Assembly: GCA_019638795.1 (NCBI GenBank)
Contig: JAHBTB010000001.1
Location: forward strand, 186,001 to 250,000
Source: Fimbriimonadaceae bacterium
Lineage (GTDB): Bacteria > Armatimonadota > Fimbriimonadia > Fimbriimonadales > Fimbriimonadaceae
Direction of reading: 5' to 3'
DNA: 64,000 bases
Shown: positions 1-64,000 of the stretch, in pieces
How positions within the stretch are numbered: position 1 is the stretch's first letter
How the letters are laid out: the number at the start of each line of letters is the position of its first letter
The notes under the pieces: model-generated
Seen by the model: only the letters and a program-made list of their open reading frames with translations
Databases searched by the model: none
What the model was told of the DNA's origin: nothing
Made by a program: the position numbers and the translations under genes

Positions 1-3000
1 CCCTCCACAAGGACGTCTGGGTCGCCTACGACACCACCAAGTGCAACCTCTACCAGGCGTGGACGGGAGGGGTGAAGTTCGACGGTTCGGTCTACACCAC
101 CGTCCACGGGCCGCAACCCACCAGCGAGGGCGCCCCCTATGTGCGCAACGACGTGGAGGGCGAGACATGGCAGCTCACCCAGGGGGGCAAGGCCGTCGCG
201 ACCAAGCCGGTCTACCGGGGATACAAGTTTGTCGAGGGTCAGGTCAACATCCAGTTCGACTTGCAGTCTTCGGCCGGGGTCGTGCACGTCACCGAGATCC
301 CCGAGTTCTTCTCCGCCGGGGCCGGCAAGGTCGGATTGGAGCGCAAGTTCGTCACGTCCGGCGTCCCTGCCGGGGCGACCCTCGCCGTCACCGGCACCCA
401 CCTTGTCGACACCGAGGTCAACGTGCTGGGCGGAAGCCGCACGACGGTGCTCAAAGGGTCGGCGTCAAACATCGACGTCAAGGCCAACGGCCGCACCACC
501 GTCCGCTACTCCTTTGTGCTTCCCAAGGCCGCGCCCCTGCCTACCCCCAAGCCTCTCCAAGACAAGAGCGACCAGCGGGAGCCTGGGCTCGGCCTGCGCG
601 TCTACTTTGTCGACGACGACATGAGCCACGTGCCCACCCTGGTCGCGGGGCAGACCGGCAACGTCAACAAGATCATCCCCAACGTCGACCTCACGACCAA
701 GGAAGCGTTCGGTGGCCTGGAGACCCGGTTCCTGACCCACGTCACCGGTTACCTGAATGTCAGCCAGGCCGGCCGTTACACGTTCCGCCTCGACAGCAAC
801 GACGGCTCTCGGCTCTCCCTAGACGGCAAGATCGTCCTGGAGCACGACGGGTTCATGGAAATGGGCAAGCCGGGCGACGCCGCCGTTGACCTCGGGGCCG
901 GTGAACACAGCCTCTTCATCGAGCACTTCCAGGAGTTCGGCCCGTTCGGCCTGCGGCTCCTATGGAAGAAGCCGGGCGACAAGGATTTCACCGTCGTCCC
1001 CCCGAGCGTGTTCACGACCGGCAAGGGCGAGGTCCGGGTCGTCGCCCCCGGCAAGAAAAGGGTCATGATGGCGGGCTCCCGCCGCGTGCCCGGCGACATG
1101 CGGCCCCTCGACAAAGTCCACCCGTCCTTCGACTTGTCGCAGGCCCGGCCCGAAAGTTTCAAGCCCAAGGTCGGCGGCATCGACTTCATGCCGAACGGCG
1201 ACATGGTGGTCTGCTGTTGGGAGCCGGACGGCGGCGTGTACCGGGTGTCCAATTACACGAGCAAAGACCCGTCGCAGATCAAGGTCAAGCGGATCGGCGG
1301 CGGCATGGCCGAGCCGCTCGGCATCAAGGTCGTGGACGGCAAGGTCTATGTCCTCCAGAAGCAGGAACTGACCGAACTTGTCGACAACGACGGCGACGGG
1401 GTGACCGACGAGTACCGGTGCGTCGCCAACGGTTGGCAGGTGTCGAACAACTTCCATGAGTTCTCCTTCGGCCTCCCCTACGACGACAAGGAGAAGGTGT
1501 TTTACGCCTCGTTGGCCATCGCCATCGACCCGGGCGGAAAGTCGGCGATGCAACAGCTCCCGAACCGTGGGTCGGTGATGAAAATCCACCTCGACGGCAC
1601 ATACGAGTACATCGCCAACGGGCTCCGGACGCCGAACGGCCTGTGGCTGACCCCTGACGGCAAGCTCTTCATCGCCGACAACCAGGGTGACTGGGTGCCC
1701 GCCAACAAGATCGTCCAGATCGAACCCGGCGCCTGGTACGGCAACCGGTCCGTCGACCCCCAAGGCACCGAGGGGCGCGTCGCCCACCCGCCTGTCGCGT
1801 GGTTGCCCGAGAACGAGATCGCCAACTCGCCAAGCAACGTCGTGCCGCTCGACTACGGCCCTTACAAGGGCCAGTGGGCGTTCGGCGACGTCACCTACGG
1901 CGGGCTGACCCGCCTCTTCATGGAGTCGGTGGGCGGCCAACTCCAAGGCGGCGTGGTCAGGTTTGTCGCCGGGCTTGAGGCCGGGGTCAACCGGACGGCG
2001 GTCGGGCCCGACGGCGCCCTTTACGTCGGCGGCGTCGGGAGCAGCGGCAACTGGGGTGAGGAGAACAAGCTGTGGTATGGGCTCCAACGCCTTGTCTACA
2101 ACGGCAAGCCCACCTACGAGATCCTGCGTGCCTCGGCCATGACAAACGGCTTTGAGCTGGAGTTCACCGAGCCGGTGGCCCGCGGCGTCGGCGACACCCC
2201 CGGCTACTTCCCCACCCGGCAATGGACGTACGTCGCCACCAGCGAGTACGGCGGGCCGAACATCGACGAGACCTCGTTCCTGCCCCGGTCGGTGACATGG
2301 AGCGGCGACCGAAAGAGCGTGTTCCTGGAATACGACGGGCTCAAGGAGGGGTACGTGGTCGACATCCGCGTCCACCCGTCCGTCCTCTCGGCCTCGGGAC
2401 AAAGCCTGTGGTCGACTGAGATGTTCTACACCCTCAACAAGATCCCGGCGGGCAAGGTCGGCAAGGTCGTCTACGGGCGGCCCCAACCGGCCAACGTGCT
2501 CTCTCGCGACGAACAGCGCGAAGGGTTCCAGCTCCTCTTTGACGGGCGGTCTCTGGAACAGTGGCGCGGGTACCGCCGGGCCGACGTGCCTCGGGCCTGG
2601 TTCATCGAGGACGGCGGCATCACCGTCGACTCGAGCAAGGGCGACGGCGGCGACCTCGTCACCAAGGAGACCTATGGTGACTTTGAGCTCCGCTTCGAAT
2701 GGAAGGTCCCCGCACCTGGCACCAACAGCGGGGTCATCTACCGGTGCACGGAAGACCAAGACTACTCGTTCAAGACCGGCCTGGAATACCAGGTGCTCGA
2801 CAACGAGAAGCACCTTGACGGCCGGAACCCGCTGACCTCGGCCGGGGCCTGCTACGGCCTCTATGCCCCCAGCGGCGACTACACCCGCCCGGTCGGCGAG
2901 TGGAACGAGGCGAAGATCGTCTGTAAGGGCGGCAAGGTCGAGCACTGGTTGAACGGCCGTATGGTGCTCAGCTACGACCTTGACTCGCCCGACTTTGCCG

Positions 3001-3134
3001 AGAAGCTGGCGGCGAGTAAGTTCAAGGGCCTGCCGGGGTTCGCCCGGGCCGGATTCGGCCACATCGCCCTGCAAGACCACGGCGACAAGGCGATGTTCCG
3101 CAACCTGAGGATCAAGAAGCTGGCCGACAAGTGA
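1..3134 (+). CDS. Large secreted PA14 / sorbosone-dehydrogenase-like propeller / DUF1080 protein, 5' partial
   Basis: The reading frame is open from base 3, so the true start lies upstream. Three domains can be read. A PA14-like beta-sandwich (about nt 580-980) has the YTFRLDSNDGSRLSLDG pattern. A six-bladed glucose/sorbosone-dehydrogenase-like propeller spans about nt 1160-2450, with TPNGLWLTPDGKLFIADNQGD. A C-terminal DUF1080 (3-keto-disaccharide hydrolase, concanavalin-like) domain spans about nt 2525-3120, with LLFDGRSLEQWRGY and NSGVIYR. This arrangement is common in Planctomycetes, Verrucomicrobia and Armatimonadota, where such proteins are exported. DUF1080 members are linked to hydrolysis of 3-keto-glycosides. 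The domain calls are from motif recognition; the substrate is unknown. The next gene is convergent, 24 nt away. Confidence 0.85.
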   Translation, partial: LHKDVWVAYDTTKCNLYQAWTGGVKFDGSVYTTVHGPQPTSEGAPYVRNDVEGETWQLTQGGKAVATKPVYRGYKFVEGQVNIQFDLQSSAGVVHVTEIPEFFSAGAGKVGLERKFVTSGVPAGATLAVTGTHLVDTEVNVLGGSRTTVLKGSASNIDVKANGRTTVRYSFVLPKAAPLPTPKPLQDKSDQREPGLGLRVYFVDDDMSHVPTLVAGQTGNVNKIIPNVDLTTKEAFGGLETRFLTHVTGYLNVSQAGRYTFRLDSNDGSRLSLDGKIVLEHDGFMEMGKPGDAAVDLGAGEHSLFIEHFQEFGPFGLRLLWKKPGDKDFTVVPPSVFTTGKGEVRVVAPGKKRVMMAGSRRVPGDMRPLDKVHPSFDLSQARPESFKPKVGGIDFMPNGDMVVCCWEPDGGVYRVSNYTSKDPSQIKVKRIGGGMAEPLGIKVVDGKVYVLQKQELTELVDNDGDGVTDEYRCVANGWQVSNNFHEFSFGLPYDDKEKVFYASLAIAIDPGGKSAMQQLPNRGSVMKIHLDGTYEYIANGLRTPNGLWLTPDGKLFIADNQGDWVPANKIVQIEPGAWYGNRSVDPQGTEGRVAHPPVAWLPENEIANSPSNVVPLDYGPYKGQWAFGDVTYGGLTRLFMESVGGQLQGGVVRFVAGLEAGVNRTAVGPDGALYVGGVGSSGNWGEENKLWYGLQRLVYNGKPTYEILRASAMTNGFELEFTEPVARGVGDTPGYFPTRQWTYVATSEYGGPNIDETSFLPRSVTWSGDRKSVFLEYDGLKEGYVVDIRVHPSVLSASGQSLWSTEMFYTLNKIPAGKVGKVVYGRPQPANVLSRDEQREGFQLLFDGRSLEQWRGYRRADVPRAWFIEDGGITVDSSKGDGGDLVTKETYGDFELRFEWKVPAPGTNSGVIYRCTEDQDYSFKTGLEYQVLDNEKHLDGRNPLTSAGACYGLYAPSGDYTRPVGEWNEAKIVCKGGKVEHWLNGRMVLSYDLDSPDFAEKLAASKFKGLPGFARAGFGHIALQDHGDKAMFRNLRIKKLADK

Positions 3135-3158
3135 GCCGTCCTTGGTCCGCTGGGCGGG

Positions 3159-3953
3159 TCACCCCGCCTGGCGGACGTCGAGGGTCTGGCCGACGGCGAG
3201 TCGTCCCGAACCTTCAGGGACGAAGTAGTTGCCGAAGTAGACGGCCCGCCCCTCGTGGCGATACCCCGCGAGAGTCCGGAGCGGCTCGACCCCGACCTCG
3301 GCGGTGTCTTGGTCGGTCGTGGTGACCGCGCACCGTCCGCACCGCTTGGCCGCCCTGAACCGGACGCCGCCCAGTTCAAAGCCGGGCCAGGTGTCCTCTT
3401 CGAACGGCGCGACCCCGGCGACGACGATGTTCGGGCGGAAGCGGTTCATCGGCAGGGGCTGGTCGAGACGGGAGTTCAAGTCGTCCAGTGAACTCGTCGA
3501 CGCGACGAGCACGGGGAACGCGTCGGCAAAGCCGACATGGTCGCCTGGCTGTGTGTATTGCCGCGAGCAGGGCCTGACCGTCTCGTCGGGCATGTAGACA
3601 AGGCGGACCGGCAGGCCCAGGTGCCCCGTCAGCCAGGCGTCGACCTCTCTTGAGACATGGGTGGCCCGGCACGTGTCCTCCCAGACGGTGACGTCAAGCG
3701 GTCCCCCCTCCGGCGTGGGCACCTCCATGCCGGCTCCGTCCGGGGCCCGTAGGGAGAGCCTGCCGTCGCGCAGCTCCGTACGGAAAAGGCACAACCGCGG
3801 GTGGGAGCGCTGGCTGATGAACCGCCCGTCCTCACCGACAAGCATCCACCGGCGGTCCCCCTCCAACCCTCGTGGCCCGACGACCGACTCGGCGAGGTCG
3901 ATGCCCCGCATACCCTTGACCGGATAGAGGTGGACCGAGGCGACTGTCGGCAT
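3159..3953 (-). CDS. MOSC domain protein (YcbX/mARC-like, short form)
   Basis: An N-terminal MOSC beta-barrel region begins HLYPVKGMRGIDL, and GDRRWMLV follows. The C-terminal MOSC core has NRFRPNIVV and the conserved cysteine segment AKRCGRCAVTTTDQ. That cysteine normally coordinates the molybdenum cofactor in YcbX/mARC enzymes, which reduce N-hydroxylated compounds. The 2Fe-2S ferredoxin domain found at the C-terminus of E. coli YcbX is absent, so a separate electron donor would be needed. I chose ATG at 3953 over GTG at 3956 because a TAGACT -10-like box (3960-3965 on this strand) lies exactly 6 nt upstream, which predicts a leaderless mRNA. The substrate is unknown. Confidence 0.85.
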   Translation of the reverse strand: MPTVASVHLYPVKGMRGIDLAESVVGPRGLEGDRRWMLVGEDGRFISQRSHPRLCLFRTELRDGRLSLRAPDGAGMEVPTPEGGPLDVTVWEDTCRATHVSREVDAWLTGHLGLPVRLVYMPDETVRPCSRQYTQPGDHVGFADAFPVLVASTSSLDDLNSRLDQPLPMNRFRPNIVVAGVAPFEEDTWPGFELGGVRFRAAKRCGRCAVTTTDQDTAEVGVEPLRTLAGYRHEGRAVYFGNYFVPEGSGRLAVGQTLDVRQAG

Positions 3954-3959
3954 CACCGG

Positions 3960-3965
3960 AGTCTA
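3960..3965 (-). promoter_or_regulatory. -10-like box (TAGACT) for the MOSC gene
   Basis: TAGACT reads on the minus strand, 6 nt before the ATG at 3953. Transcription would begin at or next to the start codon. No clear -35 box is seen. It fits the layout seen at several other genes in this window. Confidence 0.4.
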
Positions 3966-3983
3966 CCGGCTCACCAAATGAAG

Positions 3984-4015
3984 GACCGCCCCGGCCGAAC
4001 ACGGCCGGGGCGGTC
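3984..4015 (-). terminator. Hairpin downstream of rpsD
   Basis: A perfect 13-bp GC-rich stem (3984-3996 with 4003-4015) has a 6-nt loop. It lies 23 nt past the rpsD stop and just upstream of the MOSC gene. The U-tract is poor, so this is a strong hairpin but a modest intrinsic terminator by sequence. Confidence 0.6.
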
Positions 4016-4038
4016 TGTGGATCAGGGTCTGACCCGGG

Positions 4039-4647
4039 TCAGCGGGCGTAGAACTCGACGACCTGCTGCTCTTTGAAGAAGCTGGGGAAGTCCTCGCGCT
4101 CGGGCAAGGCGATGACCTTGCCGCTCATGTCCGCCACGTTCGGCTCCAGATAGACGGGGACCGGAGCACCTTCGTATTGGTTGCGCTTGGCCAGATCCTT
4201 GCTCTGTTGCCGGTCGCGGACGCTGACGACGTCGCCGACCTTCAGGGTGTAGGACGGGATGTCGACCAGCTTGCCGTTGACGCAGATGTGCTGGTGGCTC
4301 ACCATTTGGCGGGCCTGGAAGATGGTGCGGGCGTAGCCCAGCCGATAGACGACGGTCTGCAGACGCAGGTCCAGGAGCCGCAAAAAGTTGAGGCCCGTGT
4401 TGCCATGCATCCGGCTCGCCTTCTCAAAGGTGTTGCGGAACTGCTTTTCCAGCATCCCGTAGTAGCGGCGGATGACCTGCTTGGCCAACAACTGCTCGCC
4501 ATACTCGGACATGCGGTTGTCGCGGACGTTCGGGCCGTGCTGACCCGGCTTGTAGGGGCGTTTTGTGCTGGGGCACTTGGTCTTGCCCCAGATGTTGAAG
4601 CCGACTTTACGGCAGATGTCTGATCTTCTTCCTCGGTATGTCGCCAT
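4039..4647 (-). CDS. rpsD: 30S ribosomal protein S4
   Basis: The protein has 202 residues, normal S4 length. The N-terminus MATYRGRRSDICRK is followed by the family signature KCPSTKRPYKPGQHG and an S4 RNA-binding domain (about residues 90-155) with VSHQHICVNGKLVDIPSY. S4 nucleates 30S assembly on 16S rRNA and in many bacteria represses its own mRNA. The start at 4647 is preferred to the longer upstream reading frame because it gives the canonical N-terminus. Only two cysteines remain in the N-terminal region, so the four-Cys zinc site of some S4 proteins is absent. The gene stands alone rather than in an alpha operon with rpsM, rpsK and rpoA. Confidence 0.97.
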   Translation of the reverse strand: MATYRGRRSDICRKVGFNIWGKTKCPSTKRPYKPGQHGPNVRDNRMSEYGEQLLAKQVIRRYYGMLEKQFRNTFEKASRMHGNTGLNFLRLLDLRLQTVVYRLGYARTIFQARQMVSHQHICVNGKLVDIPSYTLKVGDVVSVRDRQQSKDLAKRNQYEGAPVPVYLEPNVADMSGKVIALPEREDFPSFFKEQQVVEFYAR

Positions 4648-4816
4648 GCTTATTGGTCCAAAGCCTTTTCCAGTTGGTTTCACACCCGGGCAAAGCCGGG
4701 GTGGGCGTAACCCAGGATTATGGCACCAACCGGCTTCCGAGGCAGGCCGCGGCCGCCGAGAGTCCCGACTTCTAGCCTGATGAGCGGGGCTTCGGCGGCT
4801 GACAATCCAGGTAACT
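4648..4816. other. Divergent intergenic region, rpsD / PilZ gene
   Basis: This 169-nt region separates divergent genes. On the rpsD side there is a CATAAT-like -10 near 4713-4718 and an imperfect 8-bp hairpin near 4681-4705 (CACCCCGG pairing with CCCGGGTG, one mismatch), so rpsD would have a leader of about 60-70 nt. S4 leaders are often autoregulatory targets, but I cannot recognise a known S4-binding fold. On the plus side, AGG lies shortly before the ATG at 4817. Confidence 0.35.
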
Positions 4817-5416
4817 ATGTCGAACACGGTCAAGTCTCAGCCCTTCGACCTCCGCTTGGGGGACGATGTCAAGATCATCACCCCGGGGGACGAGAGCACC
4901 GTCCCCGGCCGTGTCGCCATGGCAGCAGCCCCGGTCTACGAGATCAAGATGGACGACGACGTCGAGTTGACGGTCGGCACACCGGTGCGTTGCGAACCCG
5001 TCAACTGCCCGCGCCACTCGCGCATCATGGCCAGTGTCGTCGGCCACAAGAAGGGCGAGACCAAGCTCTGGATCACCGCGATGGAGATCAAGGTCGGCAC
5101 CGAACGGGCCAAGCGGTTCCCCGTCAAGGGCGTCAAGGCCCTTGTCAGCCCCGAAGTCGGCACCGTCGACCTGCACGACGTGTCCACGTCTGGGTTGTCG
5201 TTCACTTGTGGGGTGCGCGTCTTCCCCGGCGACCAGCTGACCCTGGACATCGACAGCGGCGTCAGCCCGCTCAAGGTCGCCGTCGAGGTCGCCCACACCA
5301 CCCAGGCGGTCGGCTCGGCCGAGGTCGTGGTCGGCTGCCGCCTGACCTCCAAGACCGACGACTGGGCCGACTTCGTCCGGCGCATCCAAACAACCCAGTT
5401 CGCCAAGGCGGGCTGA
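4817..5416 (+). CDS. PilZ-domain-like protein
   Basis: The protein has 199 residues and no signal peptide or membrane segment. Residues 95-195 resemble a PilZ c-di-GMP-binding domain: a basic RAKRFPVKG stretch followed by the D/NxSxxG-type motif DLHDVSTSGLSF and FPGDQLTLDID. Residues 1-90 form a beta-rich region like the N-terminal flagellar-brake/YcgR-N module. Known PilZ proteins bind c-di-GMP and control motility, pili or exopolysaccharide. The two-arginine RxxxR motif is only partly kept (R-A-K-R), so ligand binding is not certain. The gene is single and convergent with the phage portal gene. Confidence 0.65.
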   Translation: MSNTVKSQPFDLRLGDDVKIITPGDESTVPGRVAMAAAPVYEIKMDDDVELTVGTPVRCEPVNCPRHSRIMASVVGHKKGETKLWITAMEIKVGTERAKRFPVKGVKALVSPEVGTVDLHDVSTSGLSFTCGVRVFPGDQLTLDIDSGVSPLKVAVEVAHTTQAVGSAEVVVGCRLTSKTDDWADFVRRIQTTQFAKAG

Positions 5417-5447
5417 CCCTTGGCCTTGGCCACGGCGTGGTCCCCGC

Positions 5448-6527
5448 TTACACCAACCGGCCGGTGGCGAAGGCGTCTTGGCTCGACCGGTCGAACTCGA
5501 ACCGGGGCACGGGGCCAGGGCCGAAGTTAAGCTCGACCAGCGGGCGGACCACCTGCTCGGTCATGACACGGTCGGCCAGTTCCTTGCGCAACGCCTCGGT
5601 CTGGAGCAGCAGCACCTGCAGGTGGACCTTGCCCAAGGCGAGCGACCCGACCCGTCGGCCCTCGTCTGTCGTGAGGGTCTGGCCGAGGATCGCCCGGGCG
5701 ATCTCCCGGTTGTGGAACTCCACCGCCTCCTGGAACCCCGTCGACGCCGACGGGTCGCCTCCCAGGGTGCTGATGTCGATCTCGCTGGGGAACACGACAC
5801 TGACGTTGTCCTGTAGGTTCCGCAGGGCTTCGGCGACGGCCTCCTGCTCTTCCCGCGGCAGGCCACGCTGGTACTTGCCGAGCACGGTCGGCATGGCGAA
5901 CCGGCTCAAGTGCAGCTTCCACGCTGACAGCAGGTCTTGCTTGGCCCGCCAGTGCCGGTACGCCGCCCCCAAGTCGCTGGTGCCCCGAGGGTCGGCGTAA
6001 GTCGGCCGGTTGGTGAAGACGACGAACTTTTCTGTGTCCAGGTGGCGCACCGGCTCGCCGGGAGTCCGGAGGACCAGGCCGGTCACCGCACCGAAGGCGT
6101 CGACCTCCAGCCCGAAGTTCTCGGGGTCCTTGCTCCGTACCGCCTTCAGGACGATGTGCCGCCCGTCCAGGGCGTAGACAAGTTCCTGGACCGACCAACC
6201 GTTGACAAAAGCCTGCATGGCGTTGTCCAGGATGGAAAGGGGCGACCCGTCCATCTGCTCAAACATCGTCCTGACGAAGTCCGCGCGGCGACGCCCTTCC
6301 GCCGTCCCGTCGTCCGTGACCCGGTGTTCGGCGGCCAAGACGGCCTTGCGCTTGATCGTCATCGCCGTCTGCACCATCGCGTCGCCCAGCATCGCCTGAT
6401 AAGTCGACAACGGCAGCCCGCCTGGCGGCGGGCCGGGGTACTCCATTTGTCTGCGTTGGGCTATCGTCAGGCCGGGGGCCGTCTCAGCCAGTGTTCGAGT
6501 CTTCTTTCGTGAAAAGATGTTCCGCAT
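5448..6527 (-). CDS. Phage portal protein, DUF935 (Mu gp29-like), short
   Basis: The protein has 359 residues. It contains the DUF935 features RRADFVRTMFEQMDGSPL, a WSVQELVY segment, GLVLRTPGEPVRHLDTEKF and FHNREIARAILGQTLTTDEG. The portal forms the dodecameric DNA entry ring at one capsid vertex and docks the terminase. I chose the ATG at 6527, giving MRNIFSRKK. Codons upstream of it in this frame only shadow the terminase, which it overlaps by 44 nt. Mu gp29 is about 510 residues, so this protein looks truncated at the C-terminus, ending soon after FEFDRSSQD, possibly at the edge of the element. The tRNA terminator upstream raises the question of what promoter serves it. Confidence 0.85.
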   Translation of the reverse strand: MRNIFSRKKTRTLAETAPGLTIAQRRQMEYPGPPPGGLPLSTYQAMLGDAMVQTAMTIKRKAVLAAEHRVTDDGTAEGRRRADFVRTMFEQMDGSPLSILDNAMQAFVNGWSVQELVYALDGRHIVLKAVRSKDPENFGLEVDAFGAVTGLVLRTPGEPVRHLDTEKFVVFTNRPTYADPRGTSDLGAAYRHWRAKQDLLSAWKLHLSRFAMPTVLGKYQRGLPREEQEAVAEALRNLQDNVSVVFPSEIDISTLGGDPSASTGFQEAVEFHNREIARAILGQTLTTDEGRRVGSLALGKVHLQVLLLQTEALRKELADRVMTEQVVRPLVELNFGPGPVPRFEFDRSSQDAFATGRLV

Positions 6528-7806
6528 GGTTTTGTGAGTCTTGGGAGAATCGTCGAGGTGGCCCGAGGGTGATCGCGGGCCGATACTCTTTGGGGAGCAG
6601 GCGGCAGGCGAGGGCCAAGGCGACGACCAAGTCGTCGTGGTCGTTTCCCGCCGCTTCGAGCCGGAGGTTCCCTGCCGGCGTGGACTTGGCCTCGAAGCGG
6701 TCCAGTTGGCGCAGGAGGGCCGGGTCGGGCTCCATCTGCAGGGCGGCGCGGTCCACCAACATGGCCAAGCCGTCGACCAGTTCCCGCTTGACCGCAGGGC
6801 TGAAGACCAGTCCGGTGACGCCGGCCGACGGTGCGGCGCCCCGGAGCATTTCCAGCACGGGGTCGCCGACACCGGTGGCGTCGCACAGGACCCGGCATCC
6901 CGGAAAGGAGTCGATGATGCGGGCCACCTCGGCGACCGAACCGACCCAGTCCATGCCCCGCCACTGCCTCAGACCGACGAGCTTCGCCGCGTCCCGGTGC
7001 CCCGCAAGGACGGCGACGGCGGTGTAGTCGCGGTAACGCGCCCAGTCGACCCCGACGACGAAGGGGCCGGAAACCGGCCCCAACCGGGGTGTCAGGCAGG
7101 CCTGCACTTTGTCGCTGGGAAAGACCTTCCCCGCCGCCTCGTCAAACTGGGCCTCGTATTCGACCGCATAAGCACGCTCACTCACCAACTCCTTTTGCAC
7201 CGCCAAGAACGCTGGCTGCACCAAGGGGTTTTCGCTGGAAGGGGCTTGGCGCGACCAGAACCCGTTCTCGCCGCGCTGTCCCATCTGGAACGCACGCCAA
7301 AAGTGGTTTCGACCAAACGGGGTGCTGATCAGGGTCAGTCGCCCTTCGCAAGTCGCCATCATCGGCAAGGCGACCTCGGTCACCAGACTTTCGGGCAGAA
7401 AGGCGGCCTCGTCCACGACAATGTCCGTCGCCCCGTGCCCGCGCAGCGCACGCGGGACGAAGCCCGATCGGGCCAACACCTTGTGCGCACCGTAGGCGAG
7501 CTCGGGATGCCGGCCCCGCCGCACGTGCGGTCGAGCGTCACCGCCGTCCCGCGCGACCAACTGGTCCAGCAGGTCGACGACGCGGTCGAAGAGCAGGTTC
7601 GACTGCTCAAGGGTCGGGGCCAAGAGAAGGTGGCGGGTCGGCGACGGGCGATGAAGGGCGGCCAAGACGGCCGCGGCGCAGGCGTCGGTCTTCCCCCACC
7701 GCCGGCCACAGGCCAAGACTTTGTTCGGGGCCTCGGCGAGCAGGAACTCGCGCTGGCCCGGATGGGGTGACCACACCGGCGCCAACCGGTTCAGAAATCT
7801 GGTCAA
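6484..7806 (-). CDS. Phage terminase large subunit
   Basis: The protein has 440 residues. It has an ATPase domain with Walker A ACGRRWGKT (residues 32-40) and Walker B DIVVDEAAF (128-136), the catalytic glutamate following the aspartate. The C-terminal RNase H-like nuclease has VGVDWARYRDYTA, CDATGVGDPV and DHDDLVVALALA, which carry the metal-binding acidic residues. It pumps and cuts DNA into the procapsid. The start is a TTG at 7806, only 22 nt after the end of the tRNA-Trp terminator hairpin, with no good Shine-Dalgarno. A start slightly further in is possible. Both active sites look intact. Confidence 0.92.
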   Translation of the reverse strand: MTRFLNRLAPVWSPHPGQREFLLAEAPNKVLACGRRWGKTDACAAAVLAALHRPSPTRHLLLAPTLEQSNLLFDRVVDLLDQLVARDGGDARPHVRRGRHPELAYGAHKVLARSGFVPRALRGHGATDIVVDEAAFLPESLVTEVALPMMATCEGRLTLISTPFGRNHFWRAFQMGQRGENGFWSRQAPSSENPLVQPAFLAVQKELVSERAYAVEYEAQFDEAAGKVFPSDKVQACLTPRLGPVSGPFVVGVDWARYRDYTAVAVLAGHRDAAKLVGLRQWRGMDWVGSVAEVARIIDSFPGCRVLCDATGVGDPVLEMLRGAAPSAGVTGLVFSPAVKRELVDGLAMLVDRAALQMEPDPALLRQLDRFEAKSTPAGNLRLEAAGNDHDDLVVALALACRLLPKEYRPAITLGPPRRFSQDSQNHAEHLFTKEDSNTG

Positions 7807-7827
7807 AGGAGCGTGGTATCAAACGAA

Positions 7828-7864
7828 GACAGGGCACGGGCCGGTGTCGGCTCCATGCCCTGTC
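7828..7864 (-). terminator. Intrinsic terminator after tRNA-Trp
   Basis: A perfect 9-bp inverted repeat (7828-7836 with 7856-7864) is followed on the minus strand by TTCGTTTG. It lies directly downstream of tRNA-Trp and upstream of terminase, so transcription through the head cassette should be reduced here. Confidence 0.6.
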
Positions 7865-7877
7865 AGCAAAGGAGTGG

Positions 7878-7950
7878 CAGGGGCGACAAGATTCGAACTC
7901 GCGACCTGCGGTTTTGGAGACCGCTGCTCTACCAGCTGAGCTACACCCCT
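7878..7950 (-). tRNA. tRNA-Trp (anticodon CCA)
   Basis: A full cloverleaf can be drawn. The acceptor stem AGGGGTG pairs with CGCCCCT (one G-U pair), with discriminator G73. The D arm carries AGCTCAGCTGGTAGAGC, the anticodon stem GCGGT/ACCGC holds loop CTCCAAA, and the T arm carries GTTCGAATC. The 3' CCA is genome-encoded (7875-7877), extending the gene to 76 nt. It begins 20 nt after the stop of the preceding head gene on the same strand. It looks fully functional and host-like. trpS lies about 4.4 kb upstream. Confidence 0.95.
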
Positions 7951-7970
7951 GCGAGGACGGCCAGAATACC

Positions 7971-8276
7971 TCAGCGGCTCGCGACCAGGGCCTTGGCCAC
8001 GGACTGTCCGTAGGCCTCCCGGGGGATGACGCCACGGACCGTGTAGGTGACGCCGTCCCGGACGGCGGCCTGGCCCGTGGTGGTCGTGTCGTCCGACGGG
8101 ACCGTCACGAGAAACCAGGGCGGCGCGCCCGAGACGGCGGCGGCGTTGTCCAAAAGGACGGCGGCGTAGTTGGCGCTGATCGCCGCCCAGACACCGGTGT
8201 GGCCCGTGCCGCCCACCGTGAACGTAGTGCCGTGCCTCCGCACTGCCCCCGCCGCTCTGGCCTGGGCCCGGGTCAA
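7971..8276 (-). CDS. Small phage protein, possible head-tail joining protein
   Basis: The protein has 101 residues from a TTG start that overlaps the previous stop (TTGA). Residues 12-50 include GTTFTVGGTGHTGVWAAIS. A C-terminal strand-rich part has VRDGVTYTVRGVIPREAYGQ. Size, position after the connector-like gene and the beta-rich pattern fit head-tail joining proteins (lambda FII-like or Mu gp37-type). I recognise no specific family motif, so the function rests mainly on context. It ends 20 nt before tRNA-Trp. Confidence 0.55.
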   Translation of the reverse strand: MTRAQARAAGAVRRHGTTFTVGGTGHTGVWAAISANYAAVLLDNAAAVSGAPPWFLVTVPSDDTTTTGQAAVRDGVTYTVRGVIPREAYGQSVAKALVASR

Positions 8277-8692
8277 GGACAGACCTCCGGCTTGGCGCCC
8301 GCGACCACCCCAGGCAGTCCGGTCACCTCCGACACCACGTCCGTCCTCAGGAACGGCGCGAGCCGGGCCGACGCCGAGGCCTTGAGGCCCGACGGGTCGG
8401 CGACGTCGCCAGACCACCGCGCCTTGAGGGTGATGTCACCGACGGTCAGGTCGTCGAGGGCCCCCGGTTCGCGCCCGATCTGGGCGAGTAGGTCGCCTGC
8501 GACATATTCGGTCGCGGCCAGGTCCAGCAAGGTGGCGAGCCGGGTGTCGGAGGTCGCCAACGCGGCGGGTTCGATCCAAAACTCCAGCACCGGGACGAGC
8601 ACGTCGATCAGGTCGTCGGCGGCGGTGTCATAGGTCGTGTCCGCCAGGGCCGCCTTTGCCTTCACTCCGGCCAAGGTGACGGTCAGAGACAA
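8273..8692 (-). CDS. Phage head-tail connector-like protein
   Basis: The protein has 139 residues from a TTG start that overlaps the previous gene's stop by about 10 nt. It is mostly helical, with TTYDTAADDLIDVLVPVLEFWIEPAAL and then TLLDLAATEYVAGDLLAQIG. This resembles gp6/DUF1320-type adaptor proteins that bind the portal. The family assignment is tentative. The overlapping stop and start place it in one translationally coupled string from the capsid gene to here. Confidence 0.5.
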   Translation of the reverse strand: MSLTVTLAGVKAKAALADTTYDTAADDLIDVLVPVLEFWIEPAALATSDTRLATLLDLAATEYVAGDLLAQIGREPGALDDLTVGDITLKARWSGDVADPSGLKASASARLAPFLRTDVVSEVTGLPGVVAGAKPEVCP

Positions 8693-8961
8693 CCGCCACC
8701 CTCGCGGAAGGAGACACCGAGCCTCTCCGAGATCCTCCGCACCACCTGGGTGTTCTCCCGGACGCCGTCGTCCAGGTGGGTGACGGCGTCTCGGAACCCA
8801 GCCATAGACATCTCGTGGCGGGCCAGGCTTGTCTCGACAAACGTGACAAAGCGGTCGGTCATGACCCGGTGTTGCCGCAAGGCCAACTGGGCGACGGCGA
8901 AGGCGGACGCCGCCACCCCCGCCACCAGGCTGACAAGGCTCGACCACAAAGCGTCGGTCAC
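8683..8961 (-). CDS. Small phage membrane protein, possibly holin-like
   Basis: The protein has 92 residues. One N-terminal transmembrane helix (about residues 5-27, SLVSLVAGVAASAFAVAQLA) is followed by a charged, probably coiled-coil tail with HLDDGVRENTQVVRRISERLG. The GTG start overlaps the previous stop (GTGA). This architecture is seen in small phage membrane proteins (holin partners or spanin-like i-proteins), but there is no diagnostic motif and no endolysin nearby. Confidence 0.5.
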   Translation of the reverse strand: MTDALWSSLVSLVAGVAASAFAVAQLALRQHRVMTDRFVTFVETSLARHEMSMAGFRDAVTHLDDGVRENTQVVRRISERLGVSFREGGGCL

Positions 8962-9188
8962 TTGCCGACCACCTTGCGCGCGACGCCGACGAGCGTCCGG
9001 CCCTCCTGCTCCAGCGCCTTGGCCTCGGCGACCAGGGCCGTCCAGTCCGCCGACAAGGGTTGCCGGGCCGCCTCCTCCATCTTCTTGATGAACGCGGCGA
9101 GATGGTCGCTGAACCGGCTGAAGCCAAAAAACAGGCCCAGCAGCAAGCCCAGGGACCCTCCGAACAGGCTAGGAAAGAGATCCGCCAT
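8958..9188 (-). CDS. Small phage membrane protein
   Basis: The protein has 76 residues from the ATG at 9188, overlapping the capsid gene stop by 20 nt. A hydrophobic glycine-rich segment (FPSLFGGSLGLLLGLFFGF, residues 4-22) is followed by an amphipathic basic and acidic helix. It could be a holin or a membrane anchor for the element; I do not recognise a family. The next small membrane gene starts within its stop codon. Confidence 0.5.
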   Translation of the reverse strand: MADLFPSLFGGSLGLLLGLFFGFSRFSDHLAAFIKKMEEAARQPLSADWTALVAEAKALEQEGRTLVGVARKVVGK

Positions 9189-10107
9189 ATGCCGCCTGCC
9201 ACAGTCCGTAGCCCACGTTGTATCGGGCGCGTACCCCGTAGAAGTACCTGTCCCGCATCCATGCCGCTTCCCCGCCACCAGACGCTTCAAGGGCGGTGAA
9301 CTCGACCGGCACGTCCGACCGTTGCTGGAGGATGACCCCCTTGATCGGCCGCTTGGTGTCGAGCAGGAACCAGTTCGCCGCCGAGGCCCCCGTGATGTAG
9401 GGCGAGACGATGAGCCGCAACCGGCCCTTGAACGCGTTCACGTAGTCGGTCGGCGAAGTCCCCGTGGACGTCGTCGCCTTGGCGACCACCACCGGGCTCT
9501 CGACCAGTTCGATCGCGTCCCACATGTTGGCGGGGCCGACGACGAGGGTGTCGGGCACGACGCCCAGGGGCACCCCCGAGTCGTCGGGGTACTGCATCAT
9601 CGCGCTGATACCCGCCGCCAGGGTCGTCGCCGACAGGGCCGACGACGTGCGGTTGCTCGCCGTGCCCCCCGGGACGGGGTGGGCCGTGTTGAAGAAGGAG
9701 AGGCCGTCGTAGGACAGCCCGGTGGCACCTCCGGTGAGGGCACCGACGACGATTTGGTGGCGGTGCTGGCTGACCCTGGCTGCCAGGTCACGGACGCGAA
9801 GGCGGACCAAGCCGAGTTGGTCGTCCTCGATGGCCCGGCGCTCCACCGCGATGCTCGACTCGAAGACCTTGTCCTCGATCGTCACGCTGTAGGGCGACAT
9901 GCCGGCGGGGCGGCGCTCGTCCACCATCTCGCGCATCGGGGGCGTCGCCCCCAGCCACGCGTACTTCTGGATCGGCAAGGTCGTGCTGACGACCGTGGCG
10001 ATCTGCTCGGCTATCGAATCTTCGACCTCCGAGCGGTAAGCGGCCTCAAACTCAGTCTTCAGGCCAGGGGCGATAAGGTCGGGGATGTCAGAACGTTGTA
10101 AGGGCAA
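9169..10107 (-). CDS. Major capsid protein, Mu gpT-like
   Basis: The protein has 312 residues, close to Mu gpT (about 305). Typical gpT features are the N-terminal LKTEFEAAYR segment, KYAWLGATPPMREMVDERRPAGM, SYDGLSFFNTAHPVPG, GVVPDTLVVGPANMWDA and the C-terminal RARYNVGYGLWQAAYGGSL. It assembles the HK97-fold shell. The TTG start at 10107 has an AGGAG Shine-Dalgarno 8 nt upstream, so a TTG start is well supported. Upstream is a 77-nt gap to the decoration gene. Confidence 0.92.
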   Translation of the reverse strand: MPLQRSDIPDLIAPGLKTEFEAAYRSEVEDSIAEQIATVVSTTLPIQKYAWLGATPPMREMVDERRPAGMSPYSVTIEDKVFESSIAVERRAIEDDQLGLVRLRVRDLAARVSQHRHQIVVGALTGGATGLSYDGLSFFNTAHPVPGGTASNRTSSALSATTLAAGISAMMQYPDDSGVPLGVVPDTLVVGPANMWDAIELVESPVVVAKATTSTGTSPTDYVNAFKGRLRLIVSPYITGASAANWFLLDTKRPIKGVILQQRSDVPVEFTALEASGGGEAAWMRDRYFYGVRARYNVGYGLWQAAYGGSLS

Positions 10108-10184
10108 GGGTCAGTCTCCTGGTCGGGTGTGGGGCGGTGACACGAGGTGTCGCGTGGGGGGACGGCGCGGAGTCCGGCCGGTGA

Positions 10185-10625
10185 CTACACGGTGTGGTTG
10201 TCAACTCTCACCCGGACCCCGGTTTCACCGGTCGAAGTCGTCTCCAGCGCCACGATGGTGCCGGCCTTGTACGAGTTGGTCAGGCCCACCGTCGAGACCT
10301 GGACTTCCCAGTCGGTGTTGGCATAAACCTCCGCACCAAGGTTTGTCACGCCAGGCGTGAAACCGCTCGCCGCCTTCAGGACGAAGCTTCCGGACTTGGT
10401 GACGTTCAGGGACTTGTCGCCCGCCGCACCGGCGCTGTTGTCGACGGTGTCGTTGGCGACGCCGACAAACTTCAGGTTCGCCGTGGCGTGTGCCATCGGG
10501 ACGACATAGCCCGAGGCGTTCACCCCGACGAGGGCCCCTTTGTAGATCTTCACGTTGCTCGTCTTGTAGGAGACGACCAGGCCGGGCCGCTCATAGGATT
10601 CGAATGGTTTGGTCAGTGCTGCCAT
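10185..10625 (-). CDS. Phage capsid decoration/stabilising protein
   Basis: The protein has 146 residues and is beta-rich and glycine/threonine-rich. SNVKIYKGALVGVNASGYVVP near the start and the repeated KFVGVANDTVDN / GTIVALE pattern are typical of head decoration proteins (DUF2190-like, or Mu-type capsid cement) encoded between protease and capsid. The ATG directly abuts the TAA of the protease gene. The product is assigned from fold pattern and position. Confidence 0.7.
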   Translation of the reverse strand: MAALTKPFESYERPGLVVSYKTSNVKIYKGALVGVNASGYVVPMAHATANLKFVGVANDTVDNSAGAAGDKSLNVTKSGSFVLKAASGFTPGVTNLGAEVYANTDWEVQVSTVGLTNSYKAGTIVALETTSTGETGVRVRVDNHTV

Positions 10626-11546
10626 TTAGTTCAGGTCGGCCCGCCGGTTCCGCGCGATCGCGCCAAGGTCAAGGCCAGGGAAATGGCGTTCGTAGAACGC
10701 CTGTTCGTCGGGGGGTAGCGCGGCGGTCTCACCGGCCGGCACCCTCGGGGTCTCGGAGAAAAGCTGATGCGGCCGCGCGGACTCGATCAGCCGCTCGACC
10801 AACCGGGCCACCGGCACCGTGACACCGTCAAACTGGATGTCGGACTCCACGGCCAGCAATGCCTCGGCAAACGCTGATTGGGCGGGCACAAGCCGGCCGG
10901 CCCGTAGGTGGCCGGTGACCGCCAACCGGGCCCGCTCGCGCGACCTCTCGCGGGCAAGTTCGGCAAACCGGGCCTTCCAATCGTCCTCTTCGTGCCAGGG
11001 CGCGGTGAACGCCACGTCGTGCCCGAAAAGCCGGGCCGATGCCACCCGTGGGTTCCGCACCAGGCTGACCTCTCGGATCTCCATGAGGTCGGGGGACAGG
11101 CCGAGGGAGAGGGACTGGGCTCCGCTTTGCCGGATCAGGGCGTCGGCCTCGGCCGTCAGGGCGACCGTGCCGACCAGGTCGTCACCGTCAGCCGCCACCT
11201 TGGTCAGATAACCGAGTTCCAGCGGCGACTTGGCATGTTCGATGAGGATCGGGACGGGCAGGTCGAAACGCTCGGCCAGTCCGGCAAGATGCTCCCGGGT
11301 GACCGTGACGCCCTTGTCGGGATAGTCGCCCGCCTCGAAGAGTTTGGCGCGGCGGTCGGTCCATGCCTTCTCATGGCCCAAGTAAGGCGGTGGGCCGAGC
11401 CCCTCCGCTGAAAGGGCCTCGGCGACGGCACGGGCCTCGTCTGGCCCCAGGCGTTCGCGTCTGCCCAAGTGGCCCGGGCCTGCTGCCGCCGCCGCGCGCA
11501 GCAGGCTCCGTTGGTGGGGTGACAGTTCTTTCGGTTTCTTCTTCAA
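10626..11546 (-). CDS. Phage head protease/scaffold, Mu gpI-like
   Basis: The protein has 306 residues. Residues 75-185 resemble the Mu I / peptidase U35 prohead protease: PVPILIEHAKSPLELGYL contains the catalytic-type His region, followed by SLSLGLSPDLMEIREVSLV. Residues 190-306 are charged and helical, as expected of the fused scaffolding domain that is cut out during maturation. The TTG start is preceded by GGAG 6 nt upstream. An ATG four bases earlier is in another frame. This is the first gene of the head cassette on this strand. Confidence 0.82.
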   Translation of the reverse strand: MKKKPKELSPHQRSLLRAAAAAGPGHLGRRERLGPDEARAVAEALSAEGLGPPPYLGHEKAWTDRRAKLFEAGDYPDKGVTVTREHLAGLAERFDLPVPILIEHAKSPLELGYLTKVAADGDDLVGTVALTAEADALIRQSGAQSLSLGLSPDLMEIREVSLVRNPRVASARLFGHDVAFTAPWHEEDDWKARFAELARERSRERARLAVTGHLRAGRLVPAQSAFAEALLAVESDIQFDGVTVPVARLVERLIESARPHQLFSETPRVPAGETAALPPDEQAFYERHFPGLDLGAIARNRRADLN

Positions 11547-11618
11547 CCATGTCTCCAGAGCCCTTGCGGCTCCGGGAGACTAGGAGTCGGCGGAAGTTTC
11601 GGTCAACCTGAGGACGGT

Positions 11619-12236
11619 CTATCGCCTGCGGCGGCGGGCCACGACCAGGCCACCGAGCCCCAGGACGAGCAGGCTCGCCGGTTCGGGGACGGCGTCCGGC
11701 GTCCCCGTCTGGAACCGGGCGACGTTGAATCCCGACTGCGGCAGGAACGACACGTCCAGCCCCGTGACGTCTTCGTCGGAAACAAAGCCGAAGAAAGCCT
11801 GGGCCCCGAAACCGAGGCTATTGAAGTCCGTCCCTGCCCCGTTGGCCAGGCTGATATGACCGCCGAAGCCGTCGAAGTTGTTGTAGACCATGCCGAAGGC
11901 GTGAACCGGCGCGTCAAAGGCCACCGTCAGCTTTGTCGCCAGACCTTGCGCGGACGCACAGGCGCTCATATTGTTGAAATAGCCCGTCCCGGACCCCCCA
12001 AAGTCTTTTCCGATCCAAAACAGGGTGGAGAAGTTGGTGGAGAATGTGGCCGGTCCGACTGTCAGTGGCCCCTCCCCAAACGAGATCGCCTCGTCGGGCG
12101 CCCCGATCCCCTCAAAGTCAAAGGAGGCGACGTTTGTCACGTGGCTGCTCCACACCGCCTCGTCCGTGAAGAACGTCGTCGCGGCCAGACCGGCCGATGT
12201 CAACGCAGCCATCGAGAGCACAAGCAAGTACCTCAT
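11619..12236 (-). CDS. PEP-CTERM sorting domain protein
   Basis: The protein has 205 residues. A signal peptide (MRYLLVLSMAALTSAGLA) comes first, then a beta-rich domain with FDFEGIGAP and AFGMVYNNFDGFGG, which resembles a carbohydrate-binding or lectin-like sandwich. It ends with a canonical C-terminal VPEPASLLVLGLGGLV followed by an arginine cluster. PEP-CTERM signals are recognised by exosortase (EpsH) and anchor proteins for processing and export of exopolysaccharide-associated surface proteins. No exosortase is in the window. ATG codons at 12245 or further upstream are possible; I chose 12236 for the clean signal peptide. Confidence 0.85.
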   Translation of the reverse strand: MRYLLVLSMAALTSAGLAATTFFTDEAVWSSHVTNVASFDFEGIGAPDEAISFGEGPLTVGPATFSTNFSTLFWIGKDFGGSGTGYFNNMSACASAQGLATKLTVAFDAPVHAFGMVYNNFDGFGGHISLANGAGTDFNSLGFGAQAFFGFVSDEDVTGLDVSFLPQSGFNVARFQTGTPDAVPEPASLLVLGLGGLVVARRRRR

Positions 12237-12287
12237 GGGATCCATTCTTATCCGGCCCTGAGCCCAGAACAAGCGGTTTGGGACTAA

Positions 12288-12306
12288 AAACTACAAAAAG
12301 TAGTTT
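12288..12306 (-). terminator. AT-rich hairpin downstream of trpS
   Basis: AAACTAC and GTAGTTT form a 7-bp stem around an A5 loop. On the minus strand it is followed by TTAG. It lies 40 nt after trpS and may be a weak terminator, or an operator near the promoter of the PEP-CTERM gene. It stands out in a GC-rich background. Confidence 0.35.
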
Positions 12307-12345
12307 ATATCCCGTCTGTTGGCCTATGGCGAGAGACGGGCAGGC

Positions 12346-13347
12346 TCAGAACATCCCCATGGCTTCGCGGACTTCGGCCATGGTGGCGGCGGCGCGTTCC
12401 GTCGCCCGGGCTGCGCCGTCGCGCAGGATGTCCTCGATGGTCGCGTCGTCCAGTTGGGCGCGGCGCTCGCGGATGGGGCGGAGATATTCGTTCAGGGCTT
12501 CGGTGAGCTCCTTCTTGTTCTGCATGCAACCGCGCAGTCCCTGACGGTCTTCTTCCCACTGGGTCTCCCAATCGGGCGAGTAGAGCTTCAAGTACTGGCA
12601 CACCGCGCAACCCTCGGGGACACCCGGGTCGTCCTTCTTGATCTTGGTGGGGGTCGTGAAGGCGCTCTTGATCCGTGCCGCCGTCTGGTCTTCGGTGTCC
12701 GACAAGTAGATGCAGTTGTCGTAGGACTTGCTCATCTTGCGCATGTCAAGGCCCGGCACCTTGGCCCGACTCTCGTCCTGGGGGATCATGTACTTGTACG
12801 GCGTGAACACCTCCTTGCCGTACAGCCGGTTGAACCGCAAGGCGATGTCATTGCCGATTTCCAGGTGCGGCGCTTGGTCACGGCCGACGGGCACGCCATA
12901 CGGCTTGTAGAGAAGGATGTCGACAGTCTGGAGGACGGGATAGCCCAAGAGTCCGTACGGTTCACGCTCGGCCGAACCCAAGTCCTCCTGCTTCTCCTTG
13001 TACGTCGGCACCCGCTCCAACCAGCCGAGCGGCGTCATCATGCTGAACAACAGGTGAAGCTCGCTGTGCTCCCGCACATGGGACTGGACGAACACCACCG
13101 ACTTGGCGGGGTCGATGCCCGCGGCGATGTAGTCCTTCGCCACTTCCCTCGCGTTCCGACTGACCTGGCCCGGGTCCTCATAGTCCGTGGTCAGGGCATG
13201 CAGGTCGGCGACCATGCAGTACATGTCGTACCCCTGCCCTTGCAACTCCACCCAGTTGCGCAGCGCCCCCTCGTAGTTGCCGATGTGCAGGCGCGGGTTG
13301 GTACTGCGCATGCCGCTCAAGATGCGTTTGTTCGCGGGGAGTGCCAT
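12346..13347 (-). CDS. trpS: Tryptophanyl-tRNA synthetase
   Basis: The protein has 333 residues, normal length for bacterial TrpRS. The class I HIGH-type motif is LHIGNYEG (20-27) and the KMSKS loop is complete at residues 204-208, followed by YDN. DLHALTTDYEDP matches the family's DLHAIT motif. It charges tRNA-Trp, whose gene lies 4.4 kb downstream on the same strand. It probably forms an operon with the M50 protease gene (10-nt gap). Confidence 0.96.
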   Translation of the reverse strand: MALPANKRILSGMRSTNPRLHIGNYEGALRNWVELQGQGYDMYCMVADLHALTTDYEDPGQVSRNAREVAKDYIAAGIDPAKSVVFVQSHVREHSELHLLFSMMTPLGWLERVPTYKEKQEDLGSAEREPYGLLGYPVLQTVDILLYKPYGVPVGRDQAPHLEIGNDIALRFNRLYGKEVFTPYKYMIPQDESRAKVPGLDMRKMSKSYDNCIYLSDTEDQTAARIKSAFTTPTKIKKDDPGVPEGCAVCQYLKLYSPDWETQWEEDRQGLRGCMQNKKELTEALNEYLRPIRERRAQLDDATIEDILRDGAARATERAAATMAEVREAMGMF

Positions 13348-13357
13348 AGTCGTGGGT

Positions 13358-14050
13358 TTATGCGTGGGAGCCCGACCCCAACAGAAGGCGTTGGAGGAAG
13401 TCGGAGAACGGGGACATGATGACGAAGAGGAGCGAGTCCCCCGTCGTGTTGACGGGGATCAGCACGAGAACCAGGAACAGCAGGGAGCCGATCGACAGGT
13501 TGAACCGCGTCCAGCTGATGCGCGCCTTGTCGCTCAGGAAGGTTCCCAGCAACCACATGCCGTCAAGCGGCCCGATCGGCAGAAGGTTAAAGACAAACAG
13601 GGTGACGTTGAGGATGACGCCGTAGAGGAGGAACGCGGTGAGAAACCCGCCCTGGAGCATGCCGGTCGGCATCAGTAGGCGGAGGAGCACCGCGTAAACC
13701 GCCGCCTGGACCAGGTTGCTCATCGGCCCGGCCAACACGGCGATGAAGTGGTCCCACTTGGGGTTTTTCATGTGCCGGGGGTCCATGATGACCGGCTTGC
13801 CCCACCCGATGCCGAACCCGGAGAACGTCGTCACCAGGATCATGATCGTGCCGAGCAGGTCGAAGTGTTTGAAGAGGTTCAGGGTCACGCGCCCCATCGC
13901 CCGGGGCGTCGGGTCGCCGGCCAGGTCGGCGAACTTGGCGTGGCAATACTCGTGCAGCCCGATGGCCAGAAAGATGACGAGCAGGATGGCGGCGATCACC
14001 GGCGGTGGCGGCACGTGGGCGCCAAGCTGGGCGACGAGGGGCAGGCTCAC
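13358..14050 (-). CDS. Site-2 protease family (M50) membrane metalloprotease
   Basis: The protein has 230 residues and five to six hydrophobic segments. The zinc-binding HExxH motif appears as HEYCH (about residues 33-37) inside the second membrane helix. The second active-site motif is LLPIGPLDG (NPDG-type). The short form with a PDP-ordered fold matches rhomboid-like SpoIVFB/YdcL relatives (MEROPS M50B). Such enzymes cut membrane-bound substrates within the bilayer. The GTG start at 14050 overlaps the lysA stop (GTGA), so translation is coupled to lysA. The substrate is unknown. Confidence 0.9.
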   Translation of the reverse strand: MSLPLVAQLGAHVPPPPVIAAILLVIFLAIGLHEYCHAKFADLAGDPTPRAMGRVTLNLFKHFDLLGTIMILVTTFSGFGIGWGKPVIMDPRHMKNPKWDHFIAVLAGPMSNLVQAAVYAVLLRLLMPTGMLQGGFLTAFLLYGVILNVTLFVFNLLPIGPLDGMWLLGTFLSDKARISWTRFNLSIGSLLFLVLVLIPVNTTGDSLLFVIMSPFSDFLQRLLLGSGSHA

Positions 14051-15348
14051 AGGTCCTCCGGCACCGACTCGCGGGCAAACATCTCGTCCCACGTCTCGGG
14101 CCGCTGCACCATCACCGCCGACCCGTCTTCCCGCAGCAGGGCGGTGCCGGGCCGCTGGTAGCGGTTGTAGTTGCTCGCCATCGCACTGTTATACGCTCCC
14201 GTGACCAGGACCTGGATGTGGTCCCCCGCCCGGATGTCCGACGGCAACATCACGTCTTCGAACAGCATGTCGGTCTCGCAGTGCTTACCGCTCACCGTGG
14301 CCGGCCGGCCGGCGGCAAAGCCCCTGCCGTCCCCGCTCACCGCGACCACGTCGTACTTCGATCCGTACATCACCGGACGCGGGTTGTCGCTGAGGCCGCC
14401 GTCGACCGCCACGTAGACCCGCCGCCCCTTGCTCGCACTCGGCACCTCTTTGACCGCACCGACGGTGTAGAGGGTGACGCCGCTTTCGCCGATGATCGAG
14501 CGGCCCGGCTCCTGCACGAGCTTGGGCCGGAGCCCGCTCGGGGCAAGGGCTCGGCTGATCTGGGCCACGATCTGGGCGCAATACTCCTCGACCGGCAAGG
14601 GCCGGGCGTCACCGACGTAGTGCACCCCCAGGCCGCCCCCCACGTTGATGACCTGCGCCTCGTAGCCATGCTTCGCTCTCATGTCGGCGGCGAACTGGGC
14701 CAAGAGCTCTCCGCCGCTGATCTGGGCTTCGGGGTCCAAGAGTTGCGACCCCACATGGCAGTGGAAGCCCTTGACGTCCAGGCCCGCCTCAAGGGCCGCC
14801 ACCAGGGCCCGTTCTCCCGAACCGTCGGCGATGTTAAAGCCGAACTTGGTGTCGGCCTGGCCCGTGCTGATCTTCGCGTGGGTCTTGGGGTCGACGCCCG
14901 GGGCCAATCTGACGATGATGTCTGGCTTCGCCCCCGACAACCCGCCGATGAACGCGATCTCTTCGAAGTTGTCGACGACGATCTGGTTGATCCCCGCCTC
15001 AATGGCAAAGCGAATCTCGCCGGGCTTCTTGTTGTTGCCATGCATGTGGCAACGGTCGGCCGGCACCCCGGCCCGGAGCGCGGCCCTCAACTCACCTTCG
15101 CTGGCCACGTCGATGAGGAGACCTTCTTGCCAGGCGATCCTGAGCACCGCAAGGGTCGAATTGGCCTTGCTGGCAAAGGTGAGTTCGCTGTCTTCCCAAG
15201 CCGCCCGGAACGCCGCGAGGTACCGACGGACGCGCCGCCTCAGGTGCCCCTCGTCGATGACATAGAGCGGCGTCCCCAGACCGGCGAGGCTCCGCACTTG
15301 GTCGTCGGAGAGGACAAGTCGTCCTTCGGTGGTCGTCTGGGTCGGCAT
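14047..15348 (-). CDS. lysA: Diaminopimelate decarboxylase
   Basis: The protein has 433 residues. It is a PLP-dependent fold III decarboxylase that makes L-lysine from meso-diaminopimelate. The PLP lysine is in FASKANST (K61). Other family motifs are CHVGSQ, VNVGGGLG, EPGRSIIGESG, the active-site cysteine segment CETDMLFED and GAYNSAMASNYN. It uses the ATG at 15348. A TAAAAT -10-like box lies 8 nt upstream, so the mRNA is probably nearly leaderless. dapF, encoding the preceding step, is about 30 kb away. Confidence 0.96.
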   Translation of the reverse strand: MPTQTTTEGRLVLSDDQVRSLAGLGTPLYVIDEGHLRRRVRRYLAAFRAAWEDSELTFASKANSTLAVLRIAWQEGLLIDVASEGELRAALRAGVPADRCHMHGNNKKPGEIRFAIEAGINQIVVDNFEEIAFIGGLSGAKPDIIVRLAPGVDPKTHAKISTGQADTKFGFNIADGSGERALVAALEAGLDVKGFHCHVGSQLLDPEAQISGGELLAQFAADMRAKHGYEAQVINVGGGLGVHYVGDARPLPVEEYCAQIVAQISRALAPSGLRPKLVQEPGRSIIGESGVTLYTVGAVKEVPSASKGRRVYVAVDGGLSDNPRPVMYGSKYDVVAVSGDGRGFAAGRPATVSGKHCETDMLFEDVMLPSDIRAGDHIQVLVTGAYNSAMASNYNRYQRPGTALLREDGSAVMVQRPETWDEMFARESVPEDL

Positions 15349-15356
15349 TGGCCCAG

Positions 15357-15362
15357 ATTTTA
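15357..15362 (-). promoter_or_regulatory. -10-like box (TAAAAT) for lysA
   Basis: TAAAAT on the minus strand ends 8 nt before the lysA ATG. This predicts a leader of at most one or two bases. The -35 region is not well conserved. Confidence 0.4.
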
Positions 15363-15399
15363 GCCCCCGCTTCACTTGAACCGAGGGCCCGGCCCGCAC

Positions 15400-16161
15400 T
15401 CAGCTCCGCTGGTCAAGTTCGTCGCGGGCGCGGTCGGTCTCCTGCAGGTCCAGCCGGGTCGACCGCAGGTGCGCCAGCGGATCGTTGTCGGCCAGCTCCC
15501 GGTCGATCTTCTGGTTGCGGTCATGAAACGCGAGGGCATGGTCTGCGGCGACCATCTCGTCCAGCAAAGGTAACGCCCATCCGCGCCCCAGTTCGATCAA
15601 CTGTTCCGCCGGTGCGGCGGGTTGCCCCAGTTCCAGCAGCTTGGCCATGGCCGCCTCCAAGGCTTCGCAGGTCTTGCGCGACAGTTCGTCGCCCGCGGGC
15701 CGTCCAGAGTGCTTCAGGTAGATCCGGGCCCCCGCGTCCAGGATGGCGGCGACTTCCGGGGCCAAGGCCGGCTGCACGCCGACAAGGTTCATGAACTCCT
15801 CTTGGCGGCTGTGCAACTTCCCTGCCAACTCCCTGATCCGCACCCGGTGGACCGGCACCGACTTGTGGAGCCGCATGAACAAACCGTACGTCCAGAGCGC
15901 CAGACCGCCCGCCGCCAAAACACTGGCCACCGCGGTGAGGGCACCGGGCAACGCGAAGACCGCCTTGTTGGCCACCGCCCCCGCCAGACTCAGGAGACCG
16001 AAAAACGCGATGGCCGACGGCACCGCGTAGGCCAGGACGCGGTAGTTCGTCCCCCCGTGGGCGACCTCTCGTTCTAACAGAAGCTCAAGGTTCTCATAAG
16101 CCTCGGTGCCGCCCATGTTGAAGGCCTTTCGCACCGCACGGAAAAACTTCTGCGTGCTCAT
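15400..16161 (-). CDS. Membrane protein of unknown function
   Basis: The protein has 253 residues. Two or three transmembrane helices occupy about residues 43-95, including VLAYAVPSAIAFFGLLSLAG and AVFALPGALTAVASVLAAGG. A long charged helical region follows to the C-terminus. The pattern is of a short membrane anchor with a cytoplasmic coiled-coil-like tail. I recognise no family. It lies 51 nt upstream of lysA on the same strand, separated from it by the lysA promoter candidate. Confidence 0.7.
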   Translation of the reverse strand: MSTQKFFRAVRKAFNMGGTEAYENLELLLEREVAHGGTNYRVLAYAVPSAIAFFGLLSLAGAVANKAVFALPGALTAVASVLAAGGLALWTYGLFMRLHKSVPVHRVRIRELAGKLHSRQEEFMNLVGVQPALAPEVAAILDAGARIYLKHSGRPAGDELSRKTCEALEAAMAKLLELGQPAAPAEQLIELGRGWALPLLDEMVAADHALAFHDRNQKIDRELADNDPLAHLRSTRLDLQETDRARDELDQRS

Positions 16162-16219
16162 CGCGCTCTGACAAGCCTACGCCAATCCGTGACGCGGGGT
16201 TTTGGCAGGCCCACTCCGG

Positions 16220-17323
16220 CTACACCGGAAGAGCCGTCGACACCGAAGCCGCCAGCACCTCGTCCACCGTGACCTCGCGGCCCAGCTTCTGCGACAAGTA
16301 GATGCCGTCCGAGACCAGCATCGTCTGGAGCGCCACTTCCGCCGTCTCCATCAAGGGGCACCGCCCCAGCAGGGCGGCGATCCAGTGGGCCTGCGGCTCG
16401 CCGTACATCGCCCCGTCGCCCACCACGTTGTCCCAGATATAGCGCGCCGTGCCCAGTTCGGCGGTGCAGTTGACGGGGACGTCGCCGATGTTCGTGAAGT
16501 AGCCGAACGGCGACACCCGCACGCCGCCCTTGTCACCCAAGACGTACGACCCTTCGAAGGAGTCCAGGTGCGCCGCCCACGCCTCGACGAGGTCCATGGA
16601 CATGTCGCCGGCGAACCGTACCAGGCCGACGGCGAACTCCTCCACGTCCATCCCCGACGTCTCCTTCCGCTTCGGGTCCATGGCGATGCGTTGGTACGTC
16701 TTCCCACTGATCCGCTCCACCGGCGGGTTACCCATCAGCCACAGGACCTGAGAGATGTGATAGACCCCCATGTCATAGAGGGCGCCGCCGCTCGCCTTCG
16801 CCTTCTGGACAAAGCTTGGCGTGCCGTAGCCGTCCACATACGGCCGGCCCCGGCGTCGAAAGCCGGTCGACCGGGCGTGGTAGACCTTGCCCAAATGGCC
16901 GTCCGTGACGAGTTGCTTGGCCGCGCGCGCCTCGTTGCTGTGCAGAGTCACGAACTGGATGTGGAGTTTCTTGCCCGTGGACTTGCTCGCTTCCATCATC
17001 GCCACGGCGTCGACATAAGAGCCCGCCATCGGCTTCTCGCAATAGACGTGCTTGCCAGCGTTCAGCGCCGCCACCGTGACCGGGGAGTGAAGGTTGTTGT
17101 GGAGGCACACGTCCACCGCGTCGATGTCTTCCCGCGCCAGCAACTCGCGGAAGTCTGTGGTCACAAAACCGGGGCCGAACTCCTCGTTGGCTTTCTTGAC
17201 CGCCTCCGTGTCGACGTCGCAGAAGGCGACCATCTCCGCCTCCGGGATACCCTTGTAGGTGCGCATGTGGTGCTGCGCGATCTGCCCGCAGCCGATGATG
17301 CCGATCTTGATCCTGTCGCTCAT
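16220..17323 (-). CDS. Gfo/Idh/MocA family NAD(P)-dependent oxidoreductase
   Basis: The protein has 367 residues. The N-terminal Rossmann fold has IGIIGCGQIAQHH (residues 7-19) and the family signature EKP (96-98, in YCEKPMAG). The C-terminal alpha/beta domain begins after about 120, with YDMGVYHISQVLWLMG. Members oxidise or reduce sugars and sugar derivatives, often at C3 or C1. The GH20 and GH2 genes upstream on the same strand (93-nt gap) suggest a sugar released by them as substrate, but that is inference. Confidence 0.9.
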   Translation of the reverse strand: MSDRIKIGIIGCGQIAQHHMRTYKGIPEAEMVAFCDVDTEAVKKANEEFGPGFVTTDFRELLAREDIDAVDVCLHNNLHSPVTVAALNAGKHVYCEKPMAGSYVDAVAMMEASKSTGKKLHIQFVTLHSNEARAAKQLVTDGHLGKVYHARSTGFRRRGRPYVDGYGTPSFVQKAKASGGALYDMGVYHISQVLWLMGNPPVERISGKTYQRIAMDPKRKETSGMDVEEFAVGLVRFAGDMSMDLVEAWAAHLDSFEGSYVLGDKGGVRVSPFGYFTNIGDVPVNCTAELGTARYIWDNVVGDGAMYGEPQAHWIAALLGRCPLMETAEVALQTMLVSDGIYLSQKLGREVTVDEVLAASVSTALPV

Positions 17324-17416
17324 GGTCGATGAAATCCTCGGCGACGATACCCCTCCCCGACCGGCCTCGACACGTTGGTCGCCGCGGTTGTCGGGGAGGA
17401 TTTTGTCTCGGTCGGT

Positions 17417-19609
17417 CTAGAGCTTTCTCGTCTTGCCGTCCGGGCCGGTGACTTCGAGCGACAAGGAATGCGCCCCGCCGGCCTCAAAGTAGCGCACCTG
17501 GAGCGGGTAGACGCCACGCTGGAGGCGCACCCGGCCCCGCTGGACCGCCGCTCCGTGGGGGCCGTCGTTGTCGACGACCTGGGCGCCCGCCAGCCATAAC
17601 ATCGAGCCGTCGTCACTGGTCAGGGAGAACGTGTAGTCTCCGTCCCGGTCGGCGAGGAACCACCCTTTGAAGTCAAGGGCGTACGGTTTGTCTTCGGGCG
17701 CCCCCTGCAGACCGATGGAGTTGGCGACCGACGTGGCCGCGTTGGCAAACGCCGACTCCTTCGGGCAGGCGTCAAACTTGCCCGAGATCATCCGGCGCTG
17801 GAACGTCGTCTGGGTCAGGCTGGTCGCCCTCGGCCCCTCCAGCTTCACCGCGTCCAACACCGTCTCGTCGCTCTTCGTGCCGTCGGGCAAGAAGTACGCC
17901 AACCGCAACCGCTGCGTCTTGTCGATCACCAGTGACTCCGGCGCCACCGCCGAGTCCGTCGTCGGAGCCGTGCCGTCGCTGGTGTAGCGGAGCAGTGCCC
18001 CCTCGATCGGGGGCTTGCCGAAGGGCAGGGTCTGCTTGTCGTAGAAGACCGCGGCGGTGTAGGCGAGGCCCGGCCTCGGCACCATGTACTTCACCTTGAG
18101 CTTGCTCAGCACGGCATATTGCGCCTCCAACCGCTTCTCAAACTCGGGCCATGAACGACCCTCCAGCGGACTCCACAATGCCTCTGCCATCGCCAGACCC
18201 CGCGGGTAGACCATCGACATCAGACGGTCGTAGTTGGTGATCCATTCCGTCCACAGGTTGGCCTGACCGCCCAAGACCAGCTTGCCTTGTTCGGGCGTCA
18301 GGGCCTTGGGGACCGGGTCGAACTCATACGCCTTCTCGGTGGAGATCGACGAGTAAGGGTAGTCAAAGTAGCAATGCGACGTCGGCGACATGACGACCTT
18401 ATGGTTCGACTTGGCCGCCGCGACACCGCCGTCGATGCCGCGCCAACTCATCACCGCCGCCCCCGGTGCCAGCCCACCCTCCAAGATCTCGTCCCAACCG
18501 ATCAGGTGCTTGCCGTGGTCGTCCAACCACTTGTCAAAGTGGCGGATGATGTAGCTCTGGAGCTCGTGGCTGTCCTTGAGCCCTTCCTTCTTCTTGAGGG
18601 CGTCGCAGTCCTTGCAGTTGTCCCACCAGGTCTTCTCCACTTCGTCGCCGCCGATGTGGACGTACTGCGACGGGAACAGGGCGATGACCTCGGTCAGGAC
18701 GTCTTCGAGGAACTTGTACGTGGCCGCCTTGCCCGGACACAACGTGTTCTGCTTCCCGCGCTTGTCGAACACCGCTTGGGCCGCCGCGTCCCGCGGCGTG
18801 CAACGGACCTGGGGGTTGGTGTCCAGGACGGCTTGCTCATGTCCGGGTAGTTCGATCTCCGGCACGACGGTGATGTGCCGCTCCTTGGCATAGGCGATGA
18901 CGTCCTTGATCTGCTCCTGGGTGTAGAAGCCGCCGTACACCTGTTGCTTGCCGTCCGGCTTGACAAAGTCAAGCGGACCGCCCCACTTGCCGTCGCCCTT
19001 CCGCCAAGCCCCGACTTCGGTCAGCTCCGGATGGCTCTTGATCTGGATGCGCCAGCCGCCGTCGTCGACAAGGTGCCAGTGGAACACGTTGAACTTGTAA
19101 AACGCCATCGTGTCCAGCATGTGCTTGACCTCGTCCACGGTGAAAAAGTGCCGCGACACGTCGAGCATCTGACCCCGCCAAGCGAACCGTGGTTTGTCTT
19201 CCAACGTCCCGCACGGGACCGGCTTGCCGAGCAACGCCAGTTGCTTGATCGTCTGGGCCGCGTAGAACAGGCCCGTCTCCGTCTTCGCCGCCGCCACCAG
19301 GCTGTCGGGGGTCACGACCATCGCATACCCCTCCTCGCCCAGGTCTTCGTTGCCGGGGTCTAGCGCCAGGGTGATCCCTGCCCCGTCGCTCGCCCCGAGG
19401 TCGGCCAGCTTGACCTGGTGCCCCAAGATGGTGGTCAGTTGCGATCCGAGCTTGATTCCCGAGACACCAGCGGGCCCCGGCGCGGTGATCGAAGCGACAC
19501 TCTTGATGTCGAACGTGCCGGCGATCGCATTGAACTCCGGGGGTCGGGGGATGACGGGCCAGACGGCCGCCTGGGCCGTCGCGACACTGGCAAGAAGGCT
19601 AGTCAGCAC
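17417..19609 (-). CDS. Beta-N-acetylhexosaminidase, GH20, with C-terminal PA14 domain
   Basis: The protein has 730 residues with an N-terminal signal-like segment. A GH20b domain occupies about residues 18-135, then the catalytic barrel from RGQMLDVSRHFF. The catalytic Asp-Glu pair is in HIGGDEV (D322, E323), and WHLVDDGGWR matches the family. The C-terminus (about 590-725) is PA14-like, with WFLADRDGDYTFSLTSDDGS. GH20 enzymes remove terminal GlcNAc or GalNAc by substrate-assisted catalysis, here probably in periplasm or outside the cell. The GTG start lies 10 nt after the beta-mannosidase stop, so the two are co-transcribed. Together they could trim N-glycan-like or chitin oligosaccharides. 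Confidence 0.94.
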   Translation of the reverse strand: MLTSLLASVATAQAAVWPVIPRPPEFNAIAGTFDIKSVASITAPGPAGVSGIKLGSQLTTILGHQVKLADLGASDGAGITLALDPGNEDLGEEGYAMVVTPDSLVAAAKTETGLFYAAQTIKQLALLGKPVPCGTLEDKPRFAWRGQMLDVSRHFFTVDEVKHMLDTMAFYKFNVFHWHLVDDGGWRIQIKSHPELTEVGAWRKGDGKWGGPLDFVKPDGKQQVYGGFYTQEQIKDVIAYAKERHITVVPEIELPGHEQAVLDTNPQVRCTPRDAAAQAVFDKRGKQNTLCPGKAATYKFLEDVLTEVIALFPSQYVHIGGDEVEKTWWDNCKDCDALKKKEGLKDSHELQSYIIRHFDKWLDDHGKHLIGWDEILEGGLAPGAAVMSWRGIDGGVAAAKSNHKVVMSPTSHCYFDYPYSSISTEKAYEFDPVPKALTPEQGKLVLGGQANLWTEWITNYDRLMSMVYPRGLAMAEALWSPLEGRSWPEFEKRLEAQYAVLSKLKVKYMVPRPGLAYTAAVFYDKQTLPFGKPPIEGALLRYTSDGTAPTTDSAVAPESLVIDKTQRLRLAYFLPDGTKSDETVLDAVKLEGPRATSLTQTTFQRRMISGKFDACPKESAFANAATSVANSIGLQGAPEDKPYALDFKGWFLADRDGDYTFSLTSDDGSMLWLAGAQVVDNDGPHGAAVQRGRVRLQRGVYPLQVRYFEAGGAHSLSLEVTGPDGKTRKL

Positions 19610-19618
19610 CCGCCAAGC

Positions 19619-22078
19619 TTACACCTTGGCCGGCTCTCCCGACGCCATGTCGACCGCCACCCGTCCGGCCAAGCACCGGGCCTTGAGGTTCTCGGGCTCC
19701 ACTCCAGGGTCCAGCCGGACCACCGGGTCGACGCCGGTCACCGGGTTCCATCCTGGGCTCGGGGCCCCCTCGGTCTGGTACGGGCACCACGGTTCGTCCC
19801 ACACGACGAGGTCGGCGACAAAGCCTTTGACCCGCACCTCGACCACGTCGCCGGTCACCACCTCGACCTTTGGCGTCGCGAGCTGCATGTCTTTGGGTTC
19901 GGCGAGCAGGCACCACCTCTCCCTCGGCGCACCCGGCTCAAGAGTCGCCGAGACCGCCGTGCGCGACGCGGACAGGGACGAGACGTCCAGGGTCGCCACC
20001 ACGCGCCGTTCGCCCGCCGCCAGGGTCACCGACTCGACAAGCTCCGTCTTGGTCTCGCCGGTCAGGGTGTCGACCGCGCGCACCGTCAAGGTCCCTGCCG
20101 CCGCCGACTGACCGTCGTTTACGGCCCAGACGCGCACCGCCTGGCCCGTGTTCTCAAGGCACAGCACAACGTCAGCGTAGAGCCTCTCAAGCTCGAACCC
20201 AGCCGGTTTGAGGTTCCGGAGGTAGTCCTGCACCGCCCAGCTTTCCACTGGCCAGCAGTCGTTGAACTGCCAAATCAGGCTGCCTTTGCAAAAGTCGGAC
20301 CGACGGTAGTACTCGATGCCGAACCGCAGGGCGTCCCGCTGGTTGAGTTGGCTGGTGTACACCCAGTCCTCCAGGTCCTTGGCACGCGGGTAGTGGATTT
20401 CAACGTAGCTCTGGAACTTCACCCGCGTCTTGCCGGTCTTGTCGTGCCAGTCGGCTTGAGGGAACGGGAACGGCAGGCTGCCGACGTCGTCGGTCAGAAG
20501 GGTCGAGTCCCAAAGGTCAAGCGAGCACGAGGACGCAAACCCGAACTCCGAACTGAATCGGGTGGTCGAGTCTTGGTAATGGACCCAGTCCCCCCGGCCG
20601 TGCCACACGTCCCAGTAGTGCTGGTCCCCGTACCGCCCCATGTTCACCCCGGTGGCGTGCTCGTTCGTCACCTTGCCGTCGGGGGCGGAGCCGATGGGGC
20701 TGCTCGGGATGTAACTGTGACCGGGGTCAAGTTGGGCCAGCACCTCGGGCAATGTCCCTTCGTAAATCGGCAGGCCGTAGTAGCGTGGCGGACTTTTCTC
20801 CAGCCCACCCCACTTCCCTTCCCACATCGTGTGGTTCTCGTTGTTGCCGCACCACAGGGCCAGGCAAGCACGGTCGCGCAGCCGCTTGATGTGGTAGGCC
20901 GCCTCGGCGGCCACGACCGCCCGGGCCGCCTCGTCGTCGGGGTAATAGCTGCACCCGAACGGAAAGTCTTGCCACACCATGATCCCAAGGGCGTCGCAGG
21001 CGTCGTAGAAGTCCTCGGACTCATACATACCGCCGCCCCACACGCGCAGCATGTTCATGTTCAGGTCGCGGCAGACCGCCACCTGGTCCCAGTAGTCGTC
21101 ACGGGTGACCCGCGACGGGAAGGAGTCGTTCGGTATCCAGTTGGCCCCACGGGCGAAGACCGGGACACCGTTCACCTCGAAGGTGAACGACTCGCCGACT
21201 TCGTCGGCCTCGCGGCGCAAGACGATCGAACGCAACCCGACGTTCTTCGTCAGGGTATGGTCCCCGAGCGTCGCTTCGAGCGGGTAAAGCGTCTGTTCGC
21301 CCATCCCGTTGGGCCACCAGAGGTCTCCGGCGACCTCGAAACTGGCGTCCTTCCCTGCTTTGGTCTGCCCCATGAAGGTGACGCTCAACTCGCCCTCGCC
21401 TTCAACTTCGGCTTCGACCCATACCCGGTGACGCCCGTCACCCAATCCCTCTTGGTGGACCGACAACTGGGTGATCCGGCTGGAAAACTCCAGAAGCCGG
21501 ACCGGCCGCCAGACACCCGCCGACACGAGCCTGGGGCCCCAGTCCCAGCCCGACATGCACTGGACCTTGCGGACAAACGCCCTCTCGTCAAACTGCGCCG
21601 TGTCCCACGCCAACCCTTCCTTCTCGAAATAGGCCCGGCGTCGCTCAGCCCCGACCTTGATCGGCGACTCGAACACCACCGAGACCTCGTTGGCCCCTTC
21701 GGTCAGCAAGTCGGTCACGTCGACCTCCAGGGGGACGAACATGTTGTCGTGGGTGGCGACCACCGCACCGTTCAGCGACACGGAGCAGACCGTGTCCAGA
21801 CCTTCGAACCGCAAGACCCGGCGCGGCAGGTCGGTGTCTGCCTTCCAGTCAAAGCTCGTCCGGTACTCCCAGCGCTCAAAGTCCACCCACCGCGCCCCAA
21901 ACTCGAGCATGCGGCAAAACGGGTCGGCGATGACCCCGGCCCGCTCCAGGTCTAGGTGGACGTGGCCGGGGACGACCGCGTCCAGCCACCCGGGGGTGCC
22001 GTTGTGGTTTTGCGGATAACCTGGACCTTCAAGCAAAAGACGAAACTGCCAACCAGAGTCAAGCGTGCGTGTTCGCAT
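19619..22078 (-). CDS. Beta-mannosidase, GH2
   Basis: The protein has 819 residues and no signal peptide, so it is probably cytoplasmic. The GH2 order is kept: sugar-binding sandwich (about 1-185), immunoglobulin-like domain (185-290), then a TIM barrel. The acid/base glutamate is in WCGNNE (E414) and the nucleophile in SSEFGF (E511). NMLRVWGGGMYESEDFYDACD is typical of beta-mannosidases rather than beta-galactosidases or glucuronidases. It releases terminal beta-mannose, for example from N-glycan cores or manno-oligosaccharides. A stable hairpin lies in the 129-nt gap upstream, after the lipoprotein gene. Confidence 0.94.
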   Translation of the reverse strand: MRTRTLDSGWQFRLLLEGPGYPQNHNGTPGWLDAVVPGHVHLDLERAGVIADPFCRMLEFGARWVDFERWEYRTSFDWKADTDLPRRVLRFEGLDTVCSVSLNGAVVATHDNMFVPLEVDVTDLLTEGANEVSVVFESPIKVGAERRRAYFEKEGLAWDTAQFDERAFVRKVQCMSGWDWGPRLVSAGVWRPVRLLEFSSRITQLSVHQEGLGDGRHRVWVEAEVEGEGELSVTFMGQTKAGKDASFEVAGDLWWPNGMGEQTLYPLEATLGDHTLTKNVGLRSIVLRREADEVGESFTFEVNGVPVFARGANWIPNDSFPSRVTRDDYWDQVAVCRDLNMNMLRVWGGGMYESEDFYDACDALGIMVWQDFPFGCSYYPDDEAARAVVAAEAAYHIKRLRDRACLALWCGNNENHTMWEGKWGGLEKSPPRYYGLPIYEGTLPEVLAQLDPGHSYIPSSPIGSAPDGKVTNEHATGVNMGRYGDQHYWDVWHGRGDWVHYQDSTTRFSSEFGFASSCSLDLWDSTLLTDDVGSLPFPFPQADWHDKTGKTRVKFQSYVEIHYPRAKDLEDWVYTSQLNQRDALRFGIEYYRRSDFCKGSLIWQFNDCWPVESWAVQDYLRNLKPAGFELERLYADVVLCLENTGQAVRVWAVNDGQSAAAGTLTVRAVDTLTGETKTELVESVTLAAGERRVVATLDVSSLSASRTAVSATLEPGAPRERWCLLAEPKDMQLATPKVEVVTGDVVEVRVKGFVADLVVWDEPWCPYQTEGAPSPGWNPVTGVDPVVRLDPGVEPENLKARCLAGRVAVDMASGEPAKV

Positions 22079-22171
22079 CAGAGTTCTTCGGGATCGTACT
22101 CGGGCTTGGGTCGAGGCACAGAGTCACGGTAGGCGTCGCGCCAAGCCCGGCCGCGACGTGGTCTGGGTTGT

Positions 22172-22198
22172 CGGGGGCGCCCAGGCTGGGCACCCCCG
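22172..22198 (-). terminator. Hairpin between the lipoprotein and beta-mannosidase genes
   Basis: An 11-bp GC-rich stem with one mismatch and a 3-nt loop, lying just after the lipoprotein gene. It lacks a U-tract. It may terminate or attenuate the regulator-pseudopilin-lipoprotein transcript. Confidence 0.45.
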
Positions 22199-22207
22199 GT
22201 TTGGCGG

Positions 22208-22441
22208 TCAACCGCCGTTCTTGATGTTGTCAGGCACGTTGATCGGGCCTGACCCGGCGGGCGGTCCCGACGGGGCCCCGTTCGCCGGCCCCCCTGGCTG
22301 GCCAGGCCCGCGCCAGTTGGCCGGCGGGGCAGAGCGTTGGAAGTCTTCCTTCTTCGGCTCGGGCTGCGAACCTTCCGAACCGCACCCGGTCAGGGCCAAT
22401 GCCCCGACAGCGAGCGCGGCGATGAGCAGTGTCGTCCTCAT
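22208..22441 (-). CDS. Small proline/glycine-rich lipoprotein
   Basis: The precursor has 77 residues. The signal peptide ends in the lipobox LTGC (cysteine about residue 19), followed by GSEGSQPEPKKEDF and a low-complexity Pro/Gly/Ala tail. It begins 2 nt after the pseudopilin gene, so it is in the same operon. The lipid anchor should place it at the outer face of a membrane. The function is unknown. Confidence 0.8.
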   Translation of the reverse strand: MRTTLLIAALAVGALALTGCGSEGSQPEPKKEDFQRSAPPANWRGPGQPGGPANGAPSGPPAGSGPINVPDNIKNGG

Positions 22442-22443
22442 GC

Positions 22444-23295
22444 TCACTCGTACCGCGTGGCGTCCCACATCTTCCAGTAGCCGCTCTCCTTGCAGCCACC
22501 GGCTTGACCAGCCGCCGTGCCCTTGGCGATGTCGACGGTGGCCGTCGGCTTCATGGACTTGGAGTGGCCGTCAGTGAACGCGACGGGAGACTGTCCGCCA
22601 TAGCCGTCATAAATGACGCCGTTGTAGCTTCCGTCCGGAGGCGACCACGGGCCGTTCTTCTGGCCGGGGAGCGACACGCCGTTGTCGATGCCGTCCGACA
22701 TGAGCAATGTCGCGGCCCACGGGCTGTAGACGCCCTGGATACCGCCCTGCATCCACGAGGTCGGGTGCATCTTGAACCGGGTGGCGAAGATGATCGTCTC
22801 CGAAGGCAGCGGGATGGCGGTGGCGCTACGCGGCGAGTTGTAATCGTTCGTCCAGCTCCGGTTGGACTGGATGACGCCGATCATGTCCCAGCCGCCCCAG
22901 CTCGGGGAGCACCGGCCGGCAAAGATGCCGTTGCCCGGATAGCTGAAGTTCGGGCCGCTGTCAAACCCGTCGGTCGGCGGGTTCTTATGGCTGTCGCTCG
23001 GGTCAAGGAAGATACCGAAGTTCTTCATGTACGGCTGCGTCGCCATCTGCCACGTCATCTGCCAGCCCCAGCCGTTACCCGGCCCAGGCTCGCCCTCCGC
23101 GCAGAAGTTGTCGTCGTAGTCGTTGGTGTACATCAACGACGCGAGGATCAACTGCTTTGTGTTGCTGAGTGACGCGGCCTTCTTCGCGGCGGCCTTCGCC
23201 TGCGCGAAGACCGGGAAGAGGATCGCCGCCAAGATGGCGATGATCGCGATGACAACGAGTAGCTCGATGAGTGTGAATGCTGAGTTACGTTTCAA
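22444..23295 (-). CDS. Prepilin-type N-terminal / DUF1559-like pseudopilin
   Basis: The protein has 283 residues from a TTG start. The class III signal is MKRNSAF then TLIELLVVIAIIAIL, with the conserved Glu at position +5 of the mature helix, so it should be cleaved by a prepilin peptidase. The globular part ends with an H-x-DG-like element (SPVAFTDGHSK), typical of the large DUF1559/H-X9-DG family. The TTG overlaps the stop of the upstream regulator gene (TTGA), and GAGG lies 9 nt upstream. Members are thought to be pseudopilins of a type II secretion or pilus-like machine. Coupling to a sugar-type regulator is unusual. Confidence 0.88.
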   Translation of the reverse strand: MKRNSAFTLIELLVVIAIIAILAAILFPVFAQAKAAAKKAASLSNTKQLILASLMYTNDYDDNFCAEGEPGPGNGWGWQMTWQMATQPYMKNFGIFLDPSDSHKNPPTDGFDSGPNFSYPGNGIFAGRCSPSWGGWDMIGVIQSNRSWTNDYNSPRSATAIPLPSETIIFATRFKMHPTSWMQGGIQGVYSPWAATLLMSDGIDNGVSLPGQKNGPWSPPDGSYNGVIYDGYGGQSPVAFTDGHSKSMKPTATVDIAKGTAAGQAGGCKESGYWKMWDATRYE

Positions 23296-24488
23296 GATAC
23301 GGGACCTCTTCGTCGAATGGTCTGGGGACGCAGCGTCGCCGCCGCACCCGAAGTCGTGGGACGCCCCCGGTGGGAGAACACGACCATCGTGTCGTGCTCC
23401 CCGTCCAGGGTCGCGGCCGAATTGACAGATGTCCCCCGCACGACGATCTCGTGTCGGGCGACTCGGCGCAGGGGAGGCCCCTGCCGGTCCCGCATCCTGG
23501 CCATCATCCGGTCGATGGCCAAGCGGGCAAAATCGTCCCAGTCGCAATGGGCGGCGGTCAGGTCGCGACCGCCGATCCGCACCCCGATGTCGTCGCCGAT
23601 CGTGGCGATCGCCATGTCCTCGGGGACGCGAAGGCCGGCGCGCAGGACCGACTCGGCGACTTCGGGCGCAAACTGGTCTTGCAGGACCAGCAGCGCGTCA
23701 GGCCGGTCGGCCTCGCCCAGGCGCGCGTCCAGCGCCCTGAGGTCGACATTGGGCATACCGCTGGTCAGGGTGAACAGGAAATCCTTGGTGTAGGGTTGCA
23801 GTCCGTTGGCGAAGCAACCGTGCATGTAGCCGTTGAAGCGTTCTTGGGTGACGTCCAGCATGTCGAACATCCCCGTGACGCCGATGCGCTTCCTCCCCGT
23901 CTTGGCCAAGTGGGTCACCAGTTCGAACGCCATCTGGTGGTTGTCCAGGGTGATGAGGTCGGTCGGGCACCGCCAGATCGTGTGGTCCAGGGCGACGACG
24001 GGGATCCGCTGGGCGACGTCCACCGTCTTGACCGGGTCGGGAAAACCCTCGTACGACCACACGAACGCCGCGCACGCGCCCTTGTCAATGGCGTACTCCA
24101 TGCCTTCCGCGACACCGAACGTCGTGCTGTCAATGTGGAGCAGGCTGTAGCCCATCTCAAGCAACTGGGCGCTCATCTGGGAAAACAGCCGTCCGAGGAC
24201 CACGGTCGAGCTATCAATGAACGCGATCGTGCGCGACTGGCTCTGCCGACCACGACGGGCGACGACACCGCGGTTGGGCACGGACTCCGCGTGCCCTCCC
24301 TCGACCAACAACCCTAACGCGCGGCGAACCGTCGTCCGGCTGACCCCAAACGCCTCCGTCAGTTCACGCTCGGTCGGGAAGAACGAACCACTGGGCACGA
24401 CCCCGGTGTCGATCCAACCGACAAGGTCGTCGGCAATGGACCGCGAGGAGCGCCCTTCGCTCTTGGGCTTGGCACCGTCGCCTTGCAC
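23292..24488 (-). CDS. GntR-HTH / LacI-type sugar-binding transcription regulator
   Basis: The protein has 398 residues. An N-terminal winged-helix GntR domain (about residues 12-80) has SGSFFPTERELTEAFGVSRTTVRRAL. The C-terminal periplasmic-binding-protein-like effector domain (about 88-360) has LITLDNHQMAFELVTHLAK and RIGVTGMFDM. This is the AraR-type layout, whose members are repressors released by a sugar. The GTG start has no Shine-Dalgarno but a TATACT -10-like box 7 nt upstream, suggesting a leaderless mRNA. It is divergent from the GH5-like gene and coupled to the pseudopilin gene. Likely targets are the flanking glycosidase genes. Confidence 0.88.
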   Translation of the reverse strand: MQGDGAKPKSEGRSSRSIADDLVGWIDTGVVPSGSFFPTERELTEAFGVSRTTVRRALGLLVEGGHAESVPNRGVVARRGRQSQSRTIAFIDSSTVVLGRLFSQMSAQLLEMGYSLLHIDSTTFGVAEGMEYAIDKGACAAFVWSYEGFPDPVKTVDVAQRIPVVALDHTIWRCPTDLITLDNHQMAFELVTHLAKTGRKRIGVTGMFDMLDVTQERFNGYMHGCFANGLQPYTKDFLFTLTSGMPNVDLRALDARLGEADRPDALLVLQDQFAPEVAESVLRAGLRVPEDMAIATIGDDIGVRIGGRDLTAAHCDWDDFARLAIDRMMARMRDRQGPPLRRVARHEIVVRGTSVNSAATLDGEHDTMVVFSHRGRPTTSGAAATLRPQTIRRRGPVS

Positions 24489-24585
24489 GACAAAAAGTAT
24501 ACAACATGACCTTCATAACAAGACAATCTGAAGACATGGTTTTTCCCAAAGCATCCCAGTGGTACATTAGTTTTCAAGGCCGACG
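24489..24585. promoter_or_regulatory. Divergent promoter/operator region, regulator and GH5-like gene
   Basis: A 97-nt AT-rich gap lies in a GC-rich genome. On the minus strand, TATACT (24496-24501) sits 7 nt before the regulator's GTG. GTATAC within it is a palindrome that could also be a half-operator for the GntR-type protein. On the plus strand, TACATT near 24562-24567 could be the -10 for the glycosidase gene. Both genes would then be controlled from this gap. Confidence 0.45.
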
Positions 24586-26535
24586 ATGATGACCGCCCCG
24601 CTTTTCCTCCTCTTGGCGACCACCTCCGCGGGAGCCCAAGTCTGGTACGGGCCAGGTGAAGCGACTCTGGACGTCGTCACGTCGGGAAACCCCTACGACA
24701 CCCAGGTCAACGACGTGAGGGTCAAGTTCACCGGCCCGGCCGGTGAGTCAGAGCGGTTCGCGTACTTCGACGGCAAAGCTTGGAAAGTCCGCCTCGCCGC
24801 CCCACTGGCCGGGAGTTACACCGGCACCGTGACCGTCAACGGCCACGAGTCGGGCCGCCCGGTCTCGCTCACCTTGACCAAGGCCGAACCCGGCGGGTAC
24901 GTCCGTGTCAACGCGGCCAAGGACGGGTTTGTCACTTCGTCCGGCCAGGCGTTCTGGCCCGTCGGGATCAACATCGGCTGGGATTCGGGCCCCCAGATGA
25001 CCGTCTTGGAACGGCTTGCCAAGCTAGGTGAGGCGGGAGGCAACTGGTCGCGGATTTGGCAGTGCCCGTGGGACGCCAAGAACCCGTTCTGGGCCGAGGG
25101 CATCGCCAAGCCCAAGCTGGGCGAGATCGTCCCCCAAGTCTACGCCAAGTGGGACAAGATCGTCCGTGCCGCCGAAGCCCGGGGCATCAAGTTCCAATGG
25201 GTGCTCCACCACCACGGCCTCTTCAGCAGCACGGTCAACCCCAACTGGCCCGACCACCCGTGGAACGTCAAGAACGGCGGTTTCTTGGCAAAGGCCGACG
25301 CCTTTTTCACCGACCCGAGAGCCCGGAAGTACACGAAGGACATGCTCCGGTACGTCGTGGCCCGCTACGGCGACTCGCCGTCCGTCATGGCTTGGGAGTT
25401 GTTCAACGAAGTCCAGTTCACCGACGCGGCCCGCAACGGCCACTGGGACACCGTCGCCGCCTGGCACGACGAGATGGCCCAGTATCTGAAGTCCATCGAC
25501 CCCTACCACCACCTCGTCACGACCAGTAGCGAACTCGACAAGCCGATTTGGCGGAGCGTCGACTACTACCAACCGCACGGTTACCCGGCGGACGTGACCG
25601 GCATGGTCGTCAACGCGGCGGTCCCCAAAGACAAGCCGTTCTTCTACGGCGAAGTCGGGTTCGGCGGCAATGCTCCGGACACCAAGGAGTACCGGGCCGT
25701 CACGGGCGGCGTCATGGCCGCGGCCCTTCGCGGCCATGCCGGCGCGGCACAGTATTGGTATTGGGACAGGCTCGGCTCCTCCGTCCCCTGGGAGACCTTC
25801 AAGACCGTCGCGGCGGTGGCCAAGCGGTTACCGCACCCCCTCGGCCTGACCATGGCCCATGTCGTGGCCGACCGGGGTGGGGACCTCGTCATCGCCCCGG
25901 GGCGGGGTTGGGAGAAGAGTGAGGCGTCCGCGTTCGACCTCCCGGCAGACGCGGAAGGCGCCCTACCCGGCAAGCTCTCCAGCTTCCTCCAGGGCAAGGC
26001 CCACCCCGAGATGGGCTCACCCACCCTTGAGTTCCGGCTCGACGAAAACAAGCCATACCGGCTCAGCGTCCACTTTGCCGGGTCTGCCCAGGGCGGGACG
26101 ACGGTCGACGCCTACCTCGACGGCAAGTCGGTCGGCTCACTGACCTGGCCTGCCGACGGACGGGGCGCGAAGACTCTGGACGTCACCGTCCCCAGCGGAC
26201 GGCACGTCGTGAAGATCGTGAACGCGGGGGCTGACTGGGCGCAGATCGCCCAGGTCCGCGTGGAAGGACTTGGACGCAAGGCCTCTGGCTATGTCGCCTC
26301 GTCCAAGGGCGAGACCATCGTCGCCTATGTCGTGCGCAACGCCCCCGGGCCGGTGTCGTACTCCATCGCCGGGAAGTTGCCCTCCGGACTGTACGACGTG
26401 GAGCTCGTCGACCTGAGGACCGGGGCGTCGCGCCACACCAAAGCCGCCGTCAAACCGGCCGACAACAGACTCGGGCCCCTTCCGGCCCTGACCACCGACG
26501 ACCTGGTGCTGATCGCGCACCGGACCAGCAAGTGA
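24586..26535 (+). CDS. Secreted GH5-like glycosidase with N-terminal DUF5060
   Basis: The protein has 649 residues and a signal peptide (residues 1-17). A DUF5060 immunoglobulin-like domain (about 18-100) precedes an (alpha/beta)8 catalytic domain. The acid/base glutamate is in WELFNEV (E275) and the likely nucleophile in FFYGEVGFG (E356). Residues about 480-565 are a CBM35/malectin-like sandwich and 575-645 resemble a C-terminal collagen-binding-like domain. Relatives include beta-mannanases and apiosidase-like enzymes (GH5, GH140), so the substrate is uncertain. The nearby beta-mannosidase makes a mannan-type polymer a reasonable guess. It uses the ATG at 24586 or the next codon. Confidence 0.82.
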   Translation: MMTAPLFLLLATTSAGAQVWYGPGEATLDVVTSGNPYDTQVNDVRVKFTGPAGESERFAYFDGKAWKVRLAAPLAGSYTGTVTVNGHESGRPVSLTLTKAEPGGYVRVNAAKDGFVTSSGQAFWPVGINIGWDSGPQMTVLERLAKLGEAGGNWSRIWQCPWDAKNPFWAEGIAKPKLGEIVPQVYAKWDKIVRAAEARGIKFQWVLHHHGLFSSTVNPNWPDHPWNVKNGGFLAKADAFFTDPRARKYTKDMLRYVVARYGDSPSVMAWELFNEVQFTDAARNGHWDTVAAWHDEMAQYLKSIDPYHHLVTTSSELDKPIWRSVDYYQPHGYPADVTGMVVNAAVPKDKPFFYGEVGFGGNAPDTKEYRAVTGGVMAAALRGHAGAAQYWYWDRLGSSVPWETFKTVAAVAKRLPHPLGLTMAHVVADRGGDLVIAPGRGWEKSEASAFDLPADAEGALPGKLSSFLQGKAHPEMGSPTLEFRLDENKPYRLSVHFAGSAQGGTTVDAYLDGKSVGSLTWPADGRGAKTLDVTVPSGRHVVKIVNAGADWAQIAQVRVEGLGRKASGYVASSKGETIVAYVVRNAPGPVSYSIAGKLPSGLYDVELVDLRTGASRHTKAAVKPADNRLGPLPALTTDDLVLIAHRTSK

Positions 26536-26548
26536 ACCGACTCAAGCC

Positions 26549-27538
26549 ATGACCACTTCAAGTCTCAACGCCCAAGCCGAAGCCCAACAGCTTCGGCCCT
26601 TTGCCTCCTGGGCCGACGGCGGACGCCCGTCCGGTTGGTTCAACCTCCCCATGGACGACCCGAAGGCGTCCTTCTATCGAGAGAACGGCTACCTCGTGGT
26701 CGAGGACGCCCTGAGCCCTGCCGAGGTGCAGGCGTTGCGCGACGAGACGGCCGCCATCTGTCGCGCCGAGCGGGGCATGGTCCCTGGTTTCGTCGAGGGT
26801 GTCCCCGGTGAAAGCGACGACGACGTCATGCGGCGGTACTTGTGCATCCATTTCCCCCACAAGATCTCGTCTCTGATGATGGAGACCCTCAGCCACCCCG
26901 CCCTTGTCGACGTGCTCACCCGTGTGATCGGCCCCAACGTGAAGTGCATGCAGTCCATGCTGTTCATCAAGTCGGCCAAGAAGCCTGGGCAGGCGTGGCA
27001 TCAGGACGAGTACTACATCCCCACCCGCGACCGGAGCCTCACCGGCGGCTGGATCGCCTTGGACGACGCCACTGTCGAGAACGGCTGTCTCTGGGTCATC
27101 CCCGGCTCCCATCGCCGCGGCGTTCTCTACGAGATGTTCTCCCACGACGACCGACGGTTTGATTGCTCGGGTGAGGCCCGCGGCTATCCGTGGACCGACG
27201 ACGACGCCGTGCCGGTCGAGGTCAAGGCGGGCAGTGCCGTCTTCTTCAACGGCTACCTGCTTCACCGGTCTCTCCCCAACTACGCGTCGGGGGGCTACCG
27301 CCGCGCCCTCGTCAACCACTACATGTCGGCAGAGAGCTTCCTGCCCTGGTACTGGGACAAGCTTCCTGAGGGGAAGGGCGCCAGCAACGCCGACTGCCGC
27401 GACATCGTCATGGTCGCCGGAGAGGACCCCTATCCTTACAAAGGCGTGGACACCCGTCACGGCCCTCACGTACGACCTTCGGGCGAAGGCGGATGTGGGA
27501 ACGCGAACCGCAACACCGAGGCCTTGGAAAACAAGTGA
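26549..27538 (+). CDS. Phytanoyl-CoA dioxygenase (PhyH) family protein
   Basis: The protein has 329 residues. It is an Fe(II)/2-oxoglutarate oxygenase fold. The iron triad is H151 and D153 (AWHQDEYY) with H239 (YLLHRSLPNY). The arginine that binds 2-oxoglutarate is R251 or R252. GGWIALDDATVENGCLWVIPGSHRRG is the usual PhyH core. Many bacterial members have unknown substrates. The gene starts 13 nt after the GH5-like gene and is probably co-transcribed, so a role with a plant or algal compound is possible but unproven. Confidence 0.9.
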   Translation: MTTSSLNAQAEAQQLRPFASWADGGRPSGWFNLPMDDPKASFYRENGYLVVEDALSPAEVQALRDETAAICRAERGMVPGFVEGVPGESDDDVMRRYLCIHFPHKISSLMMETLSHPALVDVLTRVIGPNVKCMQSMLFIKSAKKPGQAWHQDEYYIPTRDRSLTGGWIALDDATVENGCLWVIPGSHRRGVLYEMFSHDDRRFDCSGEARGYPWTDDDAVPVEVKAGSAVFFNGYLLHRSLPNYASGGYRRALVNHYMSAESFLPWYWDKLPEGKGASNADCRDIVMVAGEDPYPYKGVDTRHGPHVRPSGEGGCGNANRNTEALENK

Positions 27539-27612
27539 CCTCGATAACGAAAGGCCGGCGCCGACTACTGCGTCGGACGCCAGCCCGGTGAAGGACAGAC
27601 CCGCAGACGGGG

Positions 27613-27960
27613 TCAAGCCGCTAAGCTGAAGGCCACGTACTCTTCACGGCCCTCAAGCACTTCTTGAAGTCGCTTGTTGGTGTAGGCCTGCGCCTCCCGC
27701 TCGTCGCGGGTCACAAACGTCACCTTGGCCGCGCCGCCGAAGATACAACGCTCCCGACTTTCGTCGAGCAACTCTTTGACCGCGTCGTCCATTCGACTGG
27801 CCGTGGCATAGTCGACCAAGACACTAAAGGTCTGGCCTTGCATGGACTTCACCATCTCAGTGAGTTCTTCGTCGAACACCGTGGCCTCGCCTTTGGTGAT
27901 ACAACCGCCGAAGCTCGCCTCGATCCGGCTCTCGTTAGGGTTCCAAGTCAGCAAATACAT
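27613..27960 (-). CDS. STAS-like (SpoIIAA/anti-sigma antagonist-like) small protein
   Basis: The protein has 115 residues. An alternating beta-alpha pattern has EASFGGCITKGEATVFDEELTEMVKSM, then FSVLVDYATASRMDDAVKELL and AKVTFVTRDEREAQ. This looks like a STAS or SpoIIAA-like fold without a clear phosphorylatable serine at the usual DLS site. The ATG at 27960 has GGAGG about 10 nt upstream, which favours it over the longer frame. It stands alone, with no anti-sigma kinase gene next to it. Confidence 0.5.
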   Translation of the reverse strand: MYLLTWNPNESRIEASFGGCITKGEATVFDEELTEMVKSMQGQTFSVLVDYATASRMDDAVKELLDESRERCIFGGAAKVTFVTRDEREAQAYTNKRLQEVLEGREEYVAFSLAA

Positions 27961-28157
27961 GATATTCGTGCCTCCGATTCGGGTCCGACCCTGGGTCTGC
28001 CCACAATGGTTATTCAACGATCTCCTAACGGATCCTCACGAAAAGTTGACAGGTCGCCGTTCTTCCGGTCCAATGGCGGGTAGTGCCTTTGCGGGCCGAG
28101 AAATTGCCGGGCTTGCGGCGGGGACTGCCCTTGATCGAGGTCAGCCGGACACGAAAA
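27961..28157. other. Intergenic region upstream of the STAS-like gene and downstream of clpX
   Basis: About 200 nt with no convincing gene. It holds the GGAGG of the STAS-like gene and ends in the clpX terminator. A TTGACA at about 28045 on the plus strand has no matching -10 box. I see no known RNA. Confidence 0.4.
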
Positions 28158-28190
28158 CGCCTCCCTGCGCCAAGACGGCCCAGGGAGGCG
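28158..28190 (-). terminator. Intrinsic terminator of tig-clpP-clpX
   Basis: A perfect 10-bp stem (28158-28167 with 28181-28190) is followed on the minus strand by TTTTCG. It lies 12 nt after the clpX stop. Confidence 0.8.
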
Positions 28191-28202
28191 CCGACGACTA
28201 CC

Positions 28203-29537
28203 TCAGCTCGCTTCCCGGACTTGGTCGTCGTCGGTCAGCAAGATCGGCTTCGCCTGCTCGGCGATCACACCTGCCGGGATGACGACCTTCTTGATGTCGG
28301 TGCTGCTCGGCACCTCATACATGACCTCGAGCATCACCTGCTCGATGATGGCGCGCAGAGCACGGGCGCCGGTCTTTCGCTTGAGCGCCTCGCCAGCGAT
28401 CTCGTGCAGGGCTGGCGTTTCCACCTTGAGCTGGACACCGTCAAGCTCGAACAGCTTGGTGTACTGCTTCATGATCGCGTTCTTCGGCTCGGTCAAGATG
28501 GAGATGAGGGCGGCCTCGTCGAGCTCGTCCAGGGTCGTGATGACGGGCAGACGGCCGATGAACTCGGGGATCAAGCCGTACTTCAGCAGGTCCTCGGGGG
28601 TCACCGAGCGGAGCAGCTCGCGGTGGCGGTCTTCCTTGCTCTGCTTCTCGCCGCGGAAGCCCACGACGTTCTCCTTCTGGCGGCGGAGGATGATCTCGTC
28701 AAGTCCTTCGAACGCCCCGCCGCACACGAACAGGATGTTCCGCGTGTCGATCTGGATGTATTCCTGCTGCGGGTGCTTCCGGCCCCCCTGTGGCGGCACG
28801 TTGGCGGTGGTCCCTTCCAAGATTTTCAGCAGGGCCTGCTGGACACCCTCGCCGCTGACGTCGCGGGTGATCGAAGGGTTGTCGCTCTTCCGGCTGATCT
28901 TGTCGATCTCGTCGACGTAGATGATGCCGCGCTCGCAGAGTTCCTTGGCGCGCCGGGGGTCCATACCCTCGGCAGTCTGGTACAGCTTCAGCAGGATGTT
29001 CTCGACGTCTTCGCCGACGTAACCGGCCTCGGTGAGGGCGGTGGCGTCCGCGATCGCGAACGGCACCTCCAAGAGCCGTGCCAACGTCTGGGCGAGCAAC
29101 GTCTTGCCCGAACCGGTCGGCCCGACCATGAGGATGTTCGACTTCTGGAGTTCGACGCCCTCTTCGGCCGGATTGTCCTTGATCCGTTTGTAGTGGTTGT
29201 AGACCGCCACCGACAAGGCTTTCTTGGCGGCGTCCTGCCCCACGACGTAGTTGTCAAGGAACCCGACGATCTCCTTCGGCTTGGGCAACTTGCCTTTCGA
29301 CGACGTCACCGTCGCCGCCACGTTGGATGCGGGCCGCGGTTCGGCGACAGACGCCTGGCCGACCCCCACCGGCACGTTGGCCCCCGAACGCGCACTGTCG
29401 TTCTGGAGGATGTCGTTGCACAGGTCGACGCAGTCCGAGCAGACCGCTCCATGCAGCCCGACGATCAGCTTAGGGACCTGTTCCTTCCCTTTTCCGCACA
29501 GGCAGCATCGGTCGCGCCGCTCATCTGGTTTCGCCAT
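28203..29537 (-). CDS. clpX: ATP-dependent Clp protease ATP-binding subunit ClpX
   Basis: The protein has 444 residues. The N-terminal zinc-binding domain has cysteines C11, C14, C33 and C36 (CLCGK and CSDC). The AAA+ core has Walker A GPTGSGKT, Walker B YVDEIDKI, and the sensor region [11 protein letters not shown]. The hexamer unfolds tagged proteins and feeds them to ClpP. An excellent Shine-Dalgarno (AAGGAAGG, 8 nt before ATG) is present. It is the last gene of tig-clpP-clpX, followed by a strong terminator. Confidence 0.97.
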
Positions 29538-29557
29538 AGGTCAAACCTTCCTTTAGA

Positions 29558-30157
29558 TTATCGTTCGCCCGGTCGAAGAACTTTATCAACCAAGCCGTAA
29601 TCAAACGCGTCTTGGGCCGACATCCAGTGGTCTCGGTCGCAATCCTTCGTCACCTGGTCGATGTCTTTGTCCGTCGCCTCGGCGAGGATCTCCATGAGAG
29701 TCCGCATGGATTTCTCGGCCTCGGCCACGGCGATTTTCATGTCGGACAGTTGACCGCGCGCCCCGCCGCTGACCTGGTGGATCATGATCCGGCTGTTGGC
29801 CAGGGCAAACCGCTTGCCCTTCGTCCCGCCCGCCAGCAGGACGGCGCCCATGCTGGCCGCCATGCCGACGCACATCGTCGCGATGTCGGGCTTGATCATG
29901 CGCATCGTGTCGTAGATCGCCAACCCTGCGCTCACCGAACCACCGGGGCTGTTGATGTAGAACTCGATGTCCTTGTCCGGGTCTTCCTTTTCCAGGAACA
30001 ACAATTGGGCGATGAGCAGGTTGGCGACATAGTCGTCGACCTCCGTGCCCAAAAACACAATCCGGTCCTTCAAAAGGCGTGACCAAATGTCGTAGCTGCG
30101 CTCGCCGCGCGAGGTCTGCTCGATAACGTAGGGAACGCCCATGTCCTTGGTACTCAT
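29558..30157 (-). CDS. clpP: ATP-dependent Clp protease proteolytic subunit ClpP
   Basis: The protein has 199 residues. The serine-protease triad is S102 (MAASMGAV), H127 (RIMIHQ) and D176 (DRDHWMS). The [10 protein letters not shown] motif is typical. Two heptameric rings form the degradation chamber and work with ClpX, encoded 20 nt downstream. The start has AGGA 9 nt upstream. Confidence 0.97.
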
Positions 30158-30231
30158 TCGTGTTCGTCCTGGTTACTCATGGAGTGTCGGCCTGACGGCG
30201 ACGCCTGGTCAGGCCCGACCCTCAACTTCCA

Positions 30232-31599
30232 TTACTTCTTCGATTTGGCTTTCGTCGCCTTGGTCCCGGCCGGCTTGGCCGGGGTGTCTCCCTCGGCGAC
30301 TTCTGTGATCTTCGCGTGCTCGGCGAGGAAGCCCATGACCTTGCCGTACATCGACCGGAAGACGATCTCGTCACGGATCTGGGCGCCGTACTCGCTGGCA
30401 AACTTAGCCAGTGCCTCGTTCGGGATGTTGTTCTCGCGGGCGACCTCCAAGAAGTGGGCGTCCAAGTCTTCGTTGGTGATCTTCATGCCTTCCTTGGTGA
30501 AGACCCGCTCGATGATAACGGCGCGTTCGACATGGAGTTTGGCCTCCTGCTTCTGCGCCTCGACCAACTGCTCCAGCGTCATGCCGTTCGCCTTGGCGTG
30601 CTCCTCCAAGTTGGAACCCTTGTTGACCAACTCCTGGTGCATCTCGTTCAGGCGGCGGTTCGCCACGTCTTCCCACGTGTTGTCGGCGACAAAGACCTTG
30701 CTCTGGTGCAACAGGTGGTCCAGCAACTGCTCGTTGACCATCTCCTGGGAGACTTCGTCCTTCGCGCGCCGGATCGCTTCTTTGACCTTGGTCTTCAGGT
30801 CGCCGAGGTCCGTCGCGTTGAGCGACTGGGCGAAGGTGTCGTCCAATTCGGGCATCGCCACCGCGCTGACGCTGCGGATGGTCAAGGTCGTCTCCAACTC
30901 CTTGCCCGCCCAGTCCTTTTCCTGGAAGCTGGCCGGGAACTCGAGCTTGGCCGACTTGATCTCCTCGGCCCTCATCCCGCTGATCGCCTTGTCGAGCGAG
31001 GCAAACGTCTGGCCGGCGATGACCATAAAGTTACGCCCGTCGCCCTCCGTGCCCTCGGCCCGGATGTTGACGACAGCGACGTCGCCTTCTTCAATGCCGC
31101 GGTCCTTGACCTCCTGCTTCTTGCCACCGCGCTTGCGGAGTTCGTCGATCTGGCGGTCGACCTCCTCGTCGCTCACCGTGGCGACACTCTTGGTCACCGG
31201 GACGCCCTTGTAATCGACGAGTTCGACCTGCGGGGCGAGCGGCACCTTGACGCGGTACTCGCACGCGGGAGGCTCTTTCTCAAACTTGGTGATCGAGACA
31301 CTCGGGCGGCCGTCGGCCTTCAGCGACTCTTGTTCGATGGCCTTGCTGAAGGTGTCGCGCACGATTTCGTCGGCGGCCTGCTCCAGAAGGGCCTGCGGGT
31401 CGATCATCTTCTCGACCATCTTTGCCGGGGCGTGCCCAGGGCGGAAGCCCGGGACACGGACCTTCTTGGCGATCACCTTCAGGGCTTTCGTGAAGCCCGA
31501 CTCGACCTGGGCCGCCGTGCACACGACGTCCAATTGGATCGTGCACGGGTTGAGATCGGTGCGGGTGACGTTGATCTTGGTCGGGGCTTCAGTGCTCAT
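30232..31599 (-). CDS. tig: Trigger factor
   Basis: The protein has 455 residues, slightly longer than the 430-residue norm. The ribosome-binding signature appears as GFRPGHAPAKMVEK (about residues 47-60). A PPIase (FKBP-like) domain follows with GDVAVVNIRAEGTEGDG, then the helical arm domain. It ends in a lysine-rich tail. It binds L23 at the exit tunnel and folds nascent chains. It is the first gene of the tig-clpP-clpX operon, with a good promoter about 15 nt upstream. Confidence 0.95.
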   Translation of the reverse strand: MSTEAPTKINVTRTDLNPCTIQLDVVCTAAQVESGFTKALKVIAKKVRVPGFRPGHAPAKMVEKMIDPQALLEQAADEIVRDTFSKAIEQESLKADGRPSVSITKFEKEPPACEYRVKVPLAPQVELVDYKGVPVTKSVATVSDEEVDRQIDELRKRGGKKQEVKDRGIEEGDVAVVNIRAEGTEGDGRNFMVIAGQTFASLDKAISGMRAEEIKSAKLEFPASFQEKDWAGKELETTLTIRSVSAVAMPELDDTFAQSLNATDLGDLKTKVKEAIRRAKDEVSQEMVNEQLLDHLLHQSKVFVADNTWEDVANRRLNEMHQELVNKGSNLEEHAKANGMTLEQLVEAQKQEAKLHVERAVIIERVFTKEGMKITNEDLDAHFLEVARENNIPNEALAKFASEYGAQIRDEIVFRSMYGKVMGFLAEHAKITEVAEGDTPAKPAGTKATKAKSKK

Positions 31600-31614
31600 G
31601 GGAGTCAGTGCCCC

Positions 31615-31644
31615 ATTGTACTTGGCCCGGCCAATTCATGTCAG
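31615..31644 (-). promoter_or_regulatory. Promoter of the tig-clpP-clpX operon
   Basis: On the minus strand, CTGACA (31639-31644) and TACAAT (31615-31620) are separated by 18 nt. The -35 overlaps the 3' end of the epimerase gene. The predicted leader is about 8 nt, with GGGG as a weak ribosome site. Confidence 0.65.
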
Positions 31645-32531
31645 GCCAGCAAGTCCGCGAAGGCAGACTCTAATGTCGGGAACTTGAACCGGAATCCTCG
31701 CGCCTCGGCCAACACCGGCAGGACTCGTTGCCCCGTCAGGGCCAGGCTGGCTTCCGAACCCGTCGCCGCCGCCGCCGCCAAGAACATGAGTTCCGGCATC
31801 GGGGGCACCGGCGGGAGTCCCCGCGCGGCGAGGAGCGAACTGAAAAACCGGGCGTTGGTCACCGGCTCAGGCGCACAGCAGTTCACCGTGCCCTCCACCG
31901 GCTCCTTGAGCGCCCAGAGGGCCATGGCGCAAACGTCGGCGAGGTGGACCCAACTGATCCACTGCTTGCCCGAACCGATGCCGCCGAAGGGCACCTTCTT
32001 GAACTCAGGGAACGCACCGCCGTCCTTTGCCAGCACCACCCCTAGGCGAGGGACGAACTTCCGGGTGCGGGGCGTGTCGGCGTCCAGACAGGTCGCTTCC
32101 CACTCCGCGCTCACCTCGGCGAGAAAGTCGTCCCCGACCGGGGCCGTCTCGCTGAGTTGGGTGTCGCCCCGGTCGCCATAGAAGCCGCTGCCGCTGATGT
32201 TGACCCACACCTTCGGCGGTGTGCCGCACCGCCCCACCGCCTCGCCCAGGGCTTTGGTCGGCACGATGCGGGAGTCGCGGATCTCTCGACGATACGCATC
32301 GGTCCACTTCTTCGAGACGGGCGCACCGCACAGGTTGACCAAGGCCTCGGCCCCGTCGAGTTGGCTGGTCCACGCCCCGTCAGGGTCAAGGTCCCAACGG
32401 ACCGTGCTCGCACCCTCGACCACGCCGCCACCCCGGCTCAGGACGACGCACTCATGCCCGGCTTGGTTGAACGCCTTCACGAGGGCCCGGCCGATGAAGC
32501 CGCTCCCTCCCGCAAGGACGACGCGGCTCAT
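31641..32531 (-). CDS. TIGR01777 family epimerase (SDR39U1/YfcH-like)
   Basis: The protein has 296 residues. It is an extended SDR with the NAD(P) motif GGSGFIGRAL (8-17), LCGAPVSKKWTDAYRREIRDSRI, SGSGFYGDRGD with the catalytic Tyr region, and the C-terminal DUF1731 region. The family is widespread and poorly characterised; an NADPH-binding oxidoreductase or epimerase role is assumed. The ATG overlaps the stop of the thioredoxin-like gene (ATGA). Confidence 0.92.
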   Translation of the reverse strand: MSRVVLAGGSGFIGRALVKAFNQAGHECVVLSRGGGVVEGASTVRWDLDPDGAWTSQLDGAEALVNLCGAPVSKKWTDAYRREIRDSRIVPTKALGEAVGRCGTPPKVWVNISGSGFYGDRGDTQLSETAPVGDDFLAEVSAEWEATCLDADTPRTRKFVPRLGVVLAKDGGAFPEFKKVPFGGIGSGKQWISWVHLADVCAMALWALKEPVEGTVNCCAPEPVTNARFFSSLLAARGLPPVPPMPELMFLAAAAATGSEASLALTGQRVLPVLAEARGFRFKFPTLESAFADLLA

Positions 32532-33145
32532 CCGGCGCTGTCGACCTTCTTGGTCGCCTCAACCAAGGCGTCGAGGCTGCCCTTCTCCTCGCCCACATTG
32601 GTGAGGACCTTGGTGACCTTCATGTGCTTGTAGATCATCGCCGTGGTGCGTGTCTTGCCGGACAAGTCGACTTTGTAGTCCTTGACGACGGGGTCGTCCG
32701 CGGGCAAGTGGGTCACCGCCAAGTGCTTGTACTTGTCGCCGTACATGGCGCGCACCGCCTCGACGTCTTTCGCGTCGTCGGTCAGCACCACGACGAAGGC
32801 ATGGAGGTCGTACTTACTCGCCCCGACCAGCTTGTCCAACTTGTCCGCGACCTGGACCAAGACGTCGTCGTCCGCCTTGTGGGCAAAGACCATGACGCCC
32901 GGCAACGTCCCGTACTTGCAGATCGGGCAGGTGTCAGTCCCCTTGTCGGGCCCGGTGACGTGCTTGGTCTCAAACGCCAGCATCCGCTGGCCGACCGCCA
33001 AACCTGACGGGCCTGGCTCGGGCCTCGAGGCCGTTGCGGCCGCCGGCGCCTTAGGTGTCTTTCCTGCCATCGTCGCCGCCCCGACCCCACCCGCCATGGC
33101 CAAAGCCACCACCGCGACGGTGAGGGACACGCTTTTGAGACTCAT
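32528..33145 (-). CDS. Exported thioredoxin-like protein with a CPIC motif
   Basis: The protein has 205 residues. A signal peptide (about residues 1-24) is followed by an Ala/Pro linker and a globular domain. That domain has a CPICKYG motif, where thioredoxins have CGPC, then LPGVMVFAHKADDDV and a C-terminal TTAMIYKHMKVTKVLTNVG. The order fits a thioredoxin fold with a CxxC redox site. I know no named family. ATG at 33145 is chosen; a TATTCT -10-like box lies 9 nt upstream, which predicts a very short leader. Confidence 0.6.
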   Translation of the reverse strand: MSLKSVSLTVAVVALAMAGGVGAATMAGKTPKAPAAATASRPEPGPSGLAVGQRMLAFETKHVTGPDKGTDTCPICKYGTLPGVMVFAHKADDDVLVQVADKLDKLVGASKYDLHAFVVVLTDDAKDVEAVRAMYGDKYKHLAVTHLPADDPVVKDYKVDLSGKTRTTAMIYKHMKVTKVLTNVGEEKGSLDALVEATKKVDSAG

Positions 33146-33190
33146 CTGATCATCAGAATACACGGACCATGATTTGGTTCCCGACCACCA

Positions 33191-34270
33191 TCAACCGAGG
33201 CGCGACGCCTGGGCCCGGAGGACGTTGACGACCACTTCGGCAACTTTCCGCCCACGCCCGCGCACCGGCGGCTTTTCGTCCGTCAATAGCCGGGTCGGCG
33301 TCCAGGGCTCTCCCACCAGTCGCGGCACTTCGGCCTCAGGGTCCCCCCCTGCCAACAGGACGACCGCCGCCGCCCACATCCGCGGGACGTTGGCCATGTC
33401 GTAACCGCCGCCGCCCAAGGCCAGGGTCGGCAACCCCAGGCCCATGACCAACCTCACCGCCTCCAGCCATTCACGGTCGGTCACGTCCAAGTCGCCCAAC
33501 GGGTCGGTCATGTGGGCGTCGCACCCCATCTGGAGCACCACCGCCTCGGGACGGAAGGCCTCGACGGCGGGCAGGAGTGACTCGCGGACGGTAGCCAGCC
33601 AGATGTCGCCGGTCGTGTGCGGGTCCATCGGGGCGTTGAACTTGTTGCCCCACCGGCCCACCTCGTCCACCCCCCCGGTACCGGGGAACAAGTACTTCCC
33701 GGACTCGTGGACCGAGTAGGTCATCACGTCCTCCTCGTCCCAGGTGACCGATTGCACGCCGTCACCGTGGTGTAGGTCGATGTCAATGTAGGCGACGCGT
33801 CCATACCGTCCACGGAGCCGGTCCAGCGCGACGACGCAGTCGTTCAGCACGCAGAATCCACTGGCGCGGTCCCTGTGCGCATGGTGCAGGCCTCCCCCCA
33901 GGCTCACCGCCACCGGCGCACCGGCGACCACCTGGCGGGCGGCCCAGTCCGCCCCGGCGCAGACCAGCGAGGCCGCCTCGTACATCGAGTCGAACCGCGG
34001 TGTGTCGCCGTCGCCGAGGCCGTAAGCCGCCAACGCCGCCATGTCGACGTCGGGCTGCGAGGCAAGGCGGACGATCTCCAGGTAGGCCCGGTCGTGGACC
34101 GTCTCCAACCGCGACTCGTCCCACCCGTCGGGAGCCGCCGCCTCAAGTCCGGGGACCATCGCCTCGCAAAGGGCGACGGCGCGACGTAGCCGCTCGGGTT
34201 GCCACGGGTGGTCGGGGCCGAAGCCGTAGGCGAGCATGCCCGGGCAGTAGGCGAAGGGCGGTGGCTTCAT
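33191..34270 (-). CDS. Histone deacetylase family protein (AcuC/acetylpolyamine amidohydrolase type)
   Basis: The protein has 359 residues. The HDAC zinc-site motif DIDLHHGDGVQ is complete, and FCVLNDCVVALDRL, HHAHRDRASGF and a GGGGYDMANVPR loop are as in AcuC. These enzymes remove acetyl or other acyl groups from lysines or polyamines. In bacteria AcuC regulates acetyl-CoA synthetase. No acsA is visible nearby. It lies 7 nt after ubiX on the same strand. Confidence 0.9.
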   Translation of the reverse strand: MKPPPFAYCPGMLAYGFGPDHPWQPERLRRAVALCEAMVPGLEAAAPDGWDESRLETVHDRAYLEIVRLASQPDVDMAALAAYGLGDGDTPRFDSMYEAASLVCAGADWAARQVVAGAPVAVSLGGGLHHAHRDRASGFCVLNDCVVALDRLRGRYGRVAYIDIDLHHGDGVQSVTWDEEDVMTYSVHESGKYLFPGTGGVDEVGRWGNKFNAPMDPHTTGDIWLATVRESLLPAVEAFRPEAVVLQMGCDAHMTDPLGDLDVTDREWLEAVRLVMGLGLPTLALGGGGYDMANVPRMWAAAVVLLAGGDPEAEVPRLVGEPWTPTRLLTDEKPPVRGRGRKVAEVVVNVLRAQASRLG

Positions 34271-34277
34271 GCCGCCC

Positions 34278-34877
34278 CTAGTCTTCCGCCATCCACTGGC
34301 CGACCAGACCCTGCTCCACGCCTAGGCACTGCAGGATCCTCGCGACGACGGTGTCGGCCAGGTCTTCCAGGGTCTTGGGGCGGTGGTACCACGCCGGCGA
34401 GGCGGGCAGGACAGTCGCCCCGGCCTCCGCCAATTGCGTGAAGTTACGCAAGTGGACGAGGTTCCACGGCATCTCGCGCGGCACCAGCACGAGAGGGCGT
34501 CGCTCTTTCAGGCACACGTCAGCAGAACGCGTCAAAAGGTCGTTGCTGATCCCGTTCGCAATGCGCCCCGCCGTCCCCATGCTGCACGGGACAATGACCA
34601 TGCCGTCGTGTCGGAACGAACCGCTGGCCGGAGGGGTGAAGAAGTCGCGGTCGTCGAGCAGGTGGATGTTGGCAAGTTCTTCTCCCAGCCACTCCTTGGT
34701 CTTGAAATCGCTCTTGGAGACCGTCACCCCCAGTTCGGTCGCCGCCACGTCGAGGGCCTGGGTGCTCATCACCAGGTACACGTGGTCAAACGCCCGTGCG
34801 GCCTGGACCAGTAGGCGTTGGGCGTAGACTGCCCCGCTCGCCCCCGTCACCCCGACGACCAACTTGCCCGTCTTCAT
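34278..34877 (-). CDS. ubiX: Flavin prenyltransferase
   Basis: The protein has 199 residues. The N-terminus VGVTGASGAVYAQRLL binds FMN; later MVIVPCSMGTAGRIANGISNDLLTRSADVCLKERR is the UbiX/Pad1 core. It joins dimethylallyl phosphate to FMN to make prenylated FMN for UbiD-type decarboxylases, in quinone biosynthesis or aromatic acid metabolism. No ubiD lies in the window. A GATAAT box is 9 nt before the ATG. Confidence 0.93.
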   Translation of the reverse strand: MKTGKLVVGVTGASGAVYAQRLLVQAARAFDHVYLVMSTQALDVAATELGVTVSKSDFKTKEWLGEELANIHLLDDRDFFTPPASGSFRHDGMVIVPCSMGTAGRIANGISNDLLTRSADVCLKERRPLVLVPREMPWNLVHLRNFTQLAEAGATVLPASPAWYHRPKTLEDLADTVVARILQCLGVEQGLVGQWMAED

Positions 34878-34920
34878 TCACCGCGAATTATCCTCCAGGC
34901 CCGCCCGCCCACCAAATCAG

Positions 34921-34953
34921 ACGCCCCACCTGGTGCCTGTCCAAGTGGGGCGT
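34921..34953 (-). terminator. Hairpin after pckA
   Basis: A 9-bp perfect stem (34921-34929 with 34945-34953) extends inward with one mismatch. It lies 21 nt downstream of the pckA stop. The U-tract is weak (CTGATTT). Confidence 0.55.
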
Positions 34954-34974
34954 GATGGCCGGAAGGGCCCGGGC

Positions 34975-36510
34975 TCAGCGGAACTTCGCGATGTTCGTGT
35001 CGAACATCTCTTTGAGCTTCGTCGCCTGCTTGTCATAGGCGTCCTTGTCGCTCCACGTCTGGCGCGGTTCGAGCACCTCGCTCGGCACGCCGTCACACGA
35101 AACGGGGACGCTCAGACCGAAGACCGGGTCGGTGCGGAACTCGACTTTGTGTAATGAGCCGCCCAACGCCGCGCGGAGCAGGGCCCGGGTGTGCTTCAGC
35201 GACATGCGACGGCCCACCCCATACGGGCCTCCCGTCCAACCGGTGTTGACCAGCCAGACCGTCGCCCCGTGCTTGTTCACCTTCTCACGGAGAAGTTCGG
35301 CGTAGACCTTGGGCGGCAGAGGCAGGAACGGTTGGGCGAAGCAGGCGCTGAACGTCGCCTGTGGCTCGGTCACCCCGGCTTCGGTGCCCGCCACCTTGGC
35401 GGTGTAACCGTTCAGGAAGTGGTCCATCGTCTGCTCGCCGTCCAGGCGGCTGATCGGCGGCAAGACGCCGAACGCGTCGCAGGTGAGAAAGAAGATGTTG
35501 GTCGGGTGGCCGCCCATGCTGGGGATGACCGCCCCGGCGATGTGCTCCACCGGGTAGGCGCACCGGGTGTTCTCCGTCCTGCTGGTGTCGTCGTAGTCGG
35601 GCACCCGCCCGGCGACGAGACCCACGTTTTCCAACACCGACCCAAACCGGATCGAGTTCCATATCTCGGGCTCTCCTTCTTGGCTCAGGTGGATGCACTT
35701 GGCGTAGCACCCGCCCTCGATGTTGAAGACACCGTCGTCCGTCCAACCGTGTTCGTCGTCGCCGATCAACGACCGGTCGTGGTCGGCGGAAAGGGTGGTC
35801 TTGCCGGTGCCGCTCAGGCCAAAGAAGAGGGCGGTGTCGCCCGCCGCACCGATGTTGGCCGAGCAGTGCATGCTCATCACGCCCTTAAGCGGCAAGAGGA
35901 AGTTCATGATCGTGAACACGCTCTTCTTCATCTCGCCGGCGTATTCGGTGCCCATGACGACGACTTCGCGGTCGGTCATGTTCAACGCGACCACCGCTTC
36001 CCCGCGCGTCTTGTCGACAGCGGGGTCGCACAGTTCCGTGCTCATGTCCAAGACCGTCCAGTCCGGCTCGTAGCCCTTCAGCTCTTCGGCGGTCGGTCGG
36101 ATGAGAAGCGACCGGATGAACAAGGCGTGCCACGCCTTTTCGACAATGAACCGCGCCTTGATACGGTGCTTGGGGTCGGCCCCGCCATAGGTGTCGACGA
36201 CATAAAGCTCCTTACCGGCCGTGCTCTTGACCGCCTTGTCCTTCAAGTGGGCGAACTGCTCTGGGGTGATGGCGTTGTTGTTGTCCCACCAGACTTTGTC
36301 CTCGGTCAGCGTGTCGCGGACGGTGCACTTGTCCTTGGGGGTACGCCCCGTATATTTGCCGGTGTTCGCGACAAGGGCGCCGTTGGAGGCGAGCACCCCT
36401 TCGCCGTTGAGGATGGCGAGCTCCACCAGTTCGGGAGCCGAAAGATTCATGTGGACTTTGGCCGCTCCGGCCAAGTTGATTTGAGCTGAAGACGTAGACG
36501 GTGTGCTCAT
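34975..36510 (-). CDS. pckA: Phosphoenolpyruvate carboxykinase (ATP)
   Basis: The protein has 511 residues. The kinase-1a P-loop is FFGLSGTGKTTLSAD, followed by the metal site motif LIGDDEHGW. GKYTGRTPKDK and the C-terminal NTGWTGGPYGVG are family hallmarks of the ATP-dependent enzyme. It converts oxaloacetate to PEP in gluconeogenesis. No substitution is evident at the visible catalytic motifs. Confidence 0.97.
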   Translation of the reverse strand: MSTPSTSSAQINLAGAAKVHMNLSAPELVELAILNGEGVLASNGALVANTGKYTGRTPKDKCTVRDTLTEDKVWWDNNNAITPEQFAHLKDKAVKSTAGKELYVVDTYGGADPKHRIKARFIVEKAWHALFIRSLLIRPTAEELKGYEPDWTVLDMSTELCDPAVDKTRGEAVVALNMTDREVVVMGTEYAGEMKKSVFTIMNFLLPLKGVMSMHCSANIGAAGDTALFFGLSGTGKTTLSADHDRSLIGDDEHGWTDDGVFNIEGGCYAKCIHLSQEGEPEIWNSIRFGSVLENVGLVAGRVPDYDDTSRTENTRCAYPVEHIAGAVIPSMGGHPTNIFFLTCDAFGVLPPISRLDGEQTMDHFLNGYTAKVAGTEAGVTEPQATFSACFAQPFLPLPPKVYAELLREKVNKHGATVWLVNTGWTGGPYGVGRRMSLKHTRALLRAALGGSLHKVEFRTDPVFGLSVPVSCDGVPSEVLEPRQTWSDKDAYDKQATKLKEMFDTNIAKFR

Positions 36511-36633
36511 GTGTTCGAGGATCCCCGGGCCGTCGCCATTGGCGGGTGCCGCTTCTCTCTGAGGTGGTCAGTCTACCGTCGGCCCTGCCCCCGCCTTCCG
36601 GTAAGCTGGGCCTGTTCCCCTATCGGAGGTACC

Positions 36634-36921
36634 GTGCCCGGACGCCAGTTGCTCAGCCCTCACGAACTCGCCGAAGCCCTCGCCGTACTGCCCGGTTGGG
36701 TCGCGGGCGACGGCAAGATCGCCAAGTCGTTCCCGTCCAAGAGCTACGCCCACGGGGTCCTCTTCACCGTCGCGGTCAGCCACGTCGCCGAACAGATGGA
36801 CCACCACCCCGACATCACCCTGACCTACCCCGCCGTCGTTGTCCAGACGAGCACCCACGACGCCGGCGGGGTCACCGCCACCGACATCGAACTCGCCCGG
36901 CGCGTCGAGGCGTTGCGCTAA
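36634..36921 (+). CDS. 4a-hydroxytetrahydrobiopterin dehydratase (PCD/DCoH)
   Basis: The protein has 95 residues from a GTG with a very good Shine-Dalgarno (CGGAGG, 4 nt gap). The family signature is [22 protein letters not shown], containing the catalytic histidines HH and the E-x-x-x-HHP order, and [14 protein letters not shown]. It recycles pterin cofactor after aromatic amino acid hydroxylation, or works in molybdopterin metabolism (the PhhB/YnfG group). aroC follows after 1 nt, so they share a transcript. Confidence 0.92.
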
Positions 36922-36922
36922 G

Positions 36923-38008
36923 ATGGCCAGCGTCACGGGGCAGTTGTTCCGCGTCAGCACCTTCGGTGAGTCCCACGGCCCCGCCGTCGGCGTGGTCGTC
37001 GACGGTTGCCCGCCCCGCCTCCGCCTCACCGAGGAGATGGTCCAGAGGGAGCTCGACCGGCGGCGGCCGGGGCAAAGCAAGCTCGTCACCCAACGCAAGG
37101 AGGCCGACTCCGTCGAAATCTTGAGCGGGGTCCTCGACGGGCTGACCCTCGGCACACCGGTGGCCATGCTCGTGCGCAACCAAGACCAGCGCGGACGCGA
37201 CTACGACGAGATGCGGGAAAAATACCGCCCCAGCCACGCCGACTTTGCCTACGACCAGAAGTTTGGTATCCGGGCGTGGAGCGGGGGTGGCCGCGCCTCT
37301 GCCCGCGAGACGGTCGGCCGGGTCGCCGCCGGGGCCGTGGCCAAGGCCCTGCTCGCCGACCGGTTCGGGGTCGAGGTCGTCGCCTGGGTCGACAGCGTCC
37401 AAGGTGTCCAAGCCGACGTCGACCCCCTCACCGTCACCTTGAACCAGGTCGAGGCGCATATCGTCAGGTGCCCAGACCTTCAGAAAGCCGAAGAGATGAC
37501 CGCGCTCATCGAAGCGGTCCGCAAAGACGGGGACTCGGTCGGCGGTTGCGTCCGCTGCGTCGCCCGGGGTGTCCCGGCCGGTTGGGGCGAACCAGTCTTC
37601 GACAAACTTGAGGCCGACTTGGCCAAAGCCCTCATGAGCCTTCCCGCCAGTAAGGGTTTCGAGGTCGGCAGCGGCTTCGCCGGGACGATGTTGCGGGGCA
37701 CCCAGCACAACGACCCCTTCCGGGCCGACGGATCCAAGCACGTGACGACGACCTCGAACAACAGCGGCGGCATCCAGGGCGGTATCAGTAACGGGATGCC
37801 GGTCACCCTACGCGTCGCGTTCAAACCGGTCGCCACGGTCATGCACGAGCAAGACACCGTGGACGTCCGCCACGAGAACACGACGATCAGCGGCAAGGGG
37901 CGGCACGACGCGTGCGTCCTTCCCCGCGCCGTGCCGATGGTCGAGGCGATGGTGGCCCTCGTCCTTGCCGACCACGCCCTGCGCCAGCACGCCGTCACCT
38001 TCACCTGA
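36923..38008 (+). CDS. aroC: Chorismate synthase
   Basis: The protein has 361 residues. Signatures are [21 protein letters not shown] at the N-terminus, [18 protein letters not shown], and the C-terminal [17 protein letters not shown]. It makes chorismate from EPSP and needs reduced FMN. It starts 1 nt after the dehydratase gene. Confidence 0.97.
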
Positions 38009-38058
38009 CCGCCCTCTGCCCAAGGTGGAGCCGGGCCAGACTGTCACAATATGAGCCG

Positions 38059-38847
38059 ATGACGGTGGCAGAGGTTCGACCGGACGAAAGCGCCCTCGGT
38101 CGGGTGCAGGCGACCGACGTCGATTTCTTTTATGGTGCCAAGCAGGCGCTCCACGGCGTCTCCCTGTGCGCCGAGCCCCGACAAGTCACCGCCCTCATCG
38201 GCCCCTCCGGATGCGGCAAGTCCACGTTCCTCCGGTGCATCAACCGGATGAACGACCTCATCGACGGCACCAGGATACGGGGCAAGATCGCCATTGACGG
38301 GCACGACATCTACGGTCCGGACGTGGACGTCGTCGAACTCCGCAAGTCGGTGGGCATGGTCTTCCAAAAGCCCAACCCGTTCCCTATGTCGATCTATGAC
38401 AATGTCGCCTTCGGCCCCAAGGTGCACGGCGTCCGGAACCGGGCCGACCTCGACGAGATCGTCGAGCGCACCCTGACCAAGGCCGCCCTCTGGTCCGAGG
38501 TCAAGGACAAGCTCCACGAGAGCGGGCTCGGACTTTCCGGGGGCCAACAGCAACGCCTCTGCATCGCGCGCACGATCGCCGTGGACCCCGAGATCATCCT
38601 GATGGACGAGCCGTGCTCCGCCCTCGACCCTGTCGCCACCGCCCGCATCGAAGACTTGATCCTGGAGCTTAAGGACAACTACACGATCATCATCGTCACC
38701 CACAACATGCAGCAGGCCCAACGGGCCAGCGACGTGACCGCATTTTTCATGGAGGGCAAAGTGGAAGAGCTTGCCCCGACCCAGGACATCTTCTTAAGGC
38801 CTAAGAGCCAGCGTACTCAGGACTATATTTCTGGTCGTTTCGGTTGA
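38059..38847 (+). CDS. pstB: Phosphate ABC transporter ATP-binding protein
   Basis: The protein has 262 residues. Walker A is GPSGCGKS, then the PstB-specific [19 protein letters not shown] segment, signature LSGGQQQR, and Walker B IILMDEP with H-loop THNMQQAQR. It energises Pi uptake by PstCA. No pstS, pstC, pstA or phoU is adjacent, which is unusual. The ATG at 38059 gives the normal N-terminus. Confidence 0.95.
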
Positions 38848-39052
38848 TTTCTGCCTGGTTCTTGATATTTCAAGTATCGTGACGGGCCACGCCACGTCGA
38901 ATCCTGTGTCACAACGTTTGGTGGCTGGACCGGCGCAATGAAACCGGTGGTCCGGGCTCTGGTTCGAGTGGGGGATTCCGAACCACCTTGGGGTTGAAGG
39001 AGATGGGAATTCGACGCGCGAGGTCCGCAAGGACATCTCTAGAAGGAAACAA
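38848..39052 (+). promoter_or_regulatory. Possible structured 5' leader of the PAS/GAF-like gene
   Basis: Within 205 non-coding nt three hairpins can be drawn. The first pairs 38927-38933 with about 38944-38953 (GGACCGG...CCGGtGGTCC). The second is a 7-bp stem at 38960-38966 with 38979-38985. The third, 39000-39004 with 39035-39039, encloses a GTCC-GCAA-GGAC stem with a GNRA-type tetraloop. The last ends just before the AAGGA ribosome site at 39043-39047. It matches no riboswitch class I know. Confidence 0.35.
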
Positions 39053-39772
39053 ATGGCCGGCGGCGCATTCGACAAAAAAAAGCTTCGCAAGGCGTGGGCG
39101 CATGTGGCGGCTGAATCGGGCCAAAGGGCGACGGCGTTTGCCGTGGTCGAACGGGGACGGTTCGTCGCCGCGAACGCGGCGCTGACCGAACTCTTGGGTC
39201 TCGACCCGGTCGGACTGGCTTGGGACGAAGCGTTCCAATCACCGTTCCCCCGCGACGGTGCCGGCGTCGCCGTGCCGACCGCCCGGCCGAGCCTGGACGT
39301 CTGGGCCGCCACCACCGAAGGGAGCACGGCCCTGGCTTTCGCCGAAGGGGCGACCACACCTGCACCCGCCGAGCGGACTGACACCGGGGCGGAGTGGGGG
39401 CGGCTCGCCCTGGACCTCGCCCGGTGCGACAGTGCGACCGAGATCGACGCGGTCTGCCGCGCCTGGGCCGGAAACTTGGTCGGCCCGCGGGGGTTCGTCG
39501 CTGTGCCGAGCACCGTGGAGGGAGAGGTCGTCGTGCGGTGCGTTTGGCCAGTGGGCGAACCCGCGCCGACGACCTTGGCCTTCGACCACGGCACATGCGA
39601 CGCCATCCGCACCGGCGAGGTCTCGGCGACGTGCCGTCACAGCCAGGGGCTGGTCTGCACCCCCGTCTTTGTCCAGGGCAGGCTCGCGTGTGTCCTCGGC
39701 GCCCCCGTCGCCGGTGAGGCCAGCGAACTCTTCGCTAAGCTCGTCGGCGAGGCACTGGCCCGGCTCTGTTAA
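39053..39772 (+). CDS. Hypothetical PAS-like / GAF-like protein
   Basis: The protein has 239 residues and is soluble. Residues 25-60 resemble a degenerate PAS entry (TAFAVVERGRFVAANAALTELLGLDP). Residues 110-238 look like a GAF domain, with LDLARCDSATEIDAVCRAWAG, CTPVFVQGRLACVLGAPV. There is no kinase, GGDEF or DNA-binding domain, so it would be a stand-alone sensor or remnant. The stop overlaps the stop of cutC (TTAA palindrome) on the other strand. The ATG has AAGGA 5 nt upstream. Confidence 0.55.
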   Translation: MAGGAFDKKKLRKAWAHVAAESGQRATAFAVVERGRFVAANAALTELLGLDPVGLAWDEAFQSPFPRDGAGVAVPTARPSLDVWAATTEGSTALAFAEGATTPAPAERTDTGAEWGRLALDLARCDSATEIDAVCRAWAGNLVGPRGFVAVPSTVEGEVVVRCVWPVGEPAPTTLAFDHGTCDAIRTGEVSATCRHSQGLVCTPVFVQGRLACVLGAPVAGEASELFAKLVGEALARLC

Positions 39773-40479
39773 AGCCCGGCCTTCGCAATCGACTCGCGCA
39801 TCAAGGTGATCAGCCCGGGGTTCGGCACCGCGTCGGTCACGCCGCCATACCCGCCGCTGTCGACGTTGTCGCGTGCGGCAAAGTGGACTTGGTCGACCCC
39901 AGAGGTCTGCACGAGACCGACGACGTTGTGCGGCTCGATGCCGCCGCCGGGCAATATCTCGATCGCCCCTTGGGCCCGCCGCACCAAGTCTCCAAGGACC
40001 TGGGCTCCCATCGCGGCATGACCGGTCTGGCCGCTCGTCAGCATCCGGGTCACGCCCAGTCGGGCCAAAGTCTCCATGGTGGCGACCAAATCCGGCGTCG
40101 CGTCACAGGCGCGGTGGAACATCGTGGGTGCTCCGTCGGCGAGCTCGACCAAGCGTGCCGTCCGGTCTTCATCCACCGTCCCGTCTTCCTTCAGGAACCC
40201 GAAGACGATCCCGTCGGCGCCGCTCCTCAACAAGTGCCGGGCGTCCCGGACCATCACGTCAAACTCCGTGGCCGTGTAGAGAAAACCGCCTTCCCGCGAC
40301 CGGCACATCGCCATGACTGGGTAGTCGGCCCACGCCTTGACCTCGTCGAGCATGCCGGGCGAGGGAGTCAACCCCCCGACGGCCAACGCGCAGCACAACT
40401 CGATCCGGTCGGCCCCACGCTCATGGGCCGCTTTTGCCTCGTCGACCGAACCACAACAGACCTCCAACAGCACCGGCAT
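39769..40479 (-). CDS. cutC: Copper homeostasis protein CutC
   Basis: The protein has 236 residues and is a TIM barrel. MPVLLEVCCGSVDEAKAA, GADRIELCCALAVGGLTPS, FHRACDATPD and LPGGGIEPHNV are the CutC hallmarks. The role in copper handling is from the family; the biochemical activity is unclear. A good promoter overlaps the amylase stop codon. Confidence 0.93.
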   Translation of the reverse strand: MPVLLEVCCGSVDEAKAAHERGADRIELCCALAVGGLTPSPGMLDEVKAWADYPVMAMCRSREGGFLYTATEFDVMVRDARHLLRSGADGIVFGFLKEDGTVDEDRTARLVELADGAPTMFHRACDATPDLVATMETLARLGVTRMLTSGQTGHAAMGAQVLGDLVRRAQGAIEILPGGGIEPHNVVGLVQTSGVDQVHFAARDNVDSGGYGGVTDAVPNPGLITLMRESIAKAGL

Positions 40480-40487
40480 AGCCAGGA

Positions 40488-40515
40488 ATGCTAGCACAAG
40501 CCCCGACGGCGTCAA
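40488..40515 (-). promoter_or_regulatory. cutC promoter
   Basis: TTGACG (40510-40515) and TAGCAT (40488-40493) on the minus strand are spaced 16 nt apart. The -10 ends 8 nt before the cutC ATG, so the mRNA would have almost no leader. Confidence 0.6.
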
Positions 40516-42038
40516 TCGATCCGGCCGTACTGCGAGTAACCGTTGGCAAACCGCTCGACCGGGACATAGACGCCGACCGACCGCGGCCGCATGGTGACCT
40601 TGACGAGGCCCGCCACCGCCCGGACCGTCGGCCCGCCTTCGACGTCGCGTAGCTCGCCCCAGCTCATGACCTTGCCGTGGCGGAACGGCAGCGTCTCCGT
40701 GACCGGTTGGTCGAGCGGGTTCACGACCACCATGACAGTCTCGCGTACCTTGTCAGTGACCCGCAAGTAGGCCAGAAGCTTCTCCGAATCCAAGGCAGCG
40801 AAGTCGCCATACCGGAGGGCGGGCAGCTTCCGGCGGAGCCGGGCCAAGTGCCCGACCCAGGCAAGCGTCGGGTTCGTCGCCGGGTCGGCCAGGTCCCAGC
40901 GCATCGGGGCCCGGCATCCGGGGTCGCCCTGCCCCGTCATCCCCAGTTCACTGCCGTAGTAGACGACTGGCGCCCCCGGCATGGTGAACTGGACGGCGAA
41001 GGCCAGGTTGCGGGTAGTCTGGTCGGGCACCTCCGACGCCGCCCGCGACGTGTCGTGGTTGTCAAAGTGCACCCACGACCTCAGGGCATGCTCGATCCCC
41101 GCGTCCTTGACCGCCCGCTCCAAGAGCTTCCCGGCCCGTCCGCCTGACATCGCCCCGGCGAGCATCTCGCGCGCCACCCCGACGTCGTAGAAGTTGAACA
41201 CCCCGTCAAGAGCGTCTGACCATCCCGCCGGGTAACCGCTGACCTCGCCGACCACTAACGAACCCGCCTTGCCCTCATGGGCCGCTTCGCGGACTTGGGC
41301 GCAGACACGCGGGCCAAGGTCGAAGGCGACGTCCAGACGCCAACCGTCGGCACCCGCCGCCAACCAGTGCTTCACCACACTGTCCCGGCCCGACCAAAGG
41401 TAGGCGGCCAGCCCGGGGTCAGACGTGTCCAACGCCGGCAAGCTGGCGAGACCGGTCCAACCTTGGTAACCGCCGGCGTACTGGCCGCCAAACCGGAACC
41501 AGCCACGGTGCCGGTCGCGGGGGTCGGCCAGGGCCGACCGAAAGAGGGGGGACGTCGACCCCATGTGGTTGAAGACACCGTCCAGCACGAGTTTCATCTG
41601 CCTCCGGTGGAGGTCGCCGGCCAGTTTGCGGAAGTCTTCCTCCGTCCCCAGAAGCGGGTCGACCCGGCGGTAGTCCTCGGTGTCGTACCGGTGGTTGGTC
41701 GAAGCCTGGAAGACCGGCGTGGTGTAGAGGACGTCCGCCCCCAACCCCTTCACATAGCCCAACTTGGCGCGGAGGCTGGCGATGTCCCCGCCCCAAAAGT
41801 CCATCTCGTGGGTCCAGTGCTTGGCCGTGCGGTCATATGTGCCCGTCAGCGGAACCTGGGCCCAGTCCATCAATCGGGCGTGGGGGGCCAGGAGCTTCTT
41901 CTTGGCGGCGGGGTCGGACGGCGGGGCGAACCGGTCGATAAAGACTTGGTAGACCACCGGCCCGACGCGCCAGTCGGCGCGGCGCGCCGCCATGGTGTCT
42001 GAATTGACGAGGACGGCCATCAGGGTGGGTACCAGCAC
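40512..42038 (-). CDS. Alpha-amylase family glycosidase (GH13)
   Basis: The protein has 508 residues. The four GH13 regions are present: LVLDGVFNHMG, DGWRLDVAFD (nucleophile D236), VVGEVSGY (acid/base E265) and HFDNHDTS (D329). YQVFIDRFAPP and FWGGDIASLRAKLGYVKGLG fit cyclomaltodextrinase, neopullulanase or maltogenic types. The short N-terminus lacks the extra CBM34 domain. A weak hydrophobic start is seen, so secretion is uncertain. The GTG at 42038 is supported by a TAACCT -10-like box exactly 6 nt upstream. Confidence 0.9.
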   Translation of the reverse strand: MLVPTLMAVLVNSDTMAARRADWRVGPVVYQVFIDRFAPPSDPAAKKKLLAPHARLMDWAQVPLTGTYDRTAKHWTHEMDFWGGDIASLRAKLGYVKGLGADVLYTTPVFQASTNHRYDTEDYRRVDPLLGTEEDFRKLAGDLHRRQMKLVLDGVFNHMGSTSPLFRSALADPRDRHRGWFRFGGQYAGGYQGWTGLASLPALDTSDPGLAAYLWSGRDSVVKHWLAAGADGWRLDVAFDLGPRVCAQVREAAHEGKAGSLVVGEVSGYPAGWSDALDGVFNFYDVGVAREMLAGAMSGGRAGKLLERAVKDAGIEHALRSWVHFDNHDTSRAASEVPDQTTRNLAFAVQFTMPGAPVVYYGSELGMTGQGDPGCRAPMRWDLADPATNPTLAWVGHLARLRRKLPALRYGDFAALDSEKLLAYLRVTDKVRETVMVVVNPLDQPVTETLPFRHGKVMSWGELRDVEGGPTVRAVAGLVKVTMRPRSVGVYVPVERFANGYSQYGRID

Positions 42039-42044
42039 ACCGGC

Positions 42045-42084
42045 AGGTTACCAAGGCTGACATCCGCTCCTACCCGGCTACAAT
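42045..42084. promoter_or_regulatory. Divergent leaderless-type promoters of amylase and TlpA-like genes
   Basis: Plus strand: CTGACA (42057-42062) and TACAAT (42079-42084) with 16 nt between them, then 6 nt to the ATG at 42091. Minus strand: TAACCT (42045-42050), then 6 nt to the GTG at 42038. Both would give mRNAs beginning at the start codon. Confidence 0.65.
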
Positions 42085-42090
42085 ACGGCC

Positions 42091-43455
42091 ATGAAGACTT
42101 CCGCGCTGACTCTCGCCTGTTTGGTGCTGGCCGTGCCTGCCATCGCCCAAGCTGCCGACGGCAAGGCCGCGACGAAGGCCCTTGCCGAGTATGGCCAGAC
42201 CGTCCTCAATGACATGCGGAAGGGCGGGGGCAAGCTCGACTTCCAGACCTTCCAAGCCAAATTGAAGGCGAAGGCCGAAGAGTTGACCAAGGACGTCGAC
42301 GTCGAAAAGGTCGACGCCAAGGAGGCCCTTGACTGGACTTCTCCTTTCCGGCAGGCCGGCAAGACCAAGGAGGTCGCCCGTCTTGTCGAGCGCTACCTGG
42401 GCACCAACCCAGACTCCGCCCATCGGTTCAGTGCGGAAATGACGCTTGCCGAGACCTACAACAGCATGGGCGAGGCAGACAAGCTCGCCGGCCTGATCGA
42501 CAGGATGCGGCCGTCCAACGCGCAACAATCGCGAGAACTCTCCTCCTCGCTGAAGTACGGACTCCTCGACACCATCAAGGCCAATCTGGGTGCCGGTGCC
42601 GCCCTGCGCACCCTTGATTCGGTTGAGAAGAGGGCGATTTACGAGGACCCCCAGGAGTACGCCAAGCGCGTGCTGGCCGAGTCGAAGAACCCGCCGAAAC
42701 CGGTGGCCGGCGACGGGTCGATCCCTGCCACGCCGATCGCTGTCCCCGGCCGGGCCCGTGGCACTGACGCCGAGGAGCTAGACCGGCTTGAGAAGGAGGG
42801 CGAGGCGACCAACGCGAACACCCGGTTCTCGTTCGCGTCGATGCGCGCGGACCTGCTCGTCGCCGACAACCAACGGCAGAAGGCCGTCGACGTGCTCAAG
42901 CGGGCCGTCGCCCAGATACCCACTGGTTCACCCGTCTACCGGTCGGCGAAGAGCCAGCTGACCATGACCTCGCTCATCGGCGCCCCCGCTCCGGCCATCG
43001 ACCTTGAGCGGGCGATCGGCGACTTCACCAGCCTCGACGCGTGGAAGGGCAAGGTCGTCATCATCGACTTCTTCGCCCATTGGTGCGGCCCCTGCATCGC
43101 CTCGTTCCCCGAGATGGAAAAGCTGTACGCCGACCTCCATCCCCGCGGACTCGAAGTCGTCGGCCTGACCACCTACTACGGCTACTACAAACGCGAGAAC
43201 TTCAAGGACCGTGACATGCCCAAGGACGTCGAGTTCGGCCACATGAAGGAGTTCATCGCCGAACACAAGCTCCCTTGGCCGGTGGCCTACGGGAGCCGGG
43301 CGAACTTTGACGCATACGGGATCACCGGGATCCCCACCGTGTACGTCGTCGACAAGGCCGGCAATGTCCACCAATACAAGGTCGGCTATGACGCTGCCCA
43401 CTTCGGTGACTTCCGCAAGCAGGTAGAGTCGCTGCTGAACCAACCGGCCCCTTGA
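42091..43455 (+). CDS. TlpA-like exported thioredoxin-family protein with a long N-terminal region
   Basis: The protein has 454 residues with a signal peptide (about residues 1-22, LTLACLVLAVPAIAQAA). A helical region of about 270 residues with TPR-like character follows. The C-terminal AhpC/TSA-thioredoxin domain (about 295-450) has the redox motif FFAHWCGPC (W331 to C335) and a cis-Pro GIPTVYVVDKAG. It is likely periplasmic, in disulfide reduction or cytochrome maturation. It begins an overlapping chain: the miaA TTG overlaps its stop. Confidence 0.85.
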   Translation: MKTSALTLACLVLAVPAIAQAADGKAATKALAEYGQTVLNDMRKGGGKLDFQTFQAKLKAKAEELTKDVDVEKVDAKEALDWTSPFRQAGKTKEVARLVERYLGTNPDSAHRFSAEMTLAETYNSMGEADKLAGLIDRMRPSNAQQSRELSSSLKYGLLDTIKANLGAGAALRTLDSVEKRAIYEDPQEYAKRVLAESKNPPKPVAGDGSIPATPIAVPGRARGTDAEELDRLEKEGEATNANTRFSFASMRADLLVADNQRQKAVDVLKRAVAQIPTGSPVYRSAKSQLTMTSLIGAPAPAIDLERAIGDFTSLDAWKGKVVIIDFFAHWCGPCIASFPEMEKLYADLHPRGLEVVGLTTYYGYYKRENFKDRDMPKDVEFGHMKEFIAEHKLPWPVAYGSRANFDAYGITGIPTVYVVDKAGNVHQYKVGYDAAHFGDFRKQVESLLNQPAP

Positions 43456-44381
43456 CCCCGTCCGCCAAGCGACCCTGGCTCCTCGCCGTCTACGGCCCGA
43501 CGGGCTCGGGCAAGTCTTGGTTGGCCGAGGCCGTGGCCGACCGGACCGGCGCCCGCCTCGCCAACGCCGACGCGTTCCAGGTGTACCGGGGCCTCGACAT
43601 CGGCACGGCCAAGCCGGTCGACAAGTCACGGTACGCCCTCCTCGACCTGGTCGGCCCCGAGGAGGAGTTTTCCGTCGTCCAATGGGTCACCGCCGCCCAA
43701 GACGTCCTTGCCCAGGCGTGGGCCGACCAGGCCGACGTCGTCCTTGTCGGTGGCACCGGCTTCTACCTGAGGGCCCTGACCGAGCAGTACACCGACCTCG
43801 GGGCGGCTCCTGACCCCGCCTTGCGCCAAGAGCTCGCCGCGACCGCCCTTCCCGAGTTGGTCGCCCGACTCCGGGAGCTTGACCCCGACGCCGCCGCCCA
43901 AACCGACCTTGCCAACCCGGTCCGGGTCCGGCGTGCTATCGAGCGGGCCCTGTCGCCCGCGCCGCCTCTCCGGGTCACGCTCCCCCCCTTCCACGTCCTC
44001 AAGGTCGCCACATGGCCGGAGGGCGATTGGCACGGCCAAAAGCTGCGCGAGCGGGTCGACGCGATGTGGTCGGCTGGTTGGCCCGACGAGGTCAAGGGGC
44101 TCCTGGAGCAGGGCGTTGGGCCTACGGCCCCGGGTCTGCGGGCCATCGGGTATCACACAGTGATCGAGCACCTGCGGGGCTTGGTTCCAGAACAGGACGC
44201 AAAAGAAAGCATCGCCATGGCGACGCGGCAGTACGCCAAACGCCAAAAGACGTGGTTACGAAGCGAACCCCGCCTCGCGTATTTGAATCTGCATTCTGGC
44301 GACCCGAGCGAACTGTCCGGGACCCTCGCAAGTGTTTGCTTGAGACTGGAAAGTCTGGAGTCAAAGAAAACAAATGGCTAA
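43452..44381 (+). CDS. miaA: tRNA dimethylallyltransferase
   Basis: The protein has 309 residues. The P-loop is [26 protein letters not shown], a [15 protein letters not shown] motif and [12 protein letters not shown] are MiaA signatures. It adds a dimethylallyl group to A37 of tRNAs reading U-starting codons, including tRNA-Trp. The start is TTG at 43452, overlapping the previous stop (TTGA). The end overlaps hfq by 8 nt. Confidence 0.95.
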
Positions 44382-44646
44382 ATCAATCAACCTCCAAGAC
44401 ATGTTCCTGAACCAGGTCAGGAAAGAAGGCATCGGTGTCACGATCTATTTGATGGGTGGTGTGCAGCTGCGCGGTCAGGTCCGCGGATTCGACGCGTTCA
44501 CGGTTTTGCTCGACACCCCGGGCAAGCCGACCCAATTGGTTTACAAGCACGCGGTCACGAGCATCGTGCCGACCAAGCAGATTGGTGGCCGTGACGACCA
44601 CCACCGCGAAGAGCAACCGCGCGAAGACGCCCCGGCCGACGAGTGA
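44374..44646 (+). CDS. hfq: RNA chaperone Hfq
   Basis: The protein has 90 residues. Sm1 is [21 protein letters not shown] with GxxLxGxxxxFD, and Sm2 is [12 protein letters not shown]. The C-terminal tail (70-90) is acidic and histidine-rich. It pairs sRNAs with mRNAs. The miaA-hfq order is classic in proteobacteria; here dapF follows with a GTGA overlap, extending the chain. Confidence 0.95.
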
Positions 44647-45464
44647 TCACCTTCACCAAGATGCACGGGATCGGCAACGATTTCGTGATGGTCGACGGCT
44701 TTGCCCAAGACCTGTCGACCATGGACTTGGGTTCCCTGGCCCGTGAAGTCTGCGACCGGCACAAGGGCGTGGGCGGCGACGGCCTGATCGTCGCCGTCCC
44801 CGGTGCCGACGGGCCGTTCGCCATGCGGATGTGGAACCCCGACGGCTCCGAGAGCGAAATGTGCGGCAACGGCATCCGCTGCTTCGCCCAGTTCGTCCGG
44901 GCCCAGGGCCTCACCCAGGACACCAGCCTCCCCGTCGAGACGGGGGCGGGCCGCCTCGTCCTTGATGTCTTGTCCGACGGACGGGTCCGGGTCAACATGG
45001 GTCCGGCCCGGTTGACCAACGAGGAGATCGGGCTTGCCCCCGGCACGCCTTCCCCGTTCTTGGACGTCGACCTTGAGTTCCAAGGGCTGCGCGGCACCGC
45101 CGTCAGCATGGGCAACCCGCACGTCGTCGTCTTTGTCGACGACGTCGCGGCCGTGCCGCTCACGGAGTGGGGCCCGGTCCTCGAGCACCATGCCGCTTTC
45201 CCTCGTCGGGTCAACGTGCACTTCGTGCAAGTCCTCAGCCCGACCCACTTGCGTCAACGCACATGGGAGCGCGGCGCCGGGGTCACTCTGGCGTGTGGCA
45301 CCGGGGCTTGTTCGGTCGGCGTGGCCGCCCACCTGAACGGGCACACCGGACGTGAGTGCCTTGTCAGCCTCCCCGGTGGCGACCTGGAAATCGACTACCG
45401 GACGGACGGCACTGTCTTCATGACCGGCCCGGCGACCACCGTCTTCGAAGGGACTTGGGGTTGA
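44643..45464 (+). CDS. dapF: Diaminopimelate epimerase
   Basis: The protein has 273 residues. The two catalytic cysteines are C74 (EMCGNGIRC) and C218 ([11 protein letters not shown]). [13 protein letters not shown] is the N-terminal signature. It interconverts LL- and meso-diaminopimelate, used for both lysine and peptidoglycan. The GTG start overlaps the hfq stop. Confidence 0.97.
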
Positions 45465-46147
45465 GCCAAAGCGCCGGTTGGCGCAGTGCCTTTGCCCCCG
45501 GCCTTCGCGCGGTGAAGCACAACTGGCCACCCATCGTGCTGGTCCAGGCTGTCGCCGTCGCGATGGTCGTGCTCTATTATCGCGACCCCCACACCCGTGC
45601 CTTTGCCGAAGGTATCGCCCAGTTCAAGGCGTCCTCGGGAGTCCCCGGCGTCCTCCTCGCCGGGGCCGTGGCGGGAGGGGTTATACCGGAAGTCGCGAAG
45701 GCTCTCACCGGGCGGCTCACCCGGCTCGACTCGGCGTGGCTGGGCAAGACGCTGTTCACCGCCCTCGTCTACGCCTGCGTGGCGCTCTTTGTCGATGTCT
45801 TCTATCGGGGACTCGCGACGGTCGTGGGCGACAGCAACACCCCCGGCACCGTGGTGGCCAAGACCCTGGTCGACCAACTTGCCTTCTCACCTCTCGTCAG
45901 CATCCCGTTCGCGACGGCGATGTTCGACTGGCGCTCGGTCGACTTCTCGTTTCTGGGTCTCCTCTCGATCTGGCGGGAGAGGTGGTACCGCACCCGGGTG
46001 ATGCCAGGCCTCGTACTCTGTTGGGTGTTCTGGCCGCCGGTCTTGCTCTGCACCTACGCGATGCCGTTGAGCCTACAGTTCAGCTTCAGTATGGTCCTCG
46101 AAGCCGCCTGGAGCATCATCTTTGTCTTTATCGCAAGCCACGACTAG
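45461..46147 (+). CDS. Mpv17/PMP22-family-like membrane protein
   Basis: The protein has 228 residues from a TTG overlapping the dapF stop, with about four transmembrane helices. The second half follows the Mpv17 pattern: KTLVDQLAFSP matches the family K-x3-DQ-x4-P, and FWPPVLL...MPL...W keeps the W-P-x-V-x-L, P-L and final W spacing of the C-terminal Mpv17 block. Mpv17 proteins are known mainly from eukaryotic mitochondria and peroxisomes, as channels. The first 90 residues are less alike. The function here is unknown. Confidence 0.6.
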   Translation: MSQSAGWRSAFAPGLRAVKHNWPPIVLVQAVAVAMVVLYYRDPHTRAFAEGIAQFKASSGVPGVLLAGAVAGGVIPEVAKALTGRLTRLDSAWLGKTLFTALVYACVALFVDVFYRGLATVVGDSNTPGTVVAKTLVDQLAFSPLVSIPFATAMFDWRSVDFSFLGLLSIWRERWYRTRVMPGLVLCWVFWPPVLLCTYAMPLSLQFSFSMVLEAAWSIIFVFIASHD

Positions 46148-46776
46148 GCGAGCCAGCCCATTTGCGTCAGCACGGAGCGCACATAGGCGGGCGGGTCACC
46201 GTCGGGGTCCACCCGATGCGCGGCCCAACCGACGGCCCGGGCGCCATTGACGTTAGACTCGCCGTCATCAAAGAACACGATGTCGGCCGCCTGGACACCG
46301 AGACGGCCTTCGAACCAACGGTAGACCTCCGCCTCGGGCTTGTTCGCCTGGGCGTCGTACGACGTGCCGAAGAGGTCGAAGGAGTGGCACACGGGAAAGG
46401 CATGGAAACAGTGCTCGATATGGGGCCGGTTCGTGTTGCTCAGGACTCCGACCGTGATCCCAGCCGCCCGGCAGTCGTCGACCAACGCCTCGGCCCCGTC
46501 ATAGGGCCCGACCAGGATGCCCTCATGGACACGCCGCGCCTCGTCGGTCGAAACGCCAAGGTGGCGGGCCAGGCCGTCCAGATACTCGCCGTAGCTGACC
46601 GCCTCCTTCTGAAAGGCGTGGATCATGGCGAAGTCGTTCAGCCCACCGCCGTTTTCCGGCAAGCCCAAGGTCACCTGGGCCGTCGCCGCCGCGTCGGCCC
46701 AGGTGTGGTTGATCCGCAGGACGACCCCGCCCAGATCCAAGGCTAGGCAGCGGGCCAAGTCAGTCCGCCAGCCCAA
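46144..46776 (-). CDS. HAD-superfamily hydrolase (subfamily IA)
   Basis: The protein has 210 residues. The nucleophile loop is CLALDLGGVVLR, with the DxGG form used by the IA group (YihX-type). Motif II is GVLSNTN, motif III the lysine in ANKPEAEVYRWF, and motif IV VFFDDGESNVNGA. It probably dephosphorylates a sugar phosphate or a nucleotide. It overlaps the isomerase-like gene by 17 nt, and its stop overlaps the Mpv17-like stop on the other strand. Confidence 0.85.
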   Translation of the reverse strand: MGWRTDLARCLALDLGGVVLRINHTWADAAATAQVTLGLPENGGGLNDFAMIHAFQKEAVSYGEYLDGLARHLGVSTDEARRVHEGILVGPYDGAEALVDDCRAAGITVGVLSNTNRPHIEHCFHAFPVCHSFDLFGTSYDAQANKPEAEVYRWFEGRLGVQAADIVFFDDGESNVNGARAVGWAAHRVDPDGDPPAYVRSVLTQMGWLA

Positions 46777-47497
46777 GGCCGGTCAAATGCTTGTGCGAGG
46801 CGGCGATGCTCTTGAACGCGTCACCCGGGTTGTCGTGCTCGACTATGGCGTACTCGACCTTCGCGTCCTTGGCAGTCTGGATCACCGGGGCCCAGTCGAT
46901 GCGGCCCGCCCCGACGTCGGCCAGGTTCCCATCCGCGTCCAGGTCCTTGAAGTGGCACAAGACGACTTGCCCGTTGAGCCGGTTGATCCAGTCCACCGCG
47001 CTGTGGCCGGGCTTGGTCACCCAGGCCAAGTCGAGCTCGGCGTGCACCAACCGGGGGTCCGTGTGCTGCCAGAGGAGCTCGAAACCGTAGGTGTCTCCGA
47101 TGGGGGCGAACTCGAAGTCGTGGTTGTGATAGCCAAAGGTGATGCCATGTTCCGCAAAGCGGGCCCCGATGTCGTTCAGCTTTGCGGCGAACTCAGGCCA
47201 GCCACCGGCATAGGCCTTGATGTCGATCCAAGGCACGATGACGTACTTGTAGCCGAAGACCTTAGCGTCGGCCAAGGTCTTGTCAAAGTCCCTTTCGCAC
47301 GCGTCGATGCCGACGTGGGTGCTGACCGCCTTCAGTCCCCGGGCGTCGAAGTCCTTCTTCAGCTCTTCGGCGGTCTTGCCGTAGAGCCCGGCCAACTCCA
47401 CGTTCTTGAAACCGATCGAGGCGATCTTGTCGAGCCCTCCCGGGAGGTCCGCGCCCAAAGCGTCACGGACGGTGTACAGCTGCAAACCGATTTTCAT
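46760..47497 (-). CDS. Sugar phosphate isomerase/epimerase (xylose isomerase-like TIM barrel)
   Basis: The protein has 245 residues. It is an AP-endonuclease-2/xylose-isomerase-like TIM barrel: MKIGLQLYTVRDAL, VELAGLYGKTA, THVGIDACERD, FGYHNHDFEF and the metal ligand region HAELDLAWV with HFKDLDADG. Relatives act on keto-sugars or inositols and often pair with Gfo/Idh/MocA oxidoreductases. The HAD gene is coupled downstream. The substrate is unknown. Confidence 0.88.
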   Translation of the reverse strand: MKIGLQLYTVRDALGADLPGGLDKIASIGFKNVELAGLYGKTAEELKKDFDARGLKAVSTHVGIDACERDFDKTLADAKVFGYKYVIVPWIDIKAYAGGWPEFAAKLNDIGARFAEHGITFGYHNHDFEFAPIGDTYGFELLWQHTDPRLVHAELDLAWVTKPGHSAVDWINRLNGQVVLCHFKDLDADGNLADVGAGRIDWAPVIQTAKDAKVEYAIVEHDNPGDAFKSIAASHKHLTGLGLAD

Positions 47498-47559
47498 GGC
47501 GTTTCCAGAACCGTTTGTACCCGTCCGAACCGCAGAGTCACGGGCACGGAGACGCCAGA

Positions 47560-47590
47560 CCTCCGGGGCGACCTAGGGTCGCCCCGGAGG
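47560..47590 (-). terminator. Hairpin after the second TlpA-like gene
   Basis: A perfect 14-bp stem with a 3-nt loop, 9 nt past the stop codon. There is no U-tract, so it is a very stable hairpin rather than a classic terminator. Confidence 0.55.
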
Positions 47591-47599
47591 CAAGGACGG

Positions 47600-48730
47600 T
47601 CAGTGGCCCTTGGCCTTTAGGGCCTTTTCAAGCAGCGGGCCAAGCTTGGCTCCGCGCATCTCGTTGCCGCTCGCGAGAATCTCGCCGGTGTCTCCGTCCA
47701 CAAGCAGAGTGAAGGGGATGGCGGAGACGTCGTACATCCGGCCGATGGACGTGTCCCAGAACTTGCCTTCGTACACCTGCTGCCACGGCATGTGGTTCTT
47801 CGCCGTCACGTCTTTGATCTTGGCCTCGGCGTTCGGCTGGTCAAAGCTGATGCCCAAGATCTCCAGGCCCCGCGACTTGAACTGCTCGTAGTTCTTGACC
47901 ACATTGGGCACCTCGGCCATGCACGGGCCGCACCAAGTCGCCCAGAAGTCGATGATCACGATCTTGCCCTTGTAGCTGTCCGGGAACGACACCTTCGTAC
48001 CGTCCATCGTCGTCGCCTCGAAGGGGATGACCTTCTGACCGACGGCCAGGTTCGGGGCGTTCGGTTCGAGCGGCACCTCGGTCGCCGACTTCTCCAGCGA
48101 GAGCTTGCCTCCCGCCGACTTGAGCACGTAGCTCGTGCCCGTGAAGTTGAACGGCTCGTTGAACTTCACCATCTCGTGGAAGTGGCTCCGGCGGCCGTCG
48201 CCGTTCCGATCCACCCAGACCGACCCCTGCGGCTTGATGTCACCGCCGATGAACGCCGAACTGGTCTTGCCGCCAAGGGTCAGCTTGACCTCGTACCCAT
48301 AGTCGCCGTAGTACAACAAGGTCGTCTTAAGCTGGGCGCGCCGCGCGTCGTTCGGGTCGAAGCGGTAGAAGTTCACCGCCACCTTTTGGCCAAATCCGGC
48401 GTCCACCGTCGCCGAACCGGTGCGGACACCACCTTGGGATTCCTTCCACTCTGGCTTGGGGTCGTTGGTCAGGTCACCGTCGCGGTCGGCGTCCACGTAG
48501 ATGGCGTCGGACGTGACCATATAGCCGATGTTCTGCCCGTTGAGGGGCATGACGCCATAGAGGGCGCCAGTCGCCGAAGGGGCCTTCTTCACCCAGGAGG
48601 GTTTGGTCTCCGACATTTGCGACCGGACCGGGCTGTACCCGCCCGCCTTGGCGGTGGCACCCGAAGGGATGAAGTGGGTCTCGACACCGTCAGCAAGGGC
48701 GACGCCGATCACGAGGCTTGCGATAAACAT
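47600..48730 (-). CDS. TlpA-like exported thioredoxin-family protein
   Basis: The protein has 376 residues with a short N-terminal signal (ASLVIGVALA). A beta-rich region includes DADRDGDLTNDPK, an EF-hand-like acidic loop, and a second DRNGDGR loop. The C-terminal TlpA domain has FWATWCGPC (W266 to C270) and SAIPFTLLVDGDTGE. It is probably periplasmic. A TATTAT -10-like box and an AGGAG Shine-Dalgarno precede the ATG. It is distinct in its N-terminal half from the TlpA-like protein at 42.1 kb. Confidence 0.86.
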   Translation of the reverse strand: MFIASLVIGVALADGVETHFIPSGATAKAGGYSPVRSQMSETKPSWVKKAPSATGALYGVMPLNGQNIGYMVTSDAIYVDADRDGDLTNDPKPEWKESQGGVRTGSATVDAGFGQKVAVNFYRFDPNDARRAQLKTTLLYYGDYGYEVKLTLGGKTSSAFIGGDIKPQGSVWVDRNGDGRRSHFHEMVKFNEPFNFTGTSYVLKSAGGKLSLEKSATEVPLEPNAPNLAVGQKVIPFEATTMDGTKVSFPDSYKGKIVIIDFWATWCGPCMAEVPNVVKNYEQFKSRGLEILGISFDQPNAEAKIKDVTAKNHMPWQQVYEGKFWDTSIGRMYDVSAIPFTLLVDGDTGEILASGNEMRGAKLGPLLEKALKAKGH

Positions 48731-48752
48731 TTCTTTGACTCCTACGACCTGA

Positions 48753-48758
48753 ATAATA
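48753..48758 (-). promoter_or_regulatory. -10-like box (TATTAT) for the TlpA-like gene
   Basis: TATTAT on the minus strand, 22 nt before the ATG, with AGGAG between. This gene therefore has an ordinary leadered arrangement. Confidence 0.45.
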
Positions 48759-48826
48759 CACCCCCGACCGGCCTACCTCGGGCGTCACCAAGGGCACAGG
48801 CTCCCCGTAGTCGCCCTGATGGTCTG

Positions 48827-48832
48827 TACAAT
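48827..48832 (+). promoter_or_regulatory. -10-like box (TACAAT) for the aminotransferase gene
   Basis: TACAAT lies exactly 6 nt before the GTG at 48839, the same layout as at 42079-42091. No clear -35 box. Confidence 0.5.
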
Positions 48833-48838
48833 CTGACC

Positions 48839-49942
48839 GTGCCTCAGCAAACCGTCCACGGCGGAGCGTTCTTTGAGCGGATCGGTGTCCGTCTCGACCA
48901 CCTAGAACGGAGGGACGACGTCGTCAGCGCCGACGTCCTGGACGCTTGGTACGACCCTTCCCCCCGGGTGTTGGCGGCGGTGCGGCAGCACCTGGAGTTC
49001 CTCGTCAAGACCAGCCCGCCCACCCATGCCGAAGGACTCCGGGAGGTGGTGGCCGAGCGCCGCGGGCTCGACCCTGCCTCGGTGCTTCTCGGCGCGGGGA
49101 CGTCGTCCCTGATGTTCCTCGCCCTCCCCCGCTTGGTCGGACGTCGCGACCGTGTCGTCGTGCTGGACCCCATGTACGGCGAGTACGCCGACATCGTCCA
49201 GAACCTTGCCGGTGCCGACGTGGACCGGTTCGACCTCCCGGTCGACGGCTTCCGTGTGGACATTGACCGTCTGGCCGCCCGTTGTCGAGGGGCGAAGCTG
49301 CTCGTCATGGTCAACCCCAACTCGCCGACCGGGGTCGCCCTCCGCCGCCACGAGATGCGCGAGCTCCTGGGGCGCCTTCCGGCCGAGACCAAGCTGTGGG
49401 TGGACGAGACCTACATCGACTTCTTGCCTGGGTCAGAGTCGGTCGAGTACCTCGTCGCGGGCGATTCCCGCCTCATCGTCTGCAAGTCCATGTCCAAGTT
49501 TTATGGGCTGAGCGGCCTGCGGGTGGGCTACCTCGCCGCCGAGCCCGGCCTGGTCGCCCGCCTCGGGGCGCTCACGCCCCCATGGCAGGTCGGGTTGATC
49601 GGCCAATTGGCGGCTGTCGAGGCCCTGGGCGACGTGGACTACTACCGCGACCGTGCCGACGAGACCCGCGCGCTGGCTTCCGGACTCCACGACGCCCTGC
49701 TCGCGACCGGCCGCTTGGCGCCGACACCCACCGACGCCAATTTCGTCATGGCCCGGTGCCTTGGCGTCTCCGCCACGGCCCTCGTGGAAAGGTGCGCCGA
49801 AGAAGGGGTCTTTGTCCGCCAGTGCGACTCCCTGTCCCCCCGGTTCCGCGACGACCACGTGCGTGTGGCCGTCAAGGGGCCTGGCGTCGCCGACCGGGTG
49901 GTCGGGGCCGTCAACCGGGCCCTCGCGACGCTCTCGGGCTAA
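48839..49942 (+). CDS. Class I/II PLP aminotransferase, histidinol-phosphate aminotransferase-like
   Basis: The protein has 367 residues. The PLP lysine is K220 (SMSKFYGLSGLRVGY). VNPNSPTG (N161 region) and VDETYIDF (D189) hold the cofactor. It resembles HisC and threonine-phosphate decarboxylase CobD. Without a his or cob operon around it, the substrate cannot be told apart. The GTG at 48839 is chosen from the TACAAT box 6 nt upstream; the much longer upstream frame is antisense to another gene. Confidence 0.88.
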   Translation: MPQQTVHGGAFFERIGVRLDHLERRDDVVSADVLDAWYDPSPRVLAAVRQHLEFLVKTSPPTHAEGLREVVAERRGLDPASVLLGAGTSSLMFLALPRLVGRRDRVVVLDPMYGEYADIVQNLAGADVDRFDLPVDGFRVDIDRLAARCRGAKLLVMVNPNSPTGVALRRHEMRELLGRLPAETKLWVDETYIDFLPGSESVEYLVAGDSRLIVCKSMSKFYGLSGLRVGYLAAEPGLVARLGALTPPWQVGLIGQLAAVEALGDVDYYRDRADETRALASGLHDALLATGRLAPTPTDANFVMARCLGVSATALVERCAEEGVFVRQCDSLSPRFRDDHVRVAVKGPGVADRVVGAVNRALATLSG

Positions 49943-49947
49943 ATGGT

Positions 49948-49986
49948 GACGACCCGCGCCCTCGTTGCAGAGGGGCACGGGTCGTC
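49948..49986. terminator. Bidirectional terminator between the aminotransferase gene and rplE
   Basis: A 9-bp perfect outer stem (49948-49956 with 49978-49986) continues inward with one mismatch. It is placed between convergent stops at 49942 and 50006. It closes the ribosomal protein cluster. Confidence 0.7.
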
Positions 49987-50005
49987 GGTGTGTGTGGAGA
50001 CGTGC

Positions 50006-50599
50006 TTACTTGTCGCGGAGCGGCAGGCCCATCAGCTTGAGGAAGGCCCGTCCTTCGTCATCGTTCCGGGCGGTGGTCACGATCGTGATGTCCATACCGC
50101 GGATCTTGTCGAATGTGTCGTAGTTGATCTCCGGGAACACCAACTGCTCCTTCAGGCCGAGGGAATAGTTGCCACGACCGTCGAAGCTCTTCGGAGAAAG
50201 CCCCTGGAAGTCGCGGATCCGCGGCAGGGCCACGGTGCACAGCTTGTCCAAGAAGTGGTAGGCGCGGTCGCCACGCAGCGTGACCATGCACCCGATCTTC
50301 ATGTTCTCGCGGAGCTTGAACTGGGAGATGGACTTGCGGCTGACCGTGGTGACCGGCTTTTGCCCGGTGACGGCCTGCATGTCGCGCACGCTGTTTTCCA
50401 GCTCCTTCTCTTCGATACCGGTGCCCATGTTGACCACGACCTTGACCAGGCGCGGCACTTCCATGGACGACTTGTACTGGAACTGCTCCTTCAGCTTGGG
50501 GACGACGGTTTCGCGGTACACCTTCTTCAGGCGCGGGGTCGGGAGCGCGCCTTGCGGTCCAGACGGTTGGGATTCTGCGGATTTGCGGGCCACGGTCAA
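50006..50599 (-). CDS. rplE: 50S ribosomal protein L5
   Basis: The protein has 197 residues including an N-terminal extension of about 18 residues before the usual [34 protein letters not shown] and [25 protein letters not shown] are L5 hallmarks. It contacts 5S rRNA. The TTG start overlaps the rplX stop (TTGA); a GTG two codons later is an alternative. It is the last gene of the cluster; rpsN and rpsH do not follow. Confidence 0.96.
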
Positions 50600-51009
50600 C
50601 TCTCCTTGGTGATGTTCGGGGTGTCGACGATGGTCTTGCCGCTCTTCTTGGCGTAGCGGACGACCTTACCGTCCTCCAAGCGCCGGCCGAGGCGGCTGGG
50701 CTTGTCGGTGGCGGGGTCGATGACCATCAGGTTGCTGATGTCGATGGGCACAGGGATCCGGAGCCGGGCCGACTTCTCCCCCTGGAACCGGGCCTTGCGG
50801 TGCTTCACGGCCGCGTTCAGCGGCACCGGCACTTCCGGGTTCTCCGGGTTCTCGGCCAGCACGATCGCCTTGTTCTCTTTCGGAGCAACCGCGGCGACGG
50901 TGCCGATCTGGCCCTTGTCCTTTCCGGCGATGATGACGACCTTGTCGCCAGTGCGGACTTTGAGCTTGATCTTGTGGCTCAGTTTCTTGATTTCTGCTTT
51001 GGTCGGCAT
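50596..51009 (-). CDS. rplX: 50S ribosomal protein L24
   Basis: The protein has 137 residues, longer than the usual 100-105. The KOW motif is [19 protein letters not shown]. It starts the assembly of 23S rRNA. The extra length lies at the N-terminus ([15 protein letters not shown]) and C-terminus. Confidence 0.96.
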
Positions 51010-51010
51010 G

Positions 51011-51382
51011 TCAAACCACCTCCGGCGCGAGGGAAACGATCTTCATGAAGTTGGCGTCGCGCAATTCGCGGGCGACGGGCCCAAAGATGCGTGTGCCGCG
51101 CGGTTCCATGTTCTGCGGGTTGATGACCACGGCGGCGTTGTCGTCAAAGCGCAGGGTGCTGCCGTCGCGGCGGCGGACGGCCTTCTTCGTGCGGACGATG
51201 ACGGCCTTGATGACGTCGCCCTTCTTGACGGGCATGTTGGGCGTGGCGGCCTTCACCGAGGCGACGATGACGTCACCGACGGTGCCATAGCGCGGTTGCG
51301 ACCCCTTCAGGACGCGGATGCACATGATTTCGCGCGCGCCCGAATTGTCGGCCACTTTCAACCTTGTGAACTGTTGGATCAT
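51011..51382 (-). CDS. rplN: 50S ribosomal protein L14
   Basis: The protein has 123 residues. It begins [20 protein letters not shown] and ends with [20 protein letters not shown], as in all L14. The stop is 1 nt before rplX. A 93-nt gap separates it from rpsQ, the longest within the block after the rplV-rpsS gap. Confidence 0.97.
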
Positions 51383-51475
51383 TTCCTAGCTCCTATTCCT
51401 TTGCGCAGAGGGCTCCCGGGCGCGCCGATTGCCGTGCGTCTTGCGTTGTTCAGCCCCGGTTGCCCGGGGCCGTAA

Positions 51476-51751
51476 TCACTTCACTTTCTCGATGATCTTG
51501 GTGACGCGCCAGCGCTTGTCGCGGCTGAGCGGCCTCGTCTCCATGATCTCGACGGTGTCTCCGATGTCGCACCCGATTTCGTCATGGGCTTTCACCTTGG
51601 CGGAGGTGCGGACAGTCTTGCCGTACAGGGGGTGCTGGTAAGCACGGTCCAGGCGGACGGTGACCGTCTTGGTCATCTTGTTGCTCGCGACGACGCCGCG
51701 GCGGACTTTCCGGCGGCCCCTGGCCTCGGTGGTGTTCTCGGTTCCGGCCAT
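51476..51751 (-). CDS. rpsQ: 30S ribosomal protein S17
   Basis: The protein has 91 residues. [28 protein letters not shown] and [19 protein letters not shown] are family signatures. The start is 2 nt after the rpmC stop. Confidence 0.97.
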
Positions 51752-51753
51752 GG

Positions 51754-51987
51754 TCAGGCGTCAGCTCCCTTCTTCTTCTCGCCGATCAGGGTCAGCAGGC
51801 GGGCGATGTTGTGGCGTCGCACCTTCAGGCTGGCCGTGTCGGTCATCTGCCGGAAAACCAGGTCGCGCCGGGCCTTGTAGAGGGCGGCGCGCTCTTGGCG
51901 CACCAGCTCTTCGAGCTCGGGGACCGATTTCTCGCGCAGGTTAGTGGCTTTCAGGGCTTTCATTTCTTCTTCTGGCGGTTCTGACAT
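51754..51987 (-). CDS. rpmC: 50S ribosomal protein L29
   Basis: The protein has 77 residues from the ATG that abuts the rplP stop. [17 protein letters not shown] and [15 protein letters not shown] are typical. An internal ATG eight codons later would give the more usual N-terminus, so the exact start is uncertain. Confidence 0.94.
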
Positions 51988-52419
51988 TCAGAGTCCGGCC
52001 GCCTCCTGATACTCTTCCTTCGTCACGAACTTGGTGTCGATCGGCAGCTTGTGCTGGGCCAGGCGCATGGCTTCGCGGGCCGTGGCCACGTCGACGCCGT
52101 TCATCTCGAACATCACCTTGCCCGGTTTCACAACCGCCACCCAGCCTTCGACACCCGCCTTACCCTTACCCATGCGTTGTTCCAACGGCTTCTTGGTGTA
52201 GGGCTTGTCGGGGAAGACCCGGATCCAGACCTTGCCGCCGCGCTTGATGTGGCGGGTCATGGCGATACGGGCCGCTTCGATCTGGCGGCTGGTGATCCAG
52301 GCCGGCTGCAGGGCGATCAGGCCGTAGTCGCCAAAGCTGACCGTGCCGCCACGTTCGGCGTTGCCGCGCATGCGGCCACGGAACTGCTTGCGGAACTTGG
52401 TCCTCTTAGGCATCAACAT
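51988..52419 (-). CDS. rplP: 50S ribosomal protein L16
   Basis: The protein has 143 residues. [19 protein letters not shown] is the standard N-terminus, which fixes the start at 52419, inside the end of rpsC (14-nt overlap). [22 protein letters not shown] and [19 protein letters not shown] follow. It sits near the A-site tRNA. Confidence 0.97.
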
Positions 52420-53182
52420 GGGTGGTTTCCTCCTTGGGTTGTTCTTCGCGAGGGCCGCGGTCCTCGCGGGGGCCACGGTCTTCGCGCTGTCGGCGGGGCC
52501 GGGCGTTGAAGTTCTCGTGCATCTGGGCCAGTTGCTTTTCGGGCAACACTTCGCCGCGGTACACCCACACCTTCACGCCGACGGTGCCGTAGATCGTGTA
52601 AGCGATGGCGTAGCCATAGTCGATGTCAGCACGCAGGGTGTGCAGGGGCACCTTGCCGAACTTGTCGAGCTCTTGGCGGGCGATTTCCGCACCGTTGAGC
52701 CGGCCGCTGACCATGATCTTCATGCCACGGCCGTTCAGGCGTTGCGCACGGGTCATGGACTGGCGCATGGCCCGCCGGTGGCTGATCCGCTTTTCGAGTT
52801 GGACGGCGATGTTCTCGGCGACCAGTTGGGCGTCAAGCTCGGGCTGGCGCACCTCGCTGACGTTGACCTGCACCTGGGCGGTCGGGTCTTCCTTCCGGGC
52901 CATCGCGTTCAGGTCTTGGCTCAGTTGGTCGATGCCCTTGCCGCCGCGGCCGATGACGGCACCGGGCCGCGAGGTGAAGATGGTCACCTTGACGCGGTTG
53001 GCGGCGCGCTCGATCTCGACGCGGCTGACCAAGCCCTTGCCGATCTTCTCCAGCAAGAACTTGCGCACTTTGTCGTCGGAGACGATGGCGTGGCGGTACT
53101 GCTTCTTCGGATAGAACCAGTGGCTGTCGTGGCCACGGATCACGCCGAGCCGGAAGCCGTTGGGGTGGATTTTCTGACCCAT
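52406..53182 (-). CDS. rpsC: 30S ribosomal protein S3
   Basis: The protein has 258 residues. The KH domain has [16 protein letters not shown] and the C-terminal domain [22 protein letters not shown]. An arginine/glutamate tail (about residues 226-258) carries a repeated EDRGPR unit. The core is normal. Confidence 0.97.
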
Positions 53183-53183
53183 G

Positions 53184-53747
53184 TTAGTCTTCCTTTTTCT
53201 CCTCGGCCGCTGCGTCGGCCACTACTTCCTCGACCGGGCTCTCTACCACGGTCTCTTCGACGACGGTCTCTTCCACCGGAGTCTCCACCACGGTCTCCTC
53301 GACCACGGCTTCTTCCTTCTTCGCCTTCGCGGCGGCCTTGGACCGGCCCTTCGGCGCGGCTAGGGTCGGACGCTTCTTCGGCTGGGTGCCGTGCGGCTTG
53401 ACCTTGCCTTCGACCGGCGCGTCTTCGACGACGACGGTGATGTGCGCGGTGCGCTTGAGGATCCGGTTGGCCCGGCCCATGGCGCGGGCTTGGATGCGCT
53501 TCGCCTTCGGGCCCTCGTCGATGCGGATCTCGCTGATCTTGAGGGTGTCGGCGTCAAGCTCGTGGTTGGCCTCGGCGTTGGCGATCGCGCTCATCAGCAC
53601 CTTGTGCAGGTGAAACGCGCCCTTGCCGGGCTTGAACCGCAGTTGGTTGGCAGCTTCGACCGCCCGGGCGCCGCGGATCTCGCGGGCCACCTGGCGGACC
53701 ATCAAGGGCTTGCACTTGACGAATTTTGCGACTGCTCGGACTTCCAT
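53184..53747 (-). CDS. rplV: 50S ribosomal protein L22 with long acidic C-terminal extension
   Basis: The protein has 187 residues against about 110 for the family. The core (1-112) is normal: AKFVKCKPLMVRQVAREIRG and the KRIQARAMGRANRILKRTAHITVVV hairpin that lines the exit tunnel. Residues about 113-187 are an extension with a basic part (KGRSKAAAKAKK) and then a repeated acidic VEET/VVETPVEE motif. The extension would project outside the core of L22. It is not part of known L22 function. Confidence 0.95.
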   Translation of the reverse strand: MEVRAVAKFVKCKPLMVRQVAREIRGARAVEAANQLRFKPGKGAFHLHKVLMSAIANAEANHELDADTLKISEIRIDEGPKAKRIQARAMGRANRILKRTAHITVVVEDAPVEGKVKPHGTQPKKRPTLAAPKGRSKAAAKAKKEEAVVEETVVETPVEETVVEETVVESPVEEVVADAAAEEKKED

Positions 53748-53849
53748 GGTGCTGTCTCCTTCCGGAGGCTTGGCGGGGGCCGGTTCCGCTTCAGCGGAGG
53801 CCGGCGCAAGGGACGGGATTGTACCGCGCCCCTTGCCCCACCCTGGGCC

Positions 53850-54137
53850 CTACCGGATCTTGACCCCCCTTTCCGGAAGGCTGCCGTCGTGCCCGCGGTA
53901 GGTGCGCGTCGGGGAGAACTCGCCGAGCTTGTGCCCGATCATGTTCTCGGTGACAAACACCGGGATGTGCTTGCGGCCGTCGTGCACGCCGATCGTGTGC
54001 CCGATCATGTCGGGGACGATCGTGCTGCGGCGGGACCAGGTCTTGATGATCCTCTTTTCACCGGACTTGTTCATCGCCTCCACCTTCTCGATGAGGTGGG
54101 AGTCGATAAAGTAACCCTTCTTAAGACTTCGTGCCAT
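53850..54137 (-). CDS. rpsS: 30S ribosomal protein S19
   Basis: The protein has 95 residues. [34 protein letters not shown] and [19 protein letters not shown] are invariant S19 features. Confidence 0.97.
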
Positions 54138-54155
54138 TGCTTATGTGCTCCGGGC

Positions 54156-54995
54156 TCAGCCCTTGTTCTCCGGCCTCCGGCGGACGATGAACCGGTCGGT
54201 GCGCTTGTTCGAGCGCGTGCGGCGCCCTTGCGCCTTGTTGCCCCAGCGGTCGACCGGGCCTTTCTTACGGCCGACGGGCGACTTCGCCTCACCACCACCG
54301 TGGGGGTGGTCGCGCGGGCTCATGACGACACCGCGGACGTGCGGCTTGCGGCCCTTGCCCCGGTTCTTGCCGGCCTTACCGAGCTGCTCGTTCTCGTGCT
54401 CGGCGTTGCCGACCTCGCCGACGGTGGCGCGGCAGTCCAGATGGACCATCCGCATCTCGCCGCTCGGCAGGCGCAGGGTGCAGTAGTTGCCCTCCTTGGC
54501 CATCACCTGGGCGGCGGCGCCGGCGCTGCGCACCATCTGGCCGCCGCGGGCGGGTTGGAGCTCGATGTTGTGCACGAGCGTTCCCAAGGGGACGTTGCGC
54601 AGGGGAAGGCAGTTCCCCGGCAAGATGTCGCTTTCCGGCCCGCTCTCGACGTCCGACCCCACCACCAGGCCCTTGGGGGCCAGGATGTAGCGGCGCTCGT
54701 TGTCGGCGTACTCCAGCAGGGCGATGCGGCAGGTGCGGTTCGGATCGTATTCGATCGCGACGACCTTCGCCGCCACGCCGTCCTTGTTGCGCTTGAAGTC
54801 GATGATGCGGTAGCGGCGCTTGTTGCCGCCACCACGGTTCTTCATCGTGATGCGTCCGGTGGCGTTGCGGCCGCCAGACTTCTTGATCGGGGCGAGCAGG
54901 CTCTTTTCCGGCTTGCTCTTGGTGATCTCCGAGTACGTGCTGACGATCTGGTGCCGTCGGCCGGGGGAGGTTGGTTTGACGCGTTTGGTCGGCAT
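54156..54995 (-). CDS. rplB: 50S ribosomal protein L2
   Basis: The protein has 279 residues. [26 protein letters not shown] and the C-terminal [22 protein letters not shown] carry the conserved histidine close to the peptidyl-transferase centre. Confidence 0.97.
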
Positions 54996-54999
54996 AGTG

Positions 55000-55341
55000 T
55001 TAAACCGTGTAGTCCTCGAGCATTTGGCCTGCGGCCAGGGTGATCAGGGCCTTCTTGGCGTCGGGCTTCTTGCCCTTGGCGCGTTGGCCGACACGGCGCA
55101 TCTTGCCGTGCTTCTTGACGGTACGCACGTCCGCGACGGTCACGAACTCGTCCTTCTTCCGGCCCGCGTTGTAGATCGCCTCAAAGGCTTCCTTGATCTC
55201 GATCTTGTTGGCCGTCTCGGCGACGATGTAGGTGTACGTGCGCTGAGCCTTTTCGGCGTCGACGTTCACCGGGCCGAGGCTCAGGGACATCGTCTTCTCA
55301 GTGATGTGCGGTCGGATGATGATGTCGTGCGGGTCTTTCAC
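55000..55341 (-). CDS. rplW: 50S ribosomal protein L23
   Basis: The protein has 113 residues from a GTG that overlaps the rplD stop (GTGA). [13 protein letters not shown] and [15 protein letters not shown] are typical. It is the trigger-factor docking site at the exit tunnel; tig lies elsewhere in this window. Confidence 0.96.
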
Positions 55342-56006
55342 GCTTTTGCCTCCTGGCCGGTCCACGTGGCCTCCGCCCGTTTCAGGGCGTCCTGGCTGAT
55401 GACGATCTTGCGCGCCAAGAGCAGGTCCCGGGTGCTGAACGGTTCGCCTTTGCCGTCCCGGTTGGGGGCGGTGCGAACTTCGACACCGGGGATGTTGCGG
55501 AAACTCTTGTAAGTCGCCTCGTCGTGCTCGGTCAGGACCACCAGGACGCGCTTGACGTCGCTGACGCCGACCGCGGCAAGGAACGCCGTGGCGTCCTTCG
55601 TCTTGGGAGCCGCGAAAGCGATGGTGTCGACGACGACCACGTTCCCTGCCTCCACCTGGCTGGCGAACGCCGCGATCGTGGCGAGGCGCCGCTCCTTGAC
55701 GTTGACCTTCTTGCTGTAGCTGCGCGGCTTCACCGCCAACGCCATGCCACCGTGCGCCCAGTGCGGCGCGCGGGTGGTGCCTTGGCGGGCGTTGCCGGTC
55801 TTCTTCTGCTTATAGGGCTTGCGACCGCCGCCCCGGACTTCGCTGCGCGTCTTGGCGCTCTGCGTGCCTTGGCGGGCGTTGGCCTCTTCGGTCACCACGA
55901 CGCGGTGGACCGTGCCCTTGTTGACCTGGGTGCTGGCGACGGCGTCGGCGACGTTGTGCTTGCCGACGACCTTGCCCTTCTTGTCTTTAATCTCGAGTGT
56001 GGCCAT
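55338..56006 (-). CDS. rplD: 50S ribosomal protein L4
   Basis: The protein has 222 residues. The extended loop KTRSEVRGGGRKPYKQKKTGNARQGTTRAPHWAHGG is the conserved L4 tunnel element. ALKRAEATW ends it. In E. coli L4 represses its own S10 operon; no matching leader is recognised here. Confidence 0.97.
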   Translation of the reverse strand: MATLEIKDKKGKVVGKHNVADAVASTQVNKGTVHRVVVTEEANARQGTQSAKTRSEVRGGGRKPYKQKKTGNARQGTTRAPHWAHGGMALAVKPRSYSKKVNVKERRLATIAAFASQVEAGNVVVVDTIAFAAPKTKDATAFLAAVGVSDVKRVLVVLTEHDEATYKSFRNIPGVEVRTAPNRDGKGEPFSTRDLLLARKIVISQDALKRAEATWTGQEAKA

Positions 56007-56008
56007 GG

Positions 56009-56641
56009 TCAGTTCGCCCTCTTCGTCTTCTGCACGGTGACCAGGCTGCCGTTGGCGCCCGGGACGCTGCCGCTGACCAAGATCAGGTTGCGCTCGGCGT
56101 CGACCTTGACGACCTTCAGCCCTTGCTGGGTCACGGTCGCGTCACCCATGTGGCCCGGCTTGCGGGTGCCCTTGAAGACGCGCTGCGGCCCCGTGGCGCC
56201 CGAGCTGAGCGGACGGCGGTGGGTCATGTAGCCGTGGGTCATGTGCTGCCCCTTGAAGTGGTAGCGCTTGACGCCGCCGGCGAAGCCGCGGCCCTTGCTG
56301 GTGCCGACCACGTCGATGTCGTCGCCCTCGCTGAAGATGTCGGTCTTGATCTCTTGGCCGAGTTCGTAGCCGTCCAGCTTCTCCACGCGGAACTCACGCA
56401 GGTGGCGCAGGTTGCTCTTCACCCCGGCCTTCTTGAGGTGGCCGTGTTTGGGGAAGGTGAGGTTCTTGTCGCTGATCTCTTGGAAACCGACCTGCACGGC
56501 ACTGTAGCCGTCCTTGTCGGGCGTCTTGATCTGGGTGACGTAGACCGGCCCCGCCTCGATGACGGTGACCGGGATCATGCGACCGTCTTCACCGAAGACG
56601 TTCGTCATGCCGATTTTCGTGCCTAAGATTCCCGGAAGCAT
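56009..56641 (-). CDS. rplC: 50S ribosomal protein L3
   Basis: The protein has 210 residues. LPGILGTKIGMTNVFGEDGR at the start and GRGFAGGVKRYHFKGQHMTHG in the middle are L3 signatures. An excellent AGGAGG lies 5 nt before the ATG. It is the first gene of the block; rpsJ, usually directly upstream, is missing. Confidence 0.97.
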   Translation of the reverse strand: MLPGILGTKIGMTNVFGEDGRMIPVTVIEAGPVYVTQIKTPDKDGYSAVQVGFQEISDKNLTFPKHGHLKKAGVKSNLRHLREFRVEKLDGYELGQEIKTDIFSEGDDIDVVGTSKGRGFAGGVKRYHFKGQHMTHGYMTHRRPLSSGATGPQRVFKGTRKPGHMGDATVTQQGLKVVKVDAERNLILVSGSVPGANGSLVTVQKTKRAN

Positions 56642-56952
56642 AGTCCTCCTATCGTGAGAGCCTCGTTTTCGGTCTGATCCGGGCGGTTTCCGGTCGCGTC
56701 GCCCCCTTTTTTTGGGTGAGGGTCGCGCCGCCCGGGCCTGCGAGGCCGTCTTGATTATCGGGTCGCGCTATGCCGGAGCCAGAGTCCCGGCAGGCGCGGA
56801 GTGGAAAGATACCCGGACCAGGCTCGCCCTTGGGACTTTCTAGGCTGACATGGAGTGCGCTCGCCGCGGCGACGCCCGATCTCGCGAGGTTTGGCCTCCC
56901 CAGAGCAGACCGTAGACTTCAGCATGTCGAAGCCCACACCACCAGGCCTGAA
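56642..56952 (-). other. Intergenic region upstream of rplC / downstream of der
   Basis: 311 nt with no convincing gene and no trace of rpsJ. On the minus strand it has a GATAAT box near 56755-56760 that could be the operon's -10, giving a leader of about 110 nt. A run of seven T (on the plus strand) lies at about 56707-56715, and AGGAGG next to rplC. I recognise no leader RNA. Confidence 0.4.
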
Positions 56953-58311
56953 TCAATCCCGGTCTTCGTACTTCTCCCGACTCGGCCGCGGGACCAGCCG
57001 CACCGGCGTCCCTTCGAGCGGGAACGCCTTGCGGATCTGGTTCTCCAGGTACCGCAAGTACGAGAAGTGCATCAACTCGGGGTCGTTGCAGAAGAGGATG
57101 AACGTCGGCGGCTTCGTCTCGGGTTGCGTCACATACCGCACCTTCATCGGCCGCCCCTTGCGGGTCAGCGGCTTGTCGAACGTCGCGTCCTGCACCAGCC
57201 GGTTCAAGACCCCCGTCGACACCCGGAAGCACGACGCGGCCACGGCCTGGTCGGCCGCCTTGATGACGCCGTCCAACCCCGACGACTCCTTGGCCGAAGT
57301 GAACCGCACCAGAGCGTAATTGATCTCGGGCATCTCGCGGAAGATGTTGTTCTTAAAGTCTTTCTTGATCGGCGTGTTGCGCCCCAGGTTTCCGTCGGGG
57401 GGCTCGCGCATGTCCCATTTGTTGACCGCGATCACCAGCGGCTTGCCCATCTCGTGGGCCGTCTTGGCGACACGCTTGTCGCCGTCGGTCAGACCCTCGA
57501 CGCCGTCCACCACGAGGAGCGCCACCTCGGCCCGCTCCATCGCCTTCTGGGCGCGCAGGACCATGTAGTACTCGACCGAGCCCTGCACCTTGCCGCGCCG
57601 CCGGATGCCCGCCGTGTCGATCAGCCGCACGTGCCGGCCCTTCCACTCGATGACGGTGTCGATCGCGTCGCGCGTCGTGCCGGGGATGTCGCTGACGATG
57701 GCCCGCATCTCGCCCGAATAGGCGTTCAGCAGGGACGACTTCCCCACGTTCGGCCGGCCGACGATGGCGACCCGGAGTTCCTCCTCCGGGGCCGTGTCAC
57801 CCTTCCCAAGGTCGGGGATGAGTTGGAAGACGTGGACCAACAAGTCCTCGAACCCGCTGCCATGGATGCTGCTGATCGGGAAGACGTCGCCGAGTCCCAG
57901 GGCGTGGAACTCCTGGGCCACGTGCTCCAGGTTCTGGTTGTCCGTCTTGTTGGCGACGAGCAGGACCGGCTTGCTGAACCCGCGCATCCGCTTGGCCAGG
58001 TCCCAGTCGGCCGGGTTCAGGCCCTCCATGGAGTCGACGACGAACAGCACCGCGTCGGCTTCGGCCAGGGCCACCTCCGCCTGCACCCGGATCTGCTCGA
58101 CCAGCGGGTCGTCGTCGCCGAAGAGGATGCCGCCTGTGTCGACGATCCGGTACCGGCGGCCCTGAAACTCCGCTTCGGCGTACAGCCGGTCCCGTGTCAC
58201 CCCGGGTTGGTCCTCGACCACCGCGACCCGCCGTCCGGCGAGGCGGTTGAAGAGTGTGGATTTGCCCACGTTGGGGCGTCCCACAATGACAAGAGTCGGC
58301 AGTCGGCGCAT
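56953..58311 (-). CDS. der: Ribosome biogenesis GTPase Der
   Basis: The protein has 452 residues. Two tandem GTPase domains have P-loops GRPNVGKSTLFNRL (about 11-24) and GRPNVGKSSLLNAY (about 187-200), with DTGG and DTAG G3 motifs. NKTDN and NKWDM are the G4 motifs. A C-terminal KH-like domain follows. It acts in 50S maturation. It is divergent from the PagL-like gene. Confidence 0.96.
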   Translation of the reverse strand: MRRLPTLVIVGRPNVGKSTLFNRLAGRRVAVVEDQPGVTRDRLYAEAEFQGRRYRIVDTGGILFGDDDPLVEQIRVQAEVALAEADAVLFVVDSMEGLNPADWDLAKRMRGFSKPVLLVANKTDNQNLEHVAQEFHALGLGDVFPISSIHGSGFEDLLVHVFQLIPDLGKGDTAPEEELRVAIVGRPNVGKSSLLNAYSGEMRAIVSDIPGTTRDAIDTVIEWKGRHVRLIDTAGIRRRGKVQGSVEYYMVLRAQKAMERAEVALLVVDGVEGLTDGDKRVAKTAHEMGKPLVIAVNKWDMREPPDGNLGRNTPIKKDFKNNIFREMPEINYALVRFTSAKESSGLDGVIKAADQAVAASCFRVSTGVLNRLVQDATFDKPLTRKGRPMKVRYVTQPETKPPTFILFCNDPELMHFSYLRYLENQIRKAFPLEGTPVRLVPRPSREKYEDRD

Positions 58312-58419
58312 GGTCAGAGGCTTCGGGGGGAGGGCGGATCGGAGAGGGCCGGAGGGCAGCTTCGGGGGTCCGGGTCGGCCAGGGTACCCGGGCTGGCTTT
58401 GGGTAGCCTGCGACCCCGT

Positions 58420-58995
58420 ATGTCTTGGCGTCAGGCGGCCCTAGCCTCGTCGGTGTTGTTGGTCTCGGCCGCTTCGGCCCAGGGCCGCGACCCGAGCAAG
58501 GAGCACTACTGGTTCTTCAGTGCCGGTGCCGGCTTCGGCCAGCCAGTGCTGGGTAGCGAGGACATCCGGCGAGGCGGCATCTACACGGTCGGCCTCGCGA
58601 TGCCCTGGAACGGGCTCAAACTCTTCGGCCATCCGGGTCAGTTTGTGGCCCAGGGCTACTACATGTTCACCAAGGGCGGCGGCTTCGAGGACATCCCCGT
58701 CAACGGGTTGCACACCTACGGGGTCCTCGCCAGCGCGCGCTATCACAACCATTGGTTCAAGGGCGTCGACACGTTTTTCGAAGTCGGTTGGGGGTTCTGC
58801 TACAGCGACCGGTCGACCCGCGACCTTGACTCGTTGTTCAATTCGACGCCGACCATCGGCATCGGGGCCAGCTGGGCCAGCGGCGACGACCTCGTTTTCG
58901 CCCAAATCCGCTGGTGGCACATGTCGAACGGCGGCACCGACGGCAACAACCAGGGTCTGAACCAGATCCAGTACATTGTCGGCGTCAAGTTCTGA
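58420..58995 (+). CDS. PagL-like lipid A 3-O-deacylase (acyloxyacyl hydrolase)
   Basis: The protein has 191 residues and a signal peptide (residues 1-20). The rest alternates in short amphipathic strands as in an 8-strand outer-membrane barrel. The C-terminal catalytic signature of PagL is clear: HMSNGG followed by NNQGLNQ, with the His-Ser pair in H-x-S-N. It ends in F, as outer-membrane barrels do. PagL removes an acyl chain from lipid A in the outer membrane. The tgt start overlaps its stop (TGATG). Confidence 0.85.
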   Translation: MSWRQAALASSVLLVSAASAQGRDPSKEHYWFFSAGAGFGQPVLGSEDIRRGGIYTVGLAMPWNGLKLFGHPGQFVAQGYYMFTKGGGFEDIPVNGLHTYGVLASARYHNHWFKGVDTFFEVGWGFCYSDRSTRDLDSLFNSTPTIGIGASWASGDDLVFAQIRWWHMSNGGTDGNNQGLNQIQYIVGVKF

Positions 58996-60092
58996 TGGCG
59001 GTCTCATTTGAGTTGCTGGGGGTGTGCCCCGTCACCGGGGCGCGCCGCGGCCGGTTGACGACGCCCCACGGCACCGTCGAGACCCCCGCCTTCATGCCCG
59101 TCGGCACCCAAGGCAGCGTCAAGGGAGTCAGTTGCGAGGAGTTGGAGGCGATGGGGTACCAGCAGGTCCTGGCCAACACCTACCATCTGGAACTCCGGCC
59201 CGGCTCCGACCTGGTCGAGCGTGTCGGCGGCCTGCACCGGCTGATGGGTTGGCGGGGGTCGGTGCTCACCGACTCGGGCGGCTACCAAGTGATGTCCCTC
59301 TCCTCGATGCGCAAGATATCGGACAAGGGCGTCCGGTTCAAGTCGCACCTCGACGGGACCGAGATGTTCCTCACGCCCGAGCGCTCGATCGAGATTCAGG
59401 GCCGGCTCGGGGTCGACATTGCCATGGCCCTGGACGAGTGCCCTCCTTACCCCTGCACCCGCGACGAGGCCGCCCAAGCGATGGCGCGGACCCACCGGTG
59501 GGCACCCCGCAACCTCGCCGCCCGCCGCGAGGGCCAGGCCGTCTTCGGCATCGTCCAGGGTGGCGTCCACGAAGACCTGCGCCGCGAGTCGGCCGACTTC
59601 ATTTCCTCGCAGGATTTCGACGGCTTCGCCGTCGGAGGGGTCAGCGTCGGCGAACCGACCGAGATGCAGTACCCCGTCGTCGCCCTGACCACGCCCCTCC
59701 TCCCCGCCGACAAGCCGCGCTATTTGATGGGCGTCGGCCACCCCGCCGACATCATCCACGCCGTTTCTTGTGGGATCGACCTCTTTGACTGTGTCCTCCC
59801 CACCCGGATGGCGCGACATCATGCCCTCTACACCTTGCCAGGCCGCGTGAACACCCTCAACAAGAAGTGGGAGGACCATATGGGGCCGTTCGACGAGGGC
59901 TCGGTCTTCCCTCCCCTGGAACGCTACTCGGCGGCCTACATCCGGCACCTCTTCAAGGCTGGGGAGGCCCTTGGCCCGCGGCTGGCGTCGCTGCACAACC
60001 TCTGGTTCTATGCCCGGCTGATGCAAGAAATCCGTGACGCGATCAGCGCCGGGACGTGGGGCCAGTTGGTCGAACGTTATGCCCGCGCCTGA
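58995..60092 (+). CDS. tgt: tRNA-guanine transglycosylase lacking the cysteine zinc ligands
   Basis: The protein has 365 residues. Catalytic Asp D93 is in LTDSGGYQVM and nucleophile D265 in DLFDCVLPTR. GIVQGGVHEDLRR and GGVSVGEPTEM match bacterial TGT, which puts preQ1 (or queuine) into tRNA position 34. The usual CxCxxC zinc motif is gone: gap-free alignment to GPLDPxCxCxxCxxYS puts S303, F305 and L308 at the three cysteine positions, while the fourth ligand, H334 in LHNLWFY, stays. The enzyme may be zinc-free or altered. No queuosine biosynthesis gene is visible in the window. Confidence 0.9.
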   Translation: MAVSFELLGVCPVTGARRGRLTTPHGTVETPAFMPVGTQGSVKGVSCEELEAMGYQQVLANTYHLELRPGSDLVERVGGLHRLMGWRGSVLTDSGGYQVMSLSSMRKISDKGVRFKSHLDGTEMFLTPERSIEIQGRLGVDIAMALDECPPYPCTRDEAAQAMARTHRWAPRNLAARREGQAVFGIVQGGVHEDLRRESADFISSQDFDGFAVGGVSVGEPTEMQYPVVALTTPLLPADKPRYLMGVGHPADIIHAVSCGIDLFDCVLPTRMARHHALYTLPGRVNTLNKKWEDHMGPFDEGSVFPPLERYSAAYIRHLFKAGEALGPRLASLHNLWFYARLMQEIRDAISAGTWGQLVERYARA

Positions 60093-60104
60093 CGCCGCAC
60101 CGCG

Positions 60105-60425
60105 TCAAGTGAGGTCGCCGGGCCAGACGAAGTGGCCACGTCCAACCAGTCCTTCCTGGTCAAAGACGACTCCCTCGGCCTCCAGCCGTTTGCGCTGCTC
60201 TACCCCGAACTCGGGCCCGCGCTTGAAGACCGGGAGGTTCCCCTTCGCCCCCACCACCCGCCACCAAGGCACGTCGGGCGGACATGAGGCCATCCAATGT
60301 CCCACCACCAATCCGGACACCGGGGGCACCACCGCCGCGCCGAGGGCGCCGTAACCGACGACCCGTCCGGCAGGCACGGCCCGGACCATCACCCAGAGGT
60401 CTTCGAGCCGCTCGCGGTTTGCCAC
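60105..60425 (-). CDS. Alkyltransferase-like protein (ATL)
   Basis: The protein has 106 residues. It is the DNA-binding domain of O6-alkylguanine-DNA alkyltransferases: VPAGRVVGYGALG, GHWMASCPPDVPWWRVVGAKG. The catalytic PCHR motif is replaced by PWWR (W54, W55), so it cannot accept an alkyl group. ATL proteins bind O6-alkylguanine and flag it for nucleotide excision repair. It overlaps the amidohydrolase gene by 37 nt. Confidence 0.88.
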   Translation of the reverse strand: MANRERLEDLWVMVRAVPAGRVVGYGALGAAVVPPVSGLVVGHWMASCPPDVPWWRVVGAKGNLPVFKRGPEFGVEQRKRLEAEGVVFDQEGLVGRGHFVWPGDLT

Positions 60426-61555
60426 AACACCGATTCTGGCCCGCCGCGCCCGACCATTTCGTCAGTGGTCAGGCAACCGGCGAGGTCAAGGGCGACTAAA
60501 GGCACCTTTGCGCCGGGTTTGATCTCCCAATCGTCCTGGCCAAGCGACCGGGCCCCCATCGTCGTCGCCATGTCCCAGACCTCCTCCGCCGTCACCAGTC
60601 GAGACCGCCGTAATGAGACTTCCAGGGCCGCACGCATCTCGGCGAACATGTCCACCGGCCCCGAAGACGCCGCCGAGTCCAATCCGAGTCCGACCAAGAT
60701 CCCCGCGTCCAACATCTCCCGAACCGGCGCCCGTGGGCACTGGAGCCGCTCGTTTGAGCGGGGGCAATGGGCCACGACGACCCCCGCCTCGGCGGCCTGG
60801 CCCAAGTCTTGGGCGTCGGCGTCGCAAAAGTGCACCAGTTGGACACCAGGCCGCATCACGCCCTGCGCCGCCAAATAGTCCAACAAGCGCCCCCGCCACG
60901 GCCGTGGTACCGCATGCGCCCGGTACACCTCGGCCAGAGGCCCGTCGTCAGACTCCCAAAACGACCTCTCATGCACCGTCTCGGCGACGTGGACGCTGAG
61001 CGGAGTGCCCAGCCCCGCCAACAGGCCAAGGGTCGCACCGTCGACAGTGTGAGGGGCATGGGGGTTCAAGTACGCCTTGTCGACACTGTGGGAGGCGGCG
61101 ACACGCCGCTCTTCGGCCCTCGCCAGACGGGCTTCCGGCCCGTTCTGCTCCAGAAAGGTGATGACCTCCTGGAACACCACGCCGTCTAGCCCACAAGACC
61201 GCATCGCCGCCGCCGCACCGGGTCGGTCGCTGTGTTCCGCGACGTAAGCGACACCGCTGGCGACGTTTTCCTCGGCGGCCAAGAGGCAGTCGGCCTCGAC
61301 TTCTTCGGGCGACTGTTCCGTCTTCATCCGCGTGACCGTGCGGATCCATCCCACGTACTCGGGGTCGTCGATCCGCCCCAGCATCCCCCGATACTCCAGG
61401 TGGGAATGGGCGTTGACGAAAGCGGGGCTCAGGACATACGGGTCGGGCATGCCGGTCTGGGGCCCCAGGGAGACGATGGTCCCGTCGATGACTTCGAGTT
61501 CGAGGCCGAGTTCCAGCCTCCCGCGCTGGACGACTCCGTAGGGACGAAGGGTCAC
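60389..61555 (-). CDS. Amidohydrolase family deaminase-like protein
   Basis: The protein has 388 residues. The metal-binding motif is [12 protein letters not shown]; later [14 protein letters not shown] and [10 protein letters not shown] supply the other ligands and acid residues. The closest pattern is the SsnA/AtzF-ADAL group, which includes aminofutalosine deaminase (menaquinone), guanine and S-adenosylhomocysteine deaminases. The substrate is not decided. The GTG start overlaps the pseudopilin stop (GTGA). Confidence 0.83.
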
Positions 61556-62235
61556 AGCTCGGTCAGCCAGGCCTTCTGCAACTGGTCAAAGGAGAGTGAT
61601 TTGGCGTGCATGTCCCCGTACAACGTGTTGTAACGGTACCCGCGGAGCTTAAGGCCGAAAAAGAACTCGCTCTCGTTCGCGGTCATCGCGCCGCCGTCGC
61701 CGTGCCAGTGTCCGCCGGCGTCCATCAGGACGTTCACGTCGGCAGGGTACTGGAAGCGGTCTTGGCTGAACGCCTTGAAGGCGATCTCAGTCCGGAAGAA
61801 GTACGACGTGCCGTAGGTCTGGTACATCGAGGGCGAGGTCTGGAAGGGGATGAACGGCCGGTCGTCAAGCACGTTGGTGCCCGAGTCGGCCGGGCAGTGG
61901 AAGACCTCCTTGCTCTTGATGTAAGGCTGGACAGCCTCGTGCAAGTACGGCATATAAGGGATCTGGGACTGGAAGTCGGGGTACTCCGACCAAATCTCCG
62001 AGCGGACCTTGTCGATCGGGTCGACGGCCCAAGGAAACCGGTCGTCGGAGTCGCCCATATAGAGCAGGAGCGCGCTGCCGATCTGCTTCAGGTTGCTCAG
62101 GCACTGGGTTTTCTTGGCTGCCGCCTTGGCCCGGGCGAAGACCGGGAACAGCAGGGCGGCAAGCAAGGCGATGATCGCGACCACCACCAGGAGTTCGATC
62201 ATGGTGAACGCCTTTTGTCCGCGTGACAGTGCCAC
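61552..62235 (-). CDS. Prepilin-type N-terminal / DUF1559-like pseudopilin
   Basis: The protein has 227 residues from a GTG. The class III signal is GQKAF then [19 protein letters not shown] with the conserved Glu. [21 protein letters not shown] is the common H-X9-DG family segment. The last part has [10 protein letters not shown], an H-x-DG-like end. A TATTCT -10-like box lies exactly 6 nt before the GTG. It is followed by amidohydrolase and ATL genes with overlaps, an unlikely functional trio that needs checking. Confidence 0.88.
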
Positions 62236-62241
62236 GTCACA

Positions 62242-62247
62242 AGAATA
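62242..62247 (-). promoter_or_regulatory. -10-like box (TATTCT) for the pseudopilin gene
   Basis: TATTCT on the minus strand ends 6 nt before the GTG, the same leaderless-type layout as at other genes in the window. Confidence 0.45.
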
Positions 62248-62360
62248 CGCCGTGGGAGGGCCGTCGGTGCCGGAAACCATTTCCCTGCCCCGTCCGTTAT
62301 GAGGTTCCGAGGCACCGCCCATGGCCCAAGTGGGTCCGGCTGGTACTCTGGACAGCTTCA

Positions 62361-63365
62361 ATGCAGCGCGCTTCCAAGCCCGTCAAATGGAAAAAGGTCG
62401 TCGGGACGACGTTCTACGTGCTTGGCCTCGTGCTCGTGCTCGCGGTCTTCTCCGTCTTCGCCTGGCTGAAGTCCGGAAGCGTCACCAGCAAGATCGTCAG
62501 TAAGGTCTTCACCTTCAACCCGAAGCCGCCTGCCGAGGCCTTCCGGGGTGAGAACGGGCCCCTCGACCACTTGACGGTCCTCGTCCTGGGCTGCGACGAA
62601 GACCTGACCACGGGCGGGGCCAAGGTCACCAACGCCAACGCGCGCAGCGACATGATGCTTGTCGCCCGCCTCGATTTCGCCAACAACGAGATCACCGCAT
62701 TGTCGGTGCCCCGTGACCTGGAGTTCAACCTCTCGACCTACGACAACAAGGTCCACAAGATGAACGCGTTCCACGCCTACGGCGGCGACGCCCTCACCAC
62801 CGAGGCCGTGGAGGCCCTGCTCGGCATCAAGGTGGACCGGACGACCACGATCAACTTTGAGGCGTTCCAGAACATCGTCGACATGCTGGGTGGAGTCACG
62901 GTCGACGTCGACAAGGACATGAAGTACACCGACCGGGCCGGCAACTTGTTCATCAACCTCAAGAAGGGCGAGCAAAAGCTGAACGGCTACAAGGCGATGG
63001 GCTTCGTCCGTTTCCGTCACAACGACAGCGACTACGCCCGCCAAGAGAGGCAGAAGCAGTTCCTCGTCGCGATGAAGAACCAGGCCTTGGCCAACTTCTG
63101 GGTCATGCCCGGCGCCCTTGACAAGGCGATGGCCCTGGCCGGCGGCGAGTTCAATGCGGACGAGTTTTCTTCCTTGATCCTCTTCGCCAAGGGGGTCAAG
63201 CCCGCCGACATCCGGATGGGGATGGTGCCCGTCACCGAGAAAGACCGCAGGGTCCGGCTTGACAAATCCAAGCTGAAGGACGCCCTTGTCGCCTTCGACT
63301 TTATCGAGGGCCCCGAGCCGAAGGTCGCCGAAAAGAAGCCGGCCAAGGGGACGCCCCGAGCGTGA
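62361..63365 (+). CDS. LytR-CpsA-Psr (LCP) family protein
   Basis: The protein has 334 residues. One N-terminal transmembrane helix (about 15-35) leads to an extracytoplasmic LCP domain: [46 protein letters not shown], and [23 protein letters not shown] enzymes transfer polyisoprenoid-linked glycopolymers to peptidoglycan. The basic and acidic residues of the pyrophosphate pocket look kept. It is divergent from the pseudopilin gene, and the next gene is coupled (GTGA). Confidence 0.9.
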
Positions 63366-64000
63366 TCCTGGCCACCGAAGCCTACGACCCGGACGCGCCA
63401 GAGGGCTCCAAGCCGCGCGGCTCCGACTACATCAGCGGCAAGGACCTCCGCTGGATCGCCCTGATCCTTGTCGTCCTCGCCGCCCTCGGCTATCCCATCT
63501 ACAACCACATGCGCGAGGACAGCCAGCGCACGATCTGCAAACGGAACCTGAGCGCGATCAGCAAGGCCGTCATCGGCTACGCCGAGGTGTATGACGGCCG
63601 CTACCCCCCTCTCTACGTCGAGGGGGACAACCAGACCCCGTACCTTGACAAGGGCAAGCCGATCGTCTGGGCGAGCACCGTCTCCGCATACATGTCCAGC
63701 TACGGCACGTTCACGTGCCCGGCGGCCAGCAAGGAAGAGGCCACCCACATCCACACCCAGACCAAGGACGGCCCCGGCGAGGCCGATCTGACCTATGGGA
63801 TGTACGGCCCCCTTGCCACCCGCCCTGAACAAGAGGTCGCCCGCCCCGAAAGCACGGTCTTGGTCACCGAGACCGCGAACATGGGGGCGCGCAAGACCTT
63901 CGCGCCGGTCGACTTCCAGAACAGCAAGTCCGAGGTCGTCCCGTTCAACGGCTTTCTCGTCGGGTGGGACAACAGCAACTTCACGTGGGACGAGAAGACC
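63362..64000 (+). CDS. Pseudopilin-like secreted protein, 3' partial
   Basis: 213 codons are visible and the frame is open to the window end. The GTG overlaps the LCP stop. A single hydrophobic helix (about residues 36-50, ALILVVLAALGYPIYN) is followed by QRTICKRNLSAISKAVIGYAEVYDGRYPP. That is the segment found after the helix in DUF1559/type II secretion proteins, but here the usual prepilin leader and FTLIEL motif are missing. It may be a relative with a non-cleaved membrane anchor. A CPAASKEE segment resembles the FxCP motif of the family. Confidence 0.7.
   Translation, partial: MILATEAYDPDAPEGSKPRGSDYISGKDLRWIALILVVLAALGYPIYNHMREDSQRTICKRNLSAISKAVIGYAEVYDGRYPPLYVEGDNQTPYLDKGKPIVWASTVSAYMSSYGTFTCPAASKEEATHIHTQTKDGPGEADLTYGMYGPLATRPEQEVARPESTVLVTETANMGARKTFAPVDFQNSKSEVVPFNGFLVGWDNSNFTWDEKT

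Follow-up and report, generated by a model that had tools for sequence, protein, structure and literature searches.

The window, as we call the whole 64-kb stretch of DNA that was analyzed, carries a tgt gene encoding a tRNA-guanine(34) transglycosylase (TGT) without its zinc cysteines (Table 1). TGT, which acts on the wobble position of particular tRNAs, is a described zinc enzyme, a drug target and a tool for RNA labeling. The reading frame opens with an ATG at 58995, closes with a stop codon at 60090-60092 and contains no internal stop. Its product scores 484 bits against the Pfam family PF01702 and 445.7 bits against TIGR00430, the bacterial TGT equivalog, which has a cut-off of 306.75. 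No other PF01702 match occurs in the whole 2.70-Mb, 99%-complete genome, and the idea of a paralogue accompanied by a normal TGT copy elsewhere was rejected on this ground. Two other identities were rejected: an archaeosine TGT (TIGR00432), against which the protein reaches 140.1 bits for a cut-off of 350, and a QTRT2-like non-catalytic subunit, recognized by a replaced catalytic aspartate where the window TGT has both D93 and D265. The stop codon of the PagL-like gene shares one base with the tgt start (TGATG), an overlap that suggests translational coupling of the two genes.

Table 1. Genes and diagnostic codons of the tgt locus, in window coordinates
Feature	Position	Strand	Basis
PagL-like lipid A deacylase gene	58420..58995	+	PF09411, 5.5e-11
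tgt, tRNA-guanine(34) transglycosylase, 365 aa, without zinc cysteines	58995..60092	+	ORF, Pfam, TIGR00430
D93 codon, catalytic Asp, general acid/base (Asp102 of Z. mobilis)	59271..59273	+	role per excerpt of PMC4425180
H249 codon	59739..59741		H in 71/75 clade proteins, mostly T/K in other TGTs
D265 codon, catalytic Asp, nucleophile (Asp280 of Z. mobilis)	59787..59789	+	role per excerpt of PMC4425180
H276 codon	59820..59822		H in 62/75 clade proteins, mostly G in other TGTs
Site of the zinc motif (C-x-C-x2-C), here S303-V-F305-P-P-L308	59901..59918	+	gap-free alignment with Z. mobilis TGT
H334 codon, sole zinc-ligand position left	59994..59996	+	H in 75/75 clade proteins

A phmmer alignment with the Z. 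mobilis enzyme runs without a gap over the zinc site and sets S303, F305 and L308 against its three cysteines and H334 against the histidine of its "HN", just as an earlier note on this DNA had claimed. Where a Cys3-His site has three cysteines and a histidine, the window TGT thus presents S303, F305, L308 and H334, and it is best classed from its sequence as a variant that lacks the zinc site, not as a standard TIGR00430 member. In the literature, the barrel and the zinc domain are called hallmarks of TGTs (PMC6165067), the zinc residues are said to be highly conserved (PMC4425180) and zinc is described as required for activity (PMC9508795, with reference to the E. coli mutagenesis of Chong 1995).

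The earlier note's statement that both catalytic aspartates are intact also holds, and D93 and D265 are aspartate in 277/277 aligned TGTs, zinc-type and zinc-lacking alike. Selectivity for preQ1 over queuine is set by Cys158 and Val233 of Z. mobilis TGT according to an excerpt of PMC3660597; the corresponding C149 and V218 of the window TGT are kept in 75/75 proteins of its clade. The TGT homodimer is described with an aromatic hot spot (excerpt of PMC5395182), and its equivalents Y311 (72/75 clade proteins), Y315 (75/75) and H318 (75/75) are all present in the window TGT. Hot-spot residue F92 of Z. mobilis is replaced by L83, a position occupied by F in 65/75 and by L in 10/75 clade proteins.

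Spread of the cysteine loss

We compared five families of the order, namely the window genome's own (f1), its neighbor (f5) and three others (f2, f3 and f4). The full C-x-C-x2-C motif is absent from 72/72 f1 and f5 genomes read at the site, the window genome included, and a conserved S-x-F stands in its place; these 72 are whole genomes with a readable site and leave out further f1 and f5 genomes, such as the same-genus G001, whose TGT match stops at residue 265 at a contig end, and a few others without a match. Every one of the 17 genomes read of f2, f3 and f4 keeps the motif, as does each of the 40 Armatimonadota loci read outside the order. Because the f1 and f5 genomes read lack the motif and those read of f2-f4 and the rest of the phylum keep it, the sequences place a single loss on the stem shared by f1 and f5, which form a starred (well-supported) group on both trees described below. 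Zinc-type and zinc-lacking TGTs of the order are approximately 55-62% identical. The comparison with homologues from Armatimonadota and other phyla that the earlier note had called for thus finds its expectation of related genomes with the same substitutions confirmed across the clade, and finds cysteine loss in other phyla as well.

A few loci stand apart from this distribution. An extra TGT locus in an f1 genome that is 73% complete (L166, on contig 25 of G100) is 49% identical and has the cysteines; it is probably contamination, possibly a transferred copy, and was kept out of the 72. Another incomplete genome of the window's family holds a partial, divergent second TGT locus (L164, on contig 413 of G061). 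Some Armatimonadota carry a second TGT-like paralogue that is approximately 36% identical, keeps the cysteines and lies remote from the other rows of the tree (L194 and L195).

Genomes were then drawn from other phyla and orders. The titles of the source loci supplied the group names, a Cryomorphaceae locus standing for Bacteroidota and an Akkermansiaceae locus for Verrucomicrobiota. In Bacteroidota, the motif is absent from 22/30 loci (L213-L242; 31 genomes searched, one not read), and 12 of these 22 TGTs also have Q for the histidine that serves as fourth ligand, a complete loss of the zinc site within a major phylum. Eight of the 29 Verrucomicrobiota loci, from 28 genomes, lack the motif, four of them again with Q for the histidine. 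Within the order of a Rhodospirillaceae genome the motif is missing from a single locus out of 28 (30 genomes searched, two without a match). A search of named genomes, whose listing is biased to relatives of the query, gave 47 motif-lacking loci out of 80, three of them from Rhodospirillaceae.

With the columns of the site removed, a quick tree of 159 rows and a careful tree of 56 rows each need eight state changes; the starred branches force at least four, and a one-change topology occurs in 0% of 200 bootstrap trees. Several forks are open inside Bacteroidota and Verrucomicrobiota, where the number of losses is unsure. That all zinc-lacking TGTs go back to one origin was rejected, as the trees need about eight changes and set zinc-lacking rows next to zinc-type members of the same groups. 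The earlier note had said that a natural zinc-free TGT would be a structural novelty; it was right about the loss of the cysteines, which is no isolated oddity and is more general than it stated, with cysteine-less TGTs in several phyla.

Two further observations concern Verrucomicrobiota. A set of Akkermansiaceae-type loci (L048, L051, L061, L066, L068, L071 and L243-L246, among others) have H-P-H for the motif, one residue shorter and in some cases with Q at the fourth ligand; this could be another ligand set or another plug. Both trees place L255, drawn as Verrucomicrobiota, with alphaproteobacterial TGTs; it is either a transfer or a mis-binned contig.

Replacement residues and predicted structure

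Constraint on the site was read from 75 distinct zinc-lacking proteins of the f1/f5 clade. S303 is S in 72/75 and F305 is F in 74/75, 71/75 proteins have T, L or V at position 308, and H334 and N335 are each invariant (75/75). Position 333 is L in 74/75 clade proteins versus Y in 13/13 zinc-type sisters of the order. Such conservation is the pattern expected of a remodeled, selected core, not of decay. Alternative Cys or His ligands near the former site were rejected after residue counts around it in the clade proteins, of which 67/75 have no cysteine in residues 285-341. In 61 other zinc-lacking TGTs, the position of H334 is occupied by H in 41 and by Q in 20.

An AlphaFold2 model of the window TGT, built with 130 sequences, has a mean pLDDT of 95.9 and contains the (beta/alpha)8 barrel of TGT with its C-terminal subdomain. 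It superposes on Z. mobilis TGT (1pud) with a Z of 53.5 and an rmsd of 1.3 over 363 residues, 1pud being one of numerous tied entries for this protein in the structure matches. The fold is thus predicted to survive without the cysteines. The model of a zinc-type sister (L149) reaches 95.1 overall and 98 in block 301-310, versus 92 for the same residues of the window model, and a short helix spans 306-310 in L149 versus 306-308 in the window TGT. Since AlphaFold2 takes no account of metals, both models are silent on metal content. The structure matches listed include no zinc-lacking TGT, and all solved TGT chains in the residue-level alignments examined have the cysteines. A cryo-EM structure of E. 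coli TGT has also been reported (excerpt of PMC13416341).

Pathway context and competing explanations

The genome of the window carries further genes of the queuosine pathway. QueA is found in 59/61 relatives, this genome included, and in 21/21 genomes picked for having a zinc-lacking TGT; in G229 the zinc-lacking tgt lies approximately 48 bases behind queA on the same strand. The window genome also has a QueD-QueC-QueE cluster, in which QueC exceeds its equivalog cut-off and adjoins a QueD-like gene (71.1 bits for TIGR03367, under the cut-off of 89.25, with PF01242 over its cut-off) and a QueE-like radical SAM gene (under all QueE equivalog cut-offs, with Radical_SAM over its cut-off). tRNA-Asn, -Asp, -His and -Tyr are all present, with GUN anticodons in a U33-G34-U35 context. 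A C-x2-C-x2-C tail rich in cysteine is retained in QueC, and an H-x-H in QueD; we take these to be their zinc ligands. Both enzymes are listed as zinc-requiring in an excerpt of PMC9508795; as their motifs are kept, the loss of zinc is not common to the whole queuosine pathway.

It is highly probable that the window TGT is an ordinary preQ1-inserting enzyme in which a metal-free core has replaced the structural zinc, with substrate and role unchanged. In tRNA-Asn, -Asp, -His and -Tyr the enzyme would put preQ1 in the place of guanine-34, and QueA and later steps would then turn the inserted preQ1 into queuosine. A single event before f1 and f5 split would have removed the enzyme's C-terminal structural zinc site; F305 and T, L or V at position 308 would pack where the Cys-Zn cluster used to be, with S303 placed near H334 and a co-change of the neighboring Y333 to L. 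The zinc ion would act as a scaffold of the subdomain for dimer formation and tRNA binding, outside catalysis, and a scaffold of this kind could for that reason be replaced in several bacterial lineages. The zinc of TGT is probably dispensable; that the window TGT binds no metal, is active and packs its core in this way is what we infer. Some observations sit less easily with such a core: H334 is kept in every clade protein, although a zinc-free site need not require a histidine, and the model has a lower pLDDT and a shorter helix at 301-310 than that of the zinc-type sister. Against a working zinc-free TGT, excerpts of the literature call zinc necessary for activity (PMC9508795) and a hallmark of the family (PMC6165067).

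The invariant H334 also favors a metal bound here or nearby by other residues, either H334 with acidic residues or H249 and H276, both of which were gained and are common in the clade (71/75 and 62/75). We consider this improbable, as S303 and F305 would be unusual zinc ligands, 67/75 clade proteins offer no cysteine anywhere in 285-341, and other zinc-lacking TGTs have even exchanged the histidine for Q (20/61). Part of f5 has T, K or R at 249 and N or R at 276, yet S303 and F305 stay, and therefore these histidines do not travel with the loss. Avoidance of zinc throughout the genome, as in a zinc-poor habitat, would explain only why the motif was lost and is compatible with a metal-free core; it would account for the recurrence in several phyla, and an excerpt of PMC9508795 discusses how queuosine enzymes relate to metal supply. 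As a cause it is nonetheless improbable, since QueC and QueD of the same genome retain the motifs of enzymes that the same excerpt describes as zinc-requiring. No small zinc ribosomal proteins, sought as a general check on zinc avoidance, were found within the 64-kb window.

The earlier note had suggested that the loss may mark a change of substrate or role, which would make the protein act on another base or another RNA, or serve as a non-catalytic partner. The lost site is called a TGT hallmark (excerpt of PMC6165067), which speaks for such a change, but this is the sole TGT of a genome that has QueA, QueD-QueC-QueE and the four U33-G34-U35 tRNAs; its catalytic residues are invariant, C149 and V218 are kept and the TIGR00430 equivalog cut-off is passed, so that the suggestion is very unlikely to be correct. 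Practically no weight falls on a sequencing or assembly error, a frameshift or a pseudogene: the frame is open through conserved flanks, nothing was found in favor of an error, and close relatives lack the cysteines too, with a like site in all 72 genomes read from two families and in records of independently named genomes (L032-L044 and L052).

Meaning and comparison with known systems

Should the majority of sampled Bacteroidota, and entire families elsewhere, do without the cysteines, a requirement for zinc would be a property of some TGT lineages only, and a supposed hallmark of the enzyme would become a dispensable, repeatedly lost part. The presence of both TGT types within one order makes the structural role of zinc testable by natural comparison. 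Models of zinc-lacking TGTs that are based on Z. mobilis may err on the dimer side. A more far-reaching reading, which we hold only tentatively and think rather unlikely, is that bacteria exchanged the structural zinc of TGT, described as a hallmark from bacteria to humans, for a metal-free plug on at least four occasions, each time with a different plug that would also have reshaped the surface for dimerization and tRNA docking and led to another oligomeric or tRNA-binding mode. The plugs would then be S-x-F in Fimbriimonadales, H-P-H and DNYTC/VNYT in Verrucomicrobiota, GFDNxVC and others in Bacteroidota, and V-x-C-x2-S in Rhodospirillaceae.

What appears to be new here is the natural occurrence of TGTs without zinc ligands, of which we found no report in the literature searched; most subscription papers lie outside its coverage, and this is weak evidence of absence. 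The zinc-bound form is already known. Characterized bacterial TGTs (Z. mobilis, E. coli and T. maritima) share with the window TGT the fold, the catalytic aspartates, the preQ1 pocket, most of the aromatic residues of the dimer hot spot and the pathway context; they differ in having C-x-C-x2-C ligands where the window TGT has S-x-F-x2-L, and F92 of Z. mobilis is L83 here. QTRT2, the non-catalytic subunit of eukaryotes, has the same fold and is the reverse case, as it keeps the zinc site and has its catalytic residues replaced (excerpts of PMC6165067 and PMC4425180). The closest precedent is another enzyme acting on tRNA, bacterial glutamyl-tRNA synthetase (GluRS). Its zinc-binding domain occurs in nature both with zinc and without it, and a domain lacking zinc has proved functional (excerpt of PMC4381286). 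GluRS is an unrelated protein with an unrelated domain and has been tested experimentally, whereas the window TGT is known from its sequence and a model.
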